Notes: generated by a model not told the origin, from the letters alone. Positions 1-64,000 are shown, counted from the stretch's first letter. The stretch: 64,000 bases of DNA from Alphaproteobacteria bacterium (GCA_037200005.1 JBBCGY010000001.1:416416-480415), one strand, 5' to 3'. Translations and numbers: made by a program.

Positions 1-450
1 GCCTTTGTCGTCTGGGAGCCTTGGGGCAGTCAGGCCATGCGCCTTCTGGGCGATAAGGGAATACGTCTGCGCGACAAAACTTTATATGACTGGGCGTGCC
101 TGCTTGTCGCTACCAAAGCTATGACGGATGAGCGGCCCGCCACCGTTGAAAAGCTTCTGAAGGCGATGCTTAAGGCCGAAGCCTATATTCGGGACAATAC
201 GGAAGCCGTCATACCCTTGCTTGCCGAAACGGTTAAGATGGATATTGAGGTGGTCAAACTGGATTGGCCGGATTTCGATCATGGAATTAAACTTGACCGC
301 AGCCTGACCGGCTTGCTGGCCGCGAATGCGCATTACATTCTTCGCGACGACGCGAATTTCAAGGACAAACCCATGCCGGATTTCCGCAAGAGCTTCGAGC
401 CGAAGTTCCTCCGCGCTGTCGCGCCGGAGCGGGTTCAGGAAGGATTCTGA
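1..450 (+). CDS. ABC transporter substrate-binding protein, NMT1/SsuA type (5' truncated)
   Basis: The reading frame is open from base 1, so the gene starts upstream of the window; about 149 C-terminal residues remain. It begins with an AFVVWEPWGSQA-like segment, typical of the second lobe of periplasmic NMT1/THI5/SsuA-like binding proteins, which carry substrates such as sulfonates, nitrate or pyrimidine precursors. It is followed after 3 bp by a permease and then an ATPase, completing an importer. The substrate cannot be told from this part. The C-terminal lobe ends without a recognisable extra domain. Confidence 0.75.
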   Translation, partial: AFVVWEPWGSQAMRLLGDKGIRLRDKTLYDWACLLVATKAMTDERPATVEKLLKAMLKAEAYIRDNTEAVIPLLAETVKMDIEVVKLDWPDFDHGIKLDRSLTGLLAANAHYILRDDANFKDKPMPDFRKSFEPKFLRAVAPERVQEGF

Positions 451-453
451 CGC

Positions 454-1218
454 ATGAACGCGCGCGGGCACAGGGCCGAGTTTCTTCTGGGGTTCGCGCT
501 GATGGCGCTCGCTTGGCTGCTGTTCGCGGATGTCGGCGGCATTGCCAATCCGCTGCTGCTGCCGCCTTTGGGCGAAGTCGTGAAACGGCTATGGCAGCTT
601 GTCGAAAACGGCGCGCTGGGACGCGATCTTGGCGCGACATTGTGGCGCTGGCTGCAGGGCTTCGCGGCGGGCGCGGTTCTGGGAACCGGCGCGGGTCTGG
701 TGCTGGGCGCGCTGCCCAGGCTCTACCGGATGGTCGAGGGGCCGATCGAATTTTTCCGCGCCATGCCGGTGACGGCGATCTTCCCGCTGTTCCTGATGAT
801 TTTCGGCATCGGCGACGAAAGCAAGATCGCGATGGCGTTCATGCCGACCTTTCTGCTGATGCTGATCAATGCGGGCTATGGCGTCCTGCATGCCAGCCGC
901 GATCGCCGCCGCGCCGTCCGGGTGTTCGGCGCGAACCGCTGGCAGGTTTTCCGCCATGTGGTGGCGTTCGAGGCGCTGCCGCAGATTTTTATAGGTCTTC
1001 GTTTGGCGCTGTCGCTGTCGCTGATCGTCATCGTGGTGTCGGAGATGTTCATCGGCACCGATACCGGCATCGGCCAGCGGATTTACGATTCCTATCTCAC
1101 CAACGCGGTGACGACGTTGTACGCGCTCCTGCTGGTGCTGGGGCTGACGGGCTACGTGCTGAACAAGCTCAGCGTTGCCGCCGAGAAACGCTGCGTCTTC
1201 TGGGCGGGGCGCGGATGA
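454..1218 (+). CDS. ABC transporter permease, SsuC/TauC-like
   Basis: 254-residue polytopic inner-membrane protein, a normal length for the SsuC/TauC/ThiX family. A first hydrophobic segment lies near residues 10-30 and further ones near 68-88, 105-140 and 185-240. The EAL-like cytoplasmic coupling loop appears as residues FEALPQIFIGLR, where these permeases contact the ATPase. It starts 3 bp after the binding protein, and its stop overlaps the ATPase start (ATGA). It would form the membrane channel of the importer. Confidence 0.88.
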   Translation: MNARGHRAEFLLGFALMALAWLLFADVGGIANPLLLPPLGEVVKRLWQLVENGALGRDLGATLWRWLQGFAAGAVLGTGAGLVLGALPRLYRMVEGPIEFFRAMPVTAIFPLFLMIFGIGDESKIAMAFMPTFLLMLINAGYGVLHASRDRRRAVRVFGANRWQVFRHVVAFEALPQIFIGLRLALSLSLIVIVVSEMFIGTDTGIGQRIYDSYLTNAVTTLYALLLVLGLTGYVLNKLSVAAEKRCVFWAGRG

Positions 1219-1973
1219 TCGCGTTCGAGAACGTCCGCCGCATCTATGCCGAGAACGGGCAAGAGCATGTCGTGCTCGACGATATCAGCTTCAAGGTGGA
1301 GGCGGGCGAATTCGTGACGCTGTTCGGCCCGAACGGCTGCGGCAAATCGACGCTGATGAATCTGCTGACCGGCATCGATCGTCCGAGCGGCGGCGTCATC
1401 GGCGGCGCGGCGGCGCTGAAGGGCCAGATCGGATTCGTGTTCCAGGATTACCGCCGCGCGCTGCTGCCATGGCGCAGCGCCGCCGAAAACATCATGCTGC
1501 CGCTGGAATTGCGCGGCATGAAGCGCGCGGCGCGCCAGGCGAAGCTCAAGGGCCTCGTGCGGCGTCTGCATCCGGATTTCGATCTCGAGCAGCCGATCTA
1601 CACGCTGTCGGGCGGACAGGCGCAGATGGTCGGGCTGATGCGCGCCCTCATCATCGAGCCGAAAATCCTGATTCTCGACGAGCCGTTCTCGGCGCTCGAT
1701 TACGCCCGCACGCTGGCTTTGCGCCAGACGATCATGCAGGCGGCGAAAGAGTTCGATCTGACCGTGCTGTTCATCAGCCACGATCTCGAGGAGGCGCTGT
1801 ATCTCGGCGACCGGGTGGTGTTCTTCACCAAAAAGCCGACGCGCGTCGCGGAAATCCTCGACGTGAATTTCGCGCGGCCGCGCCATCCCGATCTGATCGG
1901 CTCGCCGGACTTCGCCGCGCTCAAGCTCAAGGCGCTGCATGTTTTCGAGGGCTGCGCGGGGGTGTATTTATAG
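1215..1973 (+). CDS. ABC transporter ATP-binding protein, SsuB/TauB-like
   Basis: 252-residue ATPase. Walker A is GPNGCGKST (about residue 38), the Q-loop is FVFQDY, the signature is LSGGQAQM and Walker B is ILILDEPFSALD, followed by the switch histidine in FISHDLEEAL. The start is the ATG inside the ATGA overlap with the permease, giving translational coupling. It powers the importer encoded just upstream. The family assignment to nitrate/sulfonate/thiamine-precursor uptake ATPases is secure; the substrate is not. Confidence 0.9.
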   Translation: MIAFENVRRIYAENGQEHVVLDDISFKVEAGEFVTLFGPNGCGKSTLMNLLTGIDRPSGGVIGGAAALKGQIGFVFQDYRRALLPWRSAAENIMLPLELRGMKRAARQAKLKGLVRRLHPDFDLEQPIYTLSGGQAQMVGLMRALIIEPKILILDEPFSALDYARTLALRQTIMQAAKEFDLTVLFISHDLEEALYLGDRVVFFTKKPTRVAEILDVNFARPRHPDLIGSPDFAALKLKALHVFEGCAGVYL

Positions 1974-1989
1974 CGCGGCGTTTGCGCCG

Positions 1990-2086
1990 GCCCGTCTTCG
2001 TTCCGCTACGCGGAACTACGCCGGGCACTGCTTCGCCCTAACGGCCTGCGGTGGCTGCGCCACGCGTAGCCCGTAAGGGCGAAGCG
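1990..2086 (-). repeat. tRNA-tail palindromic element, copy 1
   Basis: Read on the minus strand, this roughly 97-bp sequence begins directly after the encoded CCA of tRNA-Arg and matches the sequence after tRNA-Thr at 51552-51649 almost base for base, apart from a short central patch. It contains a perfect hairpin (GTTCCGC, GTA loop, GCGGAAC) and outer arms CTTCGCCCTTACGG / CCGTTAGGGCGAAG. No T-run follows, so it is not a standard terminator. It is probably a small mobile palindromic repeat or a conserved tRNA 3' trailer. Confidence 0.85.
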
Positions 2087-2163
2087 TGGTGCGCCCGACA
2101 TGATTCGAACATGTGACCCCCGGTTTAGGAAACCGGTGCTCTATCCAGCTGAGCTACGGGCGC
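2087..2163 (-). tRNA. tRNA-Arg (anticodon CCT)
   Basis: The cloverleaf reads on the minus strand: acceptor GCGCCCG pairs with CGGGCGC, the D-arm contains AGCTCAGCTGGATAGAGC, the anticodon loop TTCCTAA carries CCT, and the T-loop is TTCGAAT. Discriminator A and an encoded CCA follow. It decodes AGG. The palindromic element begins directly after the CCA. Confidence 0.95.
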
Positions 2164-2547
2164 TTGCCGCGAGGATTTAAGCTTTGCGGCGCGGCGGAGT
2201 CAATTTTTGCCCATGGCGGAATTTTTTTTGCGCAGCGCATACGGCGGAAACCGCGAAGGGTGAGCAGCGTATGTTTGGCTGATTATTCGCAGATATCCGC
2301 GGATTTTTCGGCATCGCTTCATTACGCGCGAGAGTAAAAAATGCGGTTCGTGGCTCAACAGAAATACACATAATCGTAGTCACCCTATGACTGTATATAG
2401 AGGGACTGCAAGGATGGGGGTTTCTAGAAGCCGGCCGTCGGGGGCGTTTCGCGCGCGGCGGCCGTTTGATCCATGGCCTCTTTGTGTTGGGCATTCCTGC
2501 CCGGCGGATTTTCTGAGAGCGGATTATTTGTTCAGAGCGTGCTGGGC
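2164..2547. other. intergenic region, no gene seen
   Basis: This is 384 bp between tRNA-Arg and the HELVHH protein. It is relatively AT-rich in its middle part (2200-2400) and likely holds the promoters of the divergent tRNA and secreted-protein genes. An ATG at 2473 would add 25 residues to the downstream protein, but the hydrophobic signal begins at 2548. I see no strong repeat or RNA. Confidence 0.4.
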
Positions 2548-3156
2548 ATGGCAAGGCTTCTCGCCGGACTGCTGCTGGTCTTGAGCTGCATGGGCTGTGC
2601 GGCGCAATCCAGGAATTCCGGCGATATTCCGATCAACAAGGAACTGATCGGCAAGCTGCAGGCATGGATCGAGCGCGAAACCGGATACAAGGCGGCCAAC
2701 CAGCCGATCGTCGTGTCGAGCACGGACAAATTCCGGCAGGTGATGGCCTTGAACGGCGCGCTGCTCAGTTCCGGTGTTGCCTTGTATATCCCCGGCATGA
2801 TCGTTCTCAACAATGATGATGGCGGCGGCGGCCATGACGTGGTGGAAATCAGCTTGTTGCTGCATGAGCTCGTGCATCACGCGCAACTTTTCTCCAAGAA
2901 ACAGTATCAATGCAATAACGCCAAAGAATATGAGGCCTATACGCTTCAGAACAAATGGCTGGCGCAGCAGGGCGAATCCGCTTTCGCCAGCCGGGCGTGG
3001 ATCATGAAAATGGCGTATTGCGACACGCCCGATCCCCCGGCATTAAAAGCATGGGCCGCGCGTTCGGATCCAGCGGACAGAAAAAACAGCGTGAAAAAAG
3101 GACGGAAGGCGAAGAAAAAACACTCCATGATCGTCGTCCATCCCCAGCGTCATTAG
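2548..3156 (+). CDS. secreted protein with HELVHH metallopeptidase-like motif (DUF6647-like), paralogue A
   Basis: About 202 residues. The start at 2548 puts an N-terminal export signal first (MARLLAGLLLVLS... with a Cys near residue 17, possibly a lipoprotein site although the lipobox is not canonical). The core has W-ERETGY, an NQP motif, YIPGMI-LN and LLLHELVHHAQLFSKK, followed by KEYEAYTLQNKWL. HExxH plus a downstream Glu resembles a zincin active site, but activity is inferred. A close relative lies at 17613-18125. This copy alone has a lysine-rich C-terminal tail. Confidence 0.7.
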   Translation: MARLLAGLLLVLSCMGCAAQSRNSGDIPINKELIGKLQAWIERETGYKAANQPIVVSSTDKFRQVMALNGALLSSGVALYIPGMIVLNNDDGGGGHDVVEISLLLHELVHHAQLFSKKQYQCNNAKEYEAYTLQNKWLAQQGESAFASRAWIMKMAYCDTPDPPALKAWAARSDPADRKNSVKKGRKAKKKHSMIVVHPQRH

Positions 3157-3165
3157 GAGAATGTC

Positions 3166-3597
3166 ATGCCCCATTTATCCCGAATGACCGGCAGGCTATT
3201 CCAGGCCGCGATGGTTTTTGGAATGCTGGCCGGCTGCGCGGAACAAGAGAAGCCGGATGACGGGCCGCCGATGAGAGGAGGCGATGTCTGGATCAAGATG
3301 GACGACATGAAATGCCAGCAGATGATGCAGGATATGCCTCCCGAGCATATACAAATCATGCAGAATTGCATGGGGGCGAATGCCGGTCTTAGGGAAGACA
3401 TTCATGCCGAAACGAACGACCAGATGTGCCGGAAAACCATCAAAGCCATAGCCGCCGAACATATGGCATTGATGCGGAGCTGCATGGGGCCGAATATGAG
3501 CCTGATAAGCGGCCACGATGAGGCGGCGGATAAAACGGACATCAAAACCGATGAGCCGCATACCCGGTATCAGCCGGGGAAAAAGAAGAAGAATTAA
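3166..3597 (+). CDS. putative lipoprotein with an internal Met/Cys-rich duplication
   Basis: 143 residues, with a good Shine-Dalgarno (AGGAGA) ahead of the ATG. The N-terminus has a signal with lipobox LAGC (Cys about 24). Two copies of a unit of about 25 residues follow, each running C-x(8-9)-EH-(M/I)-x-(L/I)-M-x-(N/S)-CMG-(A/P)-N, near residues 50-75 and 95-120. Each unit has a Cys pair and several Met/His residues, which could bind a metal; this is inference. It starts 9 bp after the HELVHH gene, so they are probably co-transcribed. Its end overlaps the end of polA by 4 bp. Confidence 0.7.
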   Translation: MPHLSRMTGRLFQAAMVFGMLAGCAEQEKPDDGPPMRGGDVWIKMDDMKCQQMMQDMPPEHIQIMQNCMGANAGLREDIHAETNDQMCRKTIKAIAAEHMALMRSCMGPNMSLISGHDEAADKTDIKTDEPHTRYQPGKKKKN

Positions 3598-6404
3598 TGC
3601 GCTTCGGCCCAGTTCTTGGCGAGGCCGGTTTCGGCGACCAGAGGCACGCTTAGGGTTACGGCAGGCGCGGGGGCGGATTCCATCACCGATTTCACCAGCG
3701 CCGCCGTGGCTTCCGCTTCGCTTTGCGGAATCTCGAACAAGAGTTCGTCATGAACCTGGAGCAGCATCTTGCCCTTCAGCCCCGCCGCTTCGAGCGCGGG
3801 CGGAATCCGGATCATCGCGCGCTTCATGATGTCCGCCGCCGTGCCTTGCAGCGGCGCGTTGATCGCCTGGCGCTCGGCGAAATTGCGCCGCGCCGCGTTC
3901 TTTTCGCCGATGCCGCCGATATGGATGCGCCGCCCGAATAAAGTTTCGACATAGCCATGCTCGCGGGCGAATGCCTTGGTCTTTTCCATCCATTCGCGAA
4001 GTTCGTGGTAACGATCAAGATATTGGCGAATAAAAGCGTTCGCTTCGCCGGGCGCGATGCCGATCTGCCGTCCCAATCCGAAACCGCTGATGCCGTAGAT
4101 GATGCCGAAATTGATCGCTTTCGCCGCCCGGCGGCGATCCGGCGTCATCTGGTCGAGCGGAATGCCGAAGACTTGTGACGCGGTCAGCGCATGGATGTCG
4201 GCGCCCTGGCGGAACGCGTCTGCCAGCGCGGTAATGCCCGCCATCGCGGCGGCGAGGCGCAGCTCGATCTGCGAGTAGTCGACCGACAGCAGAATATTGC
4301 CCTCGGCGGCGACGAAGGCGCGGCGGATGGCGCGCCCGTCTTCGGTGCGGATGGGGATGTTCTGCAAATTCGGCTCGGTCGAGGACAGTCTTCCTGTCGC
4401 CGCGCCGACCAGTGAGAACGAAGTGTGGACGCGCCCCGTGCGGGCGTCGATCTGTTTCTGCAGCGAGTCGGTGTAGGTGGACATGAGCTTGGCCAGCGCG
4501 CGCCAGTCGAGAACCTTGGCCGCGATCTCATGGCCTTGTTCCGCCAGCGGCTCCAGGATTTCCGAGCCGGTGCTGTAGGCGCCGGTCTTGCCCTTTTCGC
4601 CGCCCGGCAGCCCAAGCTCGGCGAACAAGACTTCCCCAAGCTGCTTGGGCGAGCCGACATTGAATTCGCGCCCGGCGAGGCGGTGAATCTCGGTCTCCAG
4701 CACCATGAGGCGCTTGCCGAAATCCTGGCTGAGATTTTGCAGTACATGGGGGTCGATCAGCACGCCGTCTCTTTCCATCGCCGCCACGATGGGAATCAGC
4801 GGACGCTCGATGCGCTCATAGACGCGCGTCACATGCTGGCGGGCGATTTCCGGCTTCAGTTTCAGCCATAGGCGCAGCGTGAAATCGGCGTCCTCGGCGG
4901 CGTAAGCGCAAGCCTGGTCGAGCGGCACGCGGTCGAAACTGATACGGCTTTTTCCGCTGCCGGTCACTTCGGCGAAGGAGATCATCTTGTGGCCGCAATG
5001 GAGCAGCGCCAGATCGTCGAGGCCATGGCCATGCAATCCGGCAGCGAGCGCGTAGGACAACAGCATGGTGTCGTCGATGGAGGCCATCGTCAGGCCGTGC
5101 TGCGCCAGAACCTGCATGTCGAATTTCAAATTGTGGCCGATCTTCAGCAGCGCCGGATCGGCGAGATAGGGCGCGAGGATTTCGGCGGCCTGTGCGGGAG
5201 TCATTTGCCTGGGGCGATTGCCGCCGCCGAAATCGAGTTCGCCGCTCGCGCTTGCCTGCGGGTCGCGATGATTGACCGGAATGTAGCAGGCTTCGCCCGG
5301 CGCGCGAGCGAGCGAGATGCCGACCAGCGTTGTCGTCGATGGCGTCAGCGATGTGGTTTCGGTGTCGATGGCGAGATAATCTCCGGACTTCGCCAGCCAG
5401 GATTTCAGCGCGGCGGCGTCCTGGATTAGGTCATAGTGCTGCGGGATGAGGGATTTCGACTCCGGCAGCGGCTCCACGGTTTGCGCGGGCGCTTGAGGCT
5501 GTTCGGAGACGGTCGGCGCGGCGGCATGACCAAGTCTCGTAAGCAAAGATTTGAAATTTTGTGCTGTCAGAAAAGCGCGCAGCACGGCGGGGTCTTGCTT
5601 GACGATCAAATCCTCGACCGGCGCGGGCATGGGCGCGTTCTCGTCGAGCGTGACCAGGCGGCGGGAAATGCGCGCCTGTTCGGCATGCTGGATCAGCAAT
5701 TCGCGCCGCTTCGGCTGTTTGATTTCGGCGGCGCGCTCCAAAAGCGCGTCGAGCGAGCCGTAGATATTGATAAGCTCCGCCGCCGTCTTCACGCCGATGC
5801 CCGGCACGCCCGGCACATTGTCGGTGCTGTCGCCCGCCAGCGCCTGCACGTCGATCACCCGGTCGGGCGCGACACCGAATTTCTCCATCACTTCCGCCGC
5901 GCCGATGAGCTTGCTCTTGAGCGGGTCGTAGAGCGAAACCCCGTCGCGGATCAGCTGCATCAGGTCTTTGTCGGCGGAGACGATGCGGACTTCCCAGTTT
6001 CTTTCCCGCGCCGCGCGGGCATAGGCCGCGATCAGATCATCCGCCTCGTAATTATCAGCTTCGATGGCGGGCACGCCGAATGCGCGCGTCGCCTCGCGGA
6101 TCAGCGGGAATTGCGGGATCAAATCTTCCGGCGCGGGCGGGCGGTGCGCCTTATATTCGGGATAGAAATCGTTGCGGAATGTCTTGCGCCCGGCATCGAA
6201 GATCACGCCGATATGCTCCGCGCCGATTTCGCGCAGCAGCTTCGCCAGCATGTTGCAAAAACCGGCGACCGCGCCGATCGGCGTGCCGTCGGGCCGGGTC
6301 AGCGGCGGCAATGCGTGATAGGCGCGGAAGATATAGCCGGAGCCGTCCACCAGATAAAGCGTGCGCGCCGGATCAGGATTGATGGCGGGTGCGGCCTCGG
6401 TCAT
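3594..6404 (-). CDS. polA: DNA polymerase I
   Basis: 936 residues, the usual length. Order: 5' nuclease domain (LYLVDGSGYIFRAYHALPPL near residue 15, helix-hairpin-helix GVPGIGVKTAAELI near 200), an active-looking 3'-5' exonuclease domain with DTET near 346, then the polymerase domain with motif A DYSQIELRLAA near 706 and motif C VHDELLFEIP near 885. It fills gaps and removes RNA primers. The start at 6404 overlaps the stop of the upstream SDR gene (ATGA), so a start further upstream would run into that gene. Confidence 0.97.
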   Translation of the reverse strand: MTEAAPAINPDPARTLYLVDGSGYIFRAYHALPPLTRPDGTPIGAVAGFCNMLAKLLREIGAEHIGVIFDAGRKTFRNDFYPEYKAHRPPAPEDLIPQFPLIREATRAFGVPAIEADNYEADDLIAAYARAARERNWEVRIVSADKDLMQLIRDGVSLYDPLKSKLIGAAEVMEKFGVAPDRVIDVQALAGDSTDNVPGVPGIGVKTAAELINIYGSLDALLERAAEIKQPKRRELLIQHAEQARISRRLVTLDENAPMPAPVEDLIVKQDPAVLRAFLTAQNFKSLLTRLGHAAAPTVSEQPQAPAQTVEPLPESKSLIPQHYDLIQDAAALKSWLAKSGDYLAIDTETTSLTPSTTTLVGISLARAPGEACYIPVNHRDPQASASGELDFGGGNRPRQMTPAQAAEILAPYLADPALLKIGHNLKFDMQVLAQHGLTMASIDDTMLLSYALAAGLHGHGLDDLALLHCGHKMISFAEVTGSGKSRISFDRVPLDQACAYAAEDADFTLRLWLKLKPEIARQHVTRVYERIERPLIPIVAAMERDGVLIDPHVLQNLSQDFGKRLMVLETEIHRLAGREFNVGSPKQLGEVLFAELGLPGGEKGKTGAYSTGSEILEPLAEQGHEIAAKVLDWRALAKLMSTYTDSLQKQIDARTGRVHTSFSLVGAATGRLSSTEPNLQNIPIRTEDGRAIRRAFVAAEGNILLSVDYSQIELRLAAAMAGITALADAFRQGADIHALTASQVFGIPLDQMTPDRRRAAKAINFGIIYGISGFGLGRQIGIAPGEANAFIRQYLDRYHELREWMEKTKAFAREHGYVETLFGRRIHIGGIGEKNAARRNFAERQAINAPLQGTAADIMKRAMIRIPPALEAAGLKGKMLLQVHDELLFEIPQSEAEATAALVKSVMESAPAPAVTLSVPLVAETGLAKNWAEAH

Positions 6405-7168
6405 GACGCGACGCGATGCACCGCCAGCGGGCCGGACGCCTGCGTGACCGGGAACATTTCGATGCGGCTGATATTCACGCGCGGCGGCAGCGTCGCGGCC
6501 CAGAATACCGACTCCGCCACGTCTTCGGCGGTCAGGGCGTTCGCGCCCCTGTATATGGCGGCGGCGCGTTCGGCGTCGCCCTTGAAGCGGGTGAGCGAGA
6601 AATTCGTCTCGACCATGCCCGGCTCGATGCTGGTGACGCGGACGTTGGATGCCGTCAGGTCGCAGCGCAAGGCGAGGCTGAACTGCGTCACGAAGGCTTT
6701 GGTCGCGCAATAGACATGGCCGCCCGGATAGGCATAGTCGGCGGCGATGGAGCTTATATTGATGATGTGGCCGAGCTTGCGCGCCGCCATGCCCGCGAGC
6801 GCGAGGCGCGAGCAGATGACGAGGCCCTTATTGTTGACCTCGATCATGGTTTCCCAATCGTCGAGATCGGCCTGGCCCGGCGGGTCCATGCCGAGCGCGA
6901 GGCCGGCGTTATTGATCAGCAGATCGATGGCGGCGAATTCGGGTGGCAGTCCGGCGAAGGCGCGCTCGATGGCCTTGCGGTCGCGCATGTCGAAGATCGC
7001 CTGGTGCACCGGCGTTTTTAATTCCTTCGCCAGCGCGGCCAGCTCGTCCTTCTTGCGCGCGGCCAGAATTAATTTGCTGCCTGCCGCCGCGAAACGGCGG
7101 GCGAAGGCGCGGCCGAAATCGCCGGTCGCGCCGGTAATCATCACGGTTTCTGGAACGTAACCTGTCAT
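6401..7168 (-). CDS. SDR-family oxidoreductase (YdfG-like)
   Basis: 255 residues. The NAD(P)-binding glycine motif TGATGDFG lies near residue 12, followed by NNAG near 87, then a Ser in NISSIA and the catalytic YxxxK as YCATK. The C-terminal part IEPGMVETNFS matches classical short-chain dehydrogenases of the serine/3-hydroxy-acid dehydrogenase type. The substrate is unknown. The stop overlaps the polA start by 4 bp and the zinc-ribbon gene ends 4 bp upstream, so the three genes form one compact unit. Confidence 0.88.
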   Translation of the reverse strand: MTGYVPETVMITGATGDFGRAFARRFAAAGSKLILAARKKDELAALAKELKTPVHQAIFDMRDRKAIERAFAGLPPEFAAIDLLINNAGLALGMDPPGQADLDDWETMIEVNNKGLVICSRLALAGMAARKLGHIINISSIAADYAYPGGHVYCATKAFVTQFSLALRCDLTASNVRVTSIEPGMVETNFSLTRFKGDAERAAAIYRGANALTAEDVAESVFWAATLPPRVNISRIEMFPVTQASGPLAVHRVAS

Positions 7169-7172
7169 GGCT

Positions 7173-7358
7173 TTAGTGACCTGCTCCGATGTTGGCGTGC
7201 GGATCGGCGATGAAGCGCCGCCCGCAATAGGGGCAGTCGATCTGCCCGTTTTTCGCGAGCGTCAGATAAACCCGCGGATGGCCCGCGCCCGAAGCGGTGC
7301 TGCCGTCGCAGGCGAAACACGATTCCGTGACGGTGATGATTTCGTGGGGTTGCGTCAT
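7173..7358 (-). CDS. zinc-finger (zf-CHCC type) small protein
   Basis: 61 residues. The pattern C-x2-C...H...C-x2-C (CFACDG ... GHPRVYL ... CPYCGRRF) matches the zf-CHCC domain of small alphaproteobacterial proteins related to the C-terminal part of mitochondrial complex I subunit NDUFS6. A role in Fe-S or complex I assembly is family-based inference. It lies just upstream of the SDR and polA genes. Confidence 0.8.
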   Translation of the reverse strand: MTQPHEIITVTESCFACDGSTASGAGHPRVYLTLAKNGQIDCPYCGRRFIADPHANIGAGH

Positions 7359-7447
7359 GGGATAAGGCCGTTGTTAAACTACCCGATCATAGATAATGTA
7401 AATATCCCGTCAGCGCAATGAGGCGGGTTCGATCGAAAGAATAATGC

Positions 7448-8293
7448 ATGAAGAAAATTCCCCTTATTCTTGCCGCCGCTCTTTGCCTCTTCCTGGGCCG
7501 GGAAGCTGGCGCGGCGGAAACGCCGCCTGCCACGGCGCTCGATAAAATCCTTGCCAAGCGGGAATTGCGCTGCGGCTATCTGGTCTATTCGCCATACATA
7601 AGGCGCGATCTGAATAGCGGGCAATTATCCGGCGTATTTCATGACATCGTCGAGGCCATCGGCCATAATGCCAATATTAAAATCATCTGGGCCGAGGAAG
7701 TCGGTTTCACGGAAATGCTCACCGGCTTGGACGCGCGGCGTTACGATGCTTATTGCGGCGGGTTATGGCCGAACGCAACGCGAGCGGGGGCGGGTTATTT
7801 CTCCCGGCCGGGTTTTTACAGCGTCATCACCGCCTGGGCCAAGGCCGATAACGCCAAGCTAGGCAAAGACCTGTCGGAACTGAATTCGGATAAAATCACC
7901 ATCAGCAGCGTCGATGGCGCGATGGAGGATTTGATCGCGTCGGCGGATTTCCCCAAGGCTAAAAGGCTTTCCCTGCCGACCGTAACGCCTTTCGCCCAGA
8001 ACATGCTGAATGTCACAACCGGCAAGGCCGACGTGACGTTCGTCGAGCCGTCGATGATGGCAGAGTTCCTGAAAAGCAATCCCGGCGGCTTGCGCGAATT
8101 GTATGGCGGCAAGCCGCTGCGGATTTTCGGCAATAGTCTTGTCGTGCGGCGCGGTGACAACGAATTGCTGCATTTCTTCGATAATGCGATGGACGAGATC
8201 GTTTACAGCGGCAAGATGGAGGAGATTCTGAAAAAATACGAGCCGATTCCCGGCGCTTTCCGGCGCGTCGCGTTGCCTTACCAAACGCCATGA
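7448..8293 (+). CDS. periplasmic solute-binding protein, SBP_bac_3-like
   Basis: 281 residues with a clear Sec signal (MKKIPLILAAALCLFLGREAGA). The domain begins LDKILAKRELRCGYLVYSPY and contains the YDAYCGGLWP segment and a late NSLVVRRGDNELLHFFDNAMDEI block, typical of polar amino-acid binding proteins. No matching permease is nearby. Its stop overlaps the start of an ABC ATPase of a different (export-type) class. A related orphan copy is at 61990-62874. Confidence 0.82.
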   Translation: MKKIPLILAAALCLFLGREAGAAETPPATALDKILAKRELRCGYLVYSPYIRRDLNSGQLSGVFHDIVEAIGHNANIKIIWAEEVGFTEMLTGLDARRYDAYCGGLWPNATRAGAGYFSRPGFYSVITAWAKADNAKLGKDLSELNSDKITISSVDGAMEDLIASADFPKAKRLSLPTVTPFAQNMLNVTTGKADVTFVEPSMMAEFLKSNPGGLRELYGGKPLRIFGNSLVVRRGDNELLHFFDNAMDEIVYSGKMEEILKKYEPIPGAFRRVALPYQTP

Positions 8294-9246
8294 CCCCAGC
8301 CATTCCCATTTCCGCCCCAACTCTCGCCGTCGAGCTCGTCGGCCTGACCAAGACCTATGCCGGACGCGGCAAGCTCCCGGACAAGCAGGCGCTTCTGGGC
8401 ATCGATCTCGCGATTCCGCGCGGCAGCATCTTCGGGCTGCTCGGCCCTAACGGCGCGGGCAAATCGACGATCATCAATATCATGGCGGGTCTGGTGAAGA
8501 AAACCGGCGGCGAGGCCCGCGTGTGGGGCTTCGACACCGAAAAAGACGAGCGCCGGACCAAGAGCGCCATCGGCGTCGTGCCGCAGGAGCTTAATCTCGA
8601 CGCGTTCTTTTCGCCGTTCGAGCTTCTGGAATTGCAGGCCGGGATGTATGGCGTGCCGCCGCGCGAGCGCATCACCGCGCAGATTCTTGAAGCCGTGGGG
8701 TTGGCTGATAAGGCGCATGCGGGCGCGCGCACGCTGTCGGGCGGCATGCGGCGCAGGCTGATGGTGGCGAAGGCACTGGTGCATCAGCCGCCGGTGCTGG
8801 TGCTGGACGAGCCGACGGCGGGCGTCGATGTCGAACTGCGGCAGTCCCTGTGGCGCTATGTGCGCGAGCTGAATCGCAACGGCACCACGGTGCTGCTGAC
8901 CACGCATTATCTCGAGGAGGCGCAGGAGCTTTGCGACCAAATCGCCATCATCGATCAGGGGCAGGTGGTGGCGAATGAATCGACGGCGGCGTTGTTGCGG
9001 CGGCTGGACGCCAAGGAAATTATCATCACCGTCGGCACGGATATGGCGGCGTTGCCGGACAGCTTGCGCGCGCTCGGCTTCGAGCGGATGGCGGCGCGGC
9101 AGCTGCGGCTGCATTACAAGCCGAGCGAAGCGGCGATGGACAAAGCCCTCGGCGCGGTGCGCGAGGCGGGCCTGACCATCACCGACCTCAGCACCAAGGA
9201 AACCGATCTGGAGGATATTTTCCTGCAGCTGACGCGGAGAGGATGA
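8290..9246 (+). CDS. ABC-2 type transporter ATP-binding protein (CcmA/YadG-like)
   Basis: 318 residues. Walker A GPNGAGKST is near residue 55, then LSGGMRRRLM and LVLDEPTAGVD, and the H-loop is TTHYLEEAQELC. The C-terminal extension of about 90 residues with ETDLEDIFLQLT is usual for exporters pairing with ABC-2 permeases. The expected permease is absent: the next gene, overlapping by 4 bp, is an AT-rich DUF2806 gene. The partner may be elsewhere or may have been displaced. Confidence 0.88.
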   Translation: MTPAIPISAPTLAVELVGLTKTYAGRGKLPDKQALLGIDLAIPRGSIFGLLGPNGAGKSTIINIMAGLVKKTGGEARVWGFDTEKDERRTKSAIGVVPQELNLDAFFSPFELLELQAGMYGVPPRERITAQILEAVGLADKAHAGARTLSGGMRRRLMVAKALVHQPPVLVLDEPTAGVDVELRQSLWRYVRELNRNGTTVLLTTHYLEEAQELCDQIAIIDQGQVVANESTAALLRRLDAKEIIITVGTDMAALPDSLRALGFERMAARQLRLHYKPSEAAMDKALGAVREAGLTITDLSTKETDLEDIFLQLTRRG

Positions 9247-10145
9247 TGTCCAAGGAAGAAAAAACAAGCGGCGCTTTAATTAATATCGATATGGGCAATA
9301 TAGGAGATTATTCAAAATCGGCGACAGTTTTATTCGAGAAAGTTTCCGCTGCTGTGGGGGGTATTGCTGGGCCTTGGCAAATTAAACGGGTAGCTAAAGC
9401 TGAGGCTGATGCCGAAATAATTCGTGCCAAAGCCCGCATAGAAATTGCTGAAGTTGAAATCCGGGGATTACAGCGTTTGGTTAGAGAAGAAGGAATTAAG
9501 CAAAAAAATATTGAAGATATAACCGCTAAAGCAATCCCTCATCTTTCTGTCGATGCTAAACCTGAAGAATTAGAAAATGACTGGCTGGCTCATTTTTTTG
9601 ATCGCTGTCGCCTAGTTTCTAACGAAGAAATGCAGTCTCTGTGGGCAAAAATCCTTTCAGGGCAGGCCAATAAGCCAGGGGCGTTCTCGAAGAGAACCAT
9701 AGATTTAGTCGCCACATTTAGCAAAGAAGACGCACAACTCTTCTCTCGGCTTTGCTCTTTCGTATGGAAAATCAATGGCGCTTTATTCCCCCTGGTGCTG
9801 AATCTTGAGCATCAACATTATAAACTTTCTAGCATCAGCTTTAGCCATTTAACGCATCTAGACGATATTGGCTTAATAAAATTTGAGAACTTGGCTGGTT
9901 TCGTGTCTCAACAGGATACAAAACATATGATGGCAGATTATTTTGGCGCGATAGTTATTATTGAAATCCCCAATCAACGCCGAGAAAAATATGAGATCAG
10001 TATAGGCAAAGTTTTGCTAACGCAGGCGGGTCAAGAGTTAGCGAACATTTGTGAATCCCTGCGCTCAGAAGAGCACTTCTCGTACGTTTTGAAAACATGG
10101 TTTGATCGCGGATATTGTTTATCATCGCTACTTCCGCTCAAATAG
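9243..10145 (+). CDS. DUF2806 domain protein, likely acquired
   Basis: 300 residues. An amphipathic/coiled segment rich in Lys/Glu/Ala (about 55-95) precedes a conserved block LENDWLAHFFDRCR-VSNEEMQSLWAKIL and KPGAFSKRTIDL, which I recognise as DUF2806. No enzyme motif is visible. Base composition is clearly more AT-rich than both neighbours, with many AAA/TTT codons, suggesting transfer. The first ATG (9243) overlaps the ATPase stop; ATG 9246 is an alternative. It converges on dnaE. Confidence 0.72.
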   Translation: MMSKEEKTSGALINIDMGNIGDYSKSATVLFEKVSAAVGGIAGPWQIKRVAKAEADAEIIRAKARIEIAEVEIRGLQRLVREEGIKQKNIEDITAKAIPHLSVDAKPEELENDWLAHFFDRCRLVSNEEMQSLWAKILSGQANKPGAFSKRTIDLVATFSKEDAQLFSRLCSFVWKINGALFPLVLNLEHQHYKLSSISFSHLTHLDDIGLIKFENLAGFVSQQDTKHMMADYFGAIVIIEIPNQRREKYEISIGKVLLTQAGQELANICESLRSEEHFSYVLKTWFDRGYCLSSLLPLK

Positions 10146-10152
10146 ACGAAAC

Positions 10153-13100
10153 TCAAACCTCCATCACCTCGACCCCGCCGGGGAGGGCGCGCATTTCGGT
10201 CTTCGCGGCTTCGGCGATCTGCCATGCGCCGGGGATGTCGATCTCGGCTTCCGCGCCGTCATCGAGCGCGATGACAAGCTGCAATCTGGCTTTGCCTTGG
10301 GGCAGCTTGCCGATCAGCGCGGCCAGCGGCTTCAGCGACGCGTCGGCGCGGACGGTCAGGCGCAGCCCCGTCGCCAGGCGCTCGGACGCGGCCTTCAGCG
10401 GCTCGATGCTGCGGGCGATATAGCGCAGATCGTCTCCGCCTCCCTGCGCGTCGACATCGAGCAGCAGCGCCGTGCCGGTCTCGAGATGCGCGCGCGCGGC
10501 GTTGAGCTGTTCGGCGAAAATCGTGACCTCGAAACTGCCGCTCATGTCGGAAAGCTGGAGAAAAGCGAAGCGGTTGCCGGATTTCGCGGTGCGCTCCTGC
10601 TTGCCCATCATGATGCCCGCGAGCTTGAGGCGGCTCTGCTCCATGCGCAGAAGCTTGCCCGCGACTTGCACGACCGGCACGACGCCGAGCCGCTCCAAAA
10701 GCGCGCGGTAGCCGTCGAGCGGATGCGCCGACAGGTAAAATCCCACCGCGTCGAATTCCTTTTGCAGCCGCGTGACGGCGTCCCACATCGGCGTGACAGG
10801 CAATCCGGGACGCGCCGCGGCGCTCGCCTCGCCGCCGAACAGATTGACCTGGCCGCTCGCCCGCGCCCCCGCCTGCGCCGCGCCGAAGCGGGTCAGCGTC
10901 TCGATGCCCGCCGTGATCTGCGCCCGATTGGGATTAAGGCTGTCGAACGCGCCCGACGCGGCGAGGCCCTCCAACTGTTTTTTGTTGAGCGCCTTCGGAT
11001 CGACGCGTTCGGCGAAATCGAACAGGTCGCGGAACGGGCCATTGGCCTTGCGCTCGTCGCTGACCGTCTGCATGGCGTCCCGGCCCACGCCCTTCAGCGC
11101 GGCCAGCGCGTAGCGGATCGCGCGCGTGCCGTCCTCAAGCGTTTCCACCGCGAACAGGGCTTCGGATTTATTGATGTCGGGCGGCAGCAGCTTGATCCGG
11201 TGGCGCGTCAGTTCCTGGCGGATCAGGCTGAGCTTGTCGGTGTCGTTCAGTTCGAAATTCATCGCCGCGGCGAAAAATTCCACCATGTAATTCGCCTTCA
11301 TATAGGCGGTCTGATACGCGATCAGCGCATAAGCGGCGGCGTGCGATTTGTTGAAGCCGTAGCCGGCGAATTTATCGATCTGGTCGAAAATCATCCCGGC
11401 CTGTTCGGCGGGCACGTCCTGCGCCGCCGCGCCCTTGATGAAATTGGCGCGCTGCGCCGCCATCTCGTCCTTCTTTTTTTTGCCCATCGCGCGGCGCAGC
11501 AGATCGGCGGCGCCGAGGCTGTATCCGGCCAGGATTTGCGCGGCCTGCATCACCTGTTCCTGATAGATCAGAATGCCGAGCGTTTCGGTGAGGATTGGTT
11601 CCAGCTTCGGATGCAGATAGTCGGGCGTCTCATGGCCGTGCTTGACGGCGATGTATTTCGGGATGTTCTCCATCGGGCCGGGGCGGTATAGCGCGACGAG
11701 CGCGATGATGTCCTCGAAGCGGTTCGGCTTCAGGCGGCGCAGCACGTCGCGCATGCCCGAACTTTCAAGCTGGAACACGCCAGTCGTATCGCCCTTGGCC
11801 AGCAGCGCGTAGGTCTTGGCGTTATCGAGCGGCAGATGGGTGAGATCGACGCTTTCTCCGCGCGCCTGCACGAGCTCGACCGCGCTTTGCAAAACGTCGA
11901 GCGTTTTCAGGCCGAGAAAGTCGAACTTCACCAGCCCGGCATATTCGACCGTCTTCATGTTGAACTGCGTCGCCGGAAACGCCGCGTCCGGTTCGCGGTA
12001 GAGCGGCACGATATCGGTCAGCGGCCGGTCGCCGATCACCACGCCCGCCGCGTGGGTCGAGGCGTTGCGGTACAGCCCCTCGAGCTTGAGCGCCATGTCC
12101 ATGAGCTGTCCGACGGCGGCGTCTTCGCGGCGCAGCGCCTGCAATTGCGGCTCGCTGTCCAGAGCCTGCTGCAGCGTCACGGGGTTGGCGGGATTGTTCG
12201 GCACCATTTTGCAGATTTTATCGACATAGCCATAGGGCATGCCCGTCACCCGGCCCACGTCGCGCAGCACCGCGCGCGCCTGCAATTTGCCGAAGGTGAT
12301 GATCTGCGCCACGCGGTCGGCGCCGTATTTCTGCTGCACGTAGTGAATCACTTCGTCGCGCCGCTCCTGGCAGAAATCGATATCGAAGTCCGGCATCGAC
12401 ACGCGTTCGGGATTGAGCAGCCGCTCGAACAGCAGACCGAAGCGCATCGGATCGATATCGATGATCAGCAGCGCCCAGGCCGCGACCGATCCCGCGCCCG
12501 AGCCGCGTCCCGGCCCCACCGGAATTTTGTTGGCCTTGGCCCATTTGATGAAGTCGGCGACGATCAGGAAATAACCGGCGAAACCCATCTTGATGATGAC
12601 ATCAAGCTCGAAATCCAGGCGGTCGCGATAGGTCTTCGCGCCGTCGCCCCCGACGTCGTTCCCAGTGATGCCGAGCGCGGCAAGCCGCGCGTTCAGGCCG
12701 TCATGCGCGTCGGCGCGAAGCTCGTCGGCTTCGCTGCGCCCGCCCTGCGTGGCGAACAGCGGCAGGATCGGATCGGTCTTTTGCGGCCACCAGGCGCAGC
12801 GCCGGGCGATGACCAGCGTGTTGTCGCAGGCCTCGGGCAGGTCTTTGAACAGCTCCCGCATTTGCGCGGCGGATTTGAAGTAATGCTCCGGCGTCAGGCG
12901 GCGGCGTCTCGGCTCCGCGACCATGACCTTGTCGGAAATGCAGAACAGCGCGTCATGCGCTTCGTACATATCCGGCTCGCCGAAATACACGTCATTGGTG
13001 GCCGCGAGCGGGAGATTCAGCTCATAGGCCAGATCGATCAGCGCGGGTTCGATGCGCCGTTCCAAAGTGCCCGCGTCTCCGGTTTCGTGGCGCTGCAATT

Positions 13101-13654
13101 CGACATAGAGCCTGCCGGGGAAGGTGGCGCTTAACTTGCTTAGGCATTCACGCGCGGCGTCGTTTTGGTCCCGCGAGCAGCAATTGCCCCACCGGGCCGC
13201 TTGCGCAGCCGGTCAGCGCGATAATGCCTTCCGCTTTCGCCGCGAGTTCGTCGAACGTGACGTAAGGCTCAAGCCGCGACGGCGCGAGGAAAGACTGGCT
13301 GACCAGTTGCACCAGATGGCGATACCCTATGGGGGATTGGGCCAGAAGCACCAGCCGGTCGGTCTGGATTTGCGCCTGCTTGGTTTGCTTGTCGCGCAGC
13401 AGCGCAATCTCGCAGCCGATGATCGGCTGAATCCCGGCATCCGCCGCGGCCATGGCGAATTCCAGCGCGCCGAACAGATTGCCCCGGTCGGTGACGGCCA
13501 CGGCGGGCATGTCCTGCTCGCGGCAAAGCTGGATCAAATCCTTGCGGATGGCGGGCGAGCCGTCCTTGGGCTTGTCCTCGATGATCTTGATCGCGCCTTC
13601 GGCCAGCGAGTAGCTGCTGTGGACGCGCAAGTGAATAAAATCAGCGTGAGGCAT
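10153..13654 (-). CDS. dnaE: DNA polymerase III alpha subunit (one frameshift in sequence)
   Basis: About 1166 residues if one frameshift is repaired. PHP domain at the N-terminus (MPHADFIHLRVHSSYSLAEG), polymerase core with the catalytic PDFDIDFCQ near residue 418, fingers and helix-hairpin-helix, then an OB-fold and a C-terminal domain. The frame breaks near 13170-13176: after LLLAG, removing one C restores QNDAARECLSKL. The start is the Met of MPHADF at 13654; 13675 is also possible. Replicative synthesis is essential, so the break is more likely a sequence error than inactivation. Confidence 0.93.
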
Positions 13655-13729
13655 TTTGGTTAACGGATTTCGCAATTGGTTTCATCGAAATCATAGCTTA
13701 CATTCGGATCATATTATTAGGAATTTTTT

Positions 13730-14567
13730 ATGCTTGGATTGACGCTCTCTTCGCCCCGGATCGAGGCGCCTTTCGCGGCGGCTTCGGGCATTCGTTGGGA
13801 TATTTCGCCCGAGACATGGGCGCAGCTCGGGGTTTTGGCCGAGGCGGCTCCCGATCCGCGCTCCACGCTCGAACTGCCGGTCGCGCTTGGCGGACTCGGC
13901 GAAGACTATAAGGCGCTGTTCGTGCCCGATCCCGCGCTTGGCCGGTTCAAATATGACTGGAATCTGACGCATCACTACCGCCGCGCGCCCGGCCCGCAGC
14001 AATTTGCCGCCGTGGCGAAAAAATCACGTCGCAGGCGACGCAGTGGATTTTCGAGAATGACGGATTCCGCGATCCCGTTTTGACGCAGGCTCGCGCCGCG
14101 CATGTCAGGAAGCAAAATCCGCTTATCGCCGATATCCTCGGCCTCGATTACGCCCGATACGGCGGCAAGGCGGTCGATATCGATTTCAATTTCGATCATG
14201 ACCTGCCCGCGCCGGGACGGGTGAAAAATCCGTGCTGGCACCAGGATGCAGTGGAAGAGTTATGGCGGGTTTACGTAATTCGCTTTTCCGTGACGCCCGA
14301 TATCATCCGCGAGACGGCGGCCCTGACCGCCGGAATCCGCACCCGCTTATTGCCGGTCTTGCCGCAAAGCCCGCGCTGCGGGGCGCTAAGCATGAAGCGC
14401 TGGAAAAAGAGTTGCGGAAAGCTGGATTGATCGTCCGTCCCGAAAATAATCAGGTCGTGCTTATCAGCGGCAAAACTTGGCACCGCTCCCATTGCCCGGA
14501 GCCGGATGAGCCGCAGGAACCGTCGGCCTTCGTCGCGCTCGCCGTCAGGCCGCTTGTGCCCTCATGA
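13730..14567 (+). CDS. uncharacterised protein, possible 2OG-Fe(II) oxygenase fold (two frameshifts in sequence)
   Basis: The locus reads as one protein of about 279 residues if one A is restored in the A-run near 14020 (AKK|ITSQATQW) and one base near 14332 (AGIR|NPLIAGL). Visible features are WHQD near residue 170 and TWHRSHCP followed by FVALAVRP near the end. An HxD followed later by His and Arg is the pattern of 2OG-Fe(II) dioxygenases; that assignment is inference. It is transcribed away from dnaE and overlaps the next gene by ATGA. Confidence 0.5.
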
Positions 14568-15901
14568 CGAAAATATTTCATTTAACCGAAGCCCATATCA
14601 GAAACCGCCGGCTGACGGCGCAGGATTATTCTGCTTATGCCGGTCATCCCGTGTTTGTCTTCAATCTTTCCGAACTTCCGCACTGGGAGGCCGCAAGAAC
14701 CAAGCGGCTCGACCAGGACATGGAACGCGAACGGATCGAAGCGGTTCGACAAATAGCCCGGCAACTTGACCCCAAGTCCAAATATATAAACTACGGAGAT
14801 ATGCAGTCCATTGCCTGGGCTCATGGGGCTGCCGCCGGACCTCTGACGATGAAGCGTGTTGCGGTTAATCCTCGCGATATACCAAACTATCTGACTTTGG
14901 CCGGCGATCTTACGACATCGCAATTAGACAAGCCTTGTCCTTACAAACCCATGGACCGTGAACCCGGTACGATTCTCGGCCTCTGGCGAAAAGTAGCGAG
15001 CCTGACTCAAGCGCCGCTCACGGCTGTCATGGCACCGACGATGGGTGAAGATAGGGGAAATCTGGCACTCGTTTTTCCCCTTCGTGCGGCTTCCACGATG
15101 CTGATTGCGCACGAGCCCGGCGAAAAAGAGGCGTGGGCGAACTTCATCGGAGTTTCCGCGGACAGAATATCTTTCTTTCCCAACGAAGGCTTTCATGAAC
15201 TAACAGCGCAATTGCACGAGATGCGCCATCTGAGGCAAATGCATGAGCCGCGCCCATCTATACAGAGAAAAGTGCAATATAATGGATCGGACGGTTATTA
15301 TGTCGAGTTGGACGCGGAGCTATATGCGCTTCTTAGCCTTAAGGAAGCTGACGTGGGGCATGAAACCATAAAGGCGAACATCAATGCCCGATATCTCCAA
15401 ACGTTTTTTACTAAAACCGATTACTGGTTTGCGCCGGCCCTCGAAAATCTTTTATCGGGCAAGCAGCCGCCGAATCCCTTGCAGATTTATGATGCGGTTA
15501 GCGAAATACACTGCCGTCTAGCCATGCAGGATAAGGATATGGACCAGAGGGAGTTTTCGTCGCGACAAATCCAAAACGCTATCGCCTTATGCGAGAACAG
15601 GGCCAAAGACGAGAATTGCGGCGGATTAACGGCATCGATCATGGATGGTCTTTTGCTGCATTACGACCAAAACATCAAAGATGCATTCAGGGAAAACTCC
15701 GCGAAATTCGATCCGGGCATGATGGAAAAGATTTTACCCAACCTGCGCAAATTGCACGAGGATGGAGTTCTTGCCGATCCGCTGAGCTCTCAAATTGCCG
15801 GGCGCATCCTTGAGGCGGGAGAGTATTTCAGCGCGGGCATTTCGTACCGGCCCAAGCCCGGCCCCTTGCAGCATCATCGCTGGCCTGCCGCAGTTTTTTA
15901 G
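14564..15901 (+). CDS. uncharacterised protein with HEMRH (HExxH) motif
   Basis: 445 residues, no signal peptide, no membrane segments. A single motif stands out: [17 protein letters not shown] near residues 214-230, followed about 25 residues later by [13 protein letters not shown], so a zincin-like site His-Glu...His...Glu is possible. The rest is helical and resembles no family I know. Its start overlaps the preceding gene, suggesting a two-gene unit. It ends 4 bp inside the convergent ssb gene. Codon usage is less GC-rich than in the housekeeping genes. Confidence 0.65.
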
Positions 15902-16371
15902 AACGGAATCTCGTCGTCGAGGTCCGGGGCCGCGCCGCCGCGCGCGACGGCCTTGCCGCCGCCATTGTCGCTGAAGCCCGACGGATCGTTCGCCGCCATG
16001 CTCATGCCGCCGCCGTCATTTTTGCCGTCGAGCATCGTCAGTTCGCCGCGAAACTGGCGCAGCACGACCTCGGTCGTGTATTTGTCCGCGCCGTCCTTGT
16101 CCTGCCATTTGCGGGTTTCGAGCTGGCCTTCGAGATAGACCTTGCTGCCTTTTTTCAGGTATTTTTCGGCGACGCCGACGAGTGCGTCGTTGAAGATCGC
16201 GACGCGGTGCCATTCGGTGCGTTCTTTGCGTTCGCCGCTCTGCTTGTCTTTCCAGGATTCGGAAGTCGCGACCGTGAGGTTGCAAACCCGTCCGCCGTTC
16301 TGGAACGCGCGCACTTCGGGATCCTTGCCCAGATTGCCGATGAGAATGACTTTATTGACGCTGCCTGCCAT
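15898..16371 (-). CDS. ssb: single-stranded DNA-binding protein
   Basis: 157 residues. N-terminal OB-fold ([37 protein letters not shown]), Gly/Asp-rich linker, and the acidic C-terminal tip DLDDEIPF that binds replication and repair partners. Length and tip are standard for alphaproteobacteria. It acts at replication forks and in recombination. Confidence 0.96.
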
Positions 16372-16470
16372 GATTTTCCCCTTGCTTTGGATATGGCCGG
16401 ACTTTAGCGCCGCAAAGCCCTTATGGCGAGTCCCTATTTATGAGTCCTGCCCCTAATTATCGGATGTTGA

Positions 16471-17449
16471 TTATTCCAGGCCGTCCCGTCCCGCGCCGCA
16501 CAGGACGCAGCAGATTTTCGCGTCCGGCGGCAAATCCAGATCAAGCTCCAGCGCCGCCACGGTGGCCGCCGCCGCCATTTCGGCGGCGATGCCGCATTCG
16601 CGCCACAGCCAGCGCGCCGCTTCCAGCATGGCCGGGTCGTCGACCAGAACCAGATCTGTCCACATAACGGCTGACCAGCGCGAAATTCAGCGGATCGGTG
16701 GTGCGCGCCGCCAGCGATACGGCTTTGGTCGTGATGGGCGGCAGGACCACCGGCTTTCCCGCCTGCCGGGCGGCATGATGCGTGGGCGCGCCCGCGGGCT
16801 CCACGCGATGATCCGGCAATTCGGCCAGCGCTCCTTGATGACGACGGCCATTCCCGCGATCAAGCCGCCGCCGCCCACGGCGATAATCACGGCGTCGGGC
16901 GTCACGGATTCCTTTTCCGTTTGCTCCGCAAGCTGCAGGCGAGCGTTCCCTGTCCGGCGATCACATCCGGATCGGCAAAGGGATGGATATAGTGAGCGCC
17001 GCTTTTCGCGACGAAATCGAGCGCGGCTTCATTGGATTCGTTCCAGTCCGCGCCGGTGACGATAACCTCCGCGCCCCAGTCGCGCAATTTCTCCACGCGC
17101 GCCGGCGGCACGTTCTTGCCGAGGAAAACCGTCGCCCTGGTTTTCGTGACCGAGGCGGCATAGGCCACCGCCACGCCATGATTGCCGCCGGACGCCGTGA
17201 CCAGGCCCGCTCCCAGCCCTGCGCCGCTTTCCATCAGCCGCAGGACCTTATTGACGGCCCCCCCGCGCCTTGAACGAGCCGGTGATCTGCAGGAACTCGC
17301 ATAAAAAAAGCAGATTCGCCCGTCTCGGCGTTTTTTTTGGTGACTTTTGGTAAAAAAAAGTTCGTGCGCCTCACATACGGCGCGATGCGGGCTGCCGCGG
17401 CGGCAATCGCGGCGGGCGTTATTTGATTTTCAGCGGCGGCGACGTCCAT
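16471..17449 (-). pseudogene. PLP-dependent serine/threonine dehydratase-like, multiply frameshifted
   Basis: Pieces in different frames follow each other in the order of a threonine/serine dehydratase: N-terminus with APYVRRT, then a Lys site as FLQITGSFKARG in another frame, TASGGNHGVAVAYAA, GQGTLA, VGGGGLIAGM and a C-terminal small domain. Breaks coincide with long runs on the plus strand (T8, A8, A7, C7). They could be decay or consensus error; because neighbouring essential genes show the same pattern, error is plausible. Possible product: ilvA/tdcB-like catabolic dehydratase. Confidence 0.65.
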
Positions 17450-17552
17450 GAATCCATTCCCTTTTTTCTACAATAATAATGTTTATCTAAAACTTTATTC
17501 AAATCAAGAACAAAGTCAAACTAAAGTCAAAATACTAAAATTGAAGACAAGA

Positions 17553-17567
17553 TTAAGCACGGTTTAA
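17553..17567. promoter_or_regulatory. CtrA-type box TTAA-N7-TTAA
   Basis: Perfect TTAA-GCACGGT-TTAA palindrome in an AT-rich intergenic region, 46 bp before the start of the second HELVHH gene. CtrA of alphaproteobacteria binds this consensus (established); binding here is inferred. Confidence 0.55.
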
Positions 17568-17612
17568 GTCGCAACGCCTATCCTAGCAACAAGGGGCAAC
17601 ATCAATACTTGG

Positions 17613-18125
17613 ATGGCTAAGATGAAAATACTCAAACTGGCGACCGTAGCGGTGATGGGGATCGGATTAACCATAAATGGCGGCGCCCGCGCTGACGTTC
17701 CGGACGGCACGGCCATCGATCGCGCCATGGTGCAGGATCTCCAGAAATGGGTCGAGCGCGAAACCGGCTATCATATGCCCAACCAGCCGGCGGTCGTCGC
17801 CAGCCAGGAAAAATTCCAGCTGGTGATGAATATGAAGGGCGTCCATTACGCCGATGCTCGCGCCATGTATATCCCCGGCATGGTCATTCTGGACAATGAA
17901 ACCTGGGAGCAGGACGATCCGATCCAGGTCAGCCTGCTGGTGCATGAGCTGGTGCATCACGCCCAGCTGTTCTCCAAGCGCAAATATCCTTGCGATGATG
18001 CGCGGGAATATGAGGCCTATACGATCCAGAACAAATGGCTGGAAGAGAAGGGCGAACATCCTTTCGCCAGCCAAGCCTGGATCGACCGGATGTCGCGCTG
18101 CGAGGGAAATGGCAGTTCGGATTAA
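17613..18125 (+). CDS. secreted protein with HELVHH motif (DUF6647-like), paralogue B
   Basis: 170 residues with a cleavable signal (ATVAVMGIGLTINGGARA). The mature part parallels the gene at 2548: KWVERETGYHMPNQPAVV, YIPGMVILDN, LLVHELVHHAQLFSKR, EYEAYTIQNKWLEEKGEHPFASQAW. This copy lacks the lysine-rich tail and the Cys near the signal, so it is probably soluble in the periplasm or secreted. ATG 17622 is an alternative start. Zinc-peptidase activity is inferred from HExxH only. A CtrA-type box lies upstream and a hairpin downstream. Confidence 0.72.
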   Translation: MAKMKILKLATVAVMGIGLTINGGARADVPDGTAIDRAMVQDLQKWVERETGYHMPNQPAVVASQEKFQLVMNMKGVHYADARAMYIPGMVILDNETWEQDDPIQVSLLVHELVHHAQLFSKRKYPCDDAREYEAYTIQNKWLEEKGEHPFASQAWIDRMSRCEGNGSSD

Positions 18126-18203
18126 TATCGGGCTTATAAATAATGTCTTGCGCGGACGTTGCCTTTTAGTCACAAGCAATTGCCACAAACCGCGATAAAC
18201 CGG

Positions 18204-18230
18204 GGAGAAGGCATTAGATAAGCCTTCTCC
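18204..18230 (+). terminator. hairpin, probable terminator
   Basis: GGAGAAGGC and GCCTTCTCC form a perfect 9-bp stem with a 9-nt loop, followed by TTTGGTT. It lies about 80 bp after the HELVHH gene. The rest of the 345-bp gap up to 18470 shows no gene, only AT-rich likely promoter sequence. Confidence 0.55.
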
Positions 18231-18470
18231 TTTGGTTAACGGCTTATCAACGTGGTAAACGCTCTCGATTCCTAATCGGAATTTTATCCGCAAAAATGCT
18301 TTGTTGCCGTCACGCAACTATTTCCCTGCAAATTTATCTTCTTTGCAGGTAATTAATTGTGTATAACGATGACGGAACGCAAGGTTGCAGCGCAGCGCGA
18401 ATCAGTAGGCGAATCAGTTGTGCGAATCATCTGCCGGGCGGAAAGGAAACATTTTTTGGGAGTTTTAACA

Positions 18471-19004
18471 ATGATCAGAACAATCGAAAGAGCTTTTTCT
18501 TCGAGCGCCCTGCTATTGGCCCTGGGCTTGGCAGTGACGCCGGCTGCCGCTTATGCGGCGCCCGCGACGACGAGCGCGCAATGCGCGACGGCTTTCAAGG
18601 AAGCCAACAAGACCGTGGCCACCGATATCAAGGCCGCGCTCGGACAGCTTGAGCAAACCGGCACTTGCGGCGCTCTGGATTTCGATCCCGCGACGGCGCA
18701 AACCATCGCCAGCGACATCAAATCGATCGTCGCCGCCGCCACGATCCAAGGCCAGCAGGGCTCGAATCAGGAAGATGTCGGCAAGGTCATGTCGATCGCT
18801 CTCGGCATCGCCGGACAGCCAAGCTTCGTCGCTGCCGATCCCACGCTGTATTCCGCGGTGCTGACGAATTCGGCCCAATTCGCCGAGCTGGCGCGCGATG
18901 AAAATGCCGACTCCAATTTGTCCAATAAGGTTCAGTTCGCGCGTCTGCCGGGATCGATGCCCAACAATAACCAGCAGCCCACGGTCTGCATCGAAGCCAG
19001 GTAA
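18471..19004 (+). CDS. uncharacterised secreted protein
   Basis: 177 residues. The start at 18471 is set by GGGAG 8 bp upstream and by an N-terminal signal (SALLLALGLAVTPAAAYA). The mature part is helical and Ala/Gln-rich, with Cys near residues 39 and 66 that could pair and a last Cys in PTVCIEAR. No known domain recognised. It lies upstream of the exopolysaccharide export genes, from which it is separated by two strong hairpins. Confidence 0.7.
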   Translation: MIRTIERAFSSSALLLALGLAVTPAAAYAAPATTSAQCATAFKEANKTVATDIKAALGQLEQTGTCGALDFDPATAQTIASDIKSIVAAATIQGQQGSNQEDVGKVMSIALGIAGQPSFVAADPTLYSAVLTNSAQFAELARDENADSNLSNKVQFARLPGSMPNNNQQPTVCIEAR

Positions 19005-19011
19005 GGCGTTG

Positions 19012-19080
19012 CCGGCGGCGTCTGCCGCCGGTTGATGATGGTGACGAAAAGCCGTGCCGCCGGAATCTGCGGCACGGCTT
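19012..19080. terminator. two adjacent strong hairpins
   Basis: First stem CCGGCGGC / GCCGCCGG (19012-19031); second stem AAGCCGTGCCGC / GCGGCACGGCTT, perfect over 12 bp (19049-19080). Neither has a long T-run. They probably end the transcript of the secreted protein or stabilise its 3' end. Confidence 0.5.
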
Positions 19081-19198
19081 GCGCATGAAGTAGGGCGCAA
19101 GAAGTTCTAAGGCAACCGCCGCCCTGCTCGGCAATTTTTATTCGGTGTTTCAAGTCTGGGTCCTGAGTTAAATCAGTTACAATTTGCGGAGTTAAACA

Positions 19199-20545
19199 AT
19201 GAAGACTTTCTCGTTGCGCCAAAGCTTGCTGCTCACCGCCGCCGTGGTTGCGATTACCGGTTTTTCCACAACTGCTGAAGCTGCTTATGGCCAGACGGGA
19301 TTTTTCACCGGCCGGGTTCAGCCGGACGGTTCGATCAATCTGCGCGATCCGGTTTCGGCCAGCCCCAACGGCGCCGTGGCCGGGCAGACGATCGCCCAGC
19401 GCCCGCGTCCCGAATATGATCCGATCCCGATCGATGTTGGCTCGTTCCAGATGTTCCCGTCAATCGAGGCGGGCGTCGTATTCGACAGCAATATCTATTC
19501 GCAACAGCAATCGACCGCCGATGTCGCCTGGATCGCGCAGCCCGCGCTGACGTTCTTTTCGAACTGGAACCGGCACGCGCTTTCCTTCGGCGCGCAGGCC
19601 GATTTCGGCCTCTACACCGACCATTGGGGTGAAAATTATCGCGACGGGCTTTTGAACATGCGCGGCCGTTTCGACCTCGCCAACCGCACTTATATCAATT
19701 ACGGCGCGGACTATCAGCGCCTGACCGAAGCGCGCGGCTCGCCCGACAATATCGCGCAGGCCACGCCGATCGAATATAATTACTACCGGTTTTATACTGG
19801 CGGCCTGCGCAAGCAGGGCCGGGTCAGCCTGGAAGGCCAGTATGCCGTGCGTCGCTTCGATTACGATCCCTTGCAAACTGCCGCCGGCGGCGAGATCAAC
19901 CTGAATTTCCGCAACCGGTTCATCCATACGGCGGAAGGCAAGCTGGAATATGAAGTGATGCGATTCTGGCAGCCTTTCGTAAAGGGCACCTATAACTGGC
20001 GCGATTTCGAGGCCAATGCGCCGCAGAATTCGCAGGGATTCGACGCTGTGTTCGGTTCCGGCTTTGAATTCTCCGGCGGCAAATTCACCGGCGAGGCCTA
20101 TGCCGGTTACATGAGTCAGGATTACCGCAACTGGAACAATGCCGACGGCGCGGGCAATACGACATCCGACTTCAAGTTCGGCGGCAATTTGTTGTGGAAT
20201 ATCACCGGCTTGACATCGCTGGCGATGGAAGCCGACCGTACGCTGGAAGATACGCTCACCACCGGCTACCGCAGCTTTATCAGCACCGGCGGCTCATTCA
20301 CGGCGCAGCATGAACTTCGGCGCAATATCCTGCTTGAAGGCAAGGCCGGGTTTACCCGTTATGACTTCAACGGCGCGCCGAACAGGCAGGACGACCAGTT
20401 CAATGCCGGCGCCGGGGTGAGGTATTTCTTCAACCGCCACTTCTATAGCGATCTGCAATATGATTTCGACAATCGTATTTCCTCGATCGGGGCGTTCAAT
20501 TATGACCGGCATGTTGCGCAGTTGCGTTTTGGCGCGCAAATGTAG
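19199..20545 (+). CDS. outer-membrane beta-barrel protein (BBP2-like) of an exopolysaccharide locus
   Basis: 448 residues with a Sec signal ending near TTAEAA. After a linker (VSASPNGAVAG...PEYDPIPIDVGSFQMFP) come repeated amphipathic strands rich in Tyr/Phe/Asn, and the protein ends in an aromatic-containing strand (HVAQLRFGAQM). This matches the putative beta-barrel porin 2 family found with Wza/Wzc-type polysaccharide genes, which follow directly. It likely serves in export or anchoring of the polymer across the outer membrane. Confidence 0.8.
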   Translation: MKTFSLRQSLLLTAAVVAITGFSTTAEAAYGQTGFFTGRVQPDGSINLRDPVSASPNGAVAGQTIAQRPRPEYDPIPIDVGSFQMFPSIEAGVVFDSNIYSQQQSTADVAWIAQPALTFFSNWNRHALSFGAQADFGLYTDHWGENYRDGLLNMRGRFDLANRTYINYGADYQRLTEARGSPDNIAQATPIEYNYYRFYTGGLRKQGRVSLEGQYAVRRFDYDPLQTAAGGEINLNFRNRFIHTAEGKLEYEVMRFWQPFVKGTYNWRDFEANAPQNSQGFDAVFGSGFEFSGGKFTGEAYAGYMSQDYRNWNNADGAGNTTSDFKFGGNLLWNITGLTSLAMEADRTLEDTLTTGYRSFISTGGSFTAQHELRRNILLEGKAGFTRYDFNGAPNRQDDQFNAGAGVRYFFNRHFYSDLQYDFDNRISSIGAFNYDRHVAQLRFGAQM

Positions 20546-20588
20546 TAAGAATTTATCCGGCAATTATTATTCCAGGATGGGTTTCGAA

Positions 20589-21465
20589 ATGTTGACGATA
20601 TTGTTGCGTGTGCGTGTGCTGGCCGGCGTGTTGCTGGCCGCGCTTCTGTTCGTGCCATTGCCCGCGTCGGCGAAGACGCCGGTGAAGTACCTTTTCGCGC
20701 GCCAGCCGCAACAGCAGCAGCAAGCAAACCCCTTCTTTTGCGCGGCAGGAACCGAACGCCTCGCAAGAAGCTGAGGAAGCCGAAGACGAAGCGCCCGCGC
20801 CGACCATTGTTGCCGCTGCTTCGCAGGCGGTTGCGCCCGCGCCGAAAGCCGTCCCGGCGCAGGCCCCTGTTGCAGTCGCCGCGCCTGTGGCGATACCCGC
20901 CGCGGCGCCCGTTGCCGCCGCTCCCGCGCAGTCGCAGCCCTGCCATGGCGCCTCCGATCCAGCAGGTTCAAGCCTCTCAGGGCCAAGCTGCTCCGGAAGG
21001 AACCGCGGCTTATAAATTAGGCTCCGGCGATAAGCTTCGCATTACCGTATTCGGAGAGCCCGATCTTTCCGGAGAGTTCGAAGTCGACAGCATCGGCAAG
21101 ATTTCGATGCCGCTGGTCGGACAGGTCAATGTCGCCAATATGACGGTAACCCAGACAACCGCCACCCTCGTGCAAATTCTAAGCGCCGGCTATCTGCGCG
21201 ATCCCAAGGTCAATATCGACGTGCTTAATTATCGTCCGTTCTTCATCTTGGGCGAAGTTCTCAAGCCGGGCAGCTACCCCTATGTCAACGGCATGACTAT
21301 CGTTAACGCGGTAGCGATGGCGGGCGGCTACACCCTATCGCGCCAATGACGACGGCATTACGGTCGTGCGCGCGGGGCGATCCCGAGAAAAAAGAACGCA
21401 AGACCGCCGAAACGGATCAGATCATGCCGGGCGACGTGGTGCGGGTTCCGGAACGGTTTTTCTAA
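20589..21465 (+). CDS. polysaccharide export outer-membrane protein, Wza-like (frameshifted in sequence)
   Basis: Three frames must be joined. N-terminal signal (VLAGVLLAALLFVPLPASA), then a Glu/Ala/Pro-rich linker, then the Poly_export domain YKLGSGDKLRITVFGEPDLSG and an SLBB-like part FFILGEVLKPGSYPYVNGM, ending near GDVVRVPERFF. Breaks lie near 20750, 20940 and 21345-21375. ATG 20577 is an alternative start. It would form the export channel working with the Wzc-like protein downstream. The linker is unusually long for the family. Confidence 0.75.
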
Positions 21466-21578
21466 GAATTTAGTAGGGGTTGGACTCATAAATCCATGAG
21501 TCCCAGCCCGGCTTTCCCATCGTAATTTTCCATTTTCGCGCTTCGGTTACTAACCCTTAACTTTGCCTTGGCAAATTA

Positions 21579-21600
21579 GGGGGCTTAGCCCCGTTTTTTT
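21579..21600 (+). terminator. rho-independent terminator
   Basis: GGGGC-TTA-GCCCC stem followed by a run of seven T. It lies between the Wza-like and Wzc-like genes, so the latter may have its own promoter at 21600-21698. Confidence 0.75.
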
Positions 21601-21698
21601 CGTCCTGCTTTTCGCTCCGTTTTCGCATCGAGACAATCCATGCTCCCATTGCCCGAAAATCACCACATGCCCCAGGTCCAGCAAGGCTAAGCCGGGTC

Positions 21699-23851
21699 AT
21701 GCAGCAGACCCAAAACCTCGAATTCGGCGCCTTCGTCCGTTTATTCAACCGCCGCAAAACCGTCCATCGCAGCGTGACGCTCGCCATGACCGTATTCATG
21801 GTGCTGATGGCGTTCGTGCTGCCGCCGCGCTATTCGGGCACCGCGATCGTGATGCAGGATACGCGCAAGTCGCGCATCACCAACCTGGAGGATGTGCTGT
21901 CGGGCCTGGGCACCGACACCGGCGCGATCCGAAGCGAAATCGACATCATCGGTTCCCGCACGATGATCGCCCGCGTGGTCGACAAAATGGGGCTGATGAA
22001 GGACCCGATCTATAATCGCGCGCTGAATGTAAGCTGGCTGTCGCCAGCAACTGGTTTCGCTCATTCCGCCCGAACCCGAAGCCCGAAGAGCAGGACGCCG
22101 CCGTCCGCACTGCCGTGATCGACGAGGTCACCAAGCGGCTCGACGTCACCAATGACGGCCGTTCCTTCGCCATCAAGGTCGTGTTCAGCGGAAATTCGCC
22201 GCAAATGCCGCCGCCGTCGCCAACGCTTTTGCCGATGCCTATCTCGTCGATCAGCTCGAAACCAAATTCGAGGCCGCCGAGCGCGCCAACAAATGGCTGT
22301 CCGAGCGCCTGGCCGGCCTGCGCGACAAGGTTCAGGAGACCGAGAACGCGGTCGCCGATTTCCCGCCGCCAGAACAACCTGACCGAGATCAGCGGCGGCA
22401 CGATCACGACACAGCAAGCCTCGCAGATCAACAGCCAATTGGTCGAGGCGCGCGCGATCCGCGCCCAAGCCGAGGCGCGGCTGCGCGGGGTTCAGGACAT
22501 GGTGCGCACACCGCGCGGGGCCAATGCCTCGGGCGACGTGCTGGCCTCGCAGCTGATCCAGAGGCTGCGCGAGCAGGAATCGGAAGTGCGGCGCAAGCTC
22601 GCGGAGATGACCAACCGCTACGGCGAGCGCCATCCGCAAATTATCAATCAGAAGGAAGAGCTGCGCGACATTCAAAGCAGAATCGCCGAAGAAGTCGGGA
22701 AAATCGTCCAGGGCCTCGCCAATGAAAGTCGATATCGCCCGCGCCAAGGAAGCCAGCCTCGCGGGCGAGCTGAAGCGGATTCAGGCGCAGGCCGAGGAAG
22801 GCAGCCACGCGGAAGTCACGCTGCGCCAGTTGATGCGCGAAGCCGACGCCAACAAGGCGCTGTATGAAAGCTTCCTCAACCGCTTCAAGCAGATCAACGA
22901 ACAGCAGAATATGCAGGAGACGGATTCGAGAATCGTCGCCCGCGCCGAACCGCCGCTCGAAGCCTCTTTCCCCAACAAGCTGATCTTCCTCATCGCCGGG
23001 ATTTTCGGCGGGTTCGCGCTCGGGATCATGGCCGCATTCCTGATCGAATATTTCGACCGCGGCTTCCGCGGCATGCCGCAGATCGAAGAGGCGCTCGGCC
23101 TGACCGCGCTCGGCATGGTGCCGAGCCTGAAGAACGTCACCGACAAAACGCCGGAAGATTACATCCTTGAAAAGCCGCTATCGTCTTTCAGCGAGTCGCT
23201 GCGCACCATACGCACCGGGATTCATTTCTCCAACGTCGACCAGCCGCCGAAGATCGTCATGCTGACCTCCGCGCTGCCGAGCGAGGGAAAGACGACGGTG
23301 GCGGTTTCCCTGGCGCGCTCCCCTGGCGCTGACCGGCAACAAGATTCTCGTCGTCGAGGCGGATCTGCGCCGCCCCCAGGCTGCGCGCCATGCTCGGCGG
23401 CAGCAGCAAGACCGGCGACATCACCCATGTCCTGACCGGCGAGAAGCAATTCGCCGCCGTGGTGCAGAAAGACCGCGCTTCGGGCATGGATTATCTGCCC
23501 GCGCGGAACAAGGCTCCCAACCCGCAGGATTTGCTCGGCTCGCATCAGATGGAAAAAATGCTGCGCCAATGCGCCGTCCATTACGATCTGGTGATCATTG
23601 ACACGCCACCGGTGCTGGCGGTTTCAGACGCGGCGATGGTCGCCAAGATCGCGGATACGTCGGTCTTCATCGTTCGCTGGGGCTCGACGCCGCGCGACGT
23701 GGCCGCGCAGGCGGTCAAACTGCTCGCCAATTATACCAACCGCATCGCCGGGGGCGATCCTGACGCAGGTGGATCTCGAATCCCACGTCAAATACGGCTA
23801 TGGCGATATGGGCTATTATTACAAGCATTACCGGAGTATTATCACAACTAA
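21699..23851 (+). CDS. polysaccharide co-polymerase / tyrosine autokinase, Wzc-like (frameshifted in sequence)
   Basis: About 715 residues when joined across at least five breaks. N-terminal TM near residues 28-45 followed by the Wzz domain (LPPRYSGTAIVM), a long coiled coil (ERANKWLSERLAGLRDKV...), a second TM (LIFLIAGIFGGFALGIMAAF), then a BY-kinase domain with Walker A ALPSEGKTTVAVSLA, Walker A' and Walker B LVIIDTPPVLAVSDA, and a Tyr-rich tail. The last codons read YPEYYHN* if one C is restored at 23831, placing the stop at 23849. It controls chain length and export of the polymer. Confidence 0.8.
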
Positions 23852-23982
23852 GGCGCTTTGTTAGCGAGCCGCGTCTTGGCGCGGCAAGCATACAAAAGTC
23901 CATGAACACCTTTGGCGTTCAAGCCCTGGAAAAATGTGGCCGCAAAGCGGACGAATTTTATCCGGGGTCTCATGCAATCTGC
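23849..23982 (+). repeat. three-hairpin 3' element, copy 1
   Basis: Begins at the TAA stop of the Wzc-like gene with TAAGGCGCTTTGTTAGCGAG and is related along its length to 32832-32973 after rplL. Three stems: GCCGCG/CGCGGC, GAACACC/GGCGTTC (one mismatch), and a long one closed by CCCTGGA/TCCGGGG. Stem sequences differ from copy 2, but pairing is kept. Function unknown; a mobile REP-like element or an mRNA 3'-end structure. Confidence 0.75.
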
Positions 23983-24003
23983 TCCACTTCGATTCAAAAC
24001 GAC

Positions 24004-24791
24004 ATGTCCACCCATCTCCGTTTCTTCAGTTTTCCCTGCTCGGCCTGGCGCTGCTTGGCCTGTGGCTCGGCCTGCCCCGCGACCTATGGCGGGGCGGCGC
24101 TCGGCGTAAGCGGCGAGCTGCGCGACAAGCTTTACGGCGGGGAAACCATGGCGCCGGAAGAGCTCGACCGCTATATGGCGCTGCGGCAGCAGGCGCTCAA
24201 ATTCTGGGACAGCTGGCAGGCCTATGACGATCTGGCGCAGGCGACGCTGACTCGCGCGGCGCAGATGGGCCTCGACAAGCCCAAAGCCCGCCAGCTTCTG
24301 CCCGATGTCATGCGTTATGAGAAAGAGGCGCTGTTGCGCAATCCCGCCAACGGCTACCCTGGGCGCGGTTTGCTTATGCGCGGCTGATATTATAACGGGC
24401 CGTCGCGGCTGGTGATCGAGCCTTTATGGCAGAGGCGTGCTGACGGCGCCCTATGAACCGCGCCTGATGCCGTCGCGCATCATGCTGTTTTTGCAGACGA
24501 AGCCTCACTGGACGCCGGACATGGAAGACGCCTTTCCGCGCCAGGTGGATCTGGCCTGGCGGCAAAGCGCGCAGGAAACGGCGCGCGCCGCGTATCTCGA
24601 CGATATGACCGTTCCCTTGAGAAATTATCTCACCGAAGATGCGGAAAAGGCTGGCGCAATACGACGCGTGGATCGCCGGCATGTCCGCTGGCGCACAAGA
24701 GGGGGCGCAAGAGGGCACGCAAGAGCAACCCCAGCCCCAGCCCCAGCCCCAGCCTCCATCGCAGATGCCGGCCCCAGCCAGGCCGCAATAG
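24004..24791 (+). CDS. uncharacterised membrane-anchored protein with Gln/Pro repeat tail (frameshifted in sequence)
   Basis: Reads as about 263 residues after joining frames: an N-terminal hydrophobic anchor (FSLLGLALLGLWLGLP), a helical domain (GELRDKLYGGETMAPEELDRYMALRQQALKFW...), a middle part with LTAPYEPRLMPSRIMLFL, and a low-complexity tail of Glu-Gln-Gly and Gln-Pro repeats encoded by a tandem CAGCCC repeat near 24735-24765. No family recognised. Breaks near 24085, 24360-24375, 24430 and 24645. It follows the export genes and may belong to the same locus. Confidence 0.45.
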
Positions 24792-24795
24792 CGCC

Positions 24796-25369
24796 ATGCC
24801 GATACCCGCAAAATCGCGCGCCTCGATTTGCGCGGCACCATCTGCTTTGCATGCTGACTTACGCGGGCAGGGGCTATAGCAAGGCGTTCGAGCGGAATTT
24901 CAAGCGCGTCATCAATTGGATCAATGCCCGTCCCCACGGCGCGCCGGTCAGGATCGTCGCGGGGCCGGATGCGCTGTGCCGTCCGCTGCACGGCGCTGCC
25001 GCCGCGCTTCGGGGCTGTTCGATGTTTCGCGCCGGAACCGACGAGGATAAGCTCCGGGCGCTATTGTTTCTCGGCTCACGCCGCCGAACGCGACGGCTGG
25101 CGCTTGAAGATGTTTCGGCATTTTTGGCGGCGCGTTCAGGCCGCGACGCCGGGCTGTGTCCTGGATCGAGGCTGCTGCTGACGGCGCCGATGGTTGCCGA
25201 TCTTCGCGCCGCTTATCAGGCTGCGGGGGACGGCTCTCCGGCCTATAATGCGCCGCGCCGGGCTTGCGGGATGTGCAGCTGGCGTTCCCTGTGCGACCGG
25301 GTGGCCGGGAATAATTATAAAGGGGACGATTTGGGCGATGGCGCTTCGCGCCGGTTTTCCGCTGGTTAA
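24796..25369 (+). CDS. DUF1284 family protein (start disrupted)
   Basis: The conserved opening RFARHHLLCMLTYAGRGYSKAF, a later IVAGPDALC and a C-terminal ACGMCSWRSLC match DUF1284, a small family with several conserved Cys that may bind a metal or Fe-S cluster. About 190 residues. The most likely ATG (24796) is in a different frame from the conserved start, so one base is probably missing near 24815-24830. Further breaks near the middle are possible. Function unknown. Confidence 0.55.
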
Positions 25370-25534
25370 CGGAACCCCCTCCAAAATTCCTCTAGCCCTT
25401 GCCCGCAAAAAGAGCTATCAAAGGTTCACCCCCTAAGCTTTTAACAAGTTAACCGGGCGCAGCCGAACGGGGGGCTATGTTCTGAAGCAGGGTTGTTCCG
25501 AAGCAAGATTTGAATAGAGGGTGAAATGGCTCGT

Positions 25535-25609
25535 AGGAGTGTAGCTCAATTGGCAGAGCGCCGGTCTCCAAAACCGGAGGTTGTGGGTTCGAGGCCCCCC
25601 ACTCTGCCA
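25535..25609 (+). tRNA. tRNA-Trp (anticodon CCA), one acceptor base missing
   Basis: The D-arm AGCTCAATTGGCAGAGC, anticodon loop CTCCAAA (CCA) and T-loop TTCGAGG are clear, and CCA is encoded. The 3' acceptor strand reads CACTCT before discriminator G, where CACTCCT is needed to pair with AGGAGTG; a T-stem pair is also poor. The loss of one C fits the run-shortening seen in the neighbouring genes. The place just before secE-nusG is conserved in many bacteria. Confidence 0.9.
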
Positions 25610-25647
25610 GCCAGAGGACAGAGAACAAAGAACAGAAGACAGGATTT

Positions 25648-25836
25648 ATGCAGAAGCTGATCGAATTTATCAGGAAGTCAGGCGCGAGATTCTGAAGCTG
25701 GTCTGGCCGAGCCGCAAGGAAATCGGCGTCACCACCCTGTCGATCGTCGTCATGGCGGCGGTCGCGGCGGTGTTTTTCCTTTTTCGTCGATTGGGGGGTC
25801 AGCAAGGCGATCCGCCTGATCCTCAATTTGCATTAA
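25648..25836 (+). CDS. secE: preprotein translocase subunit SecE (frameshifted in sequence)
   Basis: About 63 residues when two one-base errors are repaired: one G after FIR (giving [17 protein letters not shown]) and one T too many before VDWGVSKAI. The signature VWPSRKE and one TM ([18 protein letters not shown]) are typical of the short single-TM SecE. It stabilises SecY in the inner membrane. It lies directly after tRNA-Trp and before nusG. Confidence 0.9.
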
Positions 25837-25854
25837 GGCAAGGGAGTTCGCGCA

Positions 25855-26390
25855 ATGTCGCACCGCTGGTACGTGGTTCACGTTTATTCGGTTTCGAGAA
25901 AAAGGTCGCCCAATCGGTGCGCGAGCAGGCCGAGAAAAAAGGCTGGTCGAGTTCTTTTCGGAAATCCTGGTTCCGACCGAGGAGGTCGTCGAGGTTCGCC
26001 GCGGCGCCAAGGTCAATACCGAGCGCAAATTCTATCCCGGCTATGTGCTGATCCGCATGGAGCTGACCGACGAAAGCTGGCATTTGGTCAAGACGACCGC
26101 CAAGGTCACGGCTTCCTCGGCGGCGGCGGCAAGCCCGCGCCGATTTCCGAAGCCGAAGCGCAGCGCATCCTGCACCAGGTTCAGGAAGGCATCGACCATC
26201 CAAGCCGTCGATCAATTTCGAGATCGGCGAGCAGGTTCGCGTCATCGATGGCCCCTTTGCCTCCTTCAACGGCACGGTGGAAGAAGTGGACGAGGACAAG
26301 GCGCGGCTCAAAGTCTCGGTTTCGATCTTCGGCCGCGCCACGCCGGTCGAGCTGGAATATACCAGGTCGAGCGCGGCGGCTAGCCATTAG
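25855..26390 (+). CDS. nusG: transcription termination/antitermination protein NusG (frameshifted in sequence)
   Basis: About 178 residues when repaired. NGN domain ([32 protein letters not shown]) and C-terminal KOW domain ([23 protein letters not shown]). Several one-base losses, for example YSGF reads tat-tcg-gtt because a G is missing, and others lie near 25950, 26110 and 26200. It couples RNA polymerase with ribosomes and Rho. Starts 18 bp after secE. Confidence 0.92.
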
Positions 26391-26431
26391 CTCCCAAGAC
26401 CGATATCAAAAGCCCAAACTCAGGAGGAGCT

Positions 26432-27506
26432 ATGGCGTCGGCAATCCAAGAACTTGAAGCCTTTACCAAAGAAGCTTTGTCGCGCGGATTTAGCCGAAGC
26501 GACATCGAGCAAATCGTGCTGAAAGCCGGCTGGTCTCCCGAACAAGTGAAAAGCGCGCTCGGCGCTTTCGCCGATCTGGATTTTGCCGTGCCCGTGCCCC
26601 GGCCGCGCTCCTCTTTATCGGCCGCGAGGCGTTTTTATATCTGGTGCTGTTCAGCCACATTGTATTTCGGCGGCTTTAATCTCGGCAGCCTGCTTTTCGA
26701 TTTTATCGATCAGGCTTTTCCGATTTCGCGGATTCTCGATACAACTGGCACGATCAGAAAAGCTGGGCGCCGCGGCCCTCACCGTCTCCTTGCCGCTGTT
26801 CCTTTTCCTGTCGCGTTATATCGGCCGGGAAACTCGCCAAAAATCCGGCCAAACGGCTTTCGCCCGTCCGGCGCTGGCTGACCTATATTAGCTTTTCATC
26901 GCTTCGGGAATCCTCATCGGCGACGTGACGACATTGGTCTACAATGTCTGAAGGGTGAAATAACGATGCGGTTCGTACTGAAAATCATCGTCGTTGCCGC
27001 TATCGCGGGCGCTTCGTTCGGCTATTATCTGTGGGATTTAGGCCGGGACGAGGAGAAAATTCCGTGAAGCGAATGGACCGGCACCACGATTCTCGCCGCC
27101 GTGGTCACGATAGTCGTCGTGGCCGCCGTGGCGGCTGCCATAGCGCCGATCCGCCGGACCGGCATCGGCAGCGCAGGATGGATGGAAAGAGGGCGGAGGA
27201 TTTGCGCCGGATTTCCGAGCAGATCGATCTTTATTGGAAAGAGCATTCGCTGCTGCCGATCAATTGTCCCGTTTTGCAGAGACCCGGCGTCCAGCTGCCG
27301 CTGAACGATCCGAAACCAATGCGCCTTACGAATATGAAATCGCGGACATGAAATCCTACAAATTATGCGCCGTTTTCGCCCGCGACTCAGTGGAGGGAAC
27401 GAAAACTAATATAATTATTTCGAGCGCGCATGGCCGCACGGCGTTGGGCGGCAATGTTTCGACAGAACGCCGCCGCCGCCGCCATTGTCCTTGGACACTC
27501 TATTGA
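26432..27506 (+). CDS. DUF5671 domain membrane protein (frameshifted in sequence)
   Basis: Good Shine-Dalgarno (AGGAGG-like) before ATG. An N-terminal helical part (EALSRGFSRSDIEQIVLKAGW), the PVPRPRSSLSA junction, then four or so TM segments with GDVTTLVYNV and FVLKIIVVAAIAGASFGYYLWDL, then a soluble tail with ISEQIDLYWKEHSLLPIN and YEYEIADMKSYKLCAVFAR. This order matches DUF5671 proteins of proteobacteria. About 350 residues, with many one-base losses (for example VYNV|LKG at 26951). It sits between nusG and rplK, an unusual place. Function unknown. Confidence 0.7.
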
Positions 27507-28725
27507 AGCAGCGTTGATCCGCTTTCATCGGCGTTTTTAACCATAAGCCGTGCCGATAGAATCCATGAAAGTAAAGCCGCCGTTCCGGCGCGGCGGCGCG
27601 CGTGGTATATAAACATCATAGATTCAGGACAGATTTTTGCGGTCGCGATGCCGGTGGCATGCGGCGCTGAAGGAATTGCATGCCGCGCCCCTCCTTATCT
27701 TTTTCGCCGGACGGAAAATTCGCGGCGGCCGCCCGCGGCATGACGCGCCGGTCGCGGCCAACTCTTGAACGGATTTTTGCATAAGACCGATCCATGGGTC
27801 CGTTAAGGGCGGGGATTCTTCGGCTCGGCGCTTTTCGCCGGCGGCTTGATCGTTCATCGGATTCTGAGCGACGGCAACATCACGCCGCTTAAGAAGTATG
27901 CGATGGGCGCCTGGATCGCCACCAGCGGCGTGGGCGTCGGTTTACCCATTCTGCTGCGGTCGGGAACCCGCGTCGCAGATGGCTTGGCAAGCAGGACACG
28001 ATCCATCTCATGATGTCGGGCGGTATCGCGCGTCATCCGCCGCATACGGCGCCGGCCTGCTGGCGACGGACGGTTCCGTGAAGGATACCATTTTCGCCTT
28101 TTGCGTGACGGCGGGCAATGCGATGACCATCGCTCATAAACTCATGCGCATTCGGATGTGAATCCGGCATTTAAGGAAGCCGCCCCGCGCGGTAACCCGG
28201 CGGATAAAAACCGCGCCTGCGGTTTGACGTTTCCGCCATCGGCCTGCGCGCGGCCAGCTATGTGCCGCTGGCGATGATCGATAAGCCTCGCGCCGCCGTT
28301 GCGGCTGCGTTCGGACTCGGACTTTACACCATCTTCCGCCGGGCCTATTTGACAAGGCCGCGCCACTTCCCGCCGCCGCAGCCATCGCCGCCCGGCCCGA
28401 ATGGCGACCGTCGCGCCATGCCCCCGCCGCCTCCTGGGCCGTGATTAAGGAAAGCATGATGGAAATCGCCATAGGTTAATTTCTACTTCCGCTAGACATG
28501 GACCGCAATCTGCCTATAATCCGCCAGTTTCGATGGCTTGCGGCCATCCGCTGTGGAAGGCCATCCCCTTAACGATACCCTGGGGCGCCGCACCAACGGC
28601 ACCCGATATTGGCGCAAGTGGCGGCAATGGCGGGTTCGGGGGCGTCTTTCGCTTTCGATAGATAGGACATTTCGATGCGCCGTTGCGTTAACCGGGGCGT
28701 TTGGCGTTTGTGTTGAGAGGAAAAG
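27507..28725. other. degenerate stretch between DUF5671 gene and rplK
   Basis: No intact gene is convincing. On the plus strand, pieces at about 27815-28005 (FGSALFAGGLIVHRI, a hydrophobic AMGAWIATSGVGVGLPILL), about 28020-28160 and 28262-28444 (Pro-rich C-terminus) could be one or two frameshifted small membrane proteins. The last 250 bp before rplK look non-coding and should hold its promoter or leader. The region has the same indel-prone quality as its neighbours. Confidence 0.4.
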
Positions 28726-29148
28726 ATGGCGAAGGAAATCGTAGGCTATATCAAATTGCAGGTTCGGCGGGCGCGGCCAATCCGTCGCCGCCGATCGGCC
28801 CGGCGCTGGGCCAGCGCGGCTGAACATCATGGAATTCTGCAAGCAGTTCAATGCCAAGACGCAGAATATGGAAAAGAACATGCCGATTCGGTGGTCATCA
28901 CCGCGTTCTGGATCGCAGCTTCACCTTCGTTACTAAGACGCCGCCGAATTCGTACTTCATCATGAAGGCGGCGAAGATCGAGAAGGGCGCGCAGACGGCG
29001 GGCACGCAAACCGTCGGCAGATCACGATGGCGCAGTTGCGAGAAATCGCCGAGATCAAGATGCCTGACCTCAACGCCAACGACATTGATGGCGCAATCAG
29101 GAGCTGATCGGTTCGGCGCGTTCGATGGGCATTCAGGTGGCGGAGTAA
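28726..29148 (+). CDS. rplK: 50S ribosomal protein L11 (about six frameshifts in sequence)
   Basis: Shine-Dalgarno GAGAGG before ATG. Joined, it reads [72 protein letters not shown] and [12 protein letters not shown], about 142 residues, the normal L11 length. Each break is explained by one lost base, usually from CC or AA (GTTCCG to GTTCG, GGCCTG to GGCTG, GGCAAG to GGCAG, ATCCAG to ATCAG). L11 binds 23S rRNA at the GTPase centre and is needed for normal growth, so these are read as sequence errors. Confidence 0.95.
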
Positions 29149-29153
29149 TCGAC

Positions 29154-29885
29154 ATGGCAAAGCACGGCAAAAAATTTCGCAAGGCGTTCTCGAACGTCGA
29201 TCGCAACAAGACCTACGCCGCCGCCGAAGCGGTGAAACTGGTTCAAGCAGAACGCGGCGGGCGCGGCGCGCAAGTTTGATGAGACGTTGAAGTCTCCGTC
29301 AATCTCGGCATCGACACCAAGCAGTCGGACAGATGGTGCGCGGCATGGTGCAATTGCCGGGCGGCACCGGCAAGACCATCCGGGTGGCCGTGTTCGCCAA
29401 GGGCGACAAGGCCCGACGCGGCAACCAAGGCGGGCGCGGATATCGTCGGCGCCGACGATCTCGCCGAGAAAATCCTCGGCGGCTTCATGGCGTTCGACCG
29501 CGTCGTGGCCTCGCCCGACATGATGGGCGTCGTCGGCAAGCTCGGCAAAGTGCTCGGCCCGCGCGGCCTGATGCCTAACCCGAAGCTTGGAACCGTGACG
29601 CCGAATGTCGCCGAAGCGGTCAAGGCCGCCAAGAGCGGCGCGGTCGAGTTCCGCGCCGAAAAGGCGGGCATCGTCCAGGCCGGAATCGGTCCCAGGCCGG
29701 AATCGGCAAGGCGAGCTTCAGCGAAGACGCGCTGATGAAGAACCTGACGGCGTTCGTTCAGGCGATTCAGCAAGGCGCGTCCGTCGGGCGTGAAGGGCAA
29801 TTACATCAATAAGGTCACGCTGTCCTCCACCATGGGGCCGGGCGTGAAGATCGATTTCAACGCTGTTTTGAATAGTGCGGCTTAA
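29154..29885 (+). CDS. rplA: 50S ribosomal protein L1 (frameshifted in sequence)
   Basis: [19 protein letters not shown] at the start, then [20 protein letters not shown], a long clean block [28 protein letters not shown], and the C-terminal [20 protein letters not shown]. About 240 residues when breaks near 29248, 29300, 29330, 29410 and 29690-29790 are repaired. A short duplicated stretch (GGCCGGAATCGG twice at 29680-29706) may be an extra insertion. L1 forms the L1 stalk and usually represses its own operon. Confidence 0.95.
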
Positions 29886-29920
29886 GGGAGAATTACTTTA
29901 AGTTTAAGAAGGATCTTATT

Positions 29921-30259
29921 ATGCGCAAGCTTATGATGAAGGAAGTTTTAGATTGCACGATTATCGTTTCTGAGCAGATGCCGAAGGTTGATTCGGTCGA
30001 GCAGCAATGGCGGGTCGTTGAGCGGGGCATGTGCCTGCGGACGAGGGGCGCCATGCCTGGCCAAAACGGAAAGAAACCCGTTTGGGCGAACACGACGAAG
30101 CTTAAAACGGTTCTTGCCAAAGGTTTCTCCTCTCAAGCAGAAGCGCAAGAATACATTCACACAATGTCGGCGCCAAAAGACGCTGTTTTTGAGCCCAGTC
30201 GTTGGGACGGGGCGGTATTCAAACATCCTAAACGGCAACAGACGGCTGCGTTAGTCTGA
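29921..30259 (+). CDS. QQWRVVER-family small protein, unit 1
   Basis: 112 residues, intact. Blocks: TIIVSEQMPK near 14, VEQQWRVVERGMCLR near 25-40, LKTVLAKGFSSQAEAQEYIHTM near 63-85, and the tail FKHPKRQQTAAL. No signal, no TM. The predicted order strand-strand-helix (WRVVER, then the AEAQEYI helix) recalls small DUF2188-like folds, but this is inference. Shine-Dalgarno AGAAGG upstream. As the first unit of the array it follows rplA by 35 bp and probably shares its transcript. Confidence 0.75.
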   Translation: MRKLMMKEVLDCTIIVSEQMPKVDSVEQQWRVVERGMCLRTRGAMPGQNGKKPVWANTTKLKTVLAKGFSSQAEAQEYIHTMSAPKDAVFEPSRWDGAVFKHPKRQQTAALV

Positions 30260-30297
30260 GGGCAATTGGAGAATTTATTTTAAAAAGGAGGATTAAA

Positions 30298-30615
30298 ATG
30301 AGAAACGCCTATCATAAAATCCCTACGATTATTATTGCCGAACAGATGCCGAAAGACGAAAATGGGGTGCGCAGCAGTGGCGCGTGGTCGAGCGGGCGAT
30401 GTGCTTGCGATCAAGAGAAGACTTTGGTCAAGGCGAAGCGAGTACGTACATAAGCCCGACAAAGATCAATGAAGTCGTGGCTGAAGGCTTGCCGTCAAAA
30501 GAAGCTGCGCAGCAAACTCATCCGTGGGCTTGCAGAGACGGAAGGCGCTTCTCTTTCTAGGAGGCAGACGGCGGCATTCAAATATCCTAAACAACAGACA
30601 GCCGCTTTGGGGTAA
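30298..30615 (+). CDS. QQWRVVER-family small protein, unit 2 (frameshifted in sequence)
   Basis: Strong Shine-Dalgarno AAGGAGG. Starts MRNAYHKIPTIIIAEQMPK; the frame breaks at about 30366, where one base restores AQQWRVVERAMCLRS, and again later. It ends KYPKQQTAALG at 30615. Restored length is about 106 residues. Like unit 1 it has the VAEGLPSKEAAQ segment. Whether the break is biological or an error cannot be told, but the same error type is common here. Confidence 0.65.
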
Positions 30616-30656
30616 TGAAGTAATCGGAGAAGTTATTTTGCAAGGAGGAGCACATT

Positions 30657-30984
30657 ATGGCGAAGAAAAATTTAAACTACACGATCATTATTCCTGAACA
30701 GATGCCCAAAGTCGCGGAGGGTGTCGAGCAGCAGTGGCGCGTGGTCGAGCGCACGATGTGTTCCCGCAGGGACGGACGAAATCCTGCTGGCCAGAACCCT
30801 CATGAGTGGGAGAGCATAGCGGAAGTCAAAGCTGTTCTAGGCGAAGGCTTTCCATCCAAGAGAGAGGCGCACAGCTTCATCAAGAAGATTCCGGAAGCCG
30901 GAAGACGCTTATCTCCATACCAACCACCGGGGCGTAGTTTTCAGGATTCCTAGGCCGAAGCAACAGATAGCCGCCTTGGGCTGA
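30657..30984 (+). CDS. QQWRVVER-family small protein, unit 3 (3' frameshift in sequence)
   Basis: Shine-Dalgarno AAGGAGG. MAKKNLNYTIIIPEQMPK, VEQQWRVVERTMCSR, VKAVLGEGFPSKREAHSFIKKI are in frame. Near 30905-30950 one base is missing; the correct end reads FRIPRPKQQIAALG with stop at 30982-30984, matching the tails of units 1 and 2. As sequenced, the open frame stops at 30953. Confidence 0.68.
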
Positions 30985-31025
30985 TGGAATAGTCAGAGAA
31001 GTTATTTTCCAGGGAGGCGCGCATT

Positions 31026-31371
31026 ATGGCGAAGAAAATTTTAGATTATACGATCATCATGCCTGAACAGATGCCGAAGGTTGAGGGTGTCGAGCAGCAA
31101 TGGCGCGTGGTCGAGCGTGCCATGTGTTCCTGCAAGGCCGGGAATCCTCCTGGTAGAAATCTCATTATTGGGAGAGCGTGGCGGAACTCAAAACCGTCCT
31201 AGCCGAAGGCCTTTCCTCTCAAGACGAGCGCGGAAATTCATTCATAAGATTAAAGAGCCGGCAGATACGGTTTTTCATTCCAAGCGCTGGGGATATGTGT
31301 TGAAATTTCCGAAAGCGACGTGGGAACATTCTAAAAGACAGAGAGCCATCTTAGGTTTACAGGTTGGTTGA
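31026..31371 (+). CDS. QQWRVVER-family small protein, unit 4 (frameshifted in sequence)
   Basis: Shine-Dalgarno AGGGAGG. Starts MAKKILDYTIIMPEQMPK, VEGVEQQWRVVERAMCS, then the frame breaks near 31150. The C-terminal half FIHKIKEPADTVFHSKRWGY and KFPKATWEHSKRQRAIL continues in another frame to 31371. The first 130 bp are almost identical to unit 3, implying recent duplication. Restored length is about 114 residues. Confidence 0.65.
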
Positions 31372-31380
31372 GGAAACGAC

Positions 31381-31638
31381 ATGTATAACGTATTTCCCTA
31401 TTTTTATGTCACCGCCGTCGAGATTTCGCGGCAAAAAGGCGCCACGCAGGAATGGCGTCTTGCGCGCCGACAGATTTTGAGTGTAAAAGATCGTGGCCGC
31501 ATGAAAGTTTCGCATAACGCCGAAGTGCTGGCCGATGGCCTTACGACCAAGGCGGCGGCTCAATTGGCTCTTGCGACGCTTCCGCCTTCGCCTGAAATGA
31601 AGATGGCGAAGAGCGGCATGGCAAGGCTGGAACGCTAA
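31381..31638 (+). CDS. diverged QQWRVVER-family small protein, unit 5
   Basis: 85 residues, intact. MYNVFPYFYVTAVEISRQK replaces the usual opening; ATQEWRLARRQIL corresponds to EQQWRVVERAMC, and LADGLTTKAAAQLALATLP to the VLAEGLPSKEAAQ block. It lacks the FKHPKRQQTAAL tail. It starts 9 bp after unit 4. The kinship is my alignment by eye and is less certain than for units 1-4. Confidence 0.6.
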   Translation: MYNVFPYFYVTAVEISRQKGATQEWRLARRQILSVKDRGRMKVSHNAEVLADGLTTKAAAQLALATLPPSPEMKMAKSGMARLER

Positions 31639-31675
31639 GAAACGTTCCATAAGGATTTCGCCCGCGAGGGCGGAA

Positions 31676-31830
31676 AAAGACCTGTCCAAGACTGCGGGTA
31701 GCAAGCTGGAGCGCAAGCGAAGGCGAGTTTAAAATCCCGCATAGACGGTGTTGAGACGGAAGTTCCGGGCGGGCCCTTTTTCAAGGGAACGCTCCATCTC
31801 CTTCAACTCCTTCAACGTGGGCAGGAAGAA
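31676..31830 (+). ncRNA. probable L10 leader of rplJ-rplL
   Basis: The stretch AAGACTGCGGGTAGCAAG ... AATCCCGCATAGACGGTGTT resembles the L10 leader (Rfam class L10_leader), where the L10-L7/L12 complex binds its own mRNA. TGCGGG (31693-31698) can pair with CCCGCA (31736-31741). Another hairpin, GGCTGCG/CGCAGCC at 31870-31891, sits just before the rplJ Shine-Dalgarno. A covariance-model search would settle it. The surrounding 31639-31910 has no gene. Confidence 0.6.
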
Positions 31831-31910
31831 GCGATACGGCGCGAAAGCGGCGAATCGTTTGATGCAACCGGCTGCGTCATGTGGCGCAGCCATAGCGGAA
31901 GGAGCAAAAC

Positions 31911-32420
31911 ATGGATCGTTCGCTTAAACAGGCGGAGATCGATGATCTGCGGACAGTGCTGGAGAAGCAATATTCTGTGATCGTCTACCGCCCCAAGGGG
32001 CTGACGGTCGCCGAGGATCGCGCGCTCCGGCAGAAAATGCATGCGGCCAACGCGGATATGCGGGTGATCAAGAACACCTTAGCCAAGCGTGCGGTCGACG
32101 GCACCAAGTTCGCCGGATTGTCGGATTTCTTCAAAGGCCCCACGGGATTGGCGTACTCCGCCGATCCGGTCGCGCCCGCGAAGGTGATCGCCGATTACGC
32201 CAAGGGCAACAACAATAAGGTCGAGATCATCGGCGGGGTTTTGGGCGAGCAAACGCTCGACGCCACGGCCGCGTCGGCGCTCGCCAAATTGCCGTCGCTC
32301 AATGAACTGCGCGCCAGGATCGTCGGCATGCTGCAAACCCCGGCGACGAGGCTTGCGGTGGTGCTCAAGGAACCGGCGGGCAAGCTGGCCCGAATCATGG
32401 CCGCCAAAGCAAAGCAATAA
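31911..32420 (+). CDS. rplJ: 50S ribosomal protein L10
   Basis: 169 residues, intact. MDRSLKQAEIDDLRTVLEKQ, IVYRPKGLTVAEDRALRQKM, RVIKNTLAKRAVDGT and a C-terminal helix that binds L7/L12 dimers. Clear Shine-Dalgarno GGAAGGAG. Together with rplL it builds the ribosomal stalk and feeds back on the leader upstream. Confidence 0.96.
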   Translation: MDRSLKQAEIDDLRTVLEKQYSVIVYRPKGLTVAEDRALRQKMHAANADMRVIKNTLAKRAVDGTKFAGLSDFFKGPTGLAYSADPVAPAKVIADYAKGNNNKVEIIGGVLGEQTLDATAASALAKLPSLNELRARIVGMLQTPATRLAVVLKEPAGKLARIMAAKAKQ

Positions 32421-32459
32421 ATTATCGTCTCAACACACACGCAACGTAAGGAGAATATC

Positions 32460-32834
32460 ATGTCGAAGCTGGAAAAAATCGTCGAAGACTTGTCCACCCT
32501 CACCGTCCTGGAAGCCGCGGAGCTGTCGAAGCTTCTGGAAGAAAAGTGGGGCGTCAGCGCGGCGGCTCCGGTTGCCGTCGCGGCGGCTGGCGGCGCGGCT
32601 GCCGGTCCGGCGGCGGAAGAGCAGACCGAGTTCACGCTCGTTCTTGCTGCCGCCGGCGACAAGAAGATCGAGGTCATCAAGGAAGTCCGCGCCATCACCA
32701 ATCTCGGCCTCAAGGAAGCCAAGGACCTGGTCGAAGGCGCGCCGAAGACCGTCAAGGAAGCCCTCAGCAAGGCCGACGCCGAGAAGTTCAAGAAGCAGCT
32801 TGAAGCTGCCGGCGCGAAGGTTGAAGTGAAGTAA
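32460..32834 (+). CDS. rplL: 50S ribosomal protein L7/L12
   Basis: 124 residues. N-terminal dimerisation helix ([20 protein letters not shown]), Ala/Gly hinge, and C-terminal domain [21 protein letters not shown] with [17 protein letters not shown]. Shine-Dalgarno AAGGAG. In almost all bacteria rpoB follows; here a structured repeat and a terminator do. Confidence 0.97.
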
Positions 32835-32973
32835 GGCGCTTCGTTGGCGAGCGGGATCGCTTGCGATCCCGCGAACCTACAAAAGCCCATGAATGTTCCC
32901 CCGGAACATTCAAACCCGGAAAAGTTCGTCCATTTATGGACGAACTTTATCCGGGATCCAGGCCATACCTGCC
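32832..32973 (+). repeat. three-hairpin 3' element, copy 2
   Basis: Starts at the rplL stop: TAAGGCGCTTCGTTGGCGAG. Stem 1 is GCGGGATCGC/GCGATCCCGC (32851-32872), stem 2 GAATGTTCC/GGAACATTC (32891-32911), stem 3 AAGTTCGTCC/GGACGAACTT extended by CCCGGA/TCCGGG (about 32915-32955). Compared with copy 1 the stems change on both sides, so structure is conserved more than sequence. Confidence 0.8.
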
Positions 32974-32985
32974 AAAATCATGGTT

Positions 32986-33014
32986 AACCGGACGTTTGCC
33001 ACGTCCGGTTTTTC
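32986..33014 (+). terminator. rho-independent terminator of rplJL
   Basis: AACCGGACGT-TTGCC-ACGTCCGGTT, a perfect 10-bp stem, followed by TTTCATTTTA. It ends the rplJL transcript about 150 bp after rplL, supporting separation from rpoBC. Confidence 0.8.
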
Positions 33015-33089
33015 ATTTTATGCGGCGTATTTTTTATTTTCATCTTTTTCTGGTATAACGAAACAACGGAAATTTTCAGAGAATTGGGC

Positions 33090-33599
33090 ATGGCAAATTC
33101 GATTGGTTTTAGTTTGTACGAGAGCGCTCTCGGCTTGTCGGGCATGGTCTGCGGCGCCGGTGGGATACTCTACGGTCTGCTTGGGTCCGAGCATCATCCG
33201 GCCGAATGGGTCGTTGGCGGCGCGGTGGCGATTTATGCCGGCGTGAAGACGTTTCGCCAGGCGGGACGAGAGATAACTTCGCCCGAGTCGTCGCGTAGAT
33301 CGCAAGCGCCATCCTCGCGGCACAGCGTTACCGCGCCTTCCAGCACGCCTTGGGTGAATTATGTCGCGCCAGACGGCACGACGTCCGTTCAGCCGCCCGC
33401 CAGCGGCCCCATGCCGCGCGAGCATATGGAACCCGGCGTTCGCTATGTCGGGCCCGATGGCGCGACTTACCGCAAGCACGATGCGCGGCCCATGGGCACG
33501 CCGGACTCCGTCCGCCCCCCAGAGGAGTCTCAGAGGCCAAGCTTTATCCTGAGCCAAGAAGAGCTCGCGCGGCGATTCACGAAATTAAATCAGGGGTGA
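33090..33599 (+). CDS. uncharacterised small membrane protein
   Basis: 169 residues. Two hydrophobic stretches near residues 15-30 (GLSGMVCGAGGILYGLL) and 40-52 (VVGGAVAIYAGV), then a polar Ser/Pro-rich region with a short internal repeat, WVNYVAPDGTTSV and VRYVGPDGATYRK, and a C-terminal LSQEELARRFTKL. ATG 33084 is an alternative start. The repeat Y-V-x-PDG-x-T may be a small beta unit. Function unknown. Followed after 7 bp by another small membrane protein. Confidence 0.65.
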   Translation: MANSIGFSLYESALGLSGMVCGAGGILYGLLGSEHHPAEWVVGGAVAIYAGVKTFRQAGREITSPESSRRSQAPSSRHSVTAPSSTPWVNYVAPDGTTSVQPPASGPMPREHMEPGVRYVGPDGATYRKHDARPMGTPDSVRPPEESQRPSFILSQEELARRFTKLNQG

Positions 33600-33606
33600 T
33601 GACAAC

Positions 33607-33960
33607 ATGAACGCCATTCCCGTCAGATATTCCCGCATCACCGATGTCGTCGGCGCGACCGTGGGTTGCACCGGGTTGGTCGGAACGGTCATCGCCGGAT
33701 TTGCCTCGCCTGAAGGGGCCCATGCCGTCAATGATCTGATCACAACCGGGGCCGAGGTTACAGGCGCGGGTCTGGCGATTTTCCTGTTCGGTCGCGCCGC
33801 GCAGGCGATTGTCAATCATGTGAAGACTCCCGCGCAAAAACAGCCCGCCGCCGCGGCATCGCCGCCGGAATCCAATCTTAAGGGCCGGCTTCCAACTACG
33901 CCGGATTATGCCGCGGCCAAGGCGCGCCGCACGCCGCCTGTTCAATACAGGGTTCGCTGA
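33607..33960 (+). CDS. uncharacterised small membrane protein
   Basis: 117 residues. Two TM segments near 12-32 (VGATVGCTGLVGTVIAGF) and 45-65 (TGAEVTGAGLAIFLFG), followed by a basic, Pro/Ala-rich tail. Same layout as the preceding protein: two TM, polar Pro-rich C-terminus. Probably co-transcribed with it. It converges on lolD with 18 bp between stops. No family recognised. Confidence 0.6.
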   Translation: MNAIPVRYSRITDVVGATVGCTGLVGTVIAGFASPEGAHAVNDLITTGAEVTGAGLAIFLFGRAAQAIVNHVKTPAQKQPAAAASPPESNLKGRLPTTPDYAAAKARRTPPVQYRVR

Positions 33961-33978
33961 TTCCGGTTCTCTCGTAAA

Positions 33979-34654
33979 TTATTCCAACCTGCCGTCCTTG
34001 AGCGCCACGGTGCGATCCATCTTCGCGGCGAGGTCGTAATTATGCGTCGCCATCAGCAGCGCGAGATTCTGCCCCGCGCGTCAATTCCTTGAGCATGTCG
34101 AACACATGCCCCGCCGTGGCGGGATCGAGATTGCCGGTCGGCTCGTCGGCGATCAGCAGGCGCGGGCGGTTGGCGAGGGCGCGGGCAATCGCGACGCGCT
34201 GCTGCTCGCCGCCCGATAACTGCCCGGGACGGTGGCTGCCGCGCGCGGCAAGGCCGACGAGGCTGAGCAGTTCATCCGCACGCTCGTTCGCCGCGCTTCG
34301 GTCCATGCCCGCGATCATCTGCGGCAGCACGATATTCTCCCGCGCCGAGAATTCCGGCAGCAGATGGTGCATCTGATAGACATAGCCGATATATTGCCGC
34401 CGCAGCGCGGTGCGGCGCGCATCGTCGGCGCGCGAAGCCTCGACGCCGCCGATGAAAATTTCGCCGCCGCCCGGCTGTTCGAGAAGTCCGGCGATATGCA
34501 GCAGCGTGGATTTCCCCGCGCCCGAAGGCCCGACCAGCGCGATCCGCTCGCCCGCGCGGACGGCAAGCTCGCAGCCGCGCAGGATGTCGAGCCTGCCGTC
34601 GCCCTGGCCGAAGCTTTTGGTCACGCCGCGAAGCTCGAGGGCGATGTCACTCAT
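33979..34654 (-). CDS. lolD: lipoprotein-releasing system ATP-binding protein LolD (one frameshift in sequence)
   Basis: About 225 residues. Walker A GPSGAGKST, Q-loop YVYQMHHLLPEFSA, signature LSGGEQQRVAIA and Walker B LLIADEPTGNLDP are in frame. Near 34070-34085 one base is missing after LTRGA; then NLALLMATHNYDLAAKMDR restores the H-loop and ends LKDGRLE*. Start at 34654 overlaps lolC by 8 bp. It powers extraction of lipoproteins from the inner membrane. Confidence 0.9.
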
Positions 34655-35891
34655 AGCGCAGCGCCTCGACCGGATCGAGTCTGGCGGCGCGCCATGCGGG
34701 ATAGATGGTGGCGAGGAAAGACAGCGCCAGCGCCATGGCGACGACCTGGAACACTTCATGCCAGTCGATCACGGCGGGAAGCTGCGAGAGGTAGTAGAAT
34801 TCGGCGGCGAACAGTTCCTTGCCGCTCAGGCGCTGGAAAAACTGCCGGATGCTTTCGATATTGAGCGCGACGAAGACGCCGAGCGCCGTACCGCTCGCGG
34901 TGCCGATAACGCCGATGCTGGAGCCGCTGAGGAAGAAAATCTTCATGATCGAGCCGCGCGTCGCGCCCATCGTGCGCAGGATGGCGATGCCGCGCCCCTT
35001 GTCCTTGACCAGCATGATCATGCTGGAGATGATGTTGAACGCCGCGACCAGGATGATCAGCGTCAGGATCAGGAACATCACGTTGCGCTCGACCTGCAGT
35101 GTGCTCATGAAACTGGCGTGGCGCTGCTGCCAGTCCTGGATGCGGGTACCGGGCCCGGCGGCTCCCATCACCATGGCGCGCAAATCTTTCAGATGGTGCG
35201 GGTCTTTTACGAAAATCTCGACCGAGGTCACGCTGTCTTCGAGGCGGTAGAAGCTCTGCGCCGCTTCCAGCGGCATGAAGACGAAATTATTGTCGTACTC
35301 ATACATGCCGACATCGAACACCGCGGCGACCGGATAGGCGCGCAGCCTCGGCATGGAGCCGAACGCGCTTGAACGACTTAGCGGCGATATCAAGGTCAGC
35401 ATGTCGCCGACATTGACGCCCAGGCGTTGCGCCATGCGGATGCCGATGGCGATCTTGTCGTCCTTGAAGTCGTCCAGCGATCCGGCGCTGATATGCCCGG
35501 CGATGGCGGGGCGCTTGCGTATGTCTTCGGGGCGCAGGCCGCGCACCATCACGCCGTTCGACGCGCCGCTCTGGGTCATCAGCGCCTGGCCCTCGATCAT
35601 CGGGTCGGCGAGCGCGACGCCCGGCAGCTGCATGATCCGGGCCCGGATTGGCTCGTAATCCGCCAGCGGCCCGGCCTCGCCATAGATATAGACATGGCCG
35701 TTCAGGCCGAGAATGCGGTTGAACAATTCCTCGCGAAAGCCATTCATCACCGCCATGACGATAATCAGCGTCGCGACGCCGAGCGCGATGCCGAGCAGCG
35801 AGAACCAGGTGATGACGGAAATGAATCCCTCTTTCCGCCGCGCCCGAAGATATCGCCAGCCTACGAGACGTTCAAAGGGAGTGAAGATCAT
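34647..35891 (-). CDS. lolC: lipoprotein-releasing system permease LolC/LolE
   Basis: 414 residues. One TM near 25-48 (LLGIALGVATLIIVMAVMNGF, the MNG(F) motif typical of LolC/E), a periplasmic MacB-like domain of about 200 residues, then three C-terminal TM with ILRTMGATRGSIMKIF and a last PAWRAARLDPVEALRYE. A single LolC/E gene with LolD is common in alphaproteobacteria, where it likely forms a homodimer. It directly follows proS (0 bp). Confidence 0.93.
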   Translation of the reverse strand: MIFTPFERLVGWRYLRARRKEGFISVITWFSLLGIALGVATLIIVMAVMNGFREELFNRILGLNGHVYIYGEAGPLADYEPIRARIMQLPGVALADPMIEGQALMTQSGASNGVMVRGLRPEDIRKRPAIAGHISAGSLDDFKDDKIAIGIRMAQRLGVNVGDMLTLISPLSRSSAFGSMPRLRAYPVAAVFDVGMYEYDNNFVFMPLEAAQSFYRLEDSVTSVEIFVKDPHHLKDLRAMVMGAAGPGTRIQDWQQRHASFMSTLQVERNVMFLILTLIILVAAFNIISSMIMLVKDKGRGIAILRTMGATRGSIMKIFFLSGSSIGVIGTASGTALGVFVALNIESIRQFFQRLSGKELFAAEFYYLSQLPAVIDWHEVFQVVAMALALSFLATIYPAWRAARLDPVEALRYE

Positions 35892-37439
35892 CTAATAGGC
35901 CCTTGCGAAAATCACGTCCTGTGTCGCGGGTTTGCCGGTCAGGACGCAGGTTCCGGTCTTACCGTCCTGGTCGAACGGGATGCAGCGCACCGTCACCCCC
36001 AGAGGGTCGAGCATGGCGAGCGAGGTCTCGCAGCCGCACCATTTGCCGCGCACGAAGCCCTGGCCGCCGGTGAAGCCGTTATCGCCCCCGCCGCTCTTGC
36101 CGAAATATTTTTCCAGTTCGGCGAAGCTTGTAACATCCGTGACGGTGCGGGTGTCGCGCAATGTTTTGGCCTCGGCGAATAGCGCCTGCTGGATTTCCGC
36201 AAGTTCCGCGCCGAGCTGCGACGAAAACTCATCCGCGCCGACAAAGCGTTTCTTGGCGGTCATCTGATCGCGGCGCACCACGGCGACCTGGCCGCCTTCC
36301 ACGTCGCGCGGCCCAATCTCGAGAATCAGCGGCACGCCTTTGCGTATCCATTCCCAGCGTTTTTCCTGAGCGGCCATGTCGCGCTTGTCGATCTTGGCCC
36401 GCACCGGCAGGCTGTTGAAACTCTGCGCTTTCAGCGACGCCAGAACTTTTTCGGCATAGCCAAGAACGGCGTCGTGATCCGCGCCTTCGCGCAGGATGGG
36501 CACGATCACGATTTGCTGCGGGGCGATCGCAGGCGGCAGCCGCAACCCGTCATCGTCGGCATGGGCCATGATGATCGCGCCGATCAGGCGGGTCGAAACC
36601 CCCCATGACGTGGTATAGGCGTATTCGATCTCGCCCGCCTTGCTCTGAAACTTGATCTCGGACGCCTTGGAGAAATTCTGGCCGAGGTAATGCGAGGTTC
36701 CGGATTGCAGCGCGCGGCCGTCCTGCATCATCGCCTCGATGCAGTAAGTATTCACTGCGCCGGGAAAGCGTTCGTGCGGCGGTTTTTCGCCGACGACGAC
36801 GGGCAGCGCCAGCACATTTTGCGCCACATCCTCATAGACGCGCAGCATCTGCTCGGTTTCCGCCCGCGCCTCGGCCTCGTCGGCATGGGCGGTATGGCCT
36901 TCCTGCCAGAGAAACTCCACGGTGCGCAGGAAAATGCGCGGGCGCAGTTCCCAGCGCACGACATTCGCCCATTGGTTCACCAGAATCGGCAGATCGCGAT
37001 AGGATTGCACCCAGCCCGCGAAAGCCTCGCCGATCACGGTCTCGGAAGTCGGGCGCACGACGAGCGGTTCTTCCAGCGGCGCGTCGGGCGTCAGCACGCC
37101 GTCCTTCATCGTCAGGCGGTGATGAGTGACGACCGCCATCTCTTTCGCGAAGCCTTCGACATGCGCCGCTTCCTTCTGGATGTAGGACAGCGGAATGAAA
37201 AGCGGGAAATAGGCGTTCTCATGCCCCGTATCCTTGAAGCGCTTGTCGAGCGCTCCCTGGATCAATTCCCAGATGCCATAGCCCCAGGGCTTGATGACCA
37301 TGCAGCCGCGCACGCCGGAAAACTCCGCCATGTCCGCGCCGCGAATGACCTTCTGATACCATTCGGCGTAGTTTTCCGCGCGCGTCGGGCTGATGGCGTG
37401 CTTGGGGGCTTTTTGCTGCGGGGCGGGCGAGGCGGTCAT
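35892..37439 (-). CDS. proS: prolyl-tRNA synthetase, archaeal/eukaryotic-like type
   Basis: 515 residues. Class II core with RPTSETVIGEAF (motif 2 region) and the start AEWYQKVIRGADMAEFSGVRG typical of the archaeal/eukaryotic-like group (ProS type 3). It lacks the large editing insertion of standard bacterial ProRS and has the extra C-terminal domain with Cys residues (KWCGCETS, RCIPF, TCVLTGK) ending in a terminal tyrosine (FARAY), a hallmark of this type. It charges tRNA-Pro. The enzyme class is certain; the unusual type for an alphaproteobacterium suggests old transfer. Confidence 0.95.
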   Translation of the reverse strand: MTASPAPQQKAPKHAISPTRAENYAEWYQKVIRGADMAEFSGVRGCMVIKPWGYGIWELIQGALDKRFKDTGHENAYFPLFIPLSYIQKEAAHVEGFAKEMAVVTHHRLTMKDGVLTPDAPLEEPLVVRPTSETVIGEAFAGWVQSYRDLPILVNQWANVVRWELRPRIFLRTVEFLWQEGHTAHADEAEARAETEQMLRVYEDVAQNVLALPVVVGEKPPHERFPGAVNTYCIEAMMQDGRALQSGTSHYLGQNFSKASEIKFQSKAGEIEYAYTTSWGVSTRLIGAIIMAHADDDGLRLPPAIAPQQIVIVPILREGADHDAVLGYAEKVLASLKAQSFNSLPVRAKIDKRDMAAQEKRWEWIRKGVPLILEIGPRDVEGGQVAVVRRDQMTAKKRFVGADEFSSQLGAELAEIQQALFAEAKTLRDTRTVTDVTSFAELEKYFGKSGGGDNGFTGGQGFVRGKWCGCETSLAMLDPLGVTVRCIPFDQDGKTGTCVLTGKPATQDVIFARAY

Positions 37440-37484
37440 TCATGATCTCTGACAAGGGAAAACGATGCGTCAGAGTATATAGGC

Positions 37485-37922
37485 TCAGGGCTTTTGCTCA
37501 AGGCACAAAACGGCCAGATTTTCCTGCGCCTGACTGGTCAAAGGCTGGCCGTTATAAGTCACCTGATCGCCGGTGACCTCGATGGCGCCGAGGCGGACCT
37601 TGCTGGCGTCCAGCTTATTGTAGGGATAATCCTGGTTCGGCAGCCACTGGCGCAGGCCGGAATCGAGTTCGATGGCGATCGTCTCCGGCAGTTCGATTGG
37701 CGGCGTATCCTCAAGATCGGCGGGGGCGACCTTCTTGCCGTTGACATCCACGCCCGGCTGATAGGCGACGTCGGCTGACGGATGATGCTTGATCAAGGCG
37801 CGGCAGGCGGCGCGGGAGATAGTGACGGTCTGCGCGCCTTCCTTCTTTGCCGGTTCGGCGGCCTGGGCGTGCAAAGGGCAGAGCGCCCACGCGCAAATAA
37901 TCGCGGCGGCGATTCGCATCAT
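37485..37922 (-). CDS. uncharacterised secreted protein
   Basis: 145 residues with a Sec signal (IAAAIICAWALCPLHAQA). The mature part contains SRAACRALIKHHPSADVAYQPGVDVNGKKVAPADL, a stretch common to small alphaproteobacterial exported proteins of unknown function, and a C-terminal Cys in LAVLCLEQ. Its start overlaps the stop of the last two-Cys array gene (ATGA), so they are co-transcribed, and proS follows after 45 bp. Confidence 0.7.
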   Translation of the reverse strand: MMRIAAAIICAWALCPLHAQAAEPAKKEGAQTVTISRAACRALIKHHPSADVAYQPGVDVNGKKVAPADLEDTPPIELPETIAIELDSGLRQWLPNQDYPYNKLDASKVRLGAIEVTGDQVTYNGQPLTSQAQENLAVLCLEQKP

Positions 37923-38287
37923 GGCGGCTTCGGCGACAGGCGGTTAATGGAGATCTCGGGTTCACAGGGGAAGCCCACGGGGCGTGTCGGCGCCTGATAG
38001 CATGCTACGCCGACATTGACGGCGTAACCCAGGCCTTCGCCTGCGATCGTGGCGGTAGTTCCTTGTCCCCTGACGCCTCCTGCATAAGGGGCATAAGGGA
38101 AAATACGCAAATTATCGTGCCCTTGACCATTGATCACGAGCCCATAGCCGAAATCGGGGTCATCGGCGGGCGTTCTTATCTGAGCGGCGCCCGATGCATA
38201 TAAACTTACCGCTCCTGCGCCCAGAGCGGCAAAGGCGCCAATCGCACCGGCGGCAAGGGTGGTTCGCATGCTTTTAGTTAACGCCAT
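37919..38287 (-). CDS. two-Cys membrane-anchored small protein, array member 1
   Basis: 122 residues. N-terminal anchor TLAAGAIGAFAALGAGAVSLYASGA, a Gly/Tyr-rich middle (YGLVINGQGHDNLRIFPY) and the C-terminal signature C-YQAPTRPVGFP-C. Last gene of the array on this strand; overlaps the next secreted-protein gene by 4 bp. The anchor suggests a periplasmic C-terminus. Function unknown. Confidence 0.68.
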   Translation of the reverse strand: MALTKSMRTTLAAGAIGAFAALGAGAVSLYASGAAQIRTPADDPDFGYGLVINGQGHDNLRIFPYAPYAGGVRGQGTTATIAGEGLGYAVNVGVACYQAPTRPVGFPCEPEISINRLSPKPP

Positions 38288-38296
38288 GGCGGCCTC

Positions 38297-38635
38297 TCAA
38301 GGATCGAACAAAACAAGATGGGAAGAGCATGAGGGTTTTCCGGGACGCGCCGGGGCGACATTGATCGCGCAATCTCTGCGGAGCGCGCTGTAGGAGGATG
38401 GAGTCTGGAAGCTGATCCCAGTTTCGGTTCCCATGTCCCGGCTATCGGCCCAATCGAAAACGGAAAGATTATATCGGCGGTTGCCGGACAGATTCAGCGT
38501 AACGCCTTTGACATCATTGTCATTGGTAATACTGACGGCGCCCGACGCGCAGAGACCGACGACGCCCGCGCCAAGCGCGCTGGCCGCCGCGATGGCGCCG
38601 ATGGCGAAGTTTCTTTTTGTCAGAATGGATGTCAT
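38297..38635 (-). CDS. two-Cys membrane-anchored small protein, array member 2
   Basis: 112 residues from ATG 38635. Opening SILTKRNFAIGAIAAASALGAGVV, then GVTLNLSGNRRYNLSVF, and the C-terminal loop C-AINVAPARPGKPS-C. ATG lies within the stop of member 3 (4-bp overlap). The KRN-AIGA start is nearly the same in members 2, 3, 4 and 6. Confidence 0.68.
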   Translation of the reverse strand: MTSILTKRNFAIGAIAAASALGAGVVGLCASGAVSITNDNDVKGVTLNLSGNRRYNLSVFDWADSRDMGTETGISFQTPSSYSALRRDCAINVAPARPGKPSCSSHLVLFDP

Positions 38636-38970
38636 CGCGCGAGCTTGAAGTTGAATTGCGGTTTGCAGCGGAAACCGCCGGGCCGCGCGGGTACGGGATC
38701 GCAATCCCAGCTGGCCCCGCTGTAAGCCCAGGGTGTTGACAGGCCTATGCCGGTCGACGTCTCGAATGTCAAAGGGGAAGTCTTGTCGGAGATCGACAGG
38801 CCGAATCTAGCATGGCCGGGCATCGTCACCGTGACGCCGTTCAAATAGGGATACTCGTAGGCATGCGCCTCGACTATGCCGGTCATGCACAATGCGGTGC
38901 CGCCTAGGGCCGTTCCCCCGATGACGGTTCCCGCGCCGATGGCAAGATTTCTTTTAGTAAGCCAGGACAT
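38632..38970 (-). CDS. two-Cys membrane-anchored small protein, array member 3
   Basis: 112 residues from ATG 38970 (38979 is an alternative). Opening SWLTKRNLAIGAGTVIGGTAL, then NGVTVTMPGHARFGLSIS, and C-DPVPARPGGFR-C-KP near the end. The middle GVT(V/L)(T/N)(M/L) and (F/Y)(G/N)LS(I/V) align with member 2, giving a likely beta-rich ectodomain. Confidence 0.68.
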   Translation of the reverse strand: MSWLTKRNLAIGAGTVIGGTALGGTALCMTGIVEAHAYEYPYLNGVTVTMPGHARFGLSISDKTSPLTFETSTGIGLSTPWAYSGASWDCDPVPARPGGFRCKPQFNFKLAR

Positions 38971-39073
38971 GCAACCCATCCTCGATATCGACCGACAGCA
39001 ATATCTTGTTAGAATAGCTCAAAATCGTGAAAATAATGACACAAAAATGATTTTCCGGGGGTGGCTTTTCTCA

Positions 39074-39421
39074 TTAACGCTCCAGCCCGACGACAGGTTT
39101 GCAGGACAAACCATGACTTGGAGGACGGACGGGATCGCAGATAAAGCCTGTCCTGAAGCCGCGGGAAGACCAGTCATTGGAGGCGGACTCGGAAGAGCTG
39201 TAGGCGTTCATCCCGAACCAGTGGCTGCTGCCGTCGGTCTGGCGATAGAATTGAAGCTGGAGATTATGGCGCGGCCAGGCGACGCCTATATTGCTGACGC
39301 CCGGTTCCTCGTCGTTTTCGATATAAGGTTTCGCGCCCGCTATCCATATGGCGGCCGCGCCAACACCAAGCATGCTCGCTGCGATAGCGCCGACAGCAAG
39401 GTTGCGTTTGCTCATGAGCAT
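39074..39421 (-). CDS. two-Cys membrane-anchored small protein, array member 4
   Basis: 115 residues from ATG 39421 (39415 possible). Opening MSKRNLAVGAIAASMLGVGAAAIWIAGA, then VAWPRHNLQLQFY, an Asn/Ser-rich stretch, and C-DPVRPPSHGLS-C-KP. About 100 bp separate it from member 3. Confidence 0.67.
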   Translation of the reverse strand: MLMSKRNLAVGAIAASMLGVGAAAIWIAGAKPYIENDEEPGVSNIGVAWPRHNLQLQFYRQTDGSSHWFGMNAYSSSESASNDWSSRGFRTGFICDPVRPPSHGLSCKPVVGLER

Positions 39422-39431
39422 GGGCAGACGC

Positions 39432-39842
39432 CTATGGATACTGAAATCCGCATACCCTTTTGGGTATGCTCGGCAGATGCCGGGGATTAAAGGGAGAATC
39501 GCATGTCGCGCCGATGCCGACGCCTCCGGTATTGACGAATTTGCCGCCGACATTCTTGATGTGGTCGACGCCTATGGCAAAATGCCGAACGGGTTCCGAT
39601 CCCAGCGACGGGAAAGACATATAGGTTGTCCAGAATTGGTATCGCGTGCCGCCTGGACTGCCCAGGCTAAGACCGGCCTCGTGTATGCCGTCGTCATTGT
39701 CGTTCAAATTCATGCCGCCGTTTATATAATGGGTTTTCACGCCCACGGTAGCCGTAATAGCCATGGCGGTCAGCGCCGCGCCGGCGATGATGAAGCGGCG
39801 CGCGCGCGAGGATTTCGGGCTTTTTTCCGTCACAGCGTCCAT
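39432..39842 (-). CDS. two-Cys membrane-anchored small protein, array member 5 (diverged)
   Basis: 136 residues from the ATG at 39842. The opening differs (SSRARRFIIAGAALTAMAITATVGV) but keeps one anchor. The ectodomain has GGTRYQFWTTYMSFP, and the C-terminal loop is longer, C-DSPFNPRHLPSIPKRV-C. The start overlaps member 6 by 13 bp. It is the most diverged member, placed by position and the Cys loop. Confidence 0.6.
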   Translation of the reverse strand: MDAVTEKSPKSSRARRFIIAGAALTAMAITATVGVKTHYINGGMNLNDNDDGIHEAGLSLGSPGGTRYQFWTTYMSFPSLGSEPVRHFAIGVDHIKNVGGKFVNTGGVGIGATCDSPFNPRHLPSIPKRVCGFQYP

Positions 39843-40174
39843 GGCTGGCCTATCGACTGGGTGCGGGCGTGGGGCGCGCAATCGGAATAGACCGGCTTTG
39901 CCGGAGACGGCGTGCAGCGAAAGCCGATCGTCTTGAATATGGGCTGTCCCGCGGTCTGGATCGTCGCGCCGATGTCGATATATCGTCCCCGGCTGCCCGA
40001 TCCGGCATTAACGAAAGAAAAGGTGGCGTAACGCTTCCCGGGCAAGGGGATGCGAAACTCATTGCTGACATTGTTGAGCGCGCCCGACGCGCAAAGATCG
40101 ACCGCGCAAAGCCCCAATGCGGCAGAGACCGTCATAGCGCCGATGGCGAGATTGCGTTTGGTTAACAGTGTCAT
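39830..40174 (-). CDS. two-Cys membrane-anchored small protein, array member 6
   Basis: 114 residues. Opening MTLLTKRNLAIGAMTVSAALGL, then IPLPGKRYATFSFVN, and C-TPSPAKPVYSD-C-AP. Same plan as members 2-4: anchor, a beta-like Gly/Phe segment, then the closing Cys loop. Confidence 0.67.
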   Translation of the reverse strand: MTLLTKRNLAIGAMTVSAALGLCAVDLCASGALNNVSNEFRIPLPGKRYATFSFVNAGSGSRGRYIDIGATIQTAGQPIFKTIGFRCTPSPAKPVYSDCAPHARTQSIGQPWTL

Positions 40175-40196
40175 CGGGGCCTCTTCGCGGACTCGG

Positions 40197-40514
40197 TTAT
40201 TTTATGAAAGGAATATGGGTCACGCAAGGCACGGATCTGGGGCGCATAGGAGAATAATCGCATTCCCGGCTCAGGAATAATCTGCGTCCCTTGGGGCCAC
40301 TAACCCCCAGACCCCATTCCGTATAGGGCACCGAAGAGTTTTTAACGCTGAAGGCGGAAAGCCTGGATCCGGCCATTTCGACTGAAACGCTTGTTTCGAT
40401 GGAATTGTTTCTGGTTTTGACGAGGTCGGGCAGGAAAGTCCGTGCGCTCCAGCCGATGGCGCCTATGCCCAGGATCGCGCCGAGGGCGAAATGAGTTTTC
40501 GTGATCCGCGACAT
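40197..40514 (-). CDS. two-Cys membrane-anchored small protein, array member 7
   Basis: 105 residues. Opening SRITKTHFALGAILGIGAIGW, then VSVEMAGSRLSAFSV, and C-DYSPMRPRSVP-C. It is the first array gene in transcription order, 73 bp after the end of valS on the same strand, so either read-through from valS or a promoter in 40515-40587 drives the array. Confidence 0.66.
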   Translation of the reverse strand: MSRITKTHFALGAILGIGAIGWSARTFLPDLVKTRNNSIETSVSVEMAGSRLSAFSVKNSSVPYTEWGLGVSGPKGRRLFLSRECDYSPMRPRSVPCVTHIPFIK

Positions 40515-40587
40515 ACGGCCTTATCCAGAAAAATTGCTAATAAAACTATGTTTTGAACATAGCATAAAATCCTGAAAGTAATAATGC

Positions 40588-43257
40588 CTATCCGGCAACG
40601 GCGCGTTTCGCGGCCTCGAGCTTGGCGAGGGTGGCGCGGCTGTCGGCGAGGCGCTGGCGCTGTTCCTCGACGACTTCGGGCGGGGCCTTGGCGACGAAGT
40701 CGTCATTGGCGAGCTTGCCCGCCAGCTTGTCGATATCCTGGGCGAGCTTCTTGGATTCCTTTTCCAGGCGGGCGCGTTCCTGCGCGAAATCGATGACGCC
40801 CGCGAGCGGCAGAAAGATCGTCATCTGGCCGAGAACGATCTGCGCGGCGTTTTGCGGCGCGGCGGATACGTACTCGATTTTATCGACGCGGGCGAGGCGC
40901 TTGATCGTGGCTTCGTGCATCGCGAACCGTGCGCGGTTCGCGTCGCTCGCGCCCGTGGCCAGCAGCGCGACGAAAGCGCCCGGCGGCACGTTAAGTTCGC
41001 CGCGCACCGCGCGAATTTCGGAAATCAGTTTGATCAGCCAGGCGATATCTTCTCCGGCGTCATTGTCCTGCGCCTGGAGGGCGGGCAGGTCTTCGCGCAT
41101 CAACATGCCGCCGGGCGCGACTAGGCTTTGCCACAGTTCTTCGGTGATGAAGGGCATGACGGGATGCAAAAGCTTCAGCATTTGCGCCAGCGCCCATGCC
41201 GCCGTTTTTTGCGTTTCGATTTTCGCGGGAGAGTCGTCGCCCTGCAAAATCGGCTTGGCGAGTTCCAGGTACCAGTCGCAGAAATCGTTCCAGACGAACT
41301 GATAAAGCGTCTGCGCGATCAGGTCGAAGCGGTGATCGGCGAAATGCGCATTCAAGGATTCCTGGGTCTGCCGGATTTTGTCCGCGATCCACTGATTAAT
41401 TGATTGCTGCGCTTCGCGCGGTTCGAAGGTTGCGTCGAAGCCGCAGCCGTTCATCTCGCAAAACCGTGCGGCGTTCCACAGCTTGGTGGCGAAGTTCCGA
41501 TAGCCTTCGATGCGGGCGGGCGACAGCTTGATGTCGCGGCCCGGCGTCGATAGCGCGGTCAGCGCGAAGCGCAGCGCGTCGCAGCCGTATTTGTCGATCA
41601 TGTCGAGCGGGTCGATGACATTGCCCTTGCTCTTGGACATTTTCTGGCCCTTTTCGTCGCGGACCAGCGCGTGGATGTAAATCTTGCTGAACGGCACGTC
41701 CTGCATGAAATGCAGGCCCATCATCATCATCCGGGCGACCCAGAAAAAGATGATGTCGAAGCCCGTCACCAGAATGTCGGTCGGATAATAACGCGCGAGT
41801 TCTTTAGTCTGCTGCGGCCAGCCGAGCGTCGAGAACGGCCATAGCGCCGACGAAAACCAGGTGTCGAGAACGTCTTCGTCGCGTTTCAATTCGGCGGGTT
41901 TGCCGTAATGCGCGGTGGCTTGCTTACTTGCTTCCGCCTCGGTTTCAGCAACAAAAATTTTCCCGTCCGGCCCGTACCAGGCCGGAATCTGATGGCCCCA
42001 CCAAAGCTGGCGCGAAATGCACCACGGCTCGATATCGCGCATCCAGGCATAATAAGTATTTTCCCAGCCCACCGGAACGAATTGCGTGTTGCCGCTCTCG
42101 ACGGCCTTCAGCGCGGGCGCGGCCAGGGTTTTCGCGTCCACATACCATTGCTCGGACAGCCACGGCTCGATGACCACGCCGGAACGGTCGCCGTGCGGCA
42201 CGGCATGCGTGATCGTCTCGATCTTATCGACGAGGCCGAGCGCTTCAAGGTCGGCGATGATGCGCTTGCGCGCCTCATAGCGGTCGAGCCCGCGATATTG
42301 CGGCGGACAGTTTTCATTCAATTGCGCGTGCTGGTCGAAGAGATTGATCAATCCGCCATTCATTTGTTTCTTGAAATAATCCTTGTCGCGGTGGCGCTGC
42401 CAGACCTCGAAATCGTTGAAATCATGCGCCGCCGTGATTTTGACCGCGCCGCTGCCTTTTTCCGGGTCGGGATAGGTATCGGCGATCACCGGAATCAGCC
42501 GGTCCGTCAGCGGCAGGCGGACGAGCTTGCCGACAAGATGCTTATAGCGTTCGTCGTCGGGATGCACCGCCACCGCGCCGTCGCCGAGCATGGTTTCGGG
42601 CCGCGTCGTGGCGATGCACAGAAATTGCTCCGGATCGTCCGCCAGCGGATAGCGGAAATGCCACATATGGCCCTTGATCTCGATTTGCTCGACTTCCAGA
42701 TCGGAAACCGCGGTCAGCATTTTCGGGTCCCAATTGACCAGGCGCTTGTCTTTGTAGATCAGGCCCTGCTTATGCAGCGCCACGAACACCTTGTTGACGG
42801 CCTTGTTGAGGTCGGCGTCCATCGTGAAGCGCTCGCGCTTCCAGTCGGGCGAGGCGCCGAGGCGGCGCAGCTGGCGCGTGATCGTGCCGCCGGATTCCGC
42901 TTTCCATTCCCAGACTTTCTCCAGGAACTTTTCGCGGCCCATGTCGCGGCGCTGGATTTGCTGTTCCGCGAGCTGGCGCTCGACCACCATCTGCGTGGCG
43001 ATGCCCGCATGATCGGTGCCCGGCTGCCACAGCACGTCGAACCCGGCCATGCGCTTGTAGCGCGCCAGAACGTCCTGCAGCGTGAAGGTCAGCGCATGGC
43101 CCATATGCAGGCTGCCGGTCACGTTCGGCGGCGGCATCATGATGCAGAATTTTTCCTTGGCGGAATCGGGGTCGCAGGCGAACGCGCCGGATTGCTCCCA
43201 GCGGTCGTAATGCTTCGCCTCGGTCGCGGCGGGATCGTAGGTTTTTTCGAGGGTCAT
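40588..43257 (-). CDS. valS: valyl-tRNA synthetase
   Basis: 889 residues. HIGH-type motif PPPNVTGSLHMGHAL near residue 45, CP1 editing domain, KMSKS near residue 540 in GQKMSKSKGNVIDP, and a C-terminal coiled coil (ARLEKESKKLAQDIDKLAGKL). The start is in a 4-bp overlap with the argH stop. Charges tRNA-Val; cytoplasmic. Confidence 0.97.
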   Translation of the reverse strand: MTLEKTYDPAATEAKHYDRWEQSGAFACDPDSAKEKFCIMMPPPNVTGSLHMGHALTFTLQDVLARYKRMAGFDVLWQPGTDHAGIATQMVVERQLAEQQIQRRDMGREKFLEKVWEWKAESGGTITRQLRRLGASPDWKRERFTMDADLNKAVNKVFVALHKQGLIYKDKRLVNWDPKMLTAVSDLEVEQIEIKGHMWHFRYPLADDPEQFLCIATTRPETMLGDGAVAVHPDDERYKHLVGKLVRLPLTDRLIPVIADTYPDPEKGSGAVKITAAHDFNDFEVWQRHRDKDYFKKQMNGGLINLFDQHAQLNENCPPQYRGLDRYEARKRIIADLEALGLVDKIETITHAVPHGDRSGVVIEPWLSEQWYVDAKTLAAPALKAVESGNTQFVPVGWENTYYAWMRDIEPWCISRQLWWGHQIPAWYGPDGKIFVAETEAEASKQATAHYGKPAELKRDEDVLDTWFSSALWPFSTLGWPQQTKELARYYPTDILVTGFDIIFFWVARMMMMGLHFMQDVPFSKIYIHALVRDEKGQKMSKSKGNVIDPLDMIDKYGCDALRFALTALSTPGRDIKLSPARIEGYRNFATKLWNAARFCEMNGCGFDATFEPREAQQSINQWIADKIRQTQESLNAHFADHRFDLIAQTLYQFVWNDFCDWYLELAKPILQGDDSPAKIETQKTAAWALAQMLKLLHPVMPFITEELWQSLVAPGGMLMREDLPALQAQDNDAGEDIAWLIKLISEIRAVRGELNVPPGAFVALLATGASDANRARFAMHEATIKRLARVDKIEYVSAAPQNAAQIVLGQMTIFLPLAGVIDFAQERARLEKESKKLAQDIDKLAGKLANDDFVAKAPPEVVEEQRQRLADSRATLAKLEAAKRAVAG

Positions 43258-44669
43258 GGGGCAACAGTCTTAAGCCAGCTTTCGGTTTCCGCAACGGCTA
43301 TTTCGGCCTGATTGGTTTGCATGGCGACTTGCGCGGGGGCGGTGCCGCCCGCCGAGGTGCGGCGGCCGACGACATTATTCAAATCCATCGCCGCATAGAC
43401 ATCATCGGCGAAAGCGGCGCTGAATTTCTGCAACTCCGGCAGCGTCAATTCATGCAATTCCTTGCCCGCGTCGAGGCATAGCCGCACCAGCTTGCCTGCA
43501 ATCTCATGCGCTGCGCGGAACGGCACGTTGCGCGCCGCCAGATAATCGGCGACATCGGTGGCATTGAGAAAGCCTTTCGACGCCGCCGCGTGCATGGCGT
43601 CGCGCTTGACCCGCAGGGTCGCCAGCATGCCGGTCAGGTGGAAAAGGGATTTTTGCACCGTATCGACGGAATCGAACAGACCTTCTTTGTCTTCCTGGAA
43701 GTCCTTGTTGTAAGCCAGCGGCGTGCCCTTGAGCACCGTCAACATGGCAATCAGCGCGCCATAAATTCTTCCGGTCTTGCCGCGCACGAGTTCCGCCAAA
43801 TCGGGATTTTTCTTCTGCGGCATCATGCTGGAGCCGGTGCAGTATGAGTCTCCAAGGGCGATGAAGCCGAATTCGCCGGTCATCCACAAAATGATTTCCT
43901 CGCAAAAGCGCGACAGATGCGCCGCGACCAGGGCGTTCGCGGCCAGAAGCTCGACGGCGAAATCGCGGTCGCTGACGGCGTCCAGGCTGTTGGGATAAAT
44001 GCCCTCGAAGCCAAGCTCGCGCGCGGTGGCCTCGCGGTCGATGGGAAATGTGGTGCCCGCGAGCGCGCCCGCGCCGAGCGGCGAGATATTGGCGCGCTTA
44101 CGGCAATCCTGCATCCGCCCGATATCGCGCTGGAACATCCAGACATAGGCCAGCAGATGATGGCCGAACAAGACAGGCTGCGCGCGCTGCAGATGCGTGT
44201 AGCCGGGCATGACCGCGTCGCCCTGCTCGGCGGCGAGTTTCAGCAGCGCCTTTTGCATGCCAAGGAGCAGCCGCGCGGTCTCGGCGCAGGCTTCGCGCGC
44301 GAACATATGCATGTCGAGCGCGACCTGGTCGTTGCGGCTACGCGCGGTGTGCAGCTTGCCCGCCGCCGGGCCGATGCGCTCATGCAGCAGGCGCTCGATA
44401 TTCATGTGGATGTCTTCGTCACCCCTGGCAAACTCAATCTTCCCCTCGGCTAAATCCGCCGCCAGCCCTTCCAGGCCCGCGATCAAAGCCGTCGATTCCT
44501 CTGCGGAAATAATGCCCTGCGCGCCGAGCATCCGCGCATGCGCGATGCTGCCGCGGATGTCGAACGCCGCCAGCCTTTGGTCGAAGCCTATGGAGTTCCA
44601 GAAGTCTTCCAGGGATTCGCTGGCGCTTTCCGAGAAACGCCCGGACCAGAGCTTCTTCCTATTGGACAC
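43254..44669 (-). CDS. argH: argininosuccinate lyase
   Basis: 471 residues, standard length. LWSGRFSES at the start, HTARSRNDQVALD, and the fumarase/lyase signature GSSMMPQKKNPD, plus the catalytic His region GYTHLQRAQP. Last step of arginine synthesis, splitting argininosuccinate to arginine and fumarate. Located between popZ (2 bp) and valS (4-bp overlap); the usual neighbour of popZ is valS itself. Confidence 0.97.
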   Translation of the reverse strand: MSNRKKLWSGRFSESASESLEDFWNSIGFDQRLAAFDIRGSIAHARMLGAQGIISAEESTALIAGLEGLAADLAEGKIEFARGDEDIHMNIERLLHERIGPAAGKLHTARSRNDQVALDMHMFAREACAETARLLLGMQKALLKLAAEQGDAVMPGYTHLQRAQPVLFGHHLLAYVWMFQRDIGRMQDCRKRANISPLGAGALAGTTFPIDREATARELGFEGIYPNSLDAVSDRDFAVELLAANALVAAHLSRFCEEIILWMTGEFGFIALGDSYCTGSSMMPQKKNPDLAELVRGKTGRIYGALIAMLTVLKGTPLAYNKDFQEDKEGLFDSVDTVQKSLFHLTGMLATLRVKRDAMHAAASKGFLNATDVADYLAARNVPFRAAHEIAGKLVRLCLDAGKELHELTLPELQKFSAAFADDVYAAMDLNNVVGRRTSAGGTAPAQVAMQTNQAEIAVAETESWLKTVAP

Positions 44670-44671
44670 GC

Positions 44672-45226
44672 TTAGTCTCTATGAAAGCGCGCGATGCGGT
44701 CGAGCTCGCGCTGCACCAGCCGCTCGACGGTGGCGGGAAGATTCTGGTCGAGCCATTCCTTGAGCAGCGGGCGCATGATTCCGGCGACCAGCCCTTCCAG
44801 CGTCTGCTGCCCGTCGCCGACATAGAGATTGGCGGGCAGCGACAGTTTTTCATTTTGCAGATGCTGCGCGAAATCGGCGAAAGCCGAAGCGCTGGCCGAG
44901 GCCGACGGCTCCGATATCAACGGCTCCGCCGTCTGCGCCGGTGGAGGGTCTTCGGCGGGCAATTTCTGGATTTCTGGAACCGGATCGGGCTCGGTCATGG
45001 CATTCTCTTCCACAGAGGGCTCTTCCATAGGGGGAGGCGCTGGTTCCGGATCGGGCAGGGGTTCCGGCTGCGGCTCTTCGACGACCTCGGTCAGGTCAAG
45101 AATATCATCGCTGTTGGCGGCTTGCGGCGGCGCGCCGTCTTTATCGGAAGCGATGATCTGGCGAATGGAGGCAAGAATCTCCTCCATCGTCGGTTCAGTC
45201 TGCTGGGTTTCTGCCTCTGCCGTCAT
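44672..45226 (-). CDS. popZ: polar organising protein PopZ (DUF2497)
   Basis: 184 residues. N-terminal helix TMEEILASIRQIIASDKDG, a long acidic Pro/Glu-rich middle, and a C-terminal oligomerisation region (PLLKEWLDQNLPATVERLVQRELDRIARF). This three-part layout and the tolC/valS neighbourhood are those of PopZ/DUF2497 in alphaproteobacteria. PopZ forms a polar matrix that anchors the chromosome centromere. Presence argues for a polar cell cycle, consistent with CtrA boxes in this window. Confidence 0.85.
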   Translation of the reverse strand: MTAEAETQQTEPTMEEILASIRQIIASDKDGAPPQAANSDDILDLTEVVEEPQPEPLPDPEPAPPPMEEPSVEENAMTEPDPVPEIQKLPAEDPPPAQTAEPLISEPSASASASAFADFAQHLQNEKLSLPANLYVGDGQQTLEGLVAGIMRPLLKEWLDQNLPATVERLVQRELDRIARFHRD

Positions 45227-45297
45227 AAGGCCCTAACGAATCGTTGCCTAGTTAAAAACGAGCAAGTTTAACGCTTTAAGGTAGCAATGCAACGCTC

Positions 45298-46641
45298 TTA
45301 TTCGCCGCCTATGCCTATCCATTTGGCGGCATTGTCCTCATGGTATTCCTTGGGATCGTAGCGCGGGCCGGAAAGATTTAGACCTTCTGCCGTCAATTTG
45401 CCGATGGCGGCCAGGATTTGATAGGCGCCGACCACGGCGTCATGCTCCGCCCTGACCAGATTGACCTCGGCGGCGAAAGCGTCCTGTTCGGCGTCGAGCA
45501 CGTCGAGCACGGTGCGGGTGCCGACCTTGGCCTCTTCCTGGGTGCCGGTCAGTGCGAGACGCGCGGTCTCCGCCTCGGTCTTGCGGGAATTGATGGCCGC
45601 GAGCGCCGTCTTATATTGCTGCCAGGCCTGGACGGCGCTCTCATGGGCGCGCCGTCTGATTTCCATATATTCGAGCTGCCGCTGGCTTCGGGTCTGCTTG
45701 GCCTGGCGGGTGCGGGAATATTCGGCCCCCGCCTGATAGAGCGGGATCGTCGCCTGGACGCCGACGGTGTAGCTGTCGGCTCTGCCGCCAAACGCCGCGG
45801 TCTGGTCGTAATCGCGCTCCGCGCTGCCGACCAGATTGATCTGGGGCAGGAGGCTGGCCAAATTGCTGTCCACGGTTTCGTCCGCGCCCTCGAAGGCGAA
45901 ATGCGCCGCGATGACATCCGGATTGGCGGCTTCGGCGGTTTCTGCCGCCTCGTCGAGCGTTTGCGGCAGGGGCAGGTTGATGTCCGGCTTACGGATATCC
46001 TGCGGCGTATCGCCGATGACGCGCTGATAATTGGCCCGCGATTGCTCGGCGGCGCCTTCGGCCTGGATCCTGTCGGCCGTCGCGCGGGCGAGGCGGGATT
46101 CCGACTGGCTGACATCGGTGCGCGTGATCTCGCCGACCTTGAACCGGTCGCGCGACGCATCGAGCTGTTTCTGCAGCACCTGCTCGTTGTTTTTCGTGAG
46201 GCCGAGCACCGCTTCGTCGCGGTAGATGTTCATGTAGGCGGATACGGCGTCGAACAGAAGCGACTGTTCCTGCGATTGCAGCCCGGCGCGTGCGGCGTCG
46301 ACGGCGCGCTTGGCGGCGCTGATTTCGGGAATCGTGCGCAGTCTCAGCAGCGGCTGGCTTAGCTGAACCCCGACGCCGCGCGGCTTCAGGGTCGTGCGGG
46401 TGCCCGAGAATACTTGCGCGCCATGGCTTGCGCCGGCGTTGCCCGTGATCGTGGGACGCCAGCCGGCATGGGCTTGCGCCACCTGTTCGTCGATGGCGCG
46501 CAGCTGCGCCTGCTGCGCCTGGAGCCGGGGGCTGCCCTGATAGGATTTGGCCAGCGCTTCGTCGAGCGTGTCGGCATGGGCCGCCGCGCTTCCGAGCAAC
46601 AAAATCGCCGCCGTACTCAGCAGCAGGACATTTTTCATCAA
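45298..46641 (-). CDS. tolC: TolC-family outer-membrane channel
   Basis: 447 residues with a signal peptide (LLLSTAAILLLGSAAAHA). Two OEP repeats: LDEALAKSYQGSPRLQAQQAQL near 25, and a second half with TVGVQATIPLYQAGAEYSRTRQ. Ends with LNLSGPRYDPKEYHEDN, typical of alphaproteobacterial TolC. It forms the trimeric outer-membrane tunnel for efflux and type I secretion. Overlaps the rhodanese gene by 4 bp. Confidence 0.95.
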   Translation of the reverse strand: MMKNVLLLSTAAILLLGSAAAHADTLDEALAKSYQGSPRLQAQQAQLRAIDEQVAQAHAGWRPTITGNAGASHGAQVFSGTRTTLKPRGVGVQLSQPLLRLRTIPEISAAKRAVDAARAGLQSQEQSLLFDAVSAYMNIYRDEAVLGLTKNNEQVLQKQLDASRDRFKVGEITRTDVSQSESRLARATADRIQAEGAAEQSRANYQRVIGDTPQDIRKPDINLPLPQTLDEAAETAEAANPDVIAAHFAFEGADETVDSNLASLLPQINLVGSAERDYDQTAAFGGRADSYTVGVQATIPLYQAGAEYSRTRQAKQTRSQRQLEYMEIRRRAHESAVQAWQQYKTALAAINSRKTEAETARLALTGTQEEAKVGTRTVLDVLDAEQDAFAAEVNLVRAEHDAVVGAYQILAAIGKLTAEGLNLSGPRYDPKEYHEDNAAKWIGIGGE

Positions 46642-46976
46642 TAAGTCTCCATAGCCGGATCGATGCGCCGCGCCCAGGCGTCGATGCCGCCCGCGAGGTT
46701 GGCGACATCATTGAAACCGTTTTGCCGCAGCCATTGCGCCGCCCTCATGCTGCGCCCGCCGTGATGGCAGTTAACGACGATGCGTCCGTGCTTCGGCAGT
46801 TCGCCCGCGCGTTCCGCCAGGCTCGCCAGCGGAATATGCAGGCTGCCCGGAATGCGGCACAGCGCGACTTCATCATCTTGCCGCACGTCAAGGACGACGG
46901 GCGGATCGGATGCCGCCAGAAGATCGCGCAGGGCTTCGACCTCGATCTGCGGCACGGGTTGGGGGTCGGTGGTCAT
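46638..46976 (-). CDS. rhodanese-like domain protein
   Basis: 112 residues, one rhodanese domain. LLAASDPPVVLDVRQDDEVALCRI, then IPLASLAERAGELPK. The active-site loop is NCHHGGRSMRAAQWL: the catalytic Cys is followed by HHGGRS, the usual loop of small rhodaneses located beside tolC. Probably moves sulfane sulfur; the true substrate is unknown. Cytoplasmic. Confidence 0.9.
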   Translation of the reverse strand: MTTDPQPVPQIEVEALRDLLAASDPPVVLDVRQDDEVALCRIPGSLHIPLASLAERAGELPKHGRIVVNCHHGGRSMRAAQWLRQNGFNDVANLAGGIDAWARRIDPAMETY

Positions 46977-46987
46977 GAGGACAGCTC

Positions 46988-47075
46988 TCGCAGTTCAAGA
47001 GTTGGCAGGCCGCGCCCCGAAATCTCAGCCGGTGCGGTTGTGCCGCTAAGCCGCCTGCCAATTCTTGAGTTGCGA
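46988..47075. repeat. imperfect inverted repeat upstream of the rhodanese gene
   Basis: Arms of 23 bp (46988-47010 and 47053-47075) match with three mismatches around GTTCAAGAGTTGGCAGGC; the 42-bp centre is GC-rich. It would lie in the 5' leader of the rhodanese-tolC transcript. Confidence 0.7.
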
Positions 47076-47092
47076 TGACTATACTACGTCAA

Positions 47093-47183
47093 CTTAAAAA
47101 CCGTAACAAAGCCCTGTCGACTTTTTGTTTATTTCCAAAACGCTGCATGACAGATGCGGCGGGGCGTTGTTACGGTTTTTAAG
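47093..47183. repeat. near-perfect 22-bp inverted repeat, terminator-like or MITE-like
   Basis: CTTAAAAACCGTAACAAAGCCC (47093-47114) and its complement at 47162-47183, one mismatch, 47-bp centre with a nested hairpin (CGCTGCAT/ATGCGGCG). A-run, stem, T-run symmetry fits a bidirectional terminator after the methyltransferase gene; terminal arms of a miniature element are the alternative. Confidence 0.7.
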
Positions 47184-47268
47184 CGGACTGACTATATATC
47201 TACTCAACCATTCCCGTCATAACAAGCAGGCACCGTCGCGAAACCGGCGGCGGCATTCTTAGAGTGGT

Positions 47269-47955
47269 CTACAAGGAAAATTTCTGCGGGGGTTCAAAAG
47301 AGGGAAGGTACTCGACATTGGCGTCGAATATTTCGTGGCGCGTGAGCGTAGTCTGGCCTTTGACGTAAAGACTCGCTTTGCCGACCTTGGCGACATCGCC
47401 GCTCGCCGTCACCACGGCGAGCATGCGGCCGCCATTGGCCAGTTGCAGTCCCCAGCTTTCGGGCATGCTGCCCAAGGCGCCGTGAACGAAAATGACGTCG
47501 AAGGGCGCATGATCCGGACAGCCCGCCTCGAAAGGCGTCTGAATGAAGGTGGCGGTGCGGCCAAGGCGGGTCAGGTTGGACTCCGCCGCGCTCAACAGCT
47601 CGGCATCGGCATCGATGGCGAAAACCGCGTTGCTCAGATAGGTCAGGATCGCCGTGCCGTAGCCCGTATTGCAGCCGATTTCGAGGACGCGATCCTGTGG
47701 CCGGATCGCGGCGGCTTGCAGCAATTTGCCCATGACCATCGGCTCGAACAGGAAACGCCCCGGCGCGACTTCGATGTCTTCGTCCATATAGGCGGCAAGG
47801 GCCAGGCGCTCGGGCACGAATATTTCGCGGGGCACGTCTCCGAACGCGGCAAGCACGGCTTCATCCGTGACCTGGTTCGGGCGCAGCTGGCTGTCGATCA
47901 TATGCTGCCGCTGATCGGCGAAATCGAAGGGAAATGCTTCTGCTAACACTGTCAT
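47269..47955 (-). CDS. protein-L-isoaspartate O-methyltransferase-like protein
   Basis: 228 residues. RQHMIDSQLRPNQVTDEAVLAAFGDVPREIFVPE opens the PCMT domain; the SAM-binding motif I is LEIGCNTGYGTAIL near residue 92, then FDVIFVHGALG. This is the tolC-linked PCMT variant of alphaproteobacteria. Family membership is firm; repair of isoaspartyl proteins is inferred. Upstream of the rhodanese gene on the same strand. Confidence 0.88.
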   Translation of the reverse strand: MTVLAEAFPFDFADQRQHMIDSQLRPNQVTDEAVLAAFGDVPREIFVPERLALAAYMDEDIEVAPGRFLFEPMVMGKLLQAAAIRPQDRVLEIGCNTGYGTAILTYLSNAVFAIDADAELLSAAESNLTRLGRTATFIQTPFEAGCPDHAPFDVIFVHGALGSMPESWGLQLANGGRMLAVVTASGDVAKVGKASLYVKGQTTLTRHEIFDANVEYLPSFEPPQKFSL

Positions 47956-48133
47956 GATGTCTGCCCGTTTAGATGAGTTTAGGTTAATGAATGGTTATCA
48001 TGATACGCCGTTTTTCAGCGTGTCACAATCTTTGTATAATCGCGCCTGGAGGCACGGTAATAACTTGATTGCAAAACGAAAACTGGCGACTTGACCATCA
48101 TGCGCGGGTAAGCCTAATTTGACGCCCTTCCAA

Positions 48134-48207
48134 GGTGCGGTGGCAGAATGGCTATGTAGAGGACTGCAAATCCTCGTATGCCGGTTCGATTCCGGCCCGT
48201 ACCTCCA
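48134..48207 (+). tRNA. tRNA-Cys (anticodon GCA)
   Basis: Acceptor GGTGCGG/CCGTACC with one G-U pair, anticodon stem GAGGA/TCCTC with loop CTGCAAA (GCA), T-loop TTCGATT, discriminator T and encoded CCA. Decodes UGC/UGU. Confidence 0.95.
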
Positions 48208-48242
48208 TTTTCCTGCCCCCTATTTCCCGAATGATTTTAACC

Positions 48243-48257
48243 TTAAGCCATTGTTAA
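48243..48257. promoter_or_regulatory. CtrA-type box TTAA-N7-TTAA
   Basis: Perfect TTAA-GCCATTG-TTAA, 100 bp before the small gene at 48358 that precedes dotA. In the same AT-rich gap after tRNA-Cys. Confidence 0.55.
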
Positions 48258-48357
48258 TTAGGCGTATGCGAAGCTGGATGCTCGCAGGCCGAGTGTTCCA
48301 TTCCATGGTATTCCCCGCCTGAACAGGAAAGAAAACCGGGCTGACAGGGATAATTTC

Positions 48358-48648
48358 ATGGCCGAAAGCATACAAGGAAACGGGCAAGGAAACAGGGGCA
48401 AGTTTCAAAATCTGCATCTCGCGCGCGGGCAAAACGTCATGCGCTCCCACGGCACGTTCGACGCCATCGTCCGTCTGGCGCGACCGGAATATCGCCCGTC
48501 TTACATGAAAATTCTCGGCCAGTTCTCTCCCGGCTTCATGCGCGCCGAGATCGATTATACCGCTTTTCCCGAAGCGACGGCCGACCGCGACGTTCTGGCG
48601 GTCGAGCTGCGCGCCTATCAGTCGCAGGCTCCGGCCGGGTTGCAATAA
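48358..48648 (+). CDS. uncharacterised small protein upstream of dotA
   Basis: 96 residues, no signal or TM. A polar Gly/Asn/Gln-rich opening, then SHGTFDAIVRLARPEYRPSYMKILGQFSPGFMRAEIDYTAFPE. A weak CAGGGA site precedes the ATG. It ends 58 bp before the likely start of dotA and is probably in its operon. I do not recognise the family; a Dot/Icm-related or chaperone role is only a guess by position. Confidence 0.6.
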   Translation: MAESIQGNGQGNRGKFQNLHLARGQNVMRSHGTFDAIVRLARPEYRPSYMKILGQFSPGFMRAEIDYTAFPEATADRDVLAVELRAYQSQAPAGLQ

Positions 48649-48706
48649 GTCATTGCATGAGGCGGAGCCGCTAGTCTTTAACTCCGCGCCAGCGCCCGTG
48701 ACGCCC

Positions 48707-51319
48707 ATGTTCCTGCCCGCTCTCCTTATCGCCGCGCTGCTTCTGCCCGCGCTTCCCGCCCATGCCGAGGGCATGTTCGAGCTGTCCGGCAAGCCGCTGG
48801 ATCTGGCGCAGGCGGTCCTCGATTTTCTGTTCAAGGGCAAGACGGAATTTTTCGACAACGAGGCGGCGCGCGAACTCCATAACGCCCTTCGCGCCATCTT
48901 CGGCTATTACAGCGGCGCCGTGATGGTCGTGGCGGTGTTCATCGTCATCTATCATATGATCGTCATGGTCGGCGAAACCGCCCATTACGGCGTGCCGATG
49001 GGCAAGCGCGACAAGCAAATGTGGATGCCGGTGCGCCTCGTGCTGGCGCTGGGCCTGCTGGTGCCGATCGGCGGCTTCAACAGCGCCCAGTTTCTGATGA
49101 TGCAAATGGCGCGCTGGGGATCGTCGCTGGCCAGCAATGCCTGGGATACGTTCGCCAATACCGGGCAGATCAGGAAACTGACGCTGCACGGTTCGGCGCT
49201 CGTCGATCCTACGGCCACGATCGCCAATCTCGTCGCCATAGGCATATGCGCCAAATCATACGAATTGGTCGATTCCACGCTGTCGGCCGACAAGCTGCAA
49301 GCCGTCGTCGTTAAAGATAATTTCTTCAGGATAAAAGAAGAAAAAGGCCAGCCGGTTTCGCGCACCCTGTACCAGACTTATCTCGGCGCGACCCCGGCCA
49401 TTCCTGTCGATTGCGGCAGCGTGACGTGGCTGGAGCGCCCTGCGGCGCTTGAAAATACGGCCATCGGAAAGCTGTCGGGGCTATTCTCGCGGGCCCATCT
49501 GGAATCGATCCATGCCGTCGAAGAGCGCGCGTTCGATCTCGGCGGCAGGCTGGCGCTCGGATCGCTGGGCGTCTATGTCAGCGCCCCGGTCGGCGTCGTC
49601 GAGGCCTTCGCCGGTCTCGTCGGCGACTACCGGACGCATTTCGTCGCCGCGCTGCAAACCGGCGGCGTCGATGTCAATCGCCGTTACGGTTTCAGCGTCG
49701 TCAGCCAGGATGAAGTCACCCTGCCGGGAACGTATGGATGGCTCGCCGCCGGGGCCACCTTTCAGAAATTCGCGTTGACCGACACCGGGCTGATGACTCC
49801 GGAATTGGCCGCGCCGGTCGTAAGCTTTACCTATCCGTCCCATGCCGGAGCCAGCGACCGGGCGACGGCGCAAATCGCCCGCGCCTTGTCTTTCACGCGG
49901 CTTTTGCTTGCGCGCTACGATTCCAACGAAGCGGCCAGCATCTGGTTTAATCCCGACATCGATCACGGCAAGGGGCCGTTCAAGCAAGCGCTCGCGCTCA
50001 CGGCGGCCGTCCTGGCCCATGACGCGCAGGAGGACGGCAGCCGCCAGATTCTCGACTCCGGCATCGACGCGGAAAAAACCGGAAATCCGGGCGTCTTTCA
50101 GCCCATCGCGATGGGGTTCCGTTCGCTCGATCTGGCCGACAGATTTTTAGCCGCCGCCGAATGGTCGCCGCGCGCCAGCGGCTCCACCTTCGGCCCGGCG
50201 CTGCTGTTCGCCGATATGGCCAAAGCGGTCGCCGAGGCTTTTTACGCCATCAGCTCCCGCTCCGATGCCATGCAATTGCCGCTCCCGCCGGTCATAGACC
50301 ATATTGACCGCCCCGCCGATTTCGCCCGTTATCTTCTGGTGGCGATCGCCGCCGCGCTGCTGATTCCCGGCCTGCTGCTGGTTTTCGTCCTGCCGCTCAT
50401 ACCGCTGGTCAAATTCGCCATCGGCGGCGTCATATGGCTGATCGCCATCGTCCAGGGACTGGCGGCGGCGCCGATCTGGGCCATGACTTTCCTCTCGCTG
50501 CGCGGCGACGATCTGATGCCGCAAACCTCGCGGCTCGGCCTCGCCCTGATTTTTAATATTTTCCTGCGCCCGATCCTGATGATCGTCGGCTTCATCGCCG
50601 CCATCATGCTGATGCATGTCGGGTTCGGCGTGCTGCAGACGGCGCTGCAGATTTTTTCGTATGACGGTCTGCAATCCAGCCACAGTCTCTACTCGCTCGG
50701 CTCGCTAGCGCTGCTGATCGCCAACCTGACGCTCAGCTTCGGGCTTGCCAATGCCAGCATGAAATGCATCGACCTGTTGCCGGAGATGACCTTGCGCTGG
50801 CTGGGGTCCGGGGCGCTGGGCACCGGGGCCGGAGGTGAGGAAGGGGCGGGAGCTTCTCAGGCGGGCGCCAGCGGAACCGCCGCCGCCACGGCCGCCGCGG
50901 CGGAAAGCGGCGCCAACGGCAATGGAACGGGAGCCGGAGGAGCCTCCGGCGGCGCGGGGGGAGGCGGCGAGGCAGGCGGAGGCCAGCAGCTATGGCAGAG
51001 AAAATTGCTGTCCGTTCTCGAAAATCTGGCGGGCCAGAGCGATAGAAGCAGCGGCAAAACGGGCCAGCTTAATCCCAGCATGTTCCCGCAAATGCCGGAT
51101 AAAGCCGATTTGCTGACGACGAATAAACCCCCCAGCCTGGGCACGGCATCGATCGTAACGGTAGGAACCGGCAAGCCCGGCAATGACGGCAAGGCGGCGC
51201 AGCCCGGCGCGCAACCGGGCGCCATGCGCCATCTCGGTCATACCGATCGGCGCGAGCCGACGGCGAAATTGCCCGCCGAAACCATCATCGAACCCAAGGG
51301 GCCGGAGGATAAAAGCTAG
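48707..51319 (+). CDS. dotA: DotA/TraY-like integral membrane protein
   Basis: About 870 residues. Start chosen at 48707 because a clear signal follows (LPALLIAALLLPALPAHA); an ATG at 48653 would add 18 polar residues. TM near 60-85 (AVFIVIYHMIVMVG) and 105-125 (RLVLALGLLVPIGGFNSAQFLMMQM), a periplasmic domain of about 400 residues, a cluster of TM (LLIPGLLLVFVLPLIPLVKFAIG...), and a Gly/Ala-rich tail of over 100 residues. This layout matches DotA/TraY of type IVB secretion or IncI-type conjugation. No other dot/icm gene is visible here. Confidence 0.82.
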   Translation: MFLPALLIAALLLPALPAHAEGMFELSGKPLDLAQAVLDFLFKGKTEFFDNEAARELHNALRAIFGYYSGAVMVVAVFIVIYHMIVMVGETAHYGVPMGKRDKQMWMPVRLVLALGLLVPIGGFNSAQFLMMQMARWGSSLASNAWDTFANTGQIRKLTLHGSALVDPTATIANLVAIGICAKSYELVDSTLSADKLQAVVVKDNFFRIKEEKGQPVSRTLYQTYLGATPAIPVDCGSVTWLERPAALENTAIGKLSGLFSRAHLESIHAVEERAFDLGGRLALGSLGVYVSAPVGVVEAFAGLVGDYRTHFVAALQTGGVDVNRRYGFSVVSQDEVTLPGTYGWLAAGATFQKFALTDTGLMTPELAAPVVSFTYPSHAGASDRATAQIARALSFTRLLLARYDSNEAASIWFNPDIDHGKGPFKQALALTAAVLAHDAQEDGSRQILDSGIDAEKTGNPGVFQPIAMGFRSLDLADRFLAAAEWSPRASGSTFGPALLFADMAKAVAEAFYAISSRSDAMQLPLPPVIDHIDRPADFARYLLVAIAAALLIPGLLLVFVLPLIPLVKFAIGGVIWLIAIVQGLAAAPIWAMTFLSLRGDDLMPQTSRLGLALIFNIFLRPILMIVGFIAAIMLMHVGFGVLQTALQIFSYDGLQSSHSLYSLGSLALLIANLTLSFGLANASMKCIDLLPEMTLRWLGSGALGTGAGGEEGAGASQAGASGTAAATAAAAESGANGNGTGAGGASGGAGGGGEAGGGQQLWQRKLLSVLENLAGQSDRSSGKTGQLNPSMFPQMPDKADLLTTNKPPSLGTASIVTVGTGKPGNDGKAAQPGAQPGAMRHLGHTDRREPTAKLPAETIIEPKGPEDKS

Positions 51320-51381
51320 GCGCGATTCTCGTGGACGCTGAGCGTGACAGCGGCGGCTATGTTGGTTATTCTGCGCCTCAT

Positions 51382-51431
51382 GCTGGTTTAGCTCAGGGGT
51401 AGAGCAACCGCCCCGCGCGCGAAAGCGCGCA
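51382..51431 (+). pseudogene. truncated tRNA-Thr copy (5' half) with GAAA-capped hairpin
   Basis: From 51382 the sequence matches the 5' half of tRNA-Thr (51477) through TTTAGCTCAGGGGTAGAGCAACCGCC, with one change in the acceptor, then breaks into GCGCGC-GAAA-GCGCGC (51415-51430). No 3' half exists, so it cannot make a tRNA. It is a duplication remnant. Confidence 0.8.
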
Positions 51432-51476
51432 AACTTTATTATGCAAGGCAGTTGCGGTAAGTTATTCGTTGGATAT

Positions 51477-51551
51477 GCCGGTTTAGCTCAGGGGTAGAGC
51501 AACCGCCTTGTAAGCGGTAGGTCGTGAGTTCAAATCCCACAACCGGCACCA
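51477..51551 (+). tRNA. tRNA-Thr (anticodon TGT)
   Basis: GCCGGTT/AACCGGC acceptor, D-arm AGCTCAGGGGTAGAGC, anticodon loop CTTGTAA (TGT), T-loop TTCAAAT, discriminator A and encoded CCA. Decodes ACA and related Thr codons. The tail element begins right after CCA. Confidence 0.96.
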
Positions 51552-51649
51552 CGCTTCGCCCTTACGGGCTACGCGTGGCGCAGCCGCGCTTAGACCGTTA
51601 GGGCGAAGCAGTGCCCGGCGTAGTTCCGCGTAGCGGAACATAGACGGGC
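51552..51649 (+). repeat. tRNA-tail palindromic element, copy 2
   Basis: Follows the CCA of tRNA-Thr directly. Identical to copy 1 over CGCTTCGCCCTTACGGGCTA and its continuation through CGCAGCC, and again from CCGTTAGGGCGAAG to GCGGAAC; about 9 central bases differ. Same perfect hairpin GTTCCGC-GTA-GCGGAAC. It ends 30 bp before the stop of the convergent membrane-protein gene. Confidence 0.85.
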
Positions 51650-51678
51650 TGGTTCGACATGAACTTCTCTGCCTTCGT

Positions 51679-53298
51679 TCACTTCTCCGGCGATTTCGCG
51701 ACGGGGATCGCTTCAAAAACTCTCCATGTCGCCAGGCCCGGCATGATCTCTTCGATCCTCGCCCGGTTGCCGAAAGCGGTCTGCATCGACGCCCGGCTGC
51801 ATAAGCGGCCTGCGCAGATATTGTATAATCTCCGCTTCGTGGCTGCCGAGAGGTCGAGCAGCGCCGCCGCCTCTCCTGGAAGGATCGGCAGCGGTCTTTG
51901 GTCTTCGGCCATGTAAGGCTCGGTATAGGTGACGAGCTGATTTTTCGGCCCGTACAGCGCCTGGATATAGTAACCGCCCCATGAGGCGAAATTGACGATC
52001 GATCCCGACGCCGAATCCTCGGCATTGAAACGGGCGAAGATCGCATCCTTGTCGCGCGCCGATTCGGGGTTGACCGGCATCTGGGTCAGGAAAAGCGCGC
52101 AGGCGAGATTGAGCGCGCAGAAAAATCCGGCGGCGGCAAGCATGGCGGGCGGTTTGAGCCGCGCCAGCGCATCGTTGAGCAGCGCCAGCAGCGGCACCCA
52201 TAAAAATATGAAATGATGGCCCGCCGAACTGTTGGGCGTGAGCAGCAGGCATAGCGCTCCCGCGCCGAACGACAGTGCCAGTAAAAGCGCGCGGCAGCCG
52301 TCCTTATCCCTGTTTTTCCATGCGACGGTTAAGCAAAAAGCCATGAAAGAAAAAATTCCCGCCTGAAGCAGCATGGGGAACGCTTCCGCCGCGTCGAGGA
52401 CAAAATATTTATGGGCGAAGAACGGCCAGAACAGCATGGCCTGGGCGAAAGCGCCAAGCCGGCCGGCGAAAGGAACCGGACTCCCCTCCGCTATTTTCAT
52501 CAACCATTCGAGATAGGTATTTCCCGCCGTGTTCGTCGACAGCAGCCAGAACATGATCCCGGCGAAAGCCAGCGCGAGAAAAGACGCGATGGGCGCGCGC
52601 GCCGTTTCCAGCCTGCGCGTCAAGCCTCTTAAGTCGCGTTCGGCATCGCCGCCGTTTCCGTCCCCGGCGGCAAAGGCCAGGCAGAACAAGATGAAGGACG
52701 GCAGCAGGAACAGGAAGAAAATCTTCTCCTCCACCCCGAGAAAGACCAGCAGCGCCAGCAGCGCCGCATAGCCGTGGCGCGGCAGCGGCGGGCCGGACCG
52801 CATCATCCGTCTGAACAAAAGCGCGCCGAGCGGGAAAACCAGCGTCGCGAAACTCACCGGCCCGGTATCATGGACGAACTGGATCGTGAACGGGAAGAAT
52901 GCCAGCGTCAGCGCAAGGCTCAATCGCGGATTGACGGCCAGCCTAGCGAGCAGAAACGCGAAGCCGCCCAGAAAAGCCAGCCCGAACCCATATTGCCCGG
53001 CGGGCGAGTGGAAAAGAAAATAAACCGGCGCGTAAAGGACGGAATGAAAAATCCCGACATAGAATTCCGAACGCGTCACGTAAAAGCCCAGCGGCGTCGT
53101 CAGATCGTGCCGGGCGTTGCAGGCCTCGCGGAAGACATGCTGGGGCGCGAACGGATAATCGAAGCAGGCCAGGACGTGATAAATCCCGGCTTCGTCCATG
53201 TTCATCGGCACGAAAAAGACCGCGAAGCCCGCCAGCAGGACAAAGGCGGCGGCGCACAGCCCCATCGCGAAACGTTCGGCTTCTTTTGCGGCGTTCAT
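51679..53298 (-). CDS. polytopic membrane protein, glycosyltransferase-39-like
   Basis: 539 residues with about 10-12 TM segments. An acidic first loop MNMDEAGIYHVLACFDYP resembles the Asp/Glu-containing loop of GT-C glycosyltransferases (PMT/ArnT type), and the soluble C-terminal part has IVNFASWGGYYIQALYG. No sure catalytic motif beyond this. It follows an epimerase gene by 1 bp, supporting a surface glycan role. A pure transport or anchoring function is possible. Confidence 0.6.
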   Translation of the reverse strand: MNAAKEAERFAMGLCAAAFVLLAGFAVFFVPMNMDEAGIYHVLACFDYPFAPQHVFREACNARHDLTTPLGFYVTRSEFYVGIFHSVLYAPVYFLFHSPAGQYGFGLAFLGGFAFLLARLAVNPRLSLALTLAFFPFTIQFVHDTGPVSFATLVFPLGALLFRRMMRSGPPLPRHGYAALLALLVFLGVEEKIFFLFLLPSFILFCLAFAAGDGNGGDAERDLRGLTRRLETARAPIASFLALAFAGIMFWLLSTNTAGNTYLEWLMKIAEGSPVPFAGRLGAFAQAMLFWPFFAHKYFVLDAAEAFPMLLQAGIFSFMAFCLTVAWKNRDKDGCRALLLALSFGAGALCLLLTPNSSAGHHFIFLWVPLLALLNDALARLKPPAMLAAAGFFCALNLACALFLTQMPVNPESARDKDAIFARFNAEDSASGSIVNFASWGGYYIQALYGPKNQLVTYTEPYMAEDQRPLPILPGEAAALLDLSAATKRRLYNICAGRLCSRASMQTAFGNRARIEEIMPGLATWRVFEAIPVAKSPEK

Positions 53299-53299
53299 G

Positions 53300-54337
53300 T
53301 CAGCTCAACCATTTCAGCAGGCGTATGATCCCCATCTTGGCGCTTCTTCGGTGCGCCGAAACGCCGGTGCGGCGATTGATCTCGCCGCGATTCGCCGCAT
53401 AATAACGGTAAGCGAGCCACAACATGTCCTCATTCGTCAATGTCGGTTGCCAGCCGAGGGCGGCCTTGATCTTGCCGGTCGCGAAGACGAAATCCTCGGC
53501 GATCATCTTGTATTGGTACGGCCCCAGCGGCGAAAGACCGAGATGATAGGCGGCGCGCATGGCAAGCAGCGTCGGCGCGCGCGGCAGCGAGGCCACCCGC
53601 GCGCCGGTTCCCGCGCGCTCGATGACATGCTGGTAAACTTCGCGGAAGGATTTGACGTCGTCCGACCCGACATGGAACAGATCGGAGGCTCCGGCGCTGG
53701 CGCAGAGCAGGCAGGCATCGGCCAGGTCCTTGGCATAGATGAACTGATAGCGATTGCGTCCGCCGCCGACGACCCAGACCTTGCGGCCCTCCAAGATGAA
53801 ATCGAACAGGATCGTCAATAACCCCAGCCGCCCTTCGTCGAGGATGGTGGGACAGCGGAGGATCGCGACATTCATGCTGCCGCGATAGCTCTCCAGGATT
53901 TTCTCGCCCTCCCATTTGGAGCGTCCGTAAATCTCCACCGGCGCGGGCGGATCGCTTTCTTCCACCGGCTTGCCGAGATTATGACCCCACAGGCAATTGC
54001 TGGAGGTGAAAACCAGATTCTTCGTTCCATGTTTCCGGGCGCTGTCGGCGACAACGCGCGTGCCTTCGACATTGCTGCGCCAGAGAAAATCCTTGTCGCG
54101 GGCGACATGCGCGAGAATCGCGGCGCAGTGATAGACCGTCTCGAAACGGTGCTTCGCGAACAGGCTTTCCATCATGCCGCGGTCGGTGATATCGCCGCGC
54201 AGGGCGATCAGGCTGGGATGAGACGTGCCGTCCGGCTCCAGATCGACGCTCACGACCTGCTGGCCCTCGCGCAGCAGCCGGTCTTTCAGAACGCCGCCGA
54301 AGAAGCCTGCGCCGCCGGTGACGAGAACCGCGCTCAT
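53300..54337 (-). CDS. NAD-dependent epimerase/dehydratase (extended SDR)
   Basis: 345 residues. Glycine motif VTGGAGFFGG at the start, GDITDRGMMESLF, HCAAILAH, TSSNCLWG, and catalytic YGRSK near residue 155. Typical nucleotide-sugar epimerase layout; the C-terminal RRTGVSAHRRSAKMG is a basic extension. The substrate is not evident. Overlaps the upstream membrane-protein gene by 4 bp (ATGA). Confidence 0.85.
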   Translation of the reverse strand: MSAVLVTGGAGFFGGVLKDRLLREGQQVVSVDLEPDGTSHPSLIALRGDITDRGMMESLFAKHRFETVYHCAAILAHVARDKDFLWRSNVEGTRVVADSARKHGTKNLVFTSSNCLWGHNLGKPVEESDPPAPVEIYGRSKWEGEKILESYRGSMNVAILRCPTILDEGRLGLLTILFDFILEGRKVWVVGGGRNRYQFIYAKDLADACLLCASAGASDLFHVGSDDVKSFREVYQHVIERAGTGARVASLPRAPTLLAMRAAYHLGLSPLGPYQYKMIAEDFVFATGKIKAALGWQPTLTNEDMLWLAYRYYAANRGEINRRTGVSAHRRSAKMGIIRLLKWLS

Positions 54338-54948
54338 GGCGTTTCCTTCCGGGGGACGCCGGCATCGACGGCGCGGATATTCCGGCGCGAGACGTTGAAG
54401 GTTTCGGCTATGGCGGTATGGGCTTCATAAAAGAATCTGCCCCTGGCGGTGAGGATATAGCGTCCGTCTTTCTCGACGATGTTGCCGGTGATCAATTGCT
54501 CGTGAAGCCGTTTTTTGACCGCTTCGTCGCCGTCCACATAGCCGCGCAGGAAACTTTCCTCGAGGCCGCCCAGCGGAATGCCATCCTCTCCGGCCTGCGC
54601 CACCGCGCTGATGATATAGACCGAGATCGAGCGGTCGATGACGACGGGGATGGTGACGATAAAGCTGTAAGCGAGCAGCGCGAAACAGGCGATCGCCGTG
54701 AATTGCGTCTCGAACCGCGCGCCCGCGCCCAGCCAGCCGCGCAAGCCGGCTAGCCGCCGCATGAGAAGCGGCGCCAGGAACGCGAAAAGCGCCGTGGCCG
54801 CGGCCACGGCCTTGATCCCGTCATAGAAAACCACGACGTCGCCGTCGATCTGCCGCCACAGCGCGTATAAGATTATGAAGGCGAGGAAATAGGCCATGCA
54901 GAACAAGATGCTTGCGGCGGCGTAATCCCGGCGGTTTCTGGTCATCAT
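54334..54948 (-). CDS. uncharacterised membrane protein with a C-terminal winged-helix-like part
   Basis: 204 residues from ATG 54948 (54945 also possible). Four TM segments (ILFCMAYFLAFIILYAL; AVAAATALFAFLAPLL; FTAIACFALLAYSFIV; a last one near SISVYIISAVA), then a cytoplasmic part with VKKRLHEQLITGNIVEKDGRYILTARGRFFYEAH that looks like a small winged helix (helix, then a beta wing). First gene of a three-gene operon with the epimerase and GT-C-like protein. Function unknown. Confidence 0.65.
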   Translation of the reverse strand: MMTRNRRDYAAASILFCMAYFLAFIILYALWRQIDGDVVVFYDGIKAVAAATALFAFLAPLLMRRLAGLRGWLGAGARFETQFTAIACFALLAYSFIVTIPVVIDRSISVYIISAVAQAGEDGIPLGGLEESFLRGYVDGDEAVKKRLHEQLITGNIVEKDGRYILTARGRFFYEAHTAIAETFNVSRRNIRAVDAGVPRKETP

Positions 54949-55105
54949 GGGTTCTGCGATTCGGGGGCAGGCGTGAGACTGCGGATTCTGTACCATGGCC
55001 TCGTCAAGAGGGGCAACTAGGGTCCCAAGCCTAGATTGGCCGCATGTCCGGTTGCGAAAGCGCGCCGCCTGGCCTATGGTTCTCGCCTGACAATGAGGTG
55101 GAATC

Positions 55106-56045
55106 ATGTCGCGGCATCGGCGGCGTCAAAACACGCATAAGGCTTTCTCGGAGGCTGCGGCAACGACCGTTCCGGCGGCGGGCGCCGCGCGTTCGCAGCA
55201 GCCCAAGCAGCAAAAACAGCAGGAGCGGCCGCTTCGCGTCGGCGAGCGGCTGCGCATGGAGCGGGAAAGAACCAGCCTTGAGCTTCACGACATCGCGGAG
55301 CATTTGCGGATCAGGCCTGAATTCCTTCATGCGCTCGAGCAAGGGCAATATAACGATCTGCCCGCGCAGGCTTATATCGTCGGATTCTTGCGCAGCTACG
55401 CCCAATATCTCGGCCTGGACAGCGCCGCGGTGCTTGCCGAATATCGCCGCGAGGCGGCGGGGAAACCGCATGCGCCGCTTCTGTCGATGCCCCAGCCTTT
55501 GCCGGAAGGGCAGACGCCGCATGTCCTGATTATCATCGGCGGGCTTATTTTAGCGGTGGGCGATCTATGCCGGATGGTATTTTTCGGTCGCCCGCGACCG
55601 CGCCGTCATCACTCCGGCGGTTCCCGGTCTGAGCAAATCGGAAGCCGCTCCGGCCATGACGCTTTTGCCGGGTTCCCGCCTCGCGCCCGCCCCGCCGCCG
55701 CAAACTGCCGCCGCCAGCGCCGCGCCGCCTCCGGCCGCGTCCGCCGTCACCGCTCCGGCGGGCCACGCCTATGGCGCGACCGATCGCGCGGCCCGGCTTG
55801 TTGTCAAAGCCGAGCGCGAAAGCTGGGTGACGATCTCGGACGCGCAGGGCAATGTGGTTTTCAGCCATATGCTGGAGCCGGGCGATACCTATCTGGTGCC
55901 CGACGGGGCGGCGCTCGATCTGACAACCGGCAATGCCGGCAGCATCACGCTCAGCCTCGACGGAAAAGACCTGCCGAAGCTCGGCGGCCAAGGGCAGGTG
56001 ATGCGCAATGTGCGGCTCGATCCGGCGGCGCTCAAAAAGCAATAA
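55106..56045 (+). CDS. RodZ-like HTH membrane protein with DUF4115 (one frameshift in sequence)
   Basis: About 312 residues when repaired. N-terminal basic/Gln-rich tail, an HTH of the HTH_25 type (VGERLRMERERTSLELHDIAEHLRIRPEFLHALE), then LPAQAYIVGFLRSYAQYLGLD, one TM (VLIIIGGLILAV) broken near 55560, a Pro/Ala linker, and the periplasmic DUF4115 domain (RESWVTISDAQGNVVFSHMLEPGDTYLVP). This is the RodZ architecture linking MreB to the membrane. Divergent from the 54948 operon. Confidence 0.82.
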
Positions 56046-56143
56046 AACCACAGATATTTCAAATGCTTGGCTATAAAATAATGCTTGGTGCCGGGGCGCG
56101 GATGGGGTAGGTTAAGACGATTCTAAAATCTAAGGAGGCTTTC

Positions 56144-56329
56144 ATGGCGAAAAGAAGAGAAAATCAGATCTTATCGCAGTTCGTCGATGCGCTTAATGAG
56201 TTCGGCCCCCAATCTCCGCAAGTGAAGGAATTCCATGAAGGCTATGCGAGACACCCCCGGCTTCCGGACCGGTTCACAAGCGCTATCGAGATACAGCAGG
56301 GGTTTCAGTCTGGAGAGTTAAAGCTTTAA
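56144..56329 (+). CDS. uncharacterised 61-residue protein
   Basis: Good Shine-Dalgarno AAGGAGG. MAKRRENQILSQFVDALNEFGPQSPQVKEFHEGYARHP is helical and charged, with no signal or metal motif. It sits between the RodZ-like gene and gyrB. Length, ribosome site and normal codon use support a real gene; I do not know the family. Confidence 0.6.
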   Translation: MAKRRENQILSQFVDALNEFGPQSPQVKEFHEGYARHPRLPDRFTSAIEIQQGFQSGELKL

Positions 56330-56364
56330 GGCCGTATTTTCGGTCATGGAAAATGATTTAGTGA

Positions 56365-58809
<2,445 letters not shown>

Positions 58810-58946
58810 CCCTGGCAAACCCGTTCTTGTGTGCCTGACTTTCAAATTAAGACATTACCTGAATTGCGATTGGCATTTCTGGGCCGATCATGTATCCCCA
58901 AGATAAGACTTTCACGATGCTCATGATTATTTATAGGAGGAAGATT

Positions 58947-59606
58947 ATGAATAGGAAAAATGCGCTGATTTTATCCTTGGCCCTGGCGGCGACAGCGGCT
59001 TGTTCGAAGGCCGAAGACGCGATTTGCGACAGAATTCCCGAAGGCACTTTCGACGGCGTTCCGCTTTCGAAGCGAGGAGCTTATGTTGGCGCGCCTCCCG
59101 TTTTGCTGGGCAATGAAAACGAGAGTTACGTCACGGCGCAGCCGGGCCAGGAGCCGATGCTTGTCGAGATGACGGAGTATGTCGCCCAGCAAAGGCTCGA
59201 GGAGCGTGAGATCGGCGCGTCGGAGCAAGGCCATTTCGATATGTATGAAAACCGCTATCGCGGAAATGGCAGGCCGGTCCAGAACGGGCTCTACAAGCTT
59301 GAGGATCAAGGCCCGTTGGGCTTTTCGACTTTGAGCAGCGGCGAACTTCGGATTATGTTTCCGACGGCTCCTGCTTCGCAAGCATGTCCTGAATTCGAGA
59401 AGCTGCCTTCGGAAACGAAAGTCTTGCTTTTCATCGACACTTGCAGGGATGACGAGATTTACGCCATCGCGACGAAAAAGGAAGTTCTCGGTTTCTTCCC
59501 GCCCATATCGCCGCATGACATGTCGCCTATTCCGGGCACATGCGCCGCCATCGGCCCGCAGCGCCCCAATCCGCTGGTCTGCAAATTTTCGGATCTGGCG
59601 TTGTAG
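58947..59606 (+). CDS. uncharacterised lipoprotein
   Basis: 219 residues. Shine-Dalgarno AGGAGG sets the start at 58947. Signal with lipobox TAAC (Cys about residue 19). Later Cys pairs (ICDRIP; QACPEF; DTCRDDE; GTCAAIG; LVCKF) suggest disulfides in a periplasmic domain. LVEMTEYVAQQRLEEREIGASEQGHFDMY is the longest distinctive stretch. Function unknown. It converges on the chemotaxis receptor with 10 bp between stops. Confidence 0.7.
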   Translation: MNRKNALILSLALAATAACSKAEDAICDRIPEGTFDGVPLSKRGAYVGAPPVLLGNENESYVTAQPGQEPMLVEMTEYVAQQRLEEREIGASEQGHFDMYENRYRGNGRPVQNGLYKLEDQGPLGFSTLSSGELRIMFPTAPASQACPEFEKLPSETKVLLFIDTCRDDEIYAIATKKEVLGFFPPISPHDMSPIPGTCAAIGPQRPNPLVCKFSDLAL

Positions 59607-59616
59607 TCATTCGCCC

Positions 59617-60858
59617 TTACGCCAGCTGCGCCAAAAACTTATCGAGCTCGCTGCGCATTTTGGCCGACTGGCTGCCCAGCTGCTCCGAAGCTTCCAGCAG
59701 ATCGTTCGCGGCGCGCATGGTGCTTTCGGCGGCGCGGTCCACGGTGGTCACGTCGGTGACGACGGTCTGGGTTCCCTCGGCGGCCATCTGCACGCTGCGG
59801 CTGATTTCGCCAGTCGCGGCGTTCTGCTCTTCGACGGCGGAGGCGATGGTGGTCGAGATTTGCGAGACTTCCTGAACCGTGCTGGCGATCGAGGTGATGG
59901 CGGTCGCCGCCTCGCTGCTGGCGTTCTGGATGGCGGTGATCTGCGCGGTGATGTCTTCGGTCGCGCGCGCGGTCTGGTTGGCGAGGTTCTTGACCTCGGA
60001 CGCGACGACCGCGAATCCCTTGCCCGCTTCGCCCGCCCGTGCCGCCTCGATGGTGGCGTTGAGCGCGAGAAGGTTGGTCTGGCCGGCGATGGCTTGAATC
60101 AGATTGACGACATCGCCGATTTTCTGCGCCATTTCGGCCAGCCGCGTCACGGTGGTGCTGGCGACTTTCGCCCGTTCCATCGCGTCCTGGGCGATCTTCG
60201 CGGCCTGTGACACCCGCTGGGCGATTTCCTCGATCGAGGCGGTCAGTTCGACGGCGGCGGACGCGACGGTTTCCACGCTTTGCGCCGCGCTTTCGGTGGT
60301 GGAGACGGTCGAGGCGACCTGCTGCTTGGTCTGGGCGACGTTGGCGACGACGGTCTGGGTCGAATTTTGCACCACGATGGCGGCTTCATTCAGCCTGGAG
60401 ACCGACACGCCCATGGAGCTTTCAAGCTCCCGCGCCATGCGCTGCATCGCTTCGCGCTCGCGCAGCGTCAGCTGCGCCTGCTGGGCTTCCGCCGCGCTGA
60501 GCATCTTCTCGACCGTCTTGGTCCGGAAATGGTCGAGCGCCTTGGCGACCTGTCCCATTTCGTTGGGCTGGTCGAGATAAGGAATATCGGCATCCAGATC
60601 GCCGTCCGCGATATTGTCGATGCCTCTAATCAGGCCGTGGATGGCGCGCATGATCGAATGCGCGATCAGCCGGGAAAAGAGCAGGGCCGCCAGCACCAGG
60701 CCGCCGGTGACGCCGAGATCGACATACAGCTTGTGGATGTCGTCTCCGCTTTTCTCGATCAGGAGCCAGACCAGCAGCGCGATGGGCGCCAGGAACAATA
60801 TCGATAGAATCGAAAGCTTGCGGGCTATGGACATATGGCCGAGTGACATTGAAAACAC
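59617..60858 (-). CDS. methyl-accepting chemotaxis protein without periplasmic sensor
   Basis: 413 residues. Two TM ([39 protein letters not shown]) separated by only about 15 residues, then a HAMP domain ([29 protein letters not shown]) and a signalling domain with the hairpin tip [34 protein letters not shown]. There is no ligand-binding domain, so it may sense membrane state or a partner. A CtrA-type box lies 59 bp upstream. Confidence 0.92.
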
Positions 60859-60916
60859 CGTGGCAAGGCTGACGGGAAGCGAGATCAGGGCTGGCCCGCA
60901 TTCTCGTCAAACTTGC

Positions 60917-60931
60917 TTAACAACGGGTTAA
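60917..60931. promoter_or_regulatory. CtrA-type box TTAA-N7-TTAA
   Basis: Perfect TTAA-CAACGGG-TTAA between the chemotaxis receptor start (60858) and the end of the small membrane protein (60955). Confidence 0.6.
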
Positions 60932-60954
60932 GTCGCCTCGGGGGGGATTCAGGA

Positions 60955-61221
60955 TTAGCGGGCGCGCGGGCCGCTATCGCCTCTGGTCGAAAGGTCGATG
61001 AATTGGCCGCTGGTGCCGGAATTGCGGGTTTTCGCCGGCGCGGCGGGTTCTTCTTTGGACGGGGCGGTGATTTCCTCATGAATCCGCTCGACCTGGCGCA
61101 CGGCATAGACGCCGATCCGATTCCAGTTCGTGTGCAGCGACACTTCGAAGGCGCCGACGAACAGAACCTGCACCTGAGCGATGCTTAGCATCAGAAATAT
61201 CGCTGCGATCACGCGGTCCAT
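60955..61221 (-). CDS. uncharacterised small membrane protein upstream of the receptor
   Basis: 88 residues. One N-terminal TM (IAAIFLMLSIAQVQVLFVGAF), then RIGVYAVRQVERIHEEITA and an Ala/Pro-rich C-terminus. Same strand as the chemotaxis receptor, which starts 97 bp downstream, so it may act with it. A perfect CtrA-type box lies 69 bp before its start. No family recognised. Confidence 0.6.
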   Translation of the reverse strand: MDRVIAAIFLMLSIAQVQVLFVGAFEVSLHTNWNRIGVYAVRQVERIHEEITAPSKEEPAAPAKTRNSGTSGQFIDLSTRGDSGPRAR

Positions 61222-61289
61222 GATATGCGCCCGACGAAAAATGCGTTTCTGAAATCGATTCGATATGCTGCACTGTAGCAGACTCGCGC

Positions 61290-61304
61290 TTAAGGTTCTG
61301 TTAA
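61290..61304. promoter_or_regulatory. CtrA-type box TTAA-N7-TTAA
   Basis: Perfect TTAA-GGTTCTG-TTAA upstream of the small membrane protein at 60955-61221. Confidence 0.6.
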
Positions 61305-61417
61305 GCTTTGCGGCAATTTTATCGGCATTTATTCAAAAAACGGCCTGACGCAATCTTCCCATCCGCGTCCCGCCCCCACTTGGAAAAGAACCGCTTCGCG
61401 GGTATAGTTGCCGCCGC

Positions 61418-61488
61418 GCGGGTGTAGTTCAATGGTAGAACATCAGCTTCCCAAGCTGAGAGCGAGGGTTCGATTCCCTTCACCCGCT
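61418..61488 (+). tRNA. tRNA-Gly (anticodon CCC)
   Basis: Acceptor GCGGGTG/CACCCGC, D-arm AGTTCAATGGTAGAAC, anticodon loop TTCCCAA (CCC), T-loop TTCGATT, discriminator T; CCA is not encoded (TCGG follows), unlike the other tRNAs here. Confidence 0.94.
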
Positions 61489-61593
61489 CGGATTCAAATG
61501 ACGGGGGCCGGATGACAGAATGTTCTGGCCGATAGAGTGCGCTGTGTTAGCATAACGCCTTCTGGCATCTGAAATCTTTTTTCCGGCATCCGC

Positions 61594-61986
61594 ATGTATC
61601 ATGCAACCACCCACAATATCCGCATTTCCGTCCGCGTCGCCTATCTGGAAGATCGCTCGGCGCCCGCCGACAGTCATTTCGTCTGGGCCTATCATGTGCG
61701 GATCGAGAATCTCGGCGGCGAAACGGCTCAGCTGATCAGCCGCCACTGGCGCATCACCGATGCGAAAGGCGAGGTGCATGAGGTGCGCGGGCCCGGCGTC
61801 GTCGGCGAGCAGCCGACATTGGAGCCGGGCGATTTCTTTGAATATACCAGCGGCACGCCGCTCGCCACGCCTTCGGGCATCATGCAGGGCAGCTATCAGA
61901 TGGAAAACGAGCGCGGCGAGACGTTCGACGTGCAGATTCCGCCCTTCTCGCTCGACAGCCCGTATCAGCCTGTCCGCCTCAACTGA
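61594..61986 (+). CDS. apaG: ApaG domain protein
   Basis: 130 residues. The fibronectin-III-like ApaG fold: NIRISVRVAYLEDRSAP, FVWAYHVRIENLGGETAQLISRHW, GEQPTLEPGDFFEYTSGTPL and GIMQGSYQM are the family blocks. ApaG is a small cytoplasmic protein linked to Co2+/Mg2+ resistance and diadenosine tetraphosphate genes in enterics; the biochemical role is unclear. It converges on the next binding-protein gene with 3 bp between stops. Confidence 0.92.
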   Translation: MYHATTHNIRISVRVAYLEDRSAPADSHFVWAYHVRIENLGGETAQLISRHWRITDAKGEVHEVRGPGVVGEQPTLEPGDFFEYTSGTPLATPSGIMQGSYQMENERGETFDVQIPPFSLDSPYQPVRLN

Positions 61987-61989
61987 GAA

Positions 61990-62874
61990 TTACTTCCCCG
62001 CCGCGTCTTCGTAAGGCGGCTTCGCGCGCAGGAATTCGCCGGGCGCGACCTCATATTTTTGCAGTGTCTTCTCGACGAAGCCCGAGGACAGCAATTCCTT
62101 GCCCGCGGTATTGAGAAAATCCCGCAAGGCATGATCTTCGGGCAGCACCATATAGGTTTCCTCGAACACCCGCAGCGGCCGGGCGAGCGGAATTTTCTTC
62201 AGCTTGCCGGGATTGCTCTTGTCATAGGGGTCGAACAGCGCGGGGGACGAGATCACGACGTCCGCCTTGCCGGTGGCGACGCTTTCGGTCATGAGCGTGA
62301 TGTCCGCGGTCTGCGGCAGCGACAATTCGGAGGATTCGGGAAACTCGATCTGACGCACGCTTTGCTCCATCGAGCCATCGATGCCAACGAATTTGATCGC
62401 CGGCTTGTTCAATTCTTCAAGCTTGCCGATGAAGCGCTGCTCGTCCATGCGCGCGTATGCATTCATGCTGCTGTAATAGAGGGGCATGGAAAAGATGGCC
62501 TCTTTGGCGCGTTTCGCGCCCGACCAGATTGCCGAGCAGTACGCGTCGAATTTTCCGGCCTTAAGGTCGGGAATGACGGTCGCGTAACTTGTCGGCGCGG
62601 TCCAGACGACCTGAACGCCCGCCAGTTCGGCGATCTTTTCCGTCAGCTCGTACCACAGGCCCGAATAGGCGCCGGTATTCGGGTCTTTCACGAAATAGGG
62701 CGGCGCTTCGATGTATCCGCAGCGCAATTTGCCGGTTTTATTGACGCGCTCCAGCGCGGTTTCGATATGCGTCGCGACGGCCATGCTGTCGCGAGAGGGC
62801 AATACCAGATAAGCGCCTAAAGTTCCGGCGAGCAGGGAGATCACCAGGGTGGCGACAATTTGTTCGTAACGCAT
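61990..62874 (-). CDS. solute-binding protein, SBP_bac_3-like, membrane-anchored
   Basis: 294 residues. The N-terminal hydrophobic segment (IVATLVISLLAGTLGAYLVL) lacks a clear cleavage site and may be an anchor. The domain parallels the protein at 7448: LERVNKTGKLRCGYIEAPPYFV, FDAYCSAIWSGAKRA, ETYMVLPEDHALRDFLN and a C-terminal KTLQKYEVAPGEFLRA. No permease or ATPase adjoins it. It could deliver to a distant transporter or act as a sensor. Confidence 0.82.
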   Translation of the reverse strand: MRYEQIVATLVISLLAGTLGAYLVLPSRDSMAVATHIETALERVNKTGKLRCGYIEAPPYFVKDPNTGAYSGLWYELTEKIAELAGVQVVWTAPTSYATVIPDLKAGKFDAYCSAIWSGAKRAKEAIFSMPLYYSSMNAYARMDEQRFIGKLEELNKPAIKFVGIDGSMEQSVRQIEFPESSELSLPQTADITLMTESVATGKADVVISSPALFDPYDKSNPGKLKKIPLARPLRVFEETYMVLPEDHALRDFLNTAGKELLSSGFVEKTLQKYEVAPGEFLRAKPPYEDAAGK

Positions 62875-62981
62875 GGGAAAACCGGGGGAATGGGGGCCAG
62901 GGGAATGGAGGCGGGAGACGAATCATAGGGCCGTCCGTCGTCTCATGTCATCTTATTTCTGGCGCGGAGCGGACGAGCGGT

Positions 62982-63257
62982 TTATTCGGCGTCCGAGAAA
63001 GCCGATTCGGGAAGCTGATCGACCAGATACCGCACGGCTTGCTCGAATTGCATGGAGCGCAGCAGGGCCAGGTTTTCGATATGGAAACGGTCGAGGAAAT
63101 CGCGTTTCACGGCGCTTTCGTCGCGCTGCATTTCCTCGGCGACCAAATGCACCAGCGCCGTCAGCGAGGTATGCTCGGTGGTTCCGATCGGGCGCATAAC
63201 GCCAGCATGATCTTGCTGCGCTGCAAGAGAAGCGAAAGATTGTTCCATGCGATCCAT
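62982..63257 (-). CDS. uncharacterised small protein
   Basis: 91 residues, no signal or TM. EHTSLTALVHLVAEEMQRDESAVKRDFLDRFHIENLALLRSMQFEQAVRYLVDQLPE is mostly helical. It lies between the binding protein and an AT-rich gap. The composition and helical pattern make a real gene likely; family unknown. The start at 63257 is followed by another Met at 63248. Confidence 0.55.
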   Translation of the reverse strand: MDRMEQSFASLAAQQDHAGVMRPIGTTEHTSLTALVHLVAEEMQRDESAVKRDFLDRFHIENLALLRSMQFEQAVRYLVDQLPESAFSDAE

Positions 63258-63538
63258 GTCAGTTTTTCTTTCGCGAAGTTAACCATAGTGCGGCTTGGGA
63301 ACAATATCGTCCTACAGGCAACTGATTTCAAAAAAGTCAAAACAGCTTCTTCCTGCTTATGTTATACATGCCAATAATAGGAAATAAAATACTTAATTTT
63401 GTTTCATGTCTTTATTTTTGTCGGAATATGTCCAATTCTGGTTAATTTGTTACCCGTATACGAAAGTAATTTGTTCTTTGACTGAATACCTTTTTTGGGT
63501 AATAAAAGTGTCTATAGATAATTGTATAGAGATTTCTC
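63258..63538. other. AT-rich intergenic region
   Basis: 281 bp clearly more AT-rich than the rest of the window, between divergent genes. It must carry both promoters. An inner open frame at 63406-63711 crosses the regulator start and is not convincing. No repeat seen. Confidence 0.45.
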
Positions 63539-64000
63539 ATGATCACTGCTCCCCAGCTTCGCGCCGCCCGCGGTATTCTCGACTGGACCCGCGCCGATTT
63601 AGCGAAGGCCGCCAATGTTTCGCCGGAAACGATCAAGAACATAGAGCACGGCACCTTCCGGCCCCAGGAAGCGACGGCCGAAGCCATCATTCGCGCCTTC
63701 GGCTCGCATGACGTCACCTTCACCGAAAATGAAGGCGTGCAGAAGAAAAAAGATCTGGTGAAAACCTTTACCGGCGGTTCGGGTTATAAGGATTTTCTCG
63801 ATCACATCTATCTTTCGGTGCAGAGGAATCGCGACGACCGCCTGGCGACGCGGCAGTTTAATTACAGCGACGAGATCATCAAAACCTTTGCCGACGACTT
63901 TTCCGGCCCCCATCTCGAGCGCATGCAAAGCATACCGGGCCTGGACGCCAAATGCCTGGTGCCCGAAGGCGACTATAACTTTCCCGCCAGCCACTGCGAA
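63539..64000 (+). CDS. XRE-type HTH regulator (3' truncated by window end)
   Basis: 154 residues are present and the frame is open at base 64000. The HTH occupies residues 3-45 (LRAARGILDWTRADLAKAANVSPETIKNIE), followed by EHGTFRPQEATAEAIIRAFGSHDVTFTENEGVQKKKD, then an unnamed domain GGSGYKDFLDHIYLSVQ...FNYSDEIIKTFADDF that resembles the C-terminal part of regulators on mobile elements. The AT-rich upstream gap fits recent acquisition. Its target is unknown. Confidence 0.8.
   Translation, partial: MITAPQLRAARGILDWTRADLAKAANVSPETIKNIEHGTFRPQEATAEAIIRAFGSHDVTFTENEGVQKKKDLVKTFTGGSGYKDFLDHIYLSVQRNRDDRLATRQFNYSDEIIKTFADDFSGPHLERMQSIPGLDAKCLVPEGDYNFPASHCE

Follow-up and report, generated by a model that had tools for sequence, protein, structure and literature searches.

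Within the 64,000-nucleotide stretch of alphaproteobacterial DNA analysed here (the window), seven adjoining small genes, T1 to T7, form one homologous family, beyond chance, with weak membership for T3. They look like a young, lineage-specific gene family, and most likely encode exported or membrane-anchored periplasmic proteins, judging from their N-termini.

Arrangement of the array

Seven consecutive open reading frames of 105, 114, 136, 115, 112, 112 and 122 amino acids (T1 to T7) occupy 37919-40514 on the minus strand, bearing out an earlier, sequence-only reading of this DNA that described seven consecutive minus-strand genes of 105-136 residues. Coordinates are those of the most plausible ATG starts:

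Element before T1, 40559-40582, minus strand: 24 bp, ATTACTTTCAGGATTTTATGCTAT; probable promoter or operator
T1, 40197-40514, minus strand: 105 aa; N-terminal helix ITKTHFALGA; loop CDYSPMRPRSVPC
T2, 39830-40174, minus strand: 114 aa; LTKRNLAIGA; loop CTPSPAKPVYSDC
T3, 39432-39842, minus strand: 136 aa; SRARRFIIAGA; loop CDSPFNPRHLPSIPKRVC; the copy diverged furthest
T4, 39074-39421, minus strand: 115 aa; MSKRNLAVGA; loop CDPVRPPSHGLSC
Element before T5, 39014-39037, minus strand: 24 bp, ATTATTTTCACGATTTTGAGCTAT; probable promoter or operator
T5, 38632-38970, minus strand: 112 aa; LTKRNLAIGA; loop CDPVPARPGGFRC
T6, 38297-38635, minus strand: 112 aa; LTKRNFAIGA; loop CAINVAPARPGKPSC; modelled as helix 4-30 plus six strands
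T7, 37919-38287, minus strand: 122 aa; loop CYQAPTRPVGFPC
T8, 37485-37922, minus strand: 145 aa; Sec-type signal sequence; two invariant Cys; unrelated to T1-T7

The genes around the array are argH, valS, T8, proS and a lolC-like gene. The array had been placed between valS and proS, which is right on the valS side; the other immediate neighbour is T8, and proS starts 45 nt past it. Overlaps of 4-13 bp, also claimed earlier, exist within the array at T2/T3 (13 bp) and T5/T6 (4 bp, ATGA), and T7/T8 overlap in the same manner (4 bp, ATGA). The remaining junctions are gaps of 22 bp (T1/T2), 10 bp (T3/T4), 103 bp (T4/T5) and 9 bp (T6/T7).

The reading frames are open in all seven copies. They come from a single assembly in which indel errors may exist: in the same window rplA (ribosomal protein L1; 28851-29900, plus strand) has lost its frame at several points, a sign of assembly indel errors or of a real lesion.

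Homology among the copies

When a profile of the other six copies was used as the query and judged against 999 shuffles of the copy itself, six of the seven were recovered with E-values from 3e-20 to 4e-6; T3 reached only 0.03, barely beyond its best shuffle. With the first 32 residues cut off, T5, T6 and T7 were still clear, T1 and T2 modest, and T3 and T4 not significant. Because their signal is lost in this way, the membership of T3 and T4 is largely a matter of N-terminus, position and the Cys pair.

Between pairs of copies the identity averages 35% over the N-terminal part, 15% over the middle and 31% from the first loop Cys onwards. The strong divergence of the middle parts noted earlier is thus borne out, and these identities support the wider description, that of small exported or anchored proteins in a tandem family, each with a Cys loop and a middle that has diverged. 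The paralogue tree is star-like with low support, and the idea of a block duplication of T1-T4 giving T5-T7 was dropped. Third-position GC is 0.58-0.72 in the array genes versus 0.77-0.84 in the neighbours, which fits young or foreign genes.

Distribution

The family profile found no credible match in 39 relatives, in 33 members of the order and in class-wide (385) and phylum-wide (398) sets of genomes (overlapping sets, in which the nearest members are other genera), and nothing credible beyond T1-T7 in its own genome. Phages and plasmids, searched with one copy each, gave no credible match, and a peptide-pattern scan of viral contigs gave none. The same type of scan of the GTDB species set also returned nothing, a weak negative, the pattern being carried by only 11 stretches. 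A BLAST search for arrays of at least three small paralogues, covering about 375 kb sampled from this genome (twenty 20-kb stretches less 25 kb of N), showed no credible one, though it would miss divergence at the level of T1, T3 and T4.

Known families and structures were equally silent: no match above cut-off or clearly significant in Pfam, NCBIfam, PHROGs or PADLOC, and no supported match in the PDB by sequence. The best sub-cutoff family match was of DUF7268 to T1 (21.6 bits versus a cut-off of 27). This and the weak matches to PhiKZ gp244, DIM and NfrA_C were rejected, being below cut-off and differing from copy to copy. Several other candidates were set aside as chance: window 29292-29405 (E 0.002), in the wrong frame of the frame-broken rplA; a match in locus L032 (E 0.13) that overlaps another gene's reading; one in genome G092 (locus L043, E 0.0025), on the strand opposite a recN-like gene; and halophile plasmid matches (E 0.8). 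An apparent array in locus L137 is an antisense reading of a repetitive protein.

No homologue of the Cys loop was therefore found in any related genome, an outcome that the sequence-only reading had listed as counting against it. We take this absence to mean a lineage-specific family, not the lack of a family, since the seven copies are mutually homologous and their N-terminal change is mostly synonymous. The paralogues are adjacent, and orthologues are absent from sister genera (the nearest genomes available being other genera), as in a tandem lineage-specific family.

Other features of the window and genome

Between rplA and rplJ, 6 kb from T1-T7, stands another tandem array, made up of small orphan genes (29876-31638, plus strand). 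It has about four copies, some broken, of the motif IIPEQMPKV..VEQQWRVVER, and these were found in this genome only, among the same 39 relatives. Two adjoining orphan small membrane-type proteins with no Pfam match are encoded between rplL and the lol genes (33084-33960, plus strand). Also in the window, 2473-3156 and 17568-18125 (both plus strand) are paralogues, 48% identical and 15 kb apart, the first of which matches DUF6647. Elsewhere in the genome, contig 2 has two adjoining PilT/DotB/TraJ-like ATPase genes that fall below all curated cut-offs (L147:4577-6616, plus strand), and there are tandem paralogue pairs at L142:8699-9467 and L133:18773-20000 (both plus strand), the first member of each having no NCBIfam match.

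The genomic site

In three genomes of the same family (G001, G002 and G003) the valS stop overlaps the T8 start by 4 bp, with nothing between. In nine further members of the order (G005, G013, G016, G018, G022, G023, G024, G026 and G032) the matched ends of valS and T8 are at most 264 bp apart, which leaves too little room for a T gene. T8 is a conserved periplasmic-type protein, widespread in the order, with Cys40 and Cys140 invariant in six aligned members, and in relatives the valS-T8 junction is often followed by proS. Since relatives join valS directly to T8, the array interrupts an ancestral junction, and does so in this lineage only. By the C-terminal part of valS, the best named relative is the alphaproteobacterial MAG isolate Go_SlAct_bin_533 (66%). 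We saw no long repeat flanking the array, no integrase among its neighbouring ORFs, and no adjoining mobile element, toxin, receptor or secretion gene.

Upstream elements and transcription units

The gaps before T1 (73 bp, 30% GC) and T5 (103 bp, 41% GC) lie in a window of 60% GC and have a 24-bp element in common. The two copies agree at 20 positions and end 44 nt (T1) and 43 nt (T5) before the ATG; one in 2000 shuffled pairs scored as high. A degenerate version of the pattern occurs at two places in the window, before T1 and before T5; among the other loci examined, only those covering this same array have it. We read the two copies as probable promoters or operators. The repeated element therefore suggests two units, T1-T4 and T5-T7, the latter running into T8, and the array is likely to be expressed in this way, probably not as one operon. 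The earlier description of one operon is unsupported, as the AT-rich 103-bp gap before T5 repeats the element found before T1.

Upstream of T1 and just downstream of valS there is also a perfect 7-bp inverted repeat (40545-40561; CTATGTT-CAA-AACATAG, then TTTTATT), a candidate operator or weak terminator.

The N-terminal module

All seven copies carry a hydrophobic helix of about 20 residues after a basic N-terminus (Lys/Arg), with a best 19-residue Kyte-Doolittle mean of 1.4-2.0, and no copy has a later stretch as hydrophobic. The stretch proposed as an N-terminal anchor is thus present throughout; its LTKRN-AIGA signature is strict in T2, T5 and T6, near in T4, and degenerate in T1, T3 and T7. 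In the codons of the TKRNLAIGA block (T2, T4, T5 and T6) pS is 0.59 and pN 0.11, a pN/pS of about 0.19. The block differs mostly at synonymous sites, therefore the motif has been kept by selection and is not the trace of recent copying.

Signal motifs rule out pilins and lipoproteins. The prepilin peptidase site G|[FM]xxxE is absent from all seven N-termini (no border Gly, no Glu at +5), and the lipobox [LVI][ASTVI][GAS]C is missing from every signal end: Leu precedes the helix Cys of T5 (ALC) and T6 (GLC) and both Cys28 (DLC) and Cys23 (GLC) of T2, and T1, T3, T4 and T7 have no Cys at the lipobox location. The sequence-only reading thought of surface exposure; a periplasmic orientation is as far as the sequence itself goes.

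Near the helix end a cleavage-like site is found in T2, T4, T6 and T7 ([S/A]GA) and in T5 (AHA). With such sites, and with the remainder of each protein small and predicted to be disulfide-closed, the copies could be secreted after signal cleavage as small effectors or bacteriocin-like proteins instead of being retained in the membrane. We think this rather improbable: T1 and T3 lack the site, a hydrophobic stretch of about 20 residues is long for a cleaved signal, and no export or immunity partner gene is nearby.

The N-termini also resemble KR-type Tat signals, with KR in T2, T4, T5 and T6 ([ST]KRN[LF]A) and RR in T3. The genome encodes TatC, and the motif is constrained and runs into a Gly/Ala-rich, moderately hydrophobic stretch, so one may ask whether T1-T7 are Tat substrates, TKRN[LF]A being a KR variant of S/T-R-R-x-F-L-K and the domains being exported after folding in the cytoplasm. 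Against this, T1 and T7 lack even KR, and Lys for Arg is poorly tolerated in the Tat motif and common in Sec signals (PMC7317946); we regard the reading as decidedly doubtful. A natural one-arginine Tat signal is nevertheless on record (Hinsley 2001, as cited in PMC7317946), and the export route may be Tat or Sec.

The middle domain and the Cys loop

Each copy has two Cys near its C-terminus, separated in T1 to T7 by 11, 11, 16, 11, 11, 13 and 11 residues. The loop of 11-16 residues described earlier therefore holds for the whole array, and the RP or KP said to lie inside it for six of the seven; the T3 loop, CDSPFNPRHLPSIPKRVC, has NP and IPK instead. The pattern C-x(10-17)-C with RP/KP near the C-terminus occurs in these six genes versus 0.56% of shuffled copies. 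On its own the same motif is no rarity in non-coding frames of the window that are rich in Arg and Pro, therefore what counts is where it sits, in seven adjoining related genes. We infer that the two loop Cys form a disulfide; DsbB is encoded in the genome.

AlphaFold2 models were built from the seven sequences only. In the T6 model (pLDDT 69, pTM 0.51) Cys89 ends one strand and Cys103 opens the next, and the T7 model arranges its elements in the same order, with low confidence (pLDDT 54, pTM 0.32). Both place a beta domain after the N-terminal helix, with the Cys pair flanking the last inter-strand loop, and so the variable middle is predicted to be a beta-domain. Similar structures across copies, anticipated by the sequence-only reading, were obtained for T6 and T7 in layout and at low to moderate confidence. 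With the T6 model, Foldseek found no match in PDB and BFVD at E <= 0.001; RNA-phage coat protein and LpqH fold matches (E 0.3-0.6, TM 0.2-0.3) were not significant.

Small, anchored, tandem and diverged proteins that are predicted to face the periplasm might be orphan immunity or exclusion proteins, each blocking a different incoming toxin or phage and kept as a stack, and lineage restriction is common among defence genes. This we consider unlikely, if worth keeping in mind: no toxin gene or mobile element is seen beside the array, PADLOC, Pfam and PHROGs give no match, and known immunity folds are unmatched.

Proposed explanation

The explanation that we prefer, tentatively and at somewhat less than an even chance as a whole, is a lineage-restricted exported family with a disulfide clip, two transcription units and diversified partners. 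Repeated tandem duplication at the valS-T8 junction would have produced T1-T7. The basic, Gly/Ala-rich N-terminal helix would target each copy to the inner membrane, where it may be retained as an anchor or cut after the [S/A]-G-A site, and the predicted beta-domain of roughly 60-80 residues would face the periplasm or the cell exterior. There the C-terminal disulfide would pin the Pro-rich loop, which joins the last two strands, and would hold the small domain together as the middle sequence varies. The two copies of the promoter-like element would drive T1-T4 and T5-T7 with T8. The analysis establishes the family and its anatomy, the constraint on the N-terminus, the insertion site and the repeated upstream element; export, disulfide and fold are inferences.

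The constancy of the export and anchor module and of the clip, set against the variable middle, suggests that each copy has partners of its own. Our guess is that the copies may bind such partners, for example those of envelope attack by competitors or phage, or ligands belonging to a host or neighbouring cell. We see only a small chance that this amounts to a new family of display proteins, i.e. a constant export/anchor module and disulfide clip, a domain diversified per partner and a repeated promoter within a cluster of housekeeping genes.

Some points weigh against the preferred explanation. Neither a homologue nor a fold match giving a function was found, confidence in the models is low to moderate, T1 and T3 have no cleavage-like site, T3 can hardly be recognised as a member, and no toxin, receptor or secretion gene adjoins the array. 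Furthermore, the copies are too divergent to measure positive selection, and the variable middle may therefore equally reflect weak constraint. Alternatively, T1-T7 could be young genes that are close to neutral, copies of an orphan that is expressed, does little and drifts. The missing relatives, the lower third-position GC, the star-like tree and the second genome-restricted array 6 kb away would all agree with this. Yet seven frames are intact despite frame breaks elsewhere in the assembly, the N-terminal pN/pS is low, and the Cys pair is retained in every copy despite 15% identity in the middle, and we give this possibility little credence.

Returning to the preferred explanation, a family with no detectable relatives has grown to seven copies at a site that sister genera show in its empty state. 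The array thus offers a defined before and after for studying how a new exported family arises and diversifies. If partner binding were true, nature would have provided here a small library of binding domains, each clipped by a disulfide.

Comparison with known systems

Immunity proteins of polymorphic toxins are small, membrane-anchored and periplasm-facing, and sometimes form stacks of diverged copies. T1-T7 differ from these in having no adjacent toxin, family match or such neighbourhood. Type IV pilins and pseudopilins share with T1-T7 an N-terminal hydrophobic helix, a beta domain and a C-terminal disulfide loop (predicted in T1-T7), but T1-T7 have no prepilin cleavage motif and no Glu5, and no pilus genes lie beside the array. 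KR-type Tat signals (TtrB-like; PMC7317946) are similar in the [ST]KRN[LF]A motif and the stretch that follows it. Unlike them, T1-T7 have RR in T3 only, lack KR in T1 and T7, and have a cargo with no recognised cofactor motif.

A parallel in kind is IchFam1-25 of Ca. Ichthyocystis, families that are species-restricted, tandem, diversified and partly exported, and of obscure origin (PMC4943182). T1-T7 are likewise species-restricted, tandem, duplicated and diversified, a likeness by kind only, with no sequence relation claimed. IchFam families reach about a hundred members, including predicted secretion effectors, whereas T1-T7 are seven small proteins, anchored by prediction. T1-T7 belong, as a new family, to this known kind, that of species-restricted families duplicated in tandem and diversified, of which host-associated bacteria provide examples.
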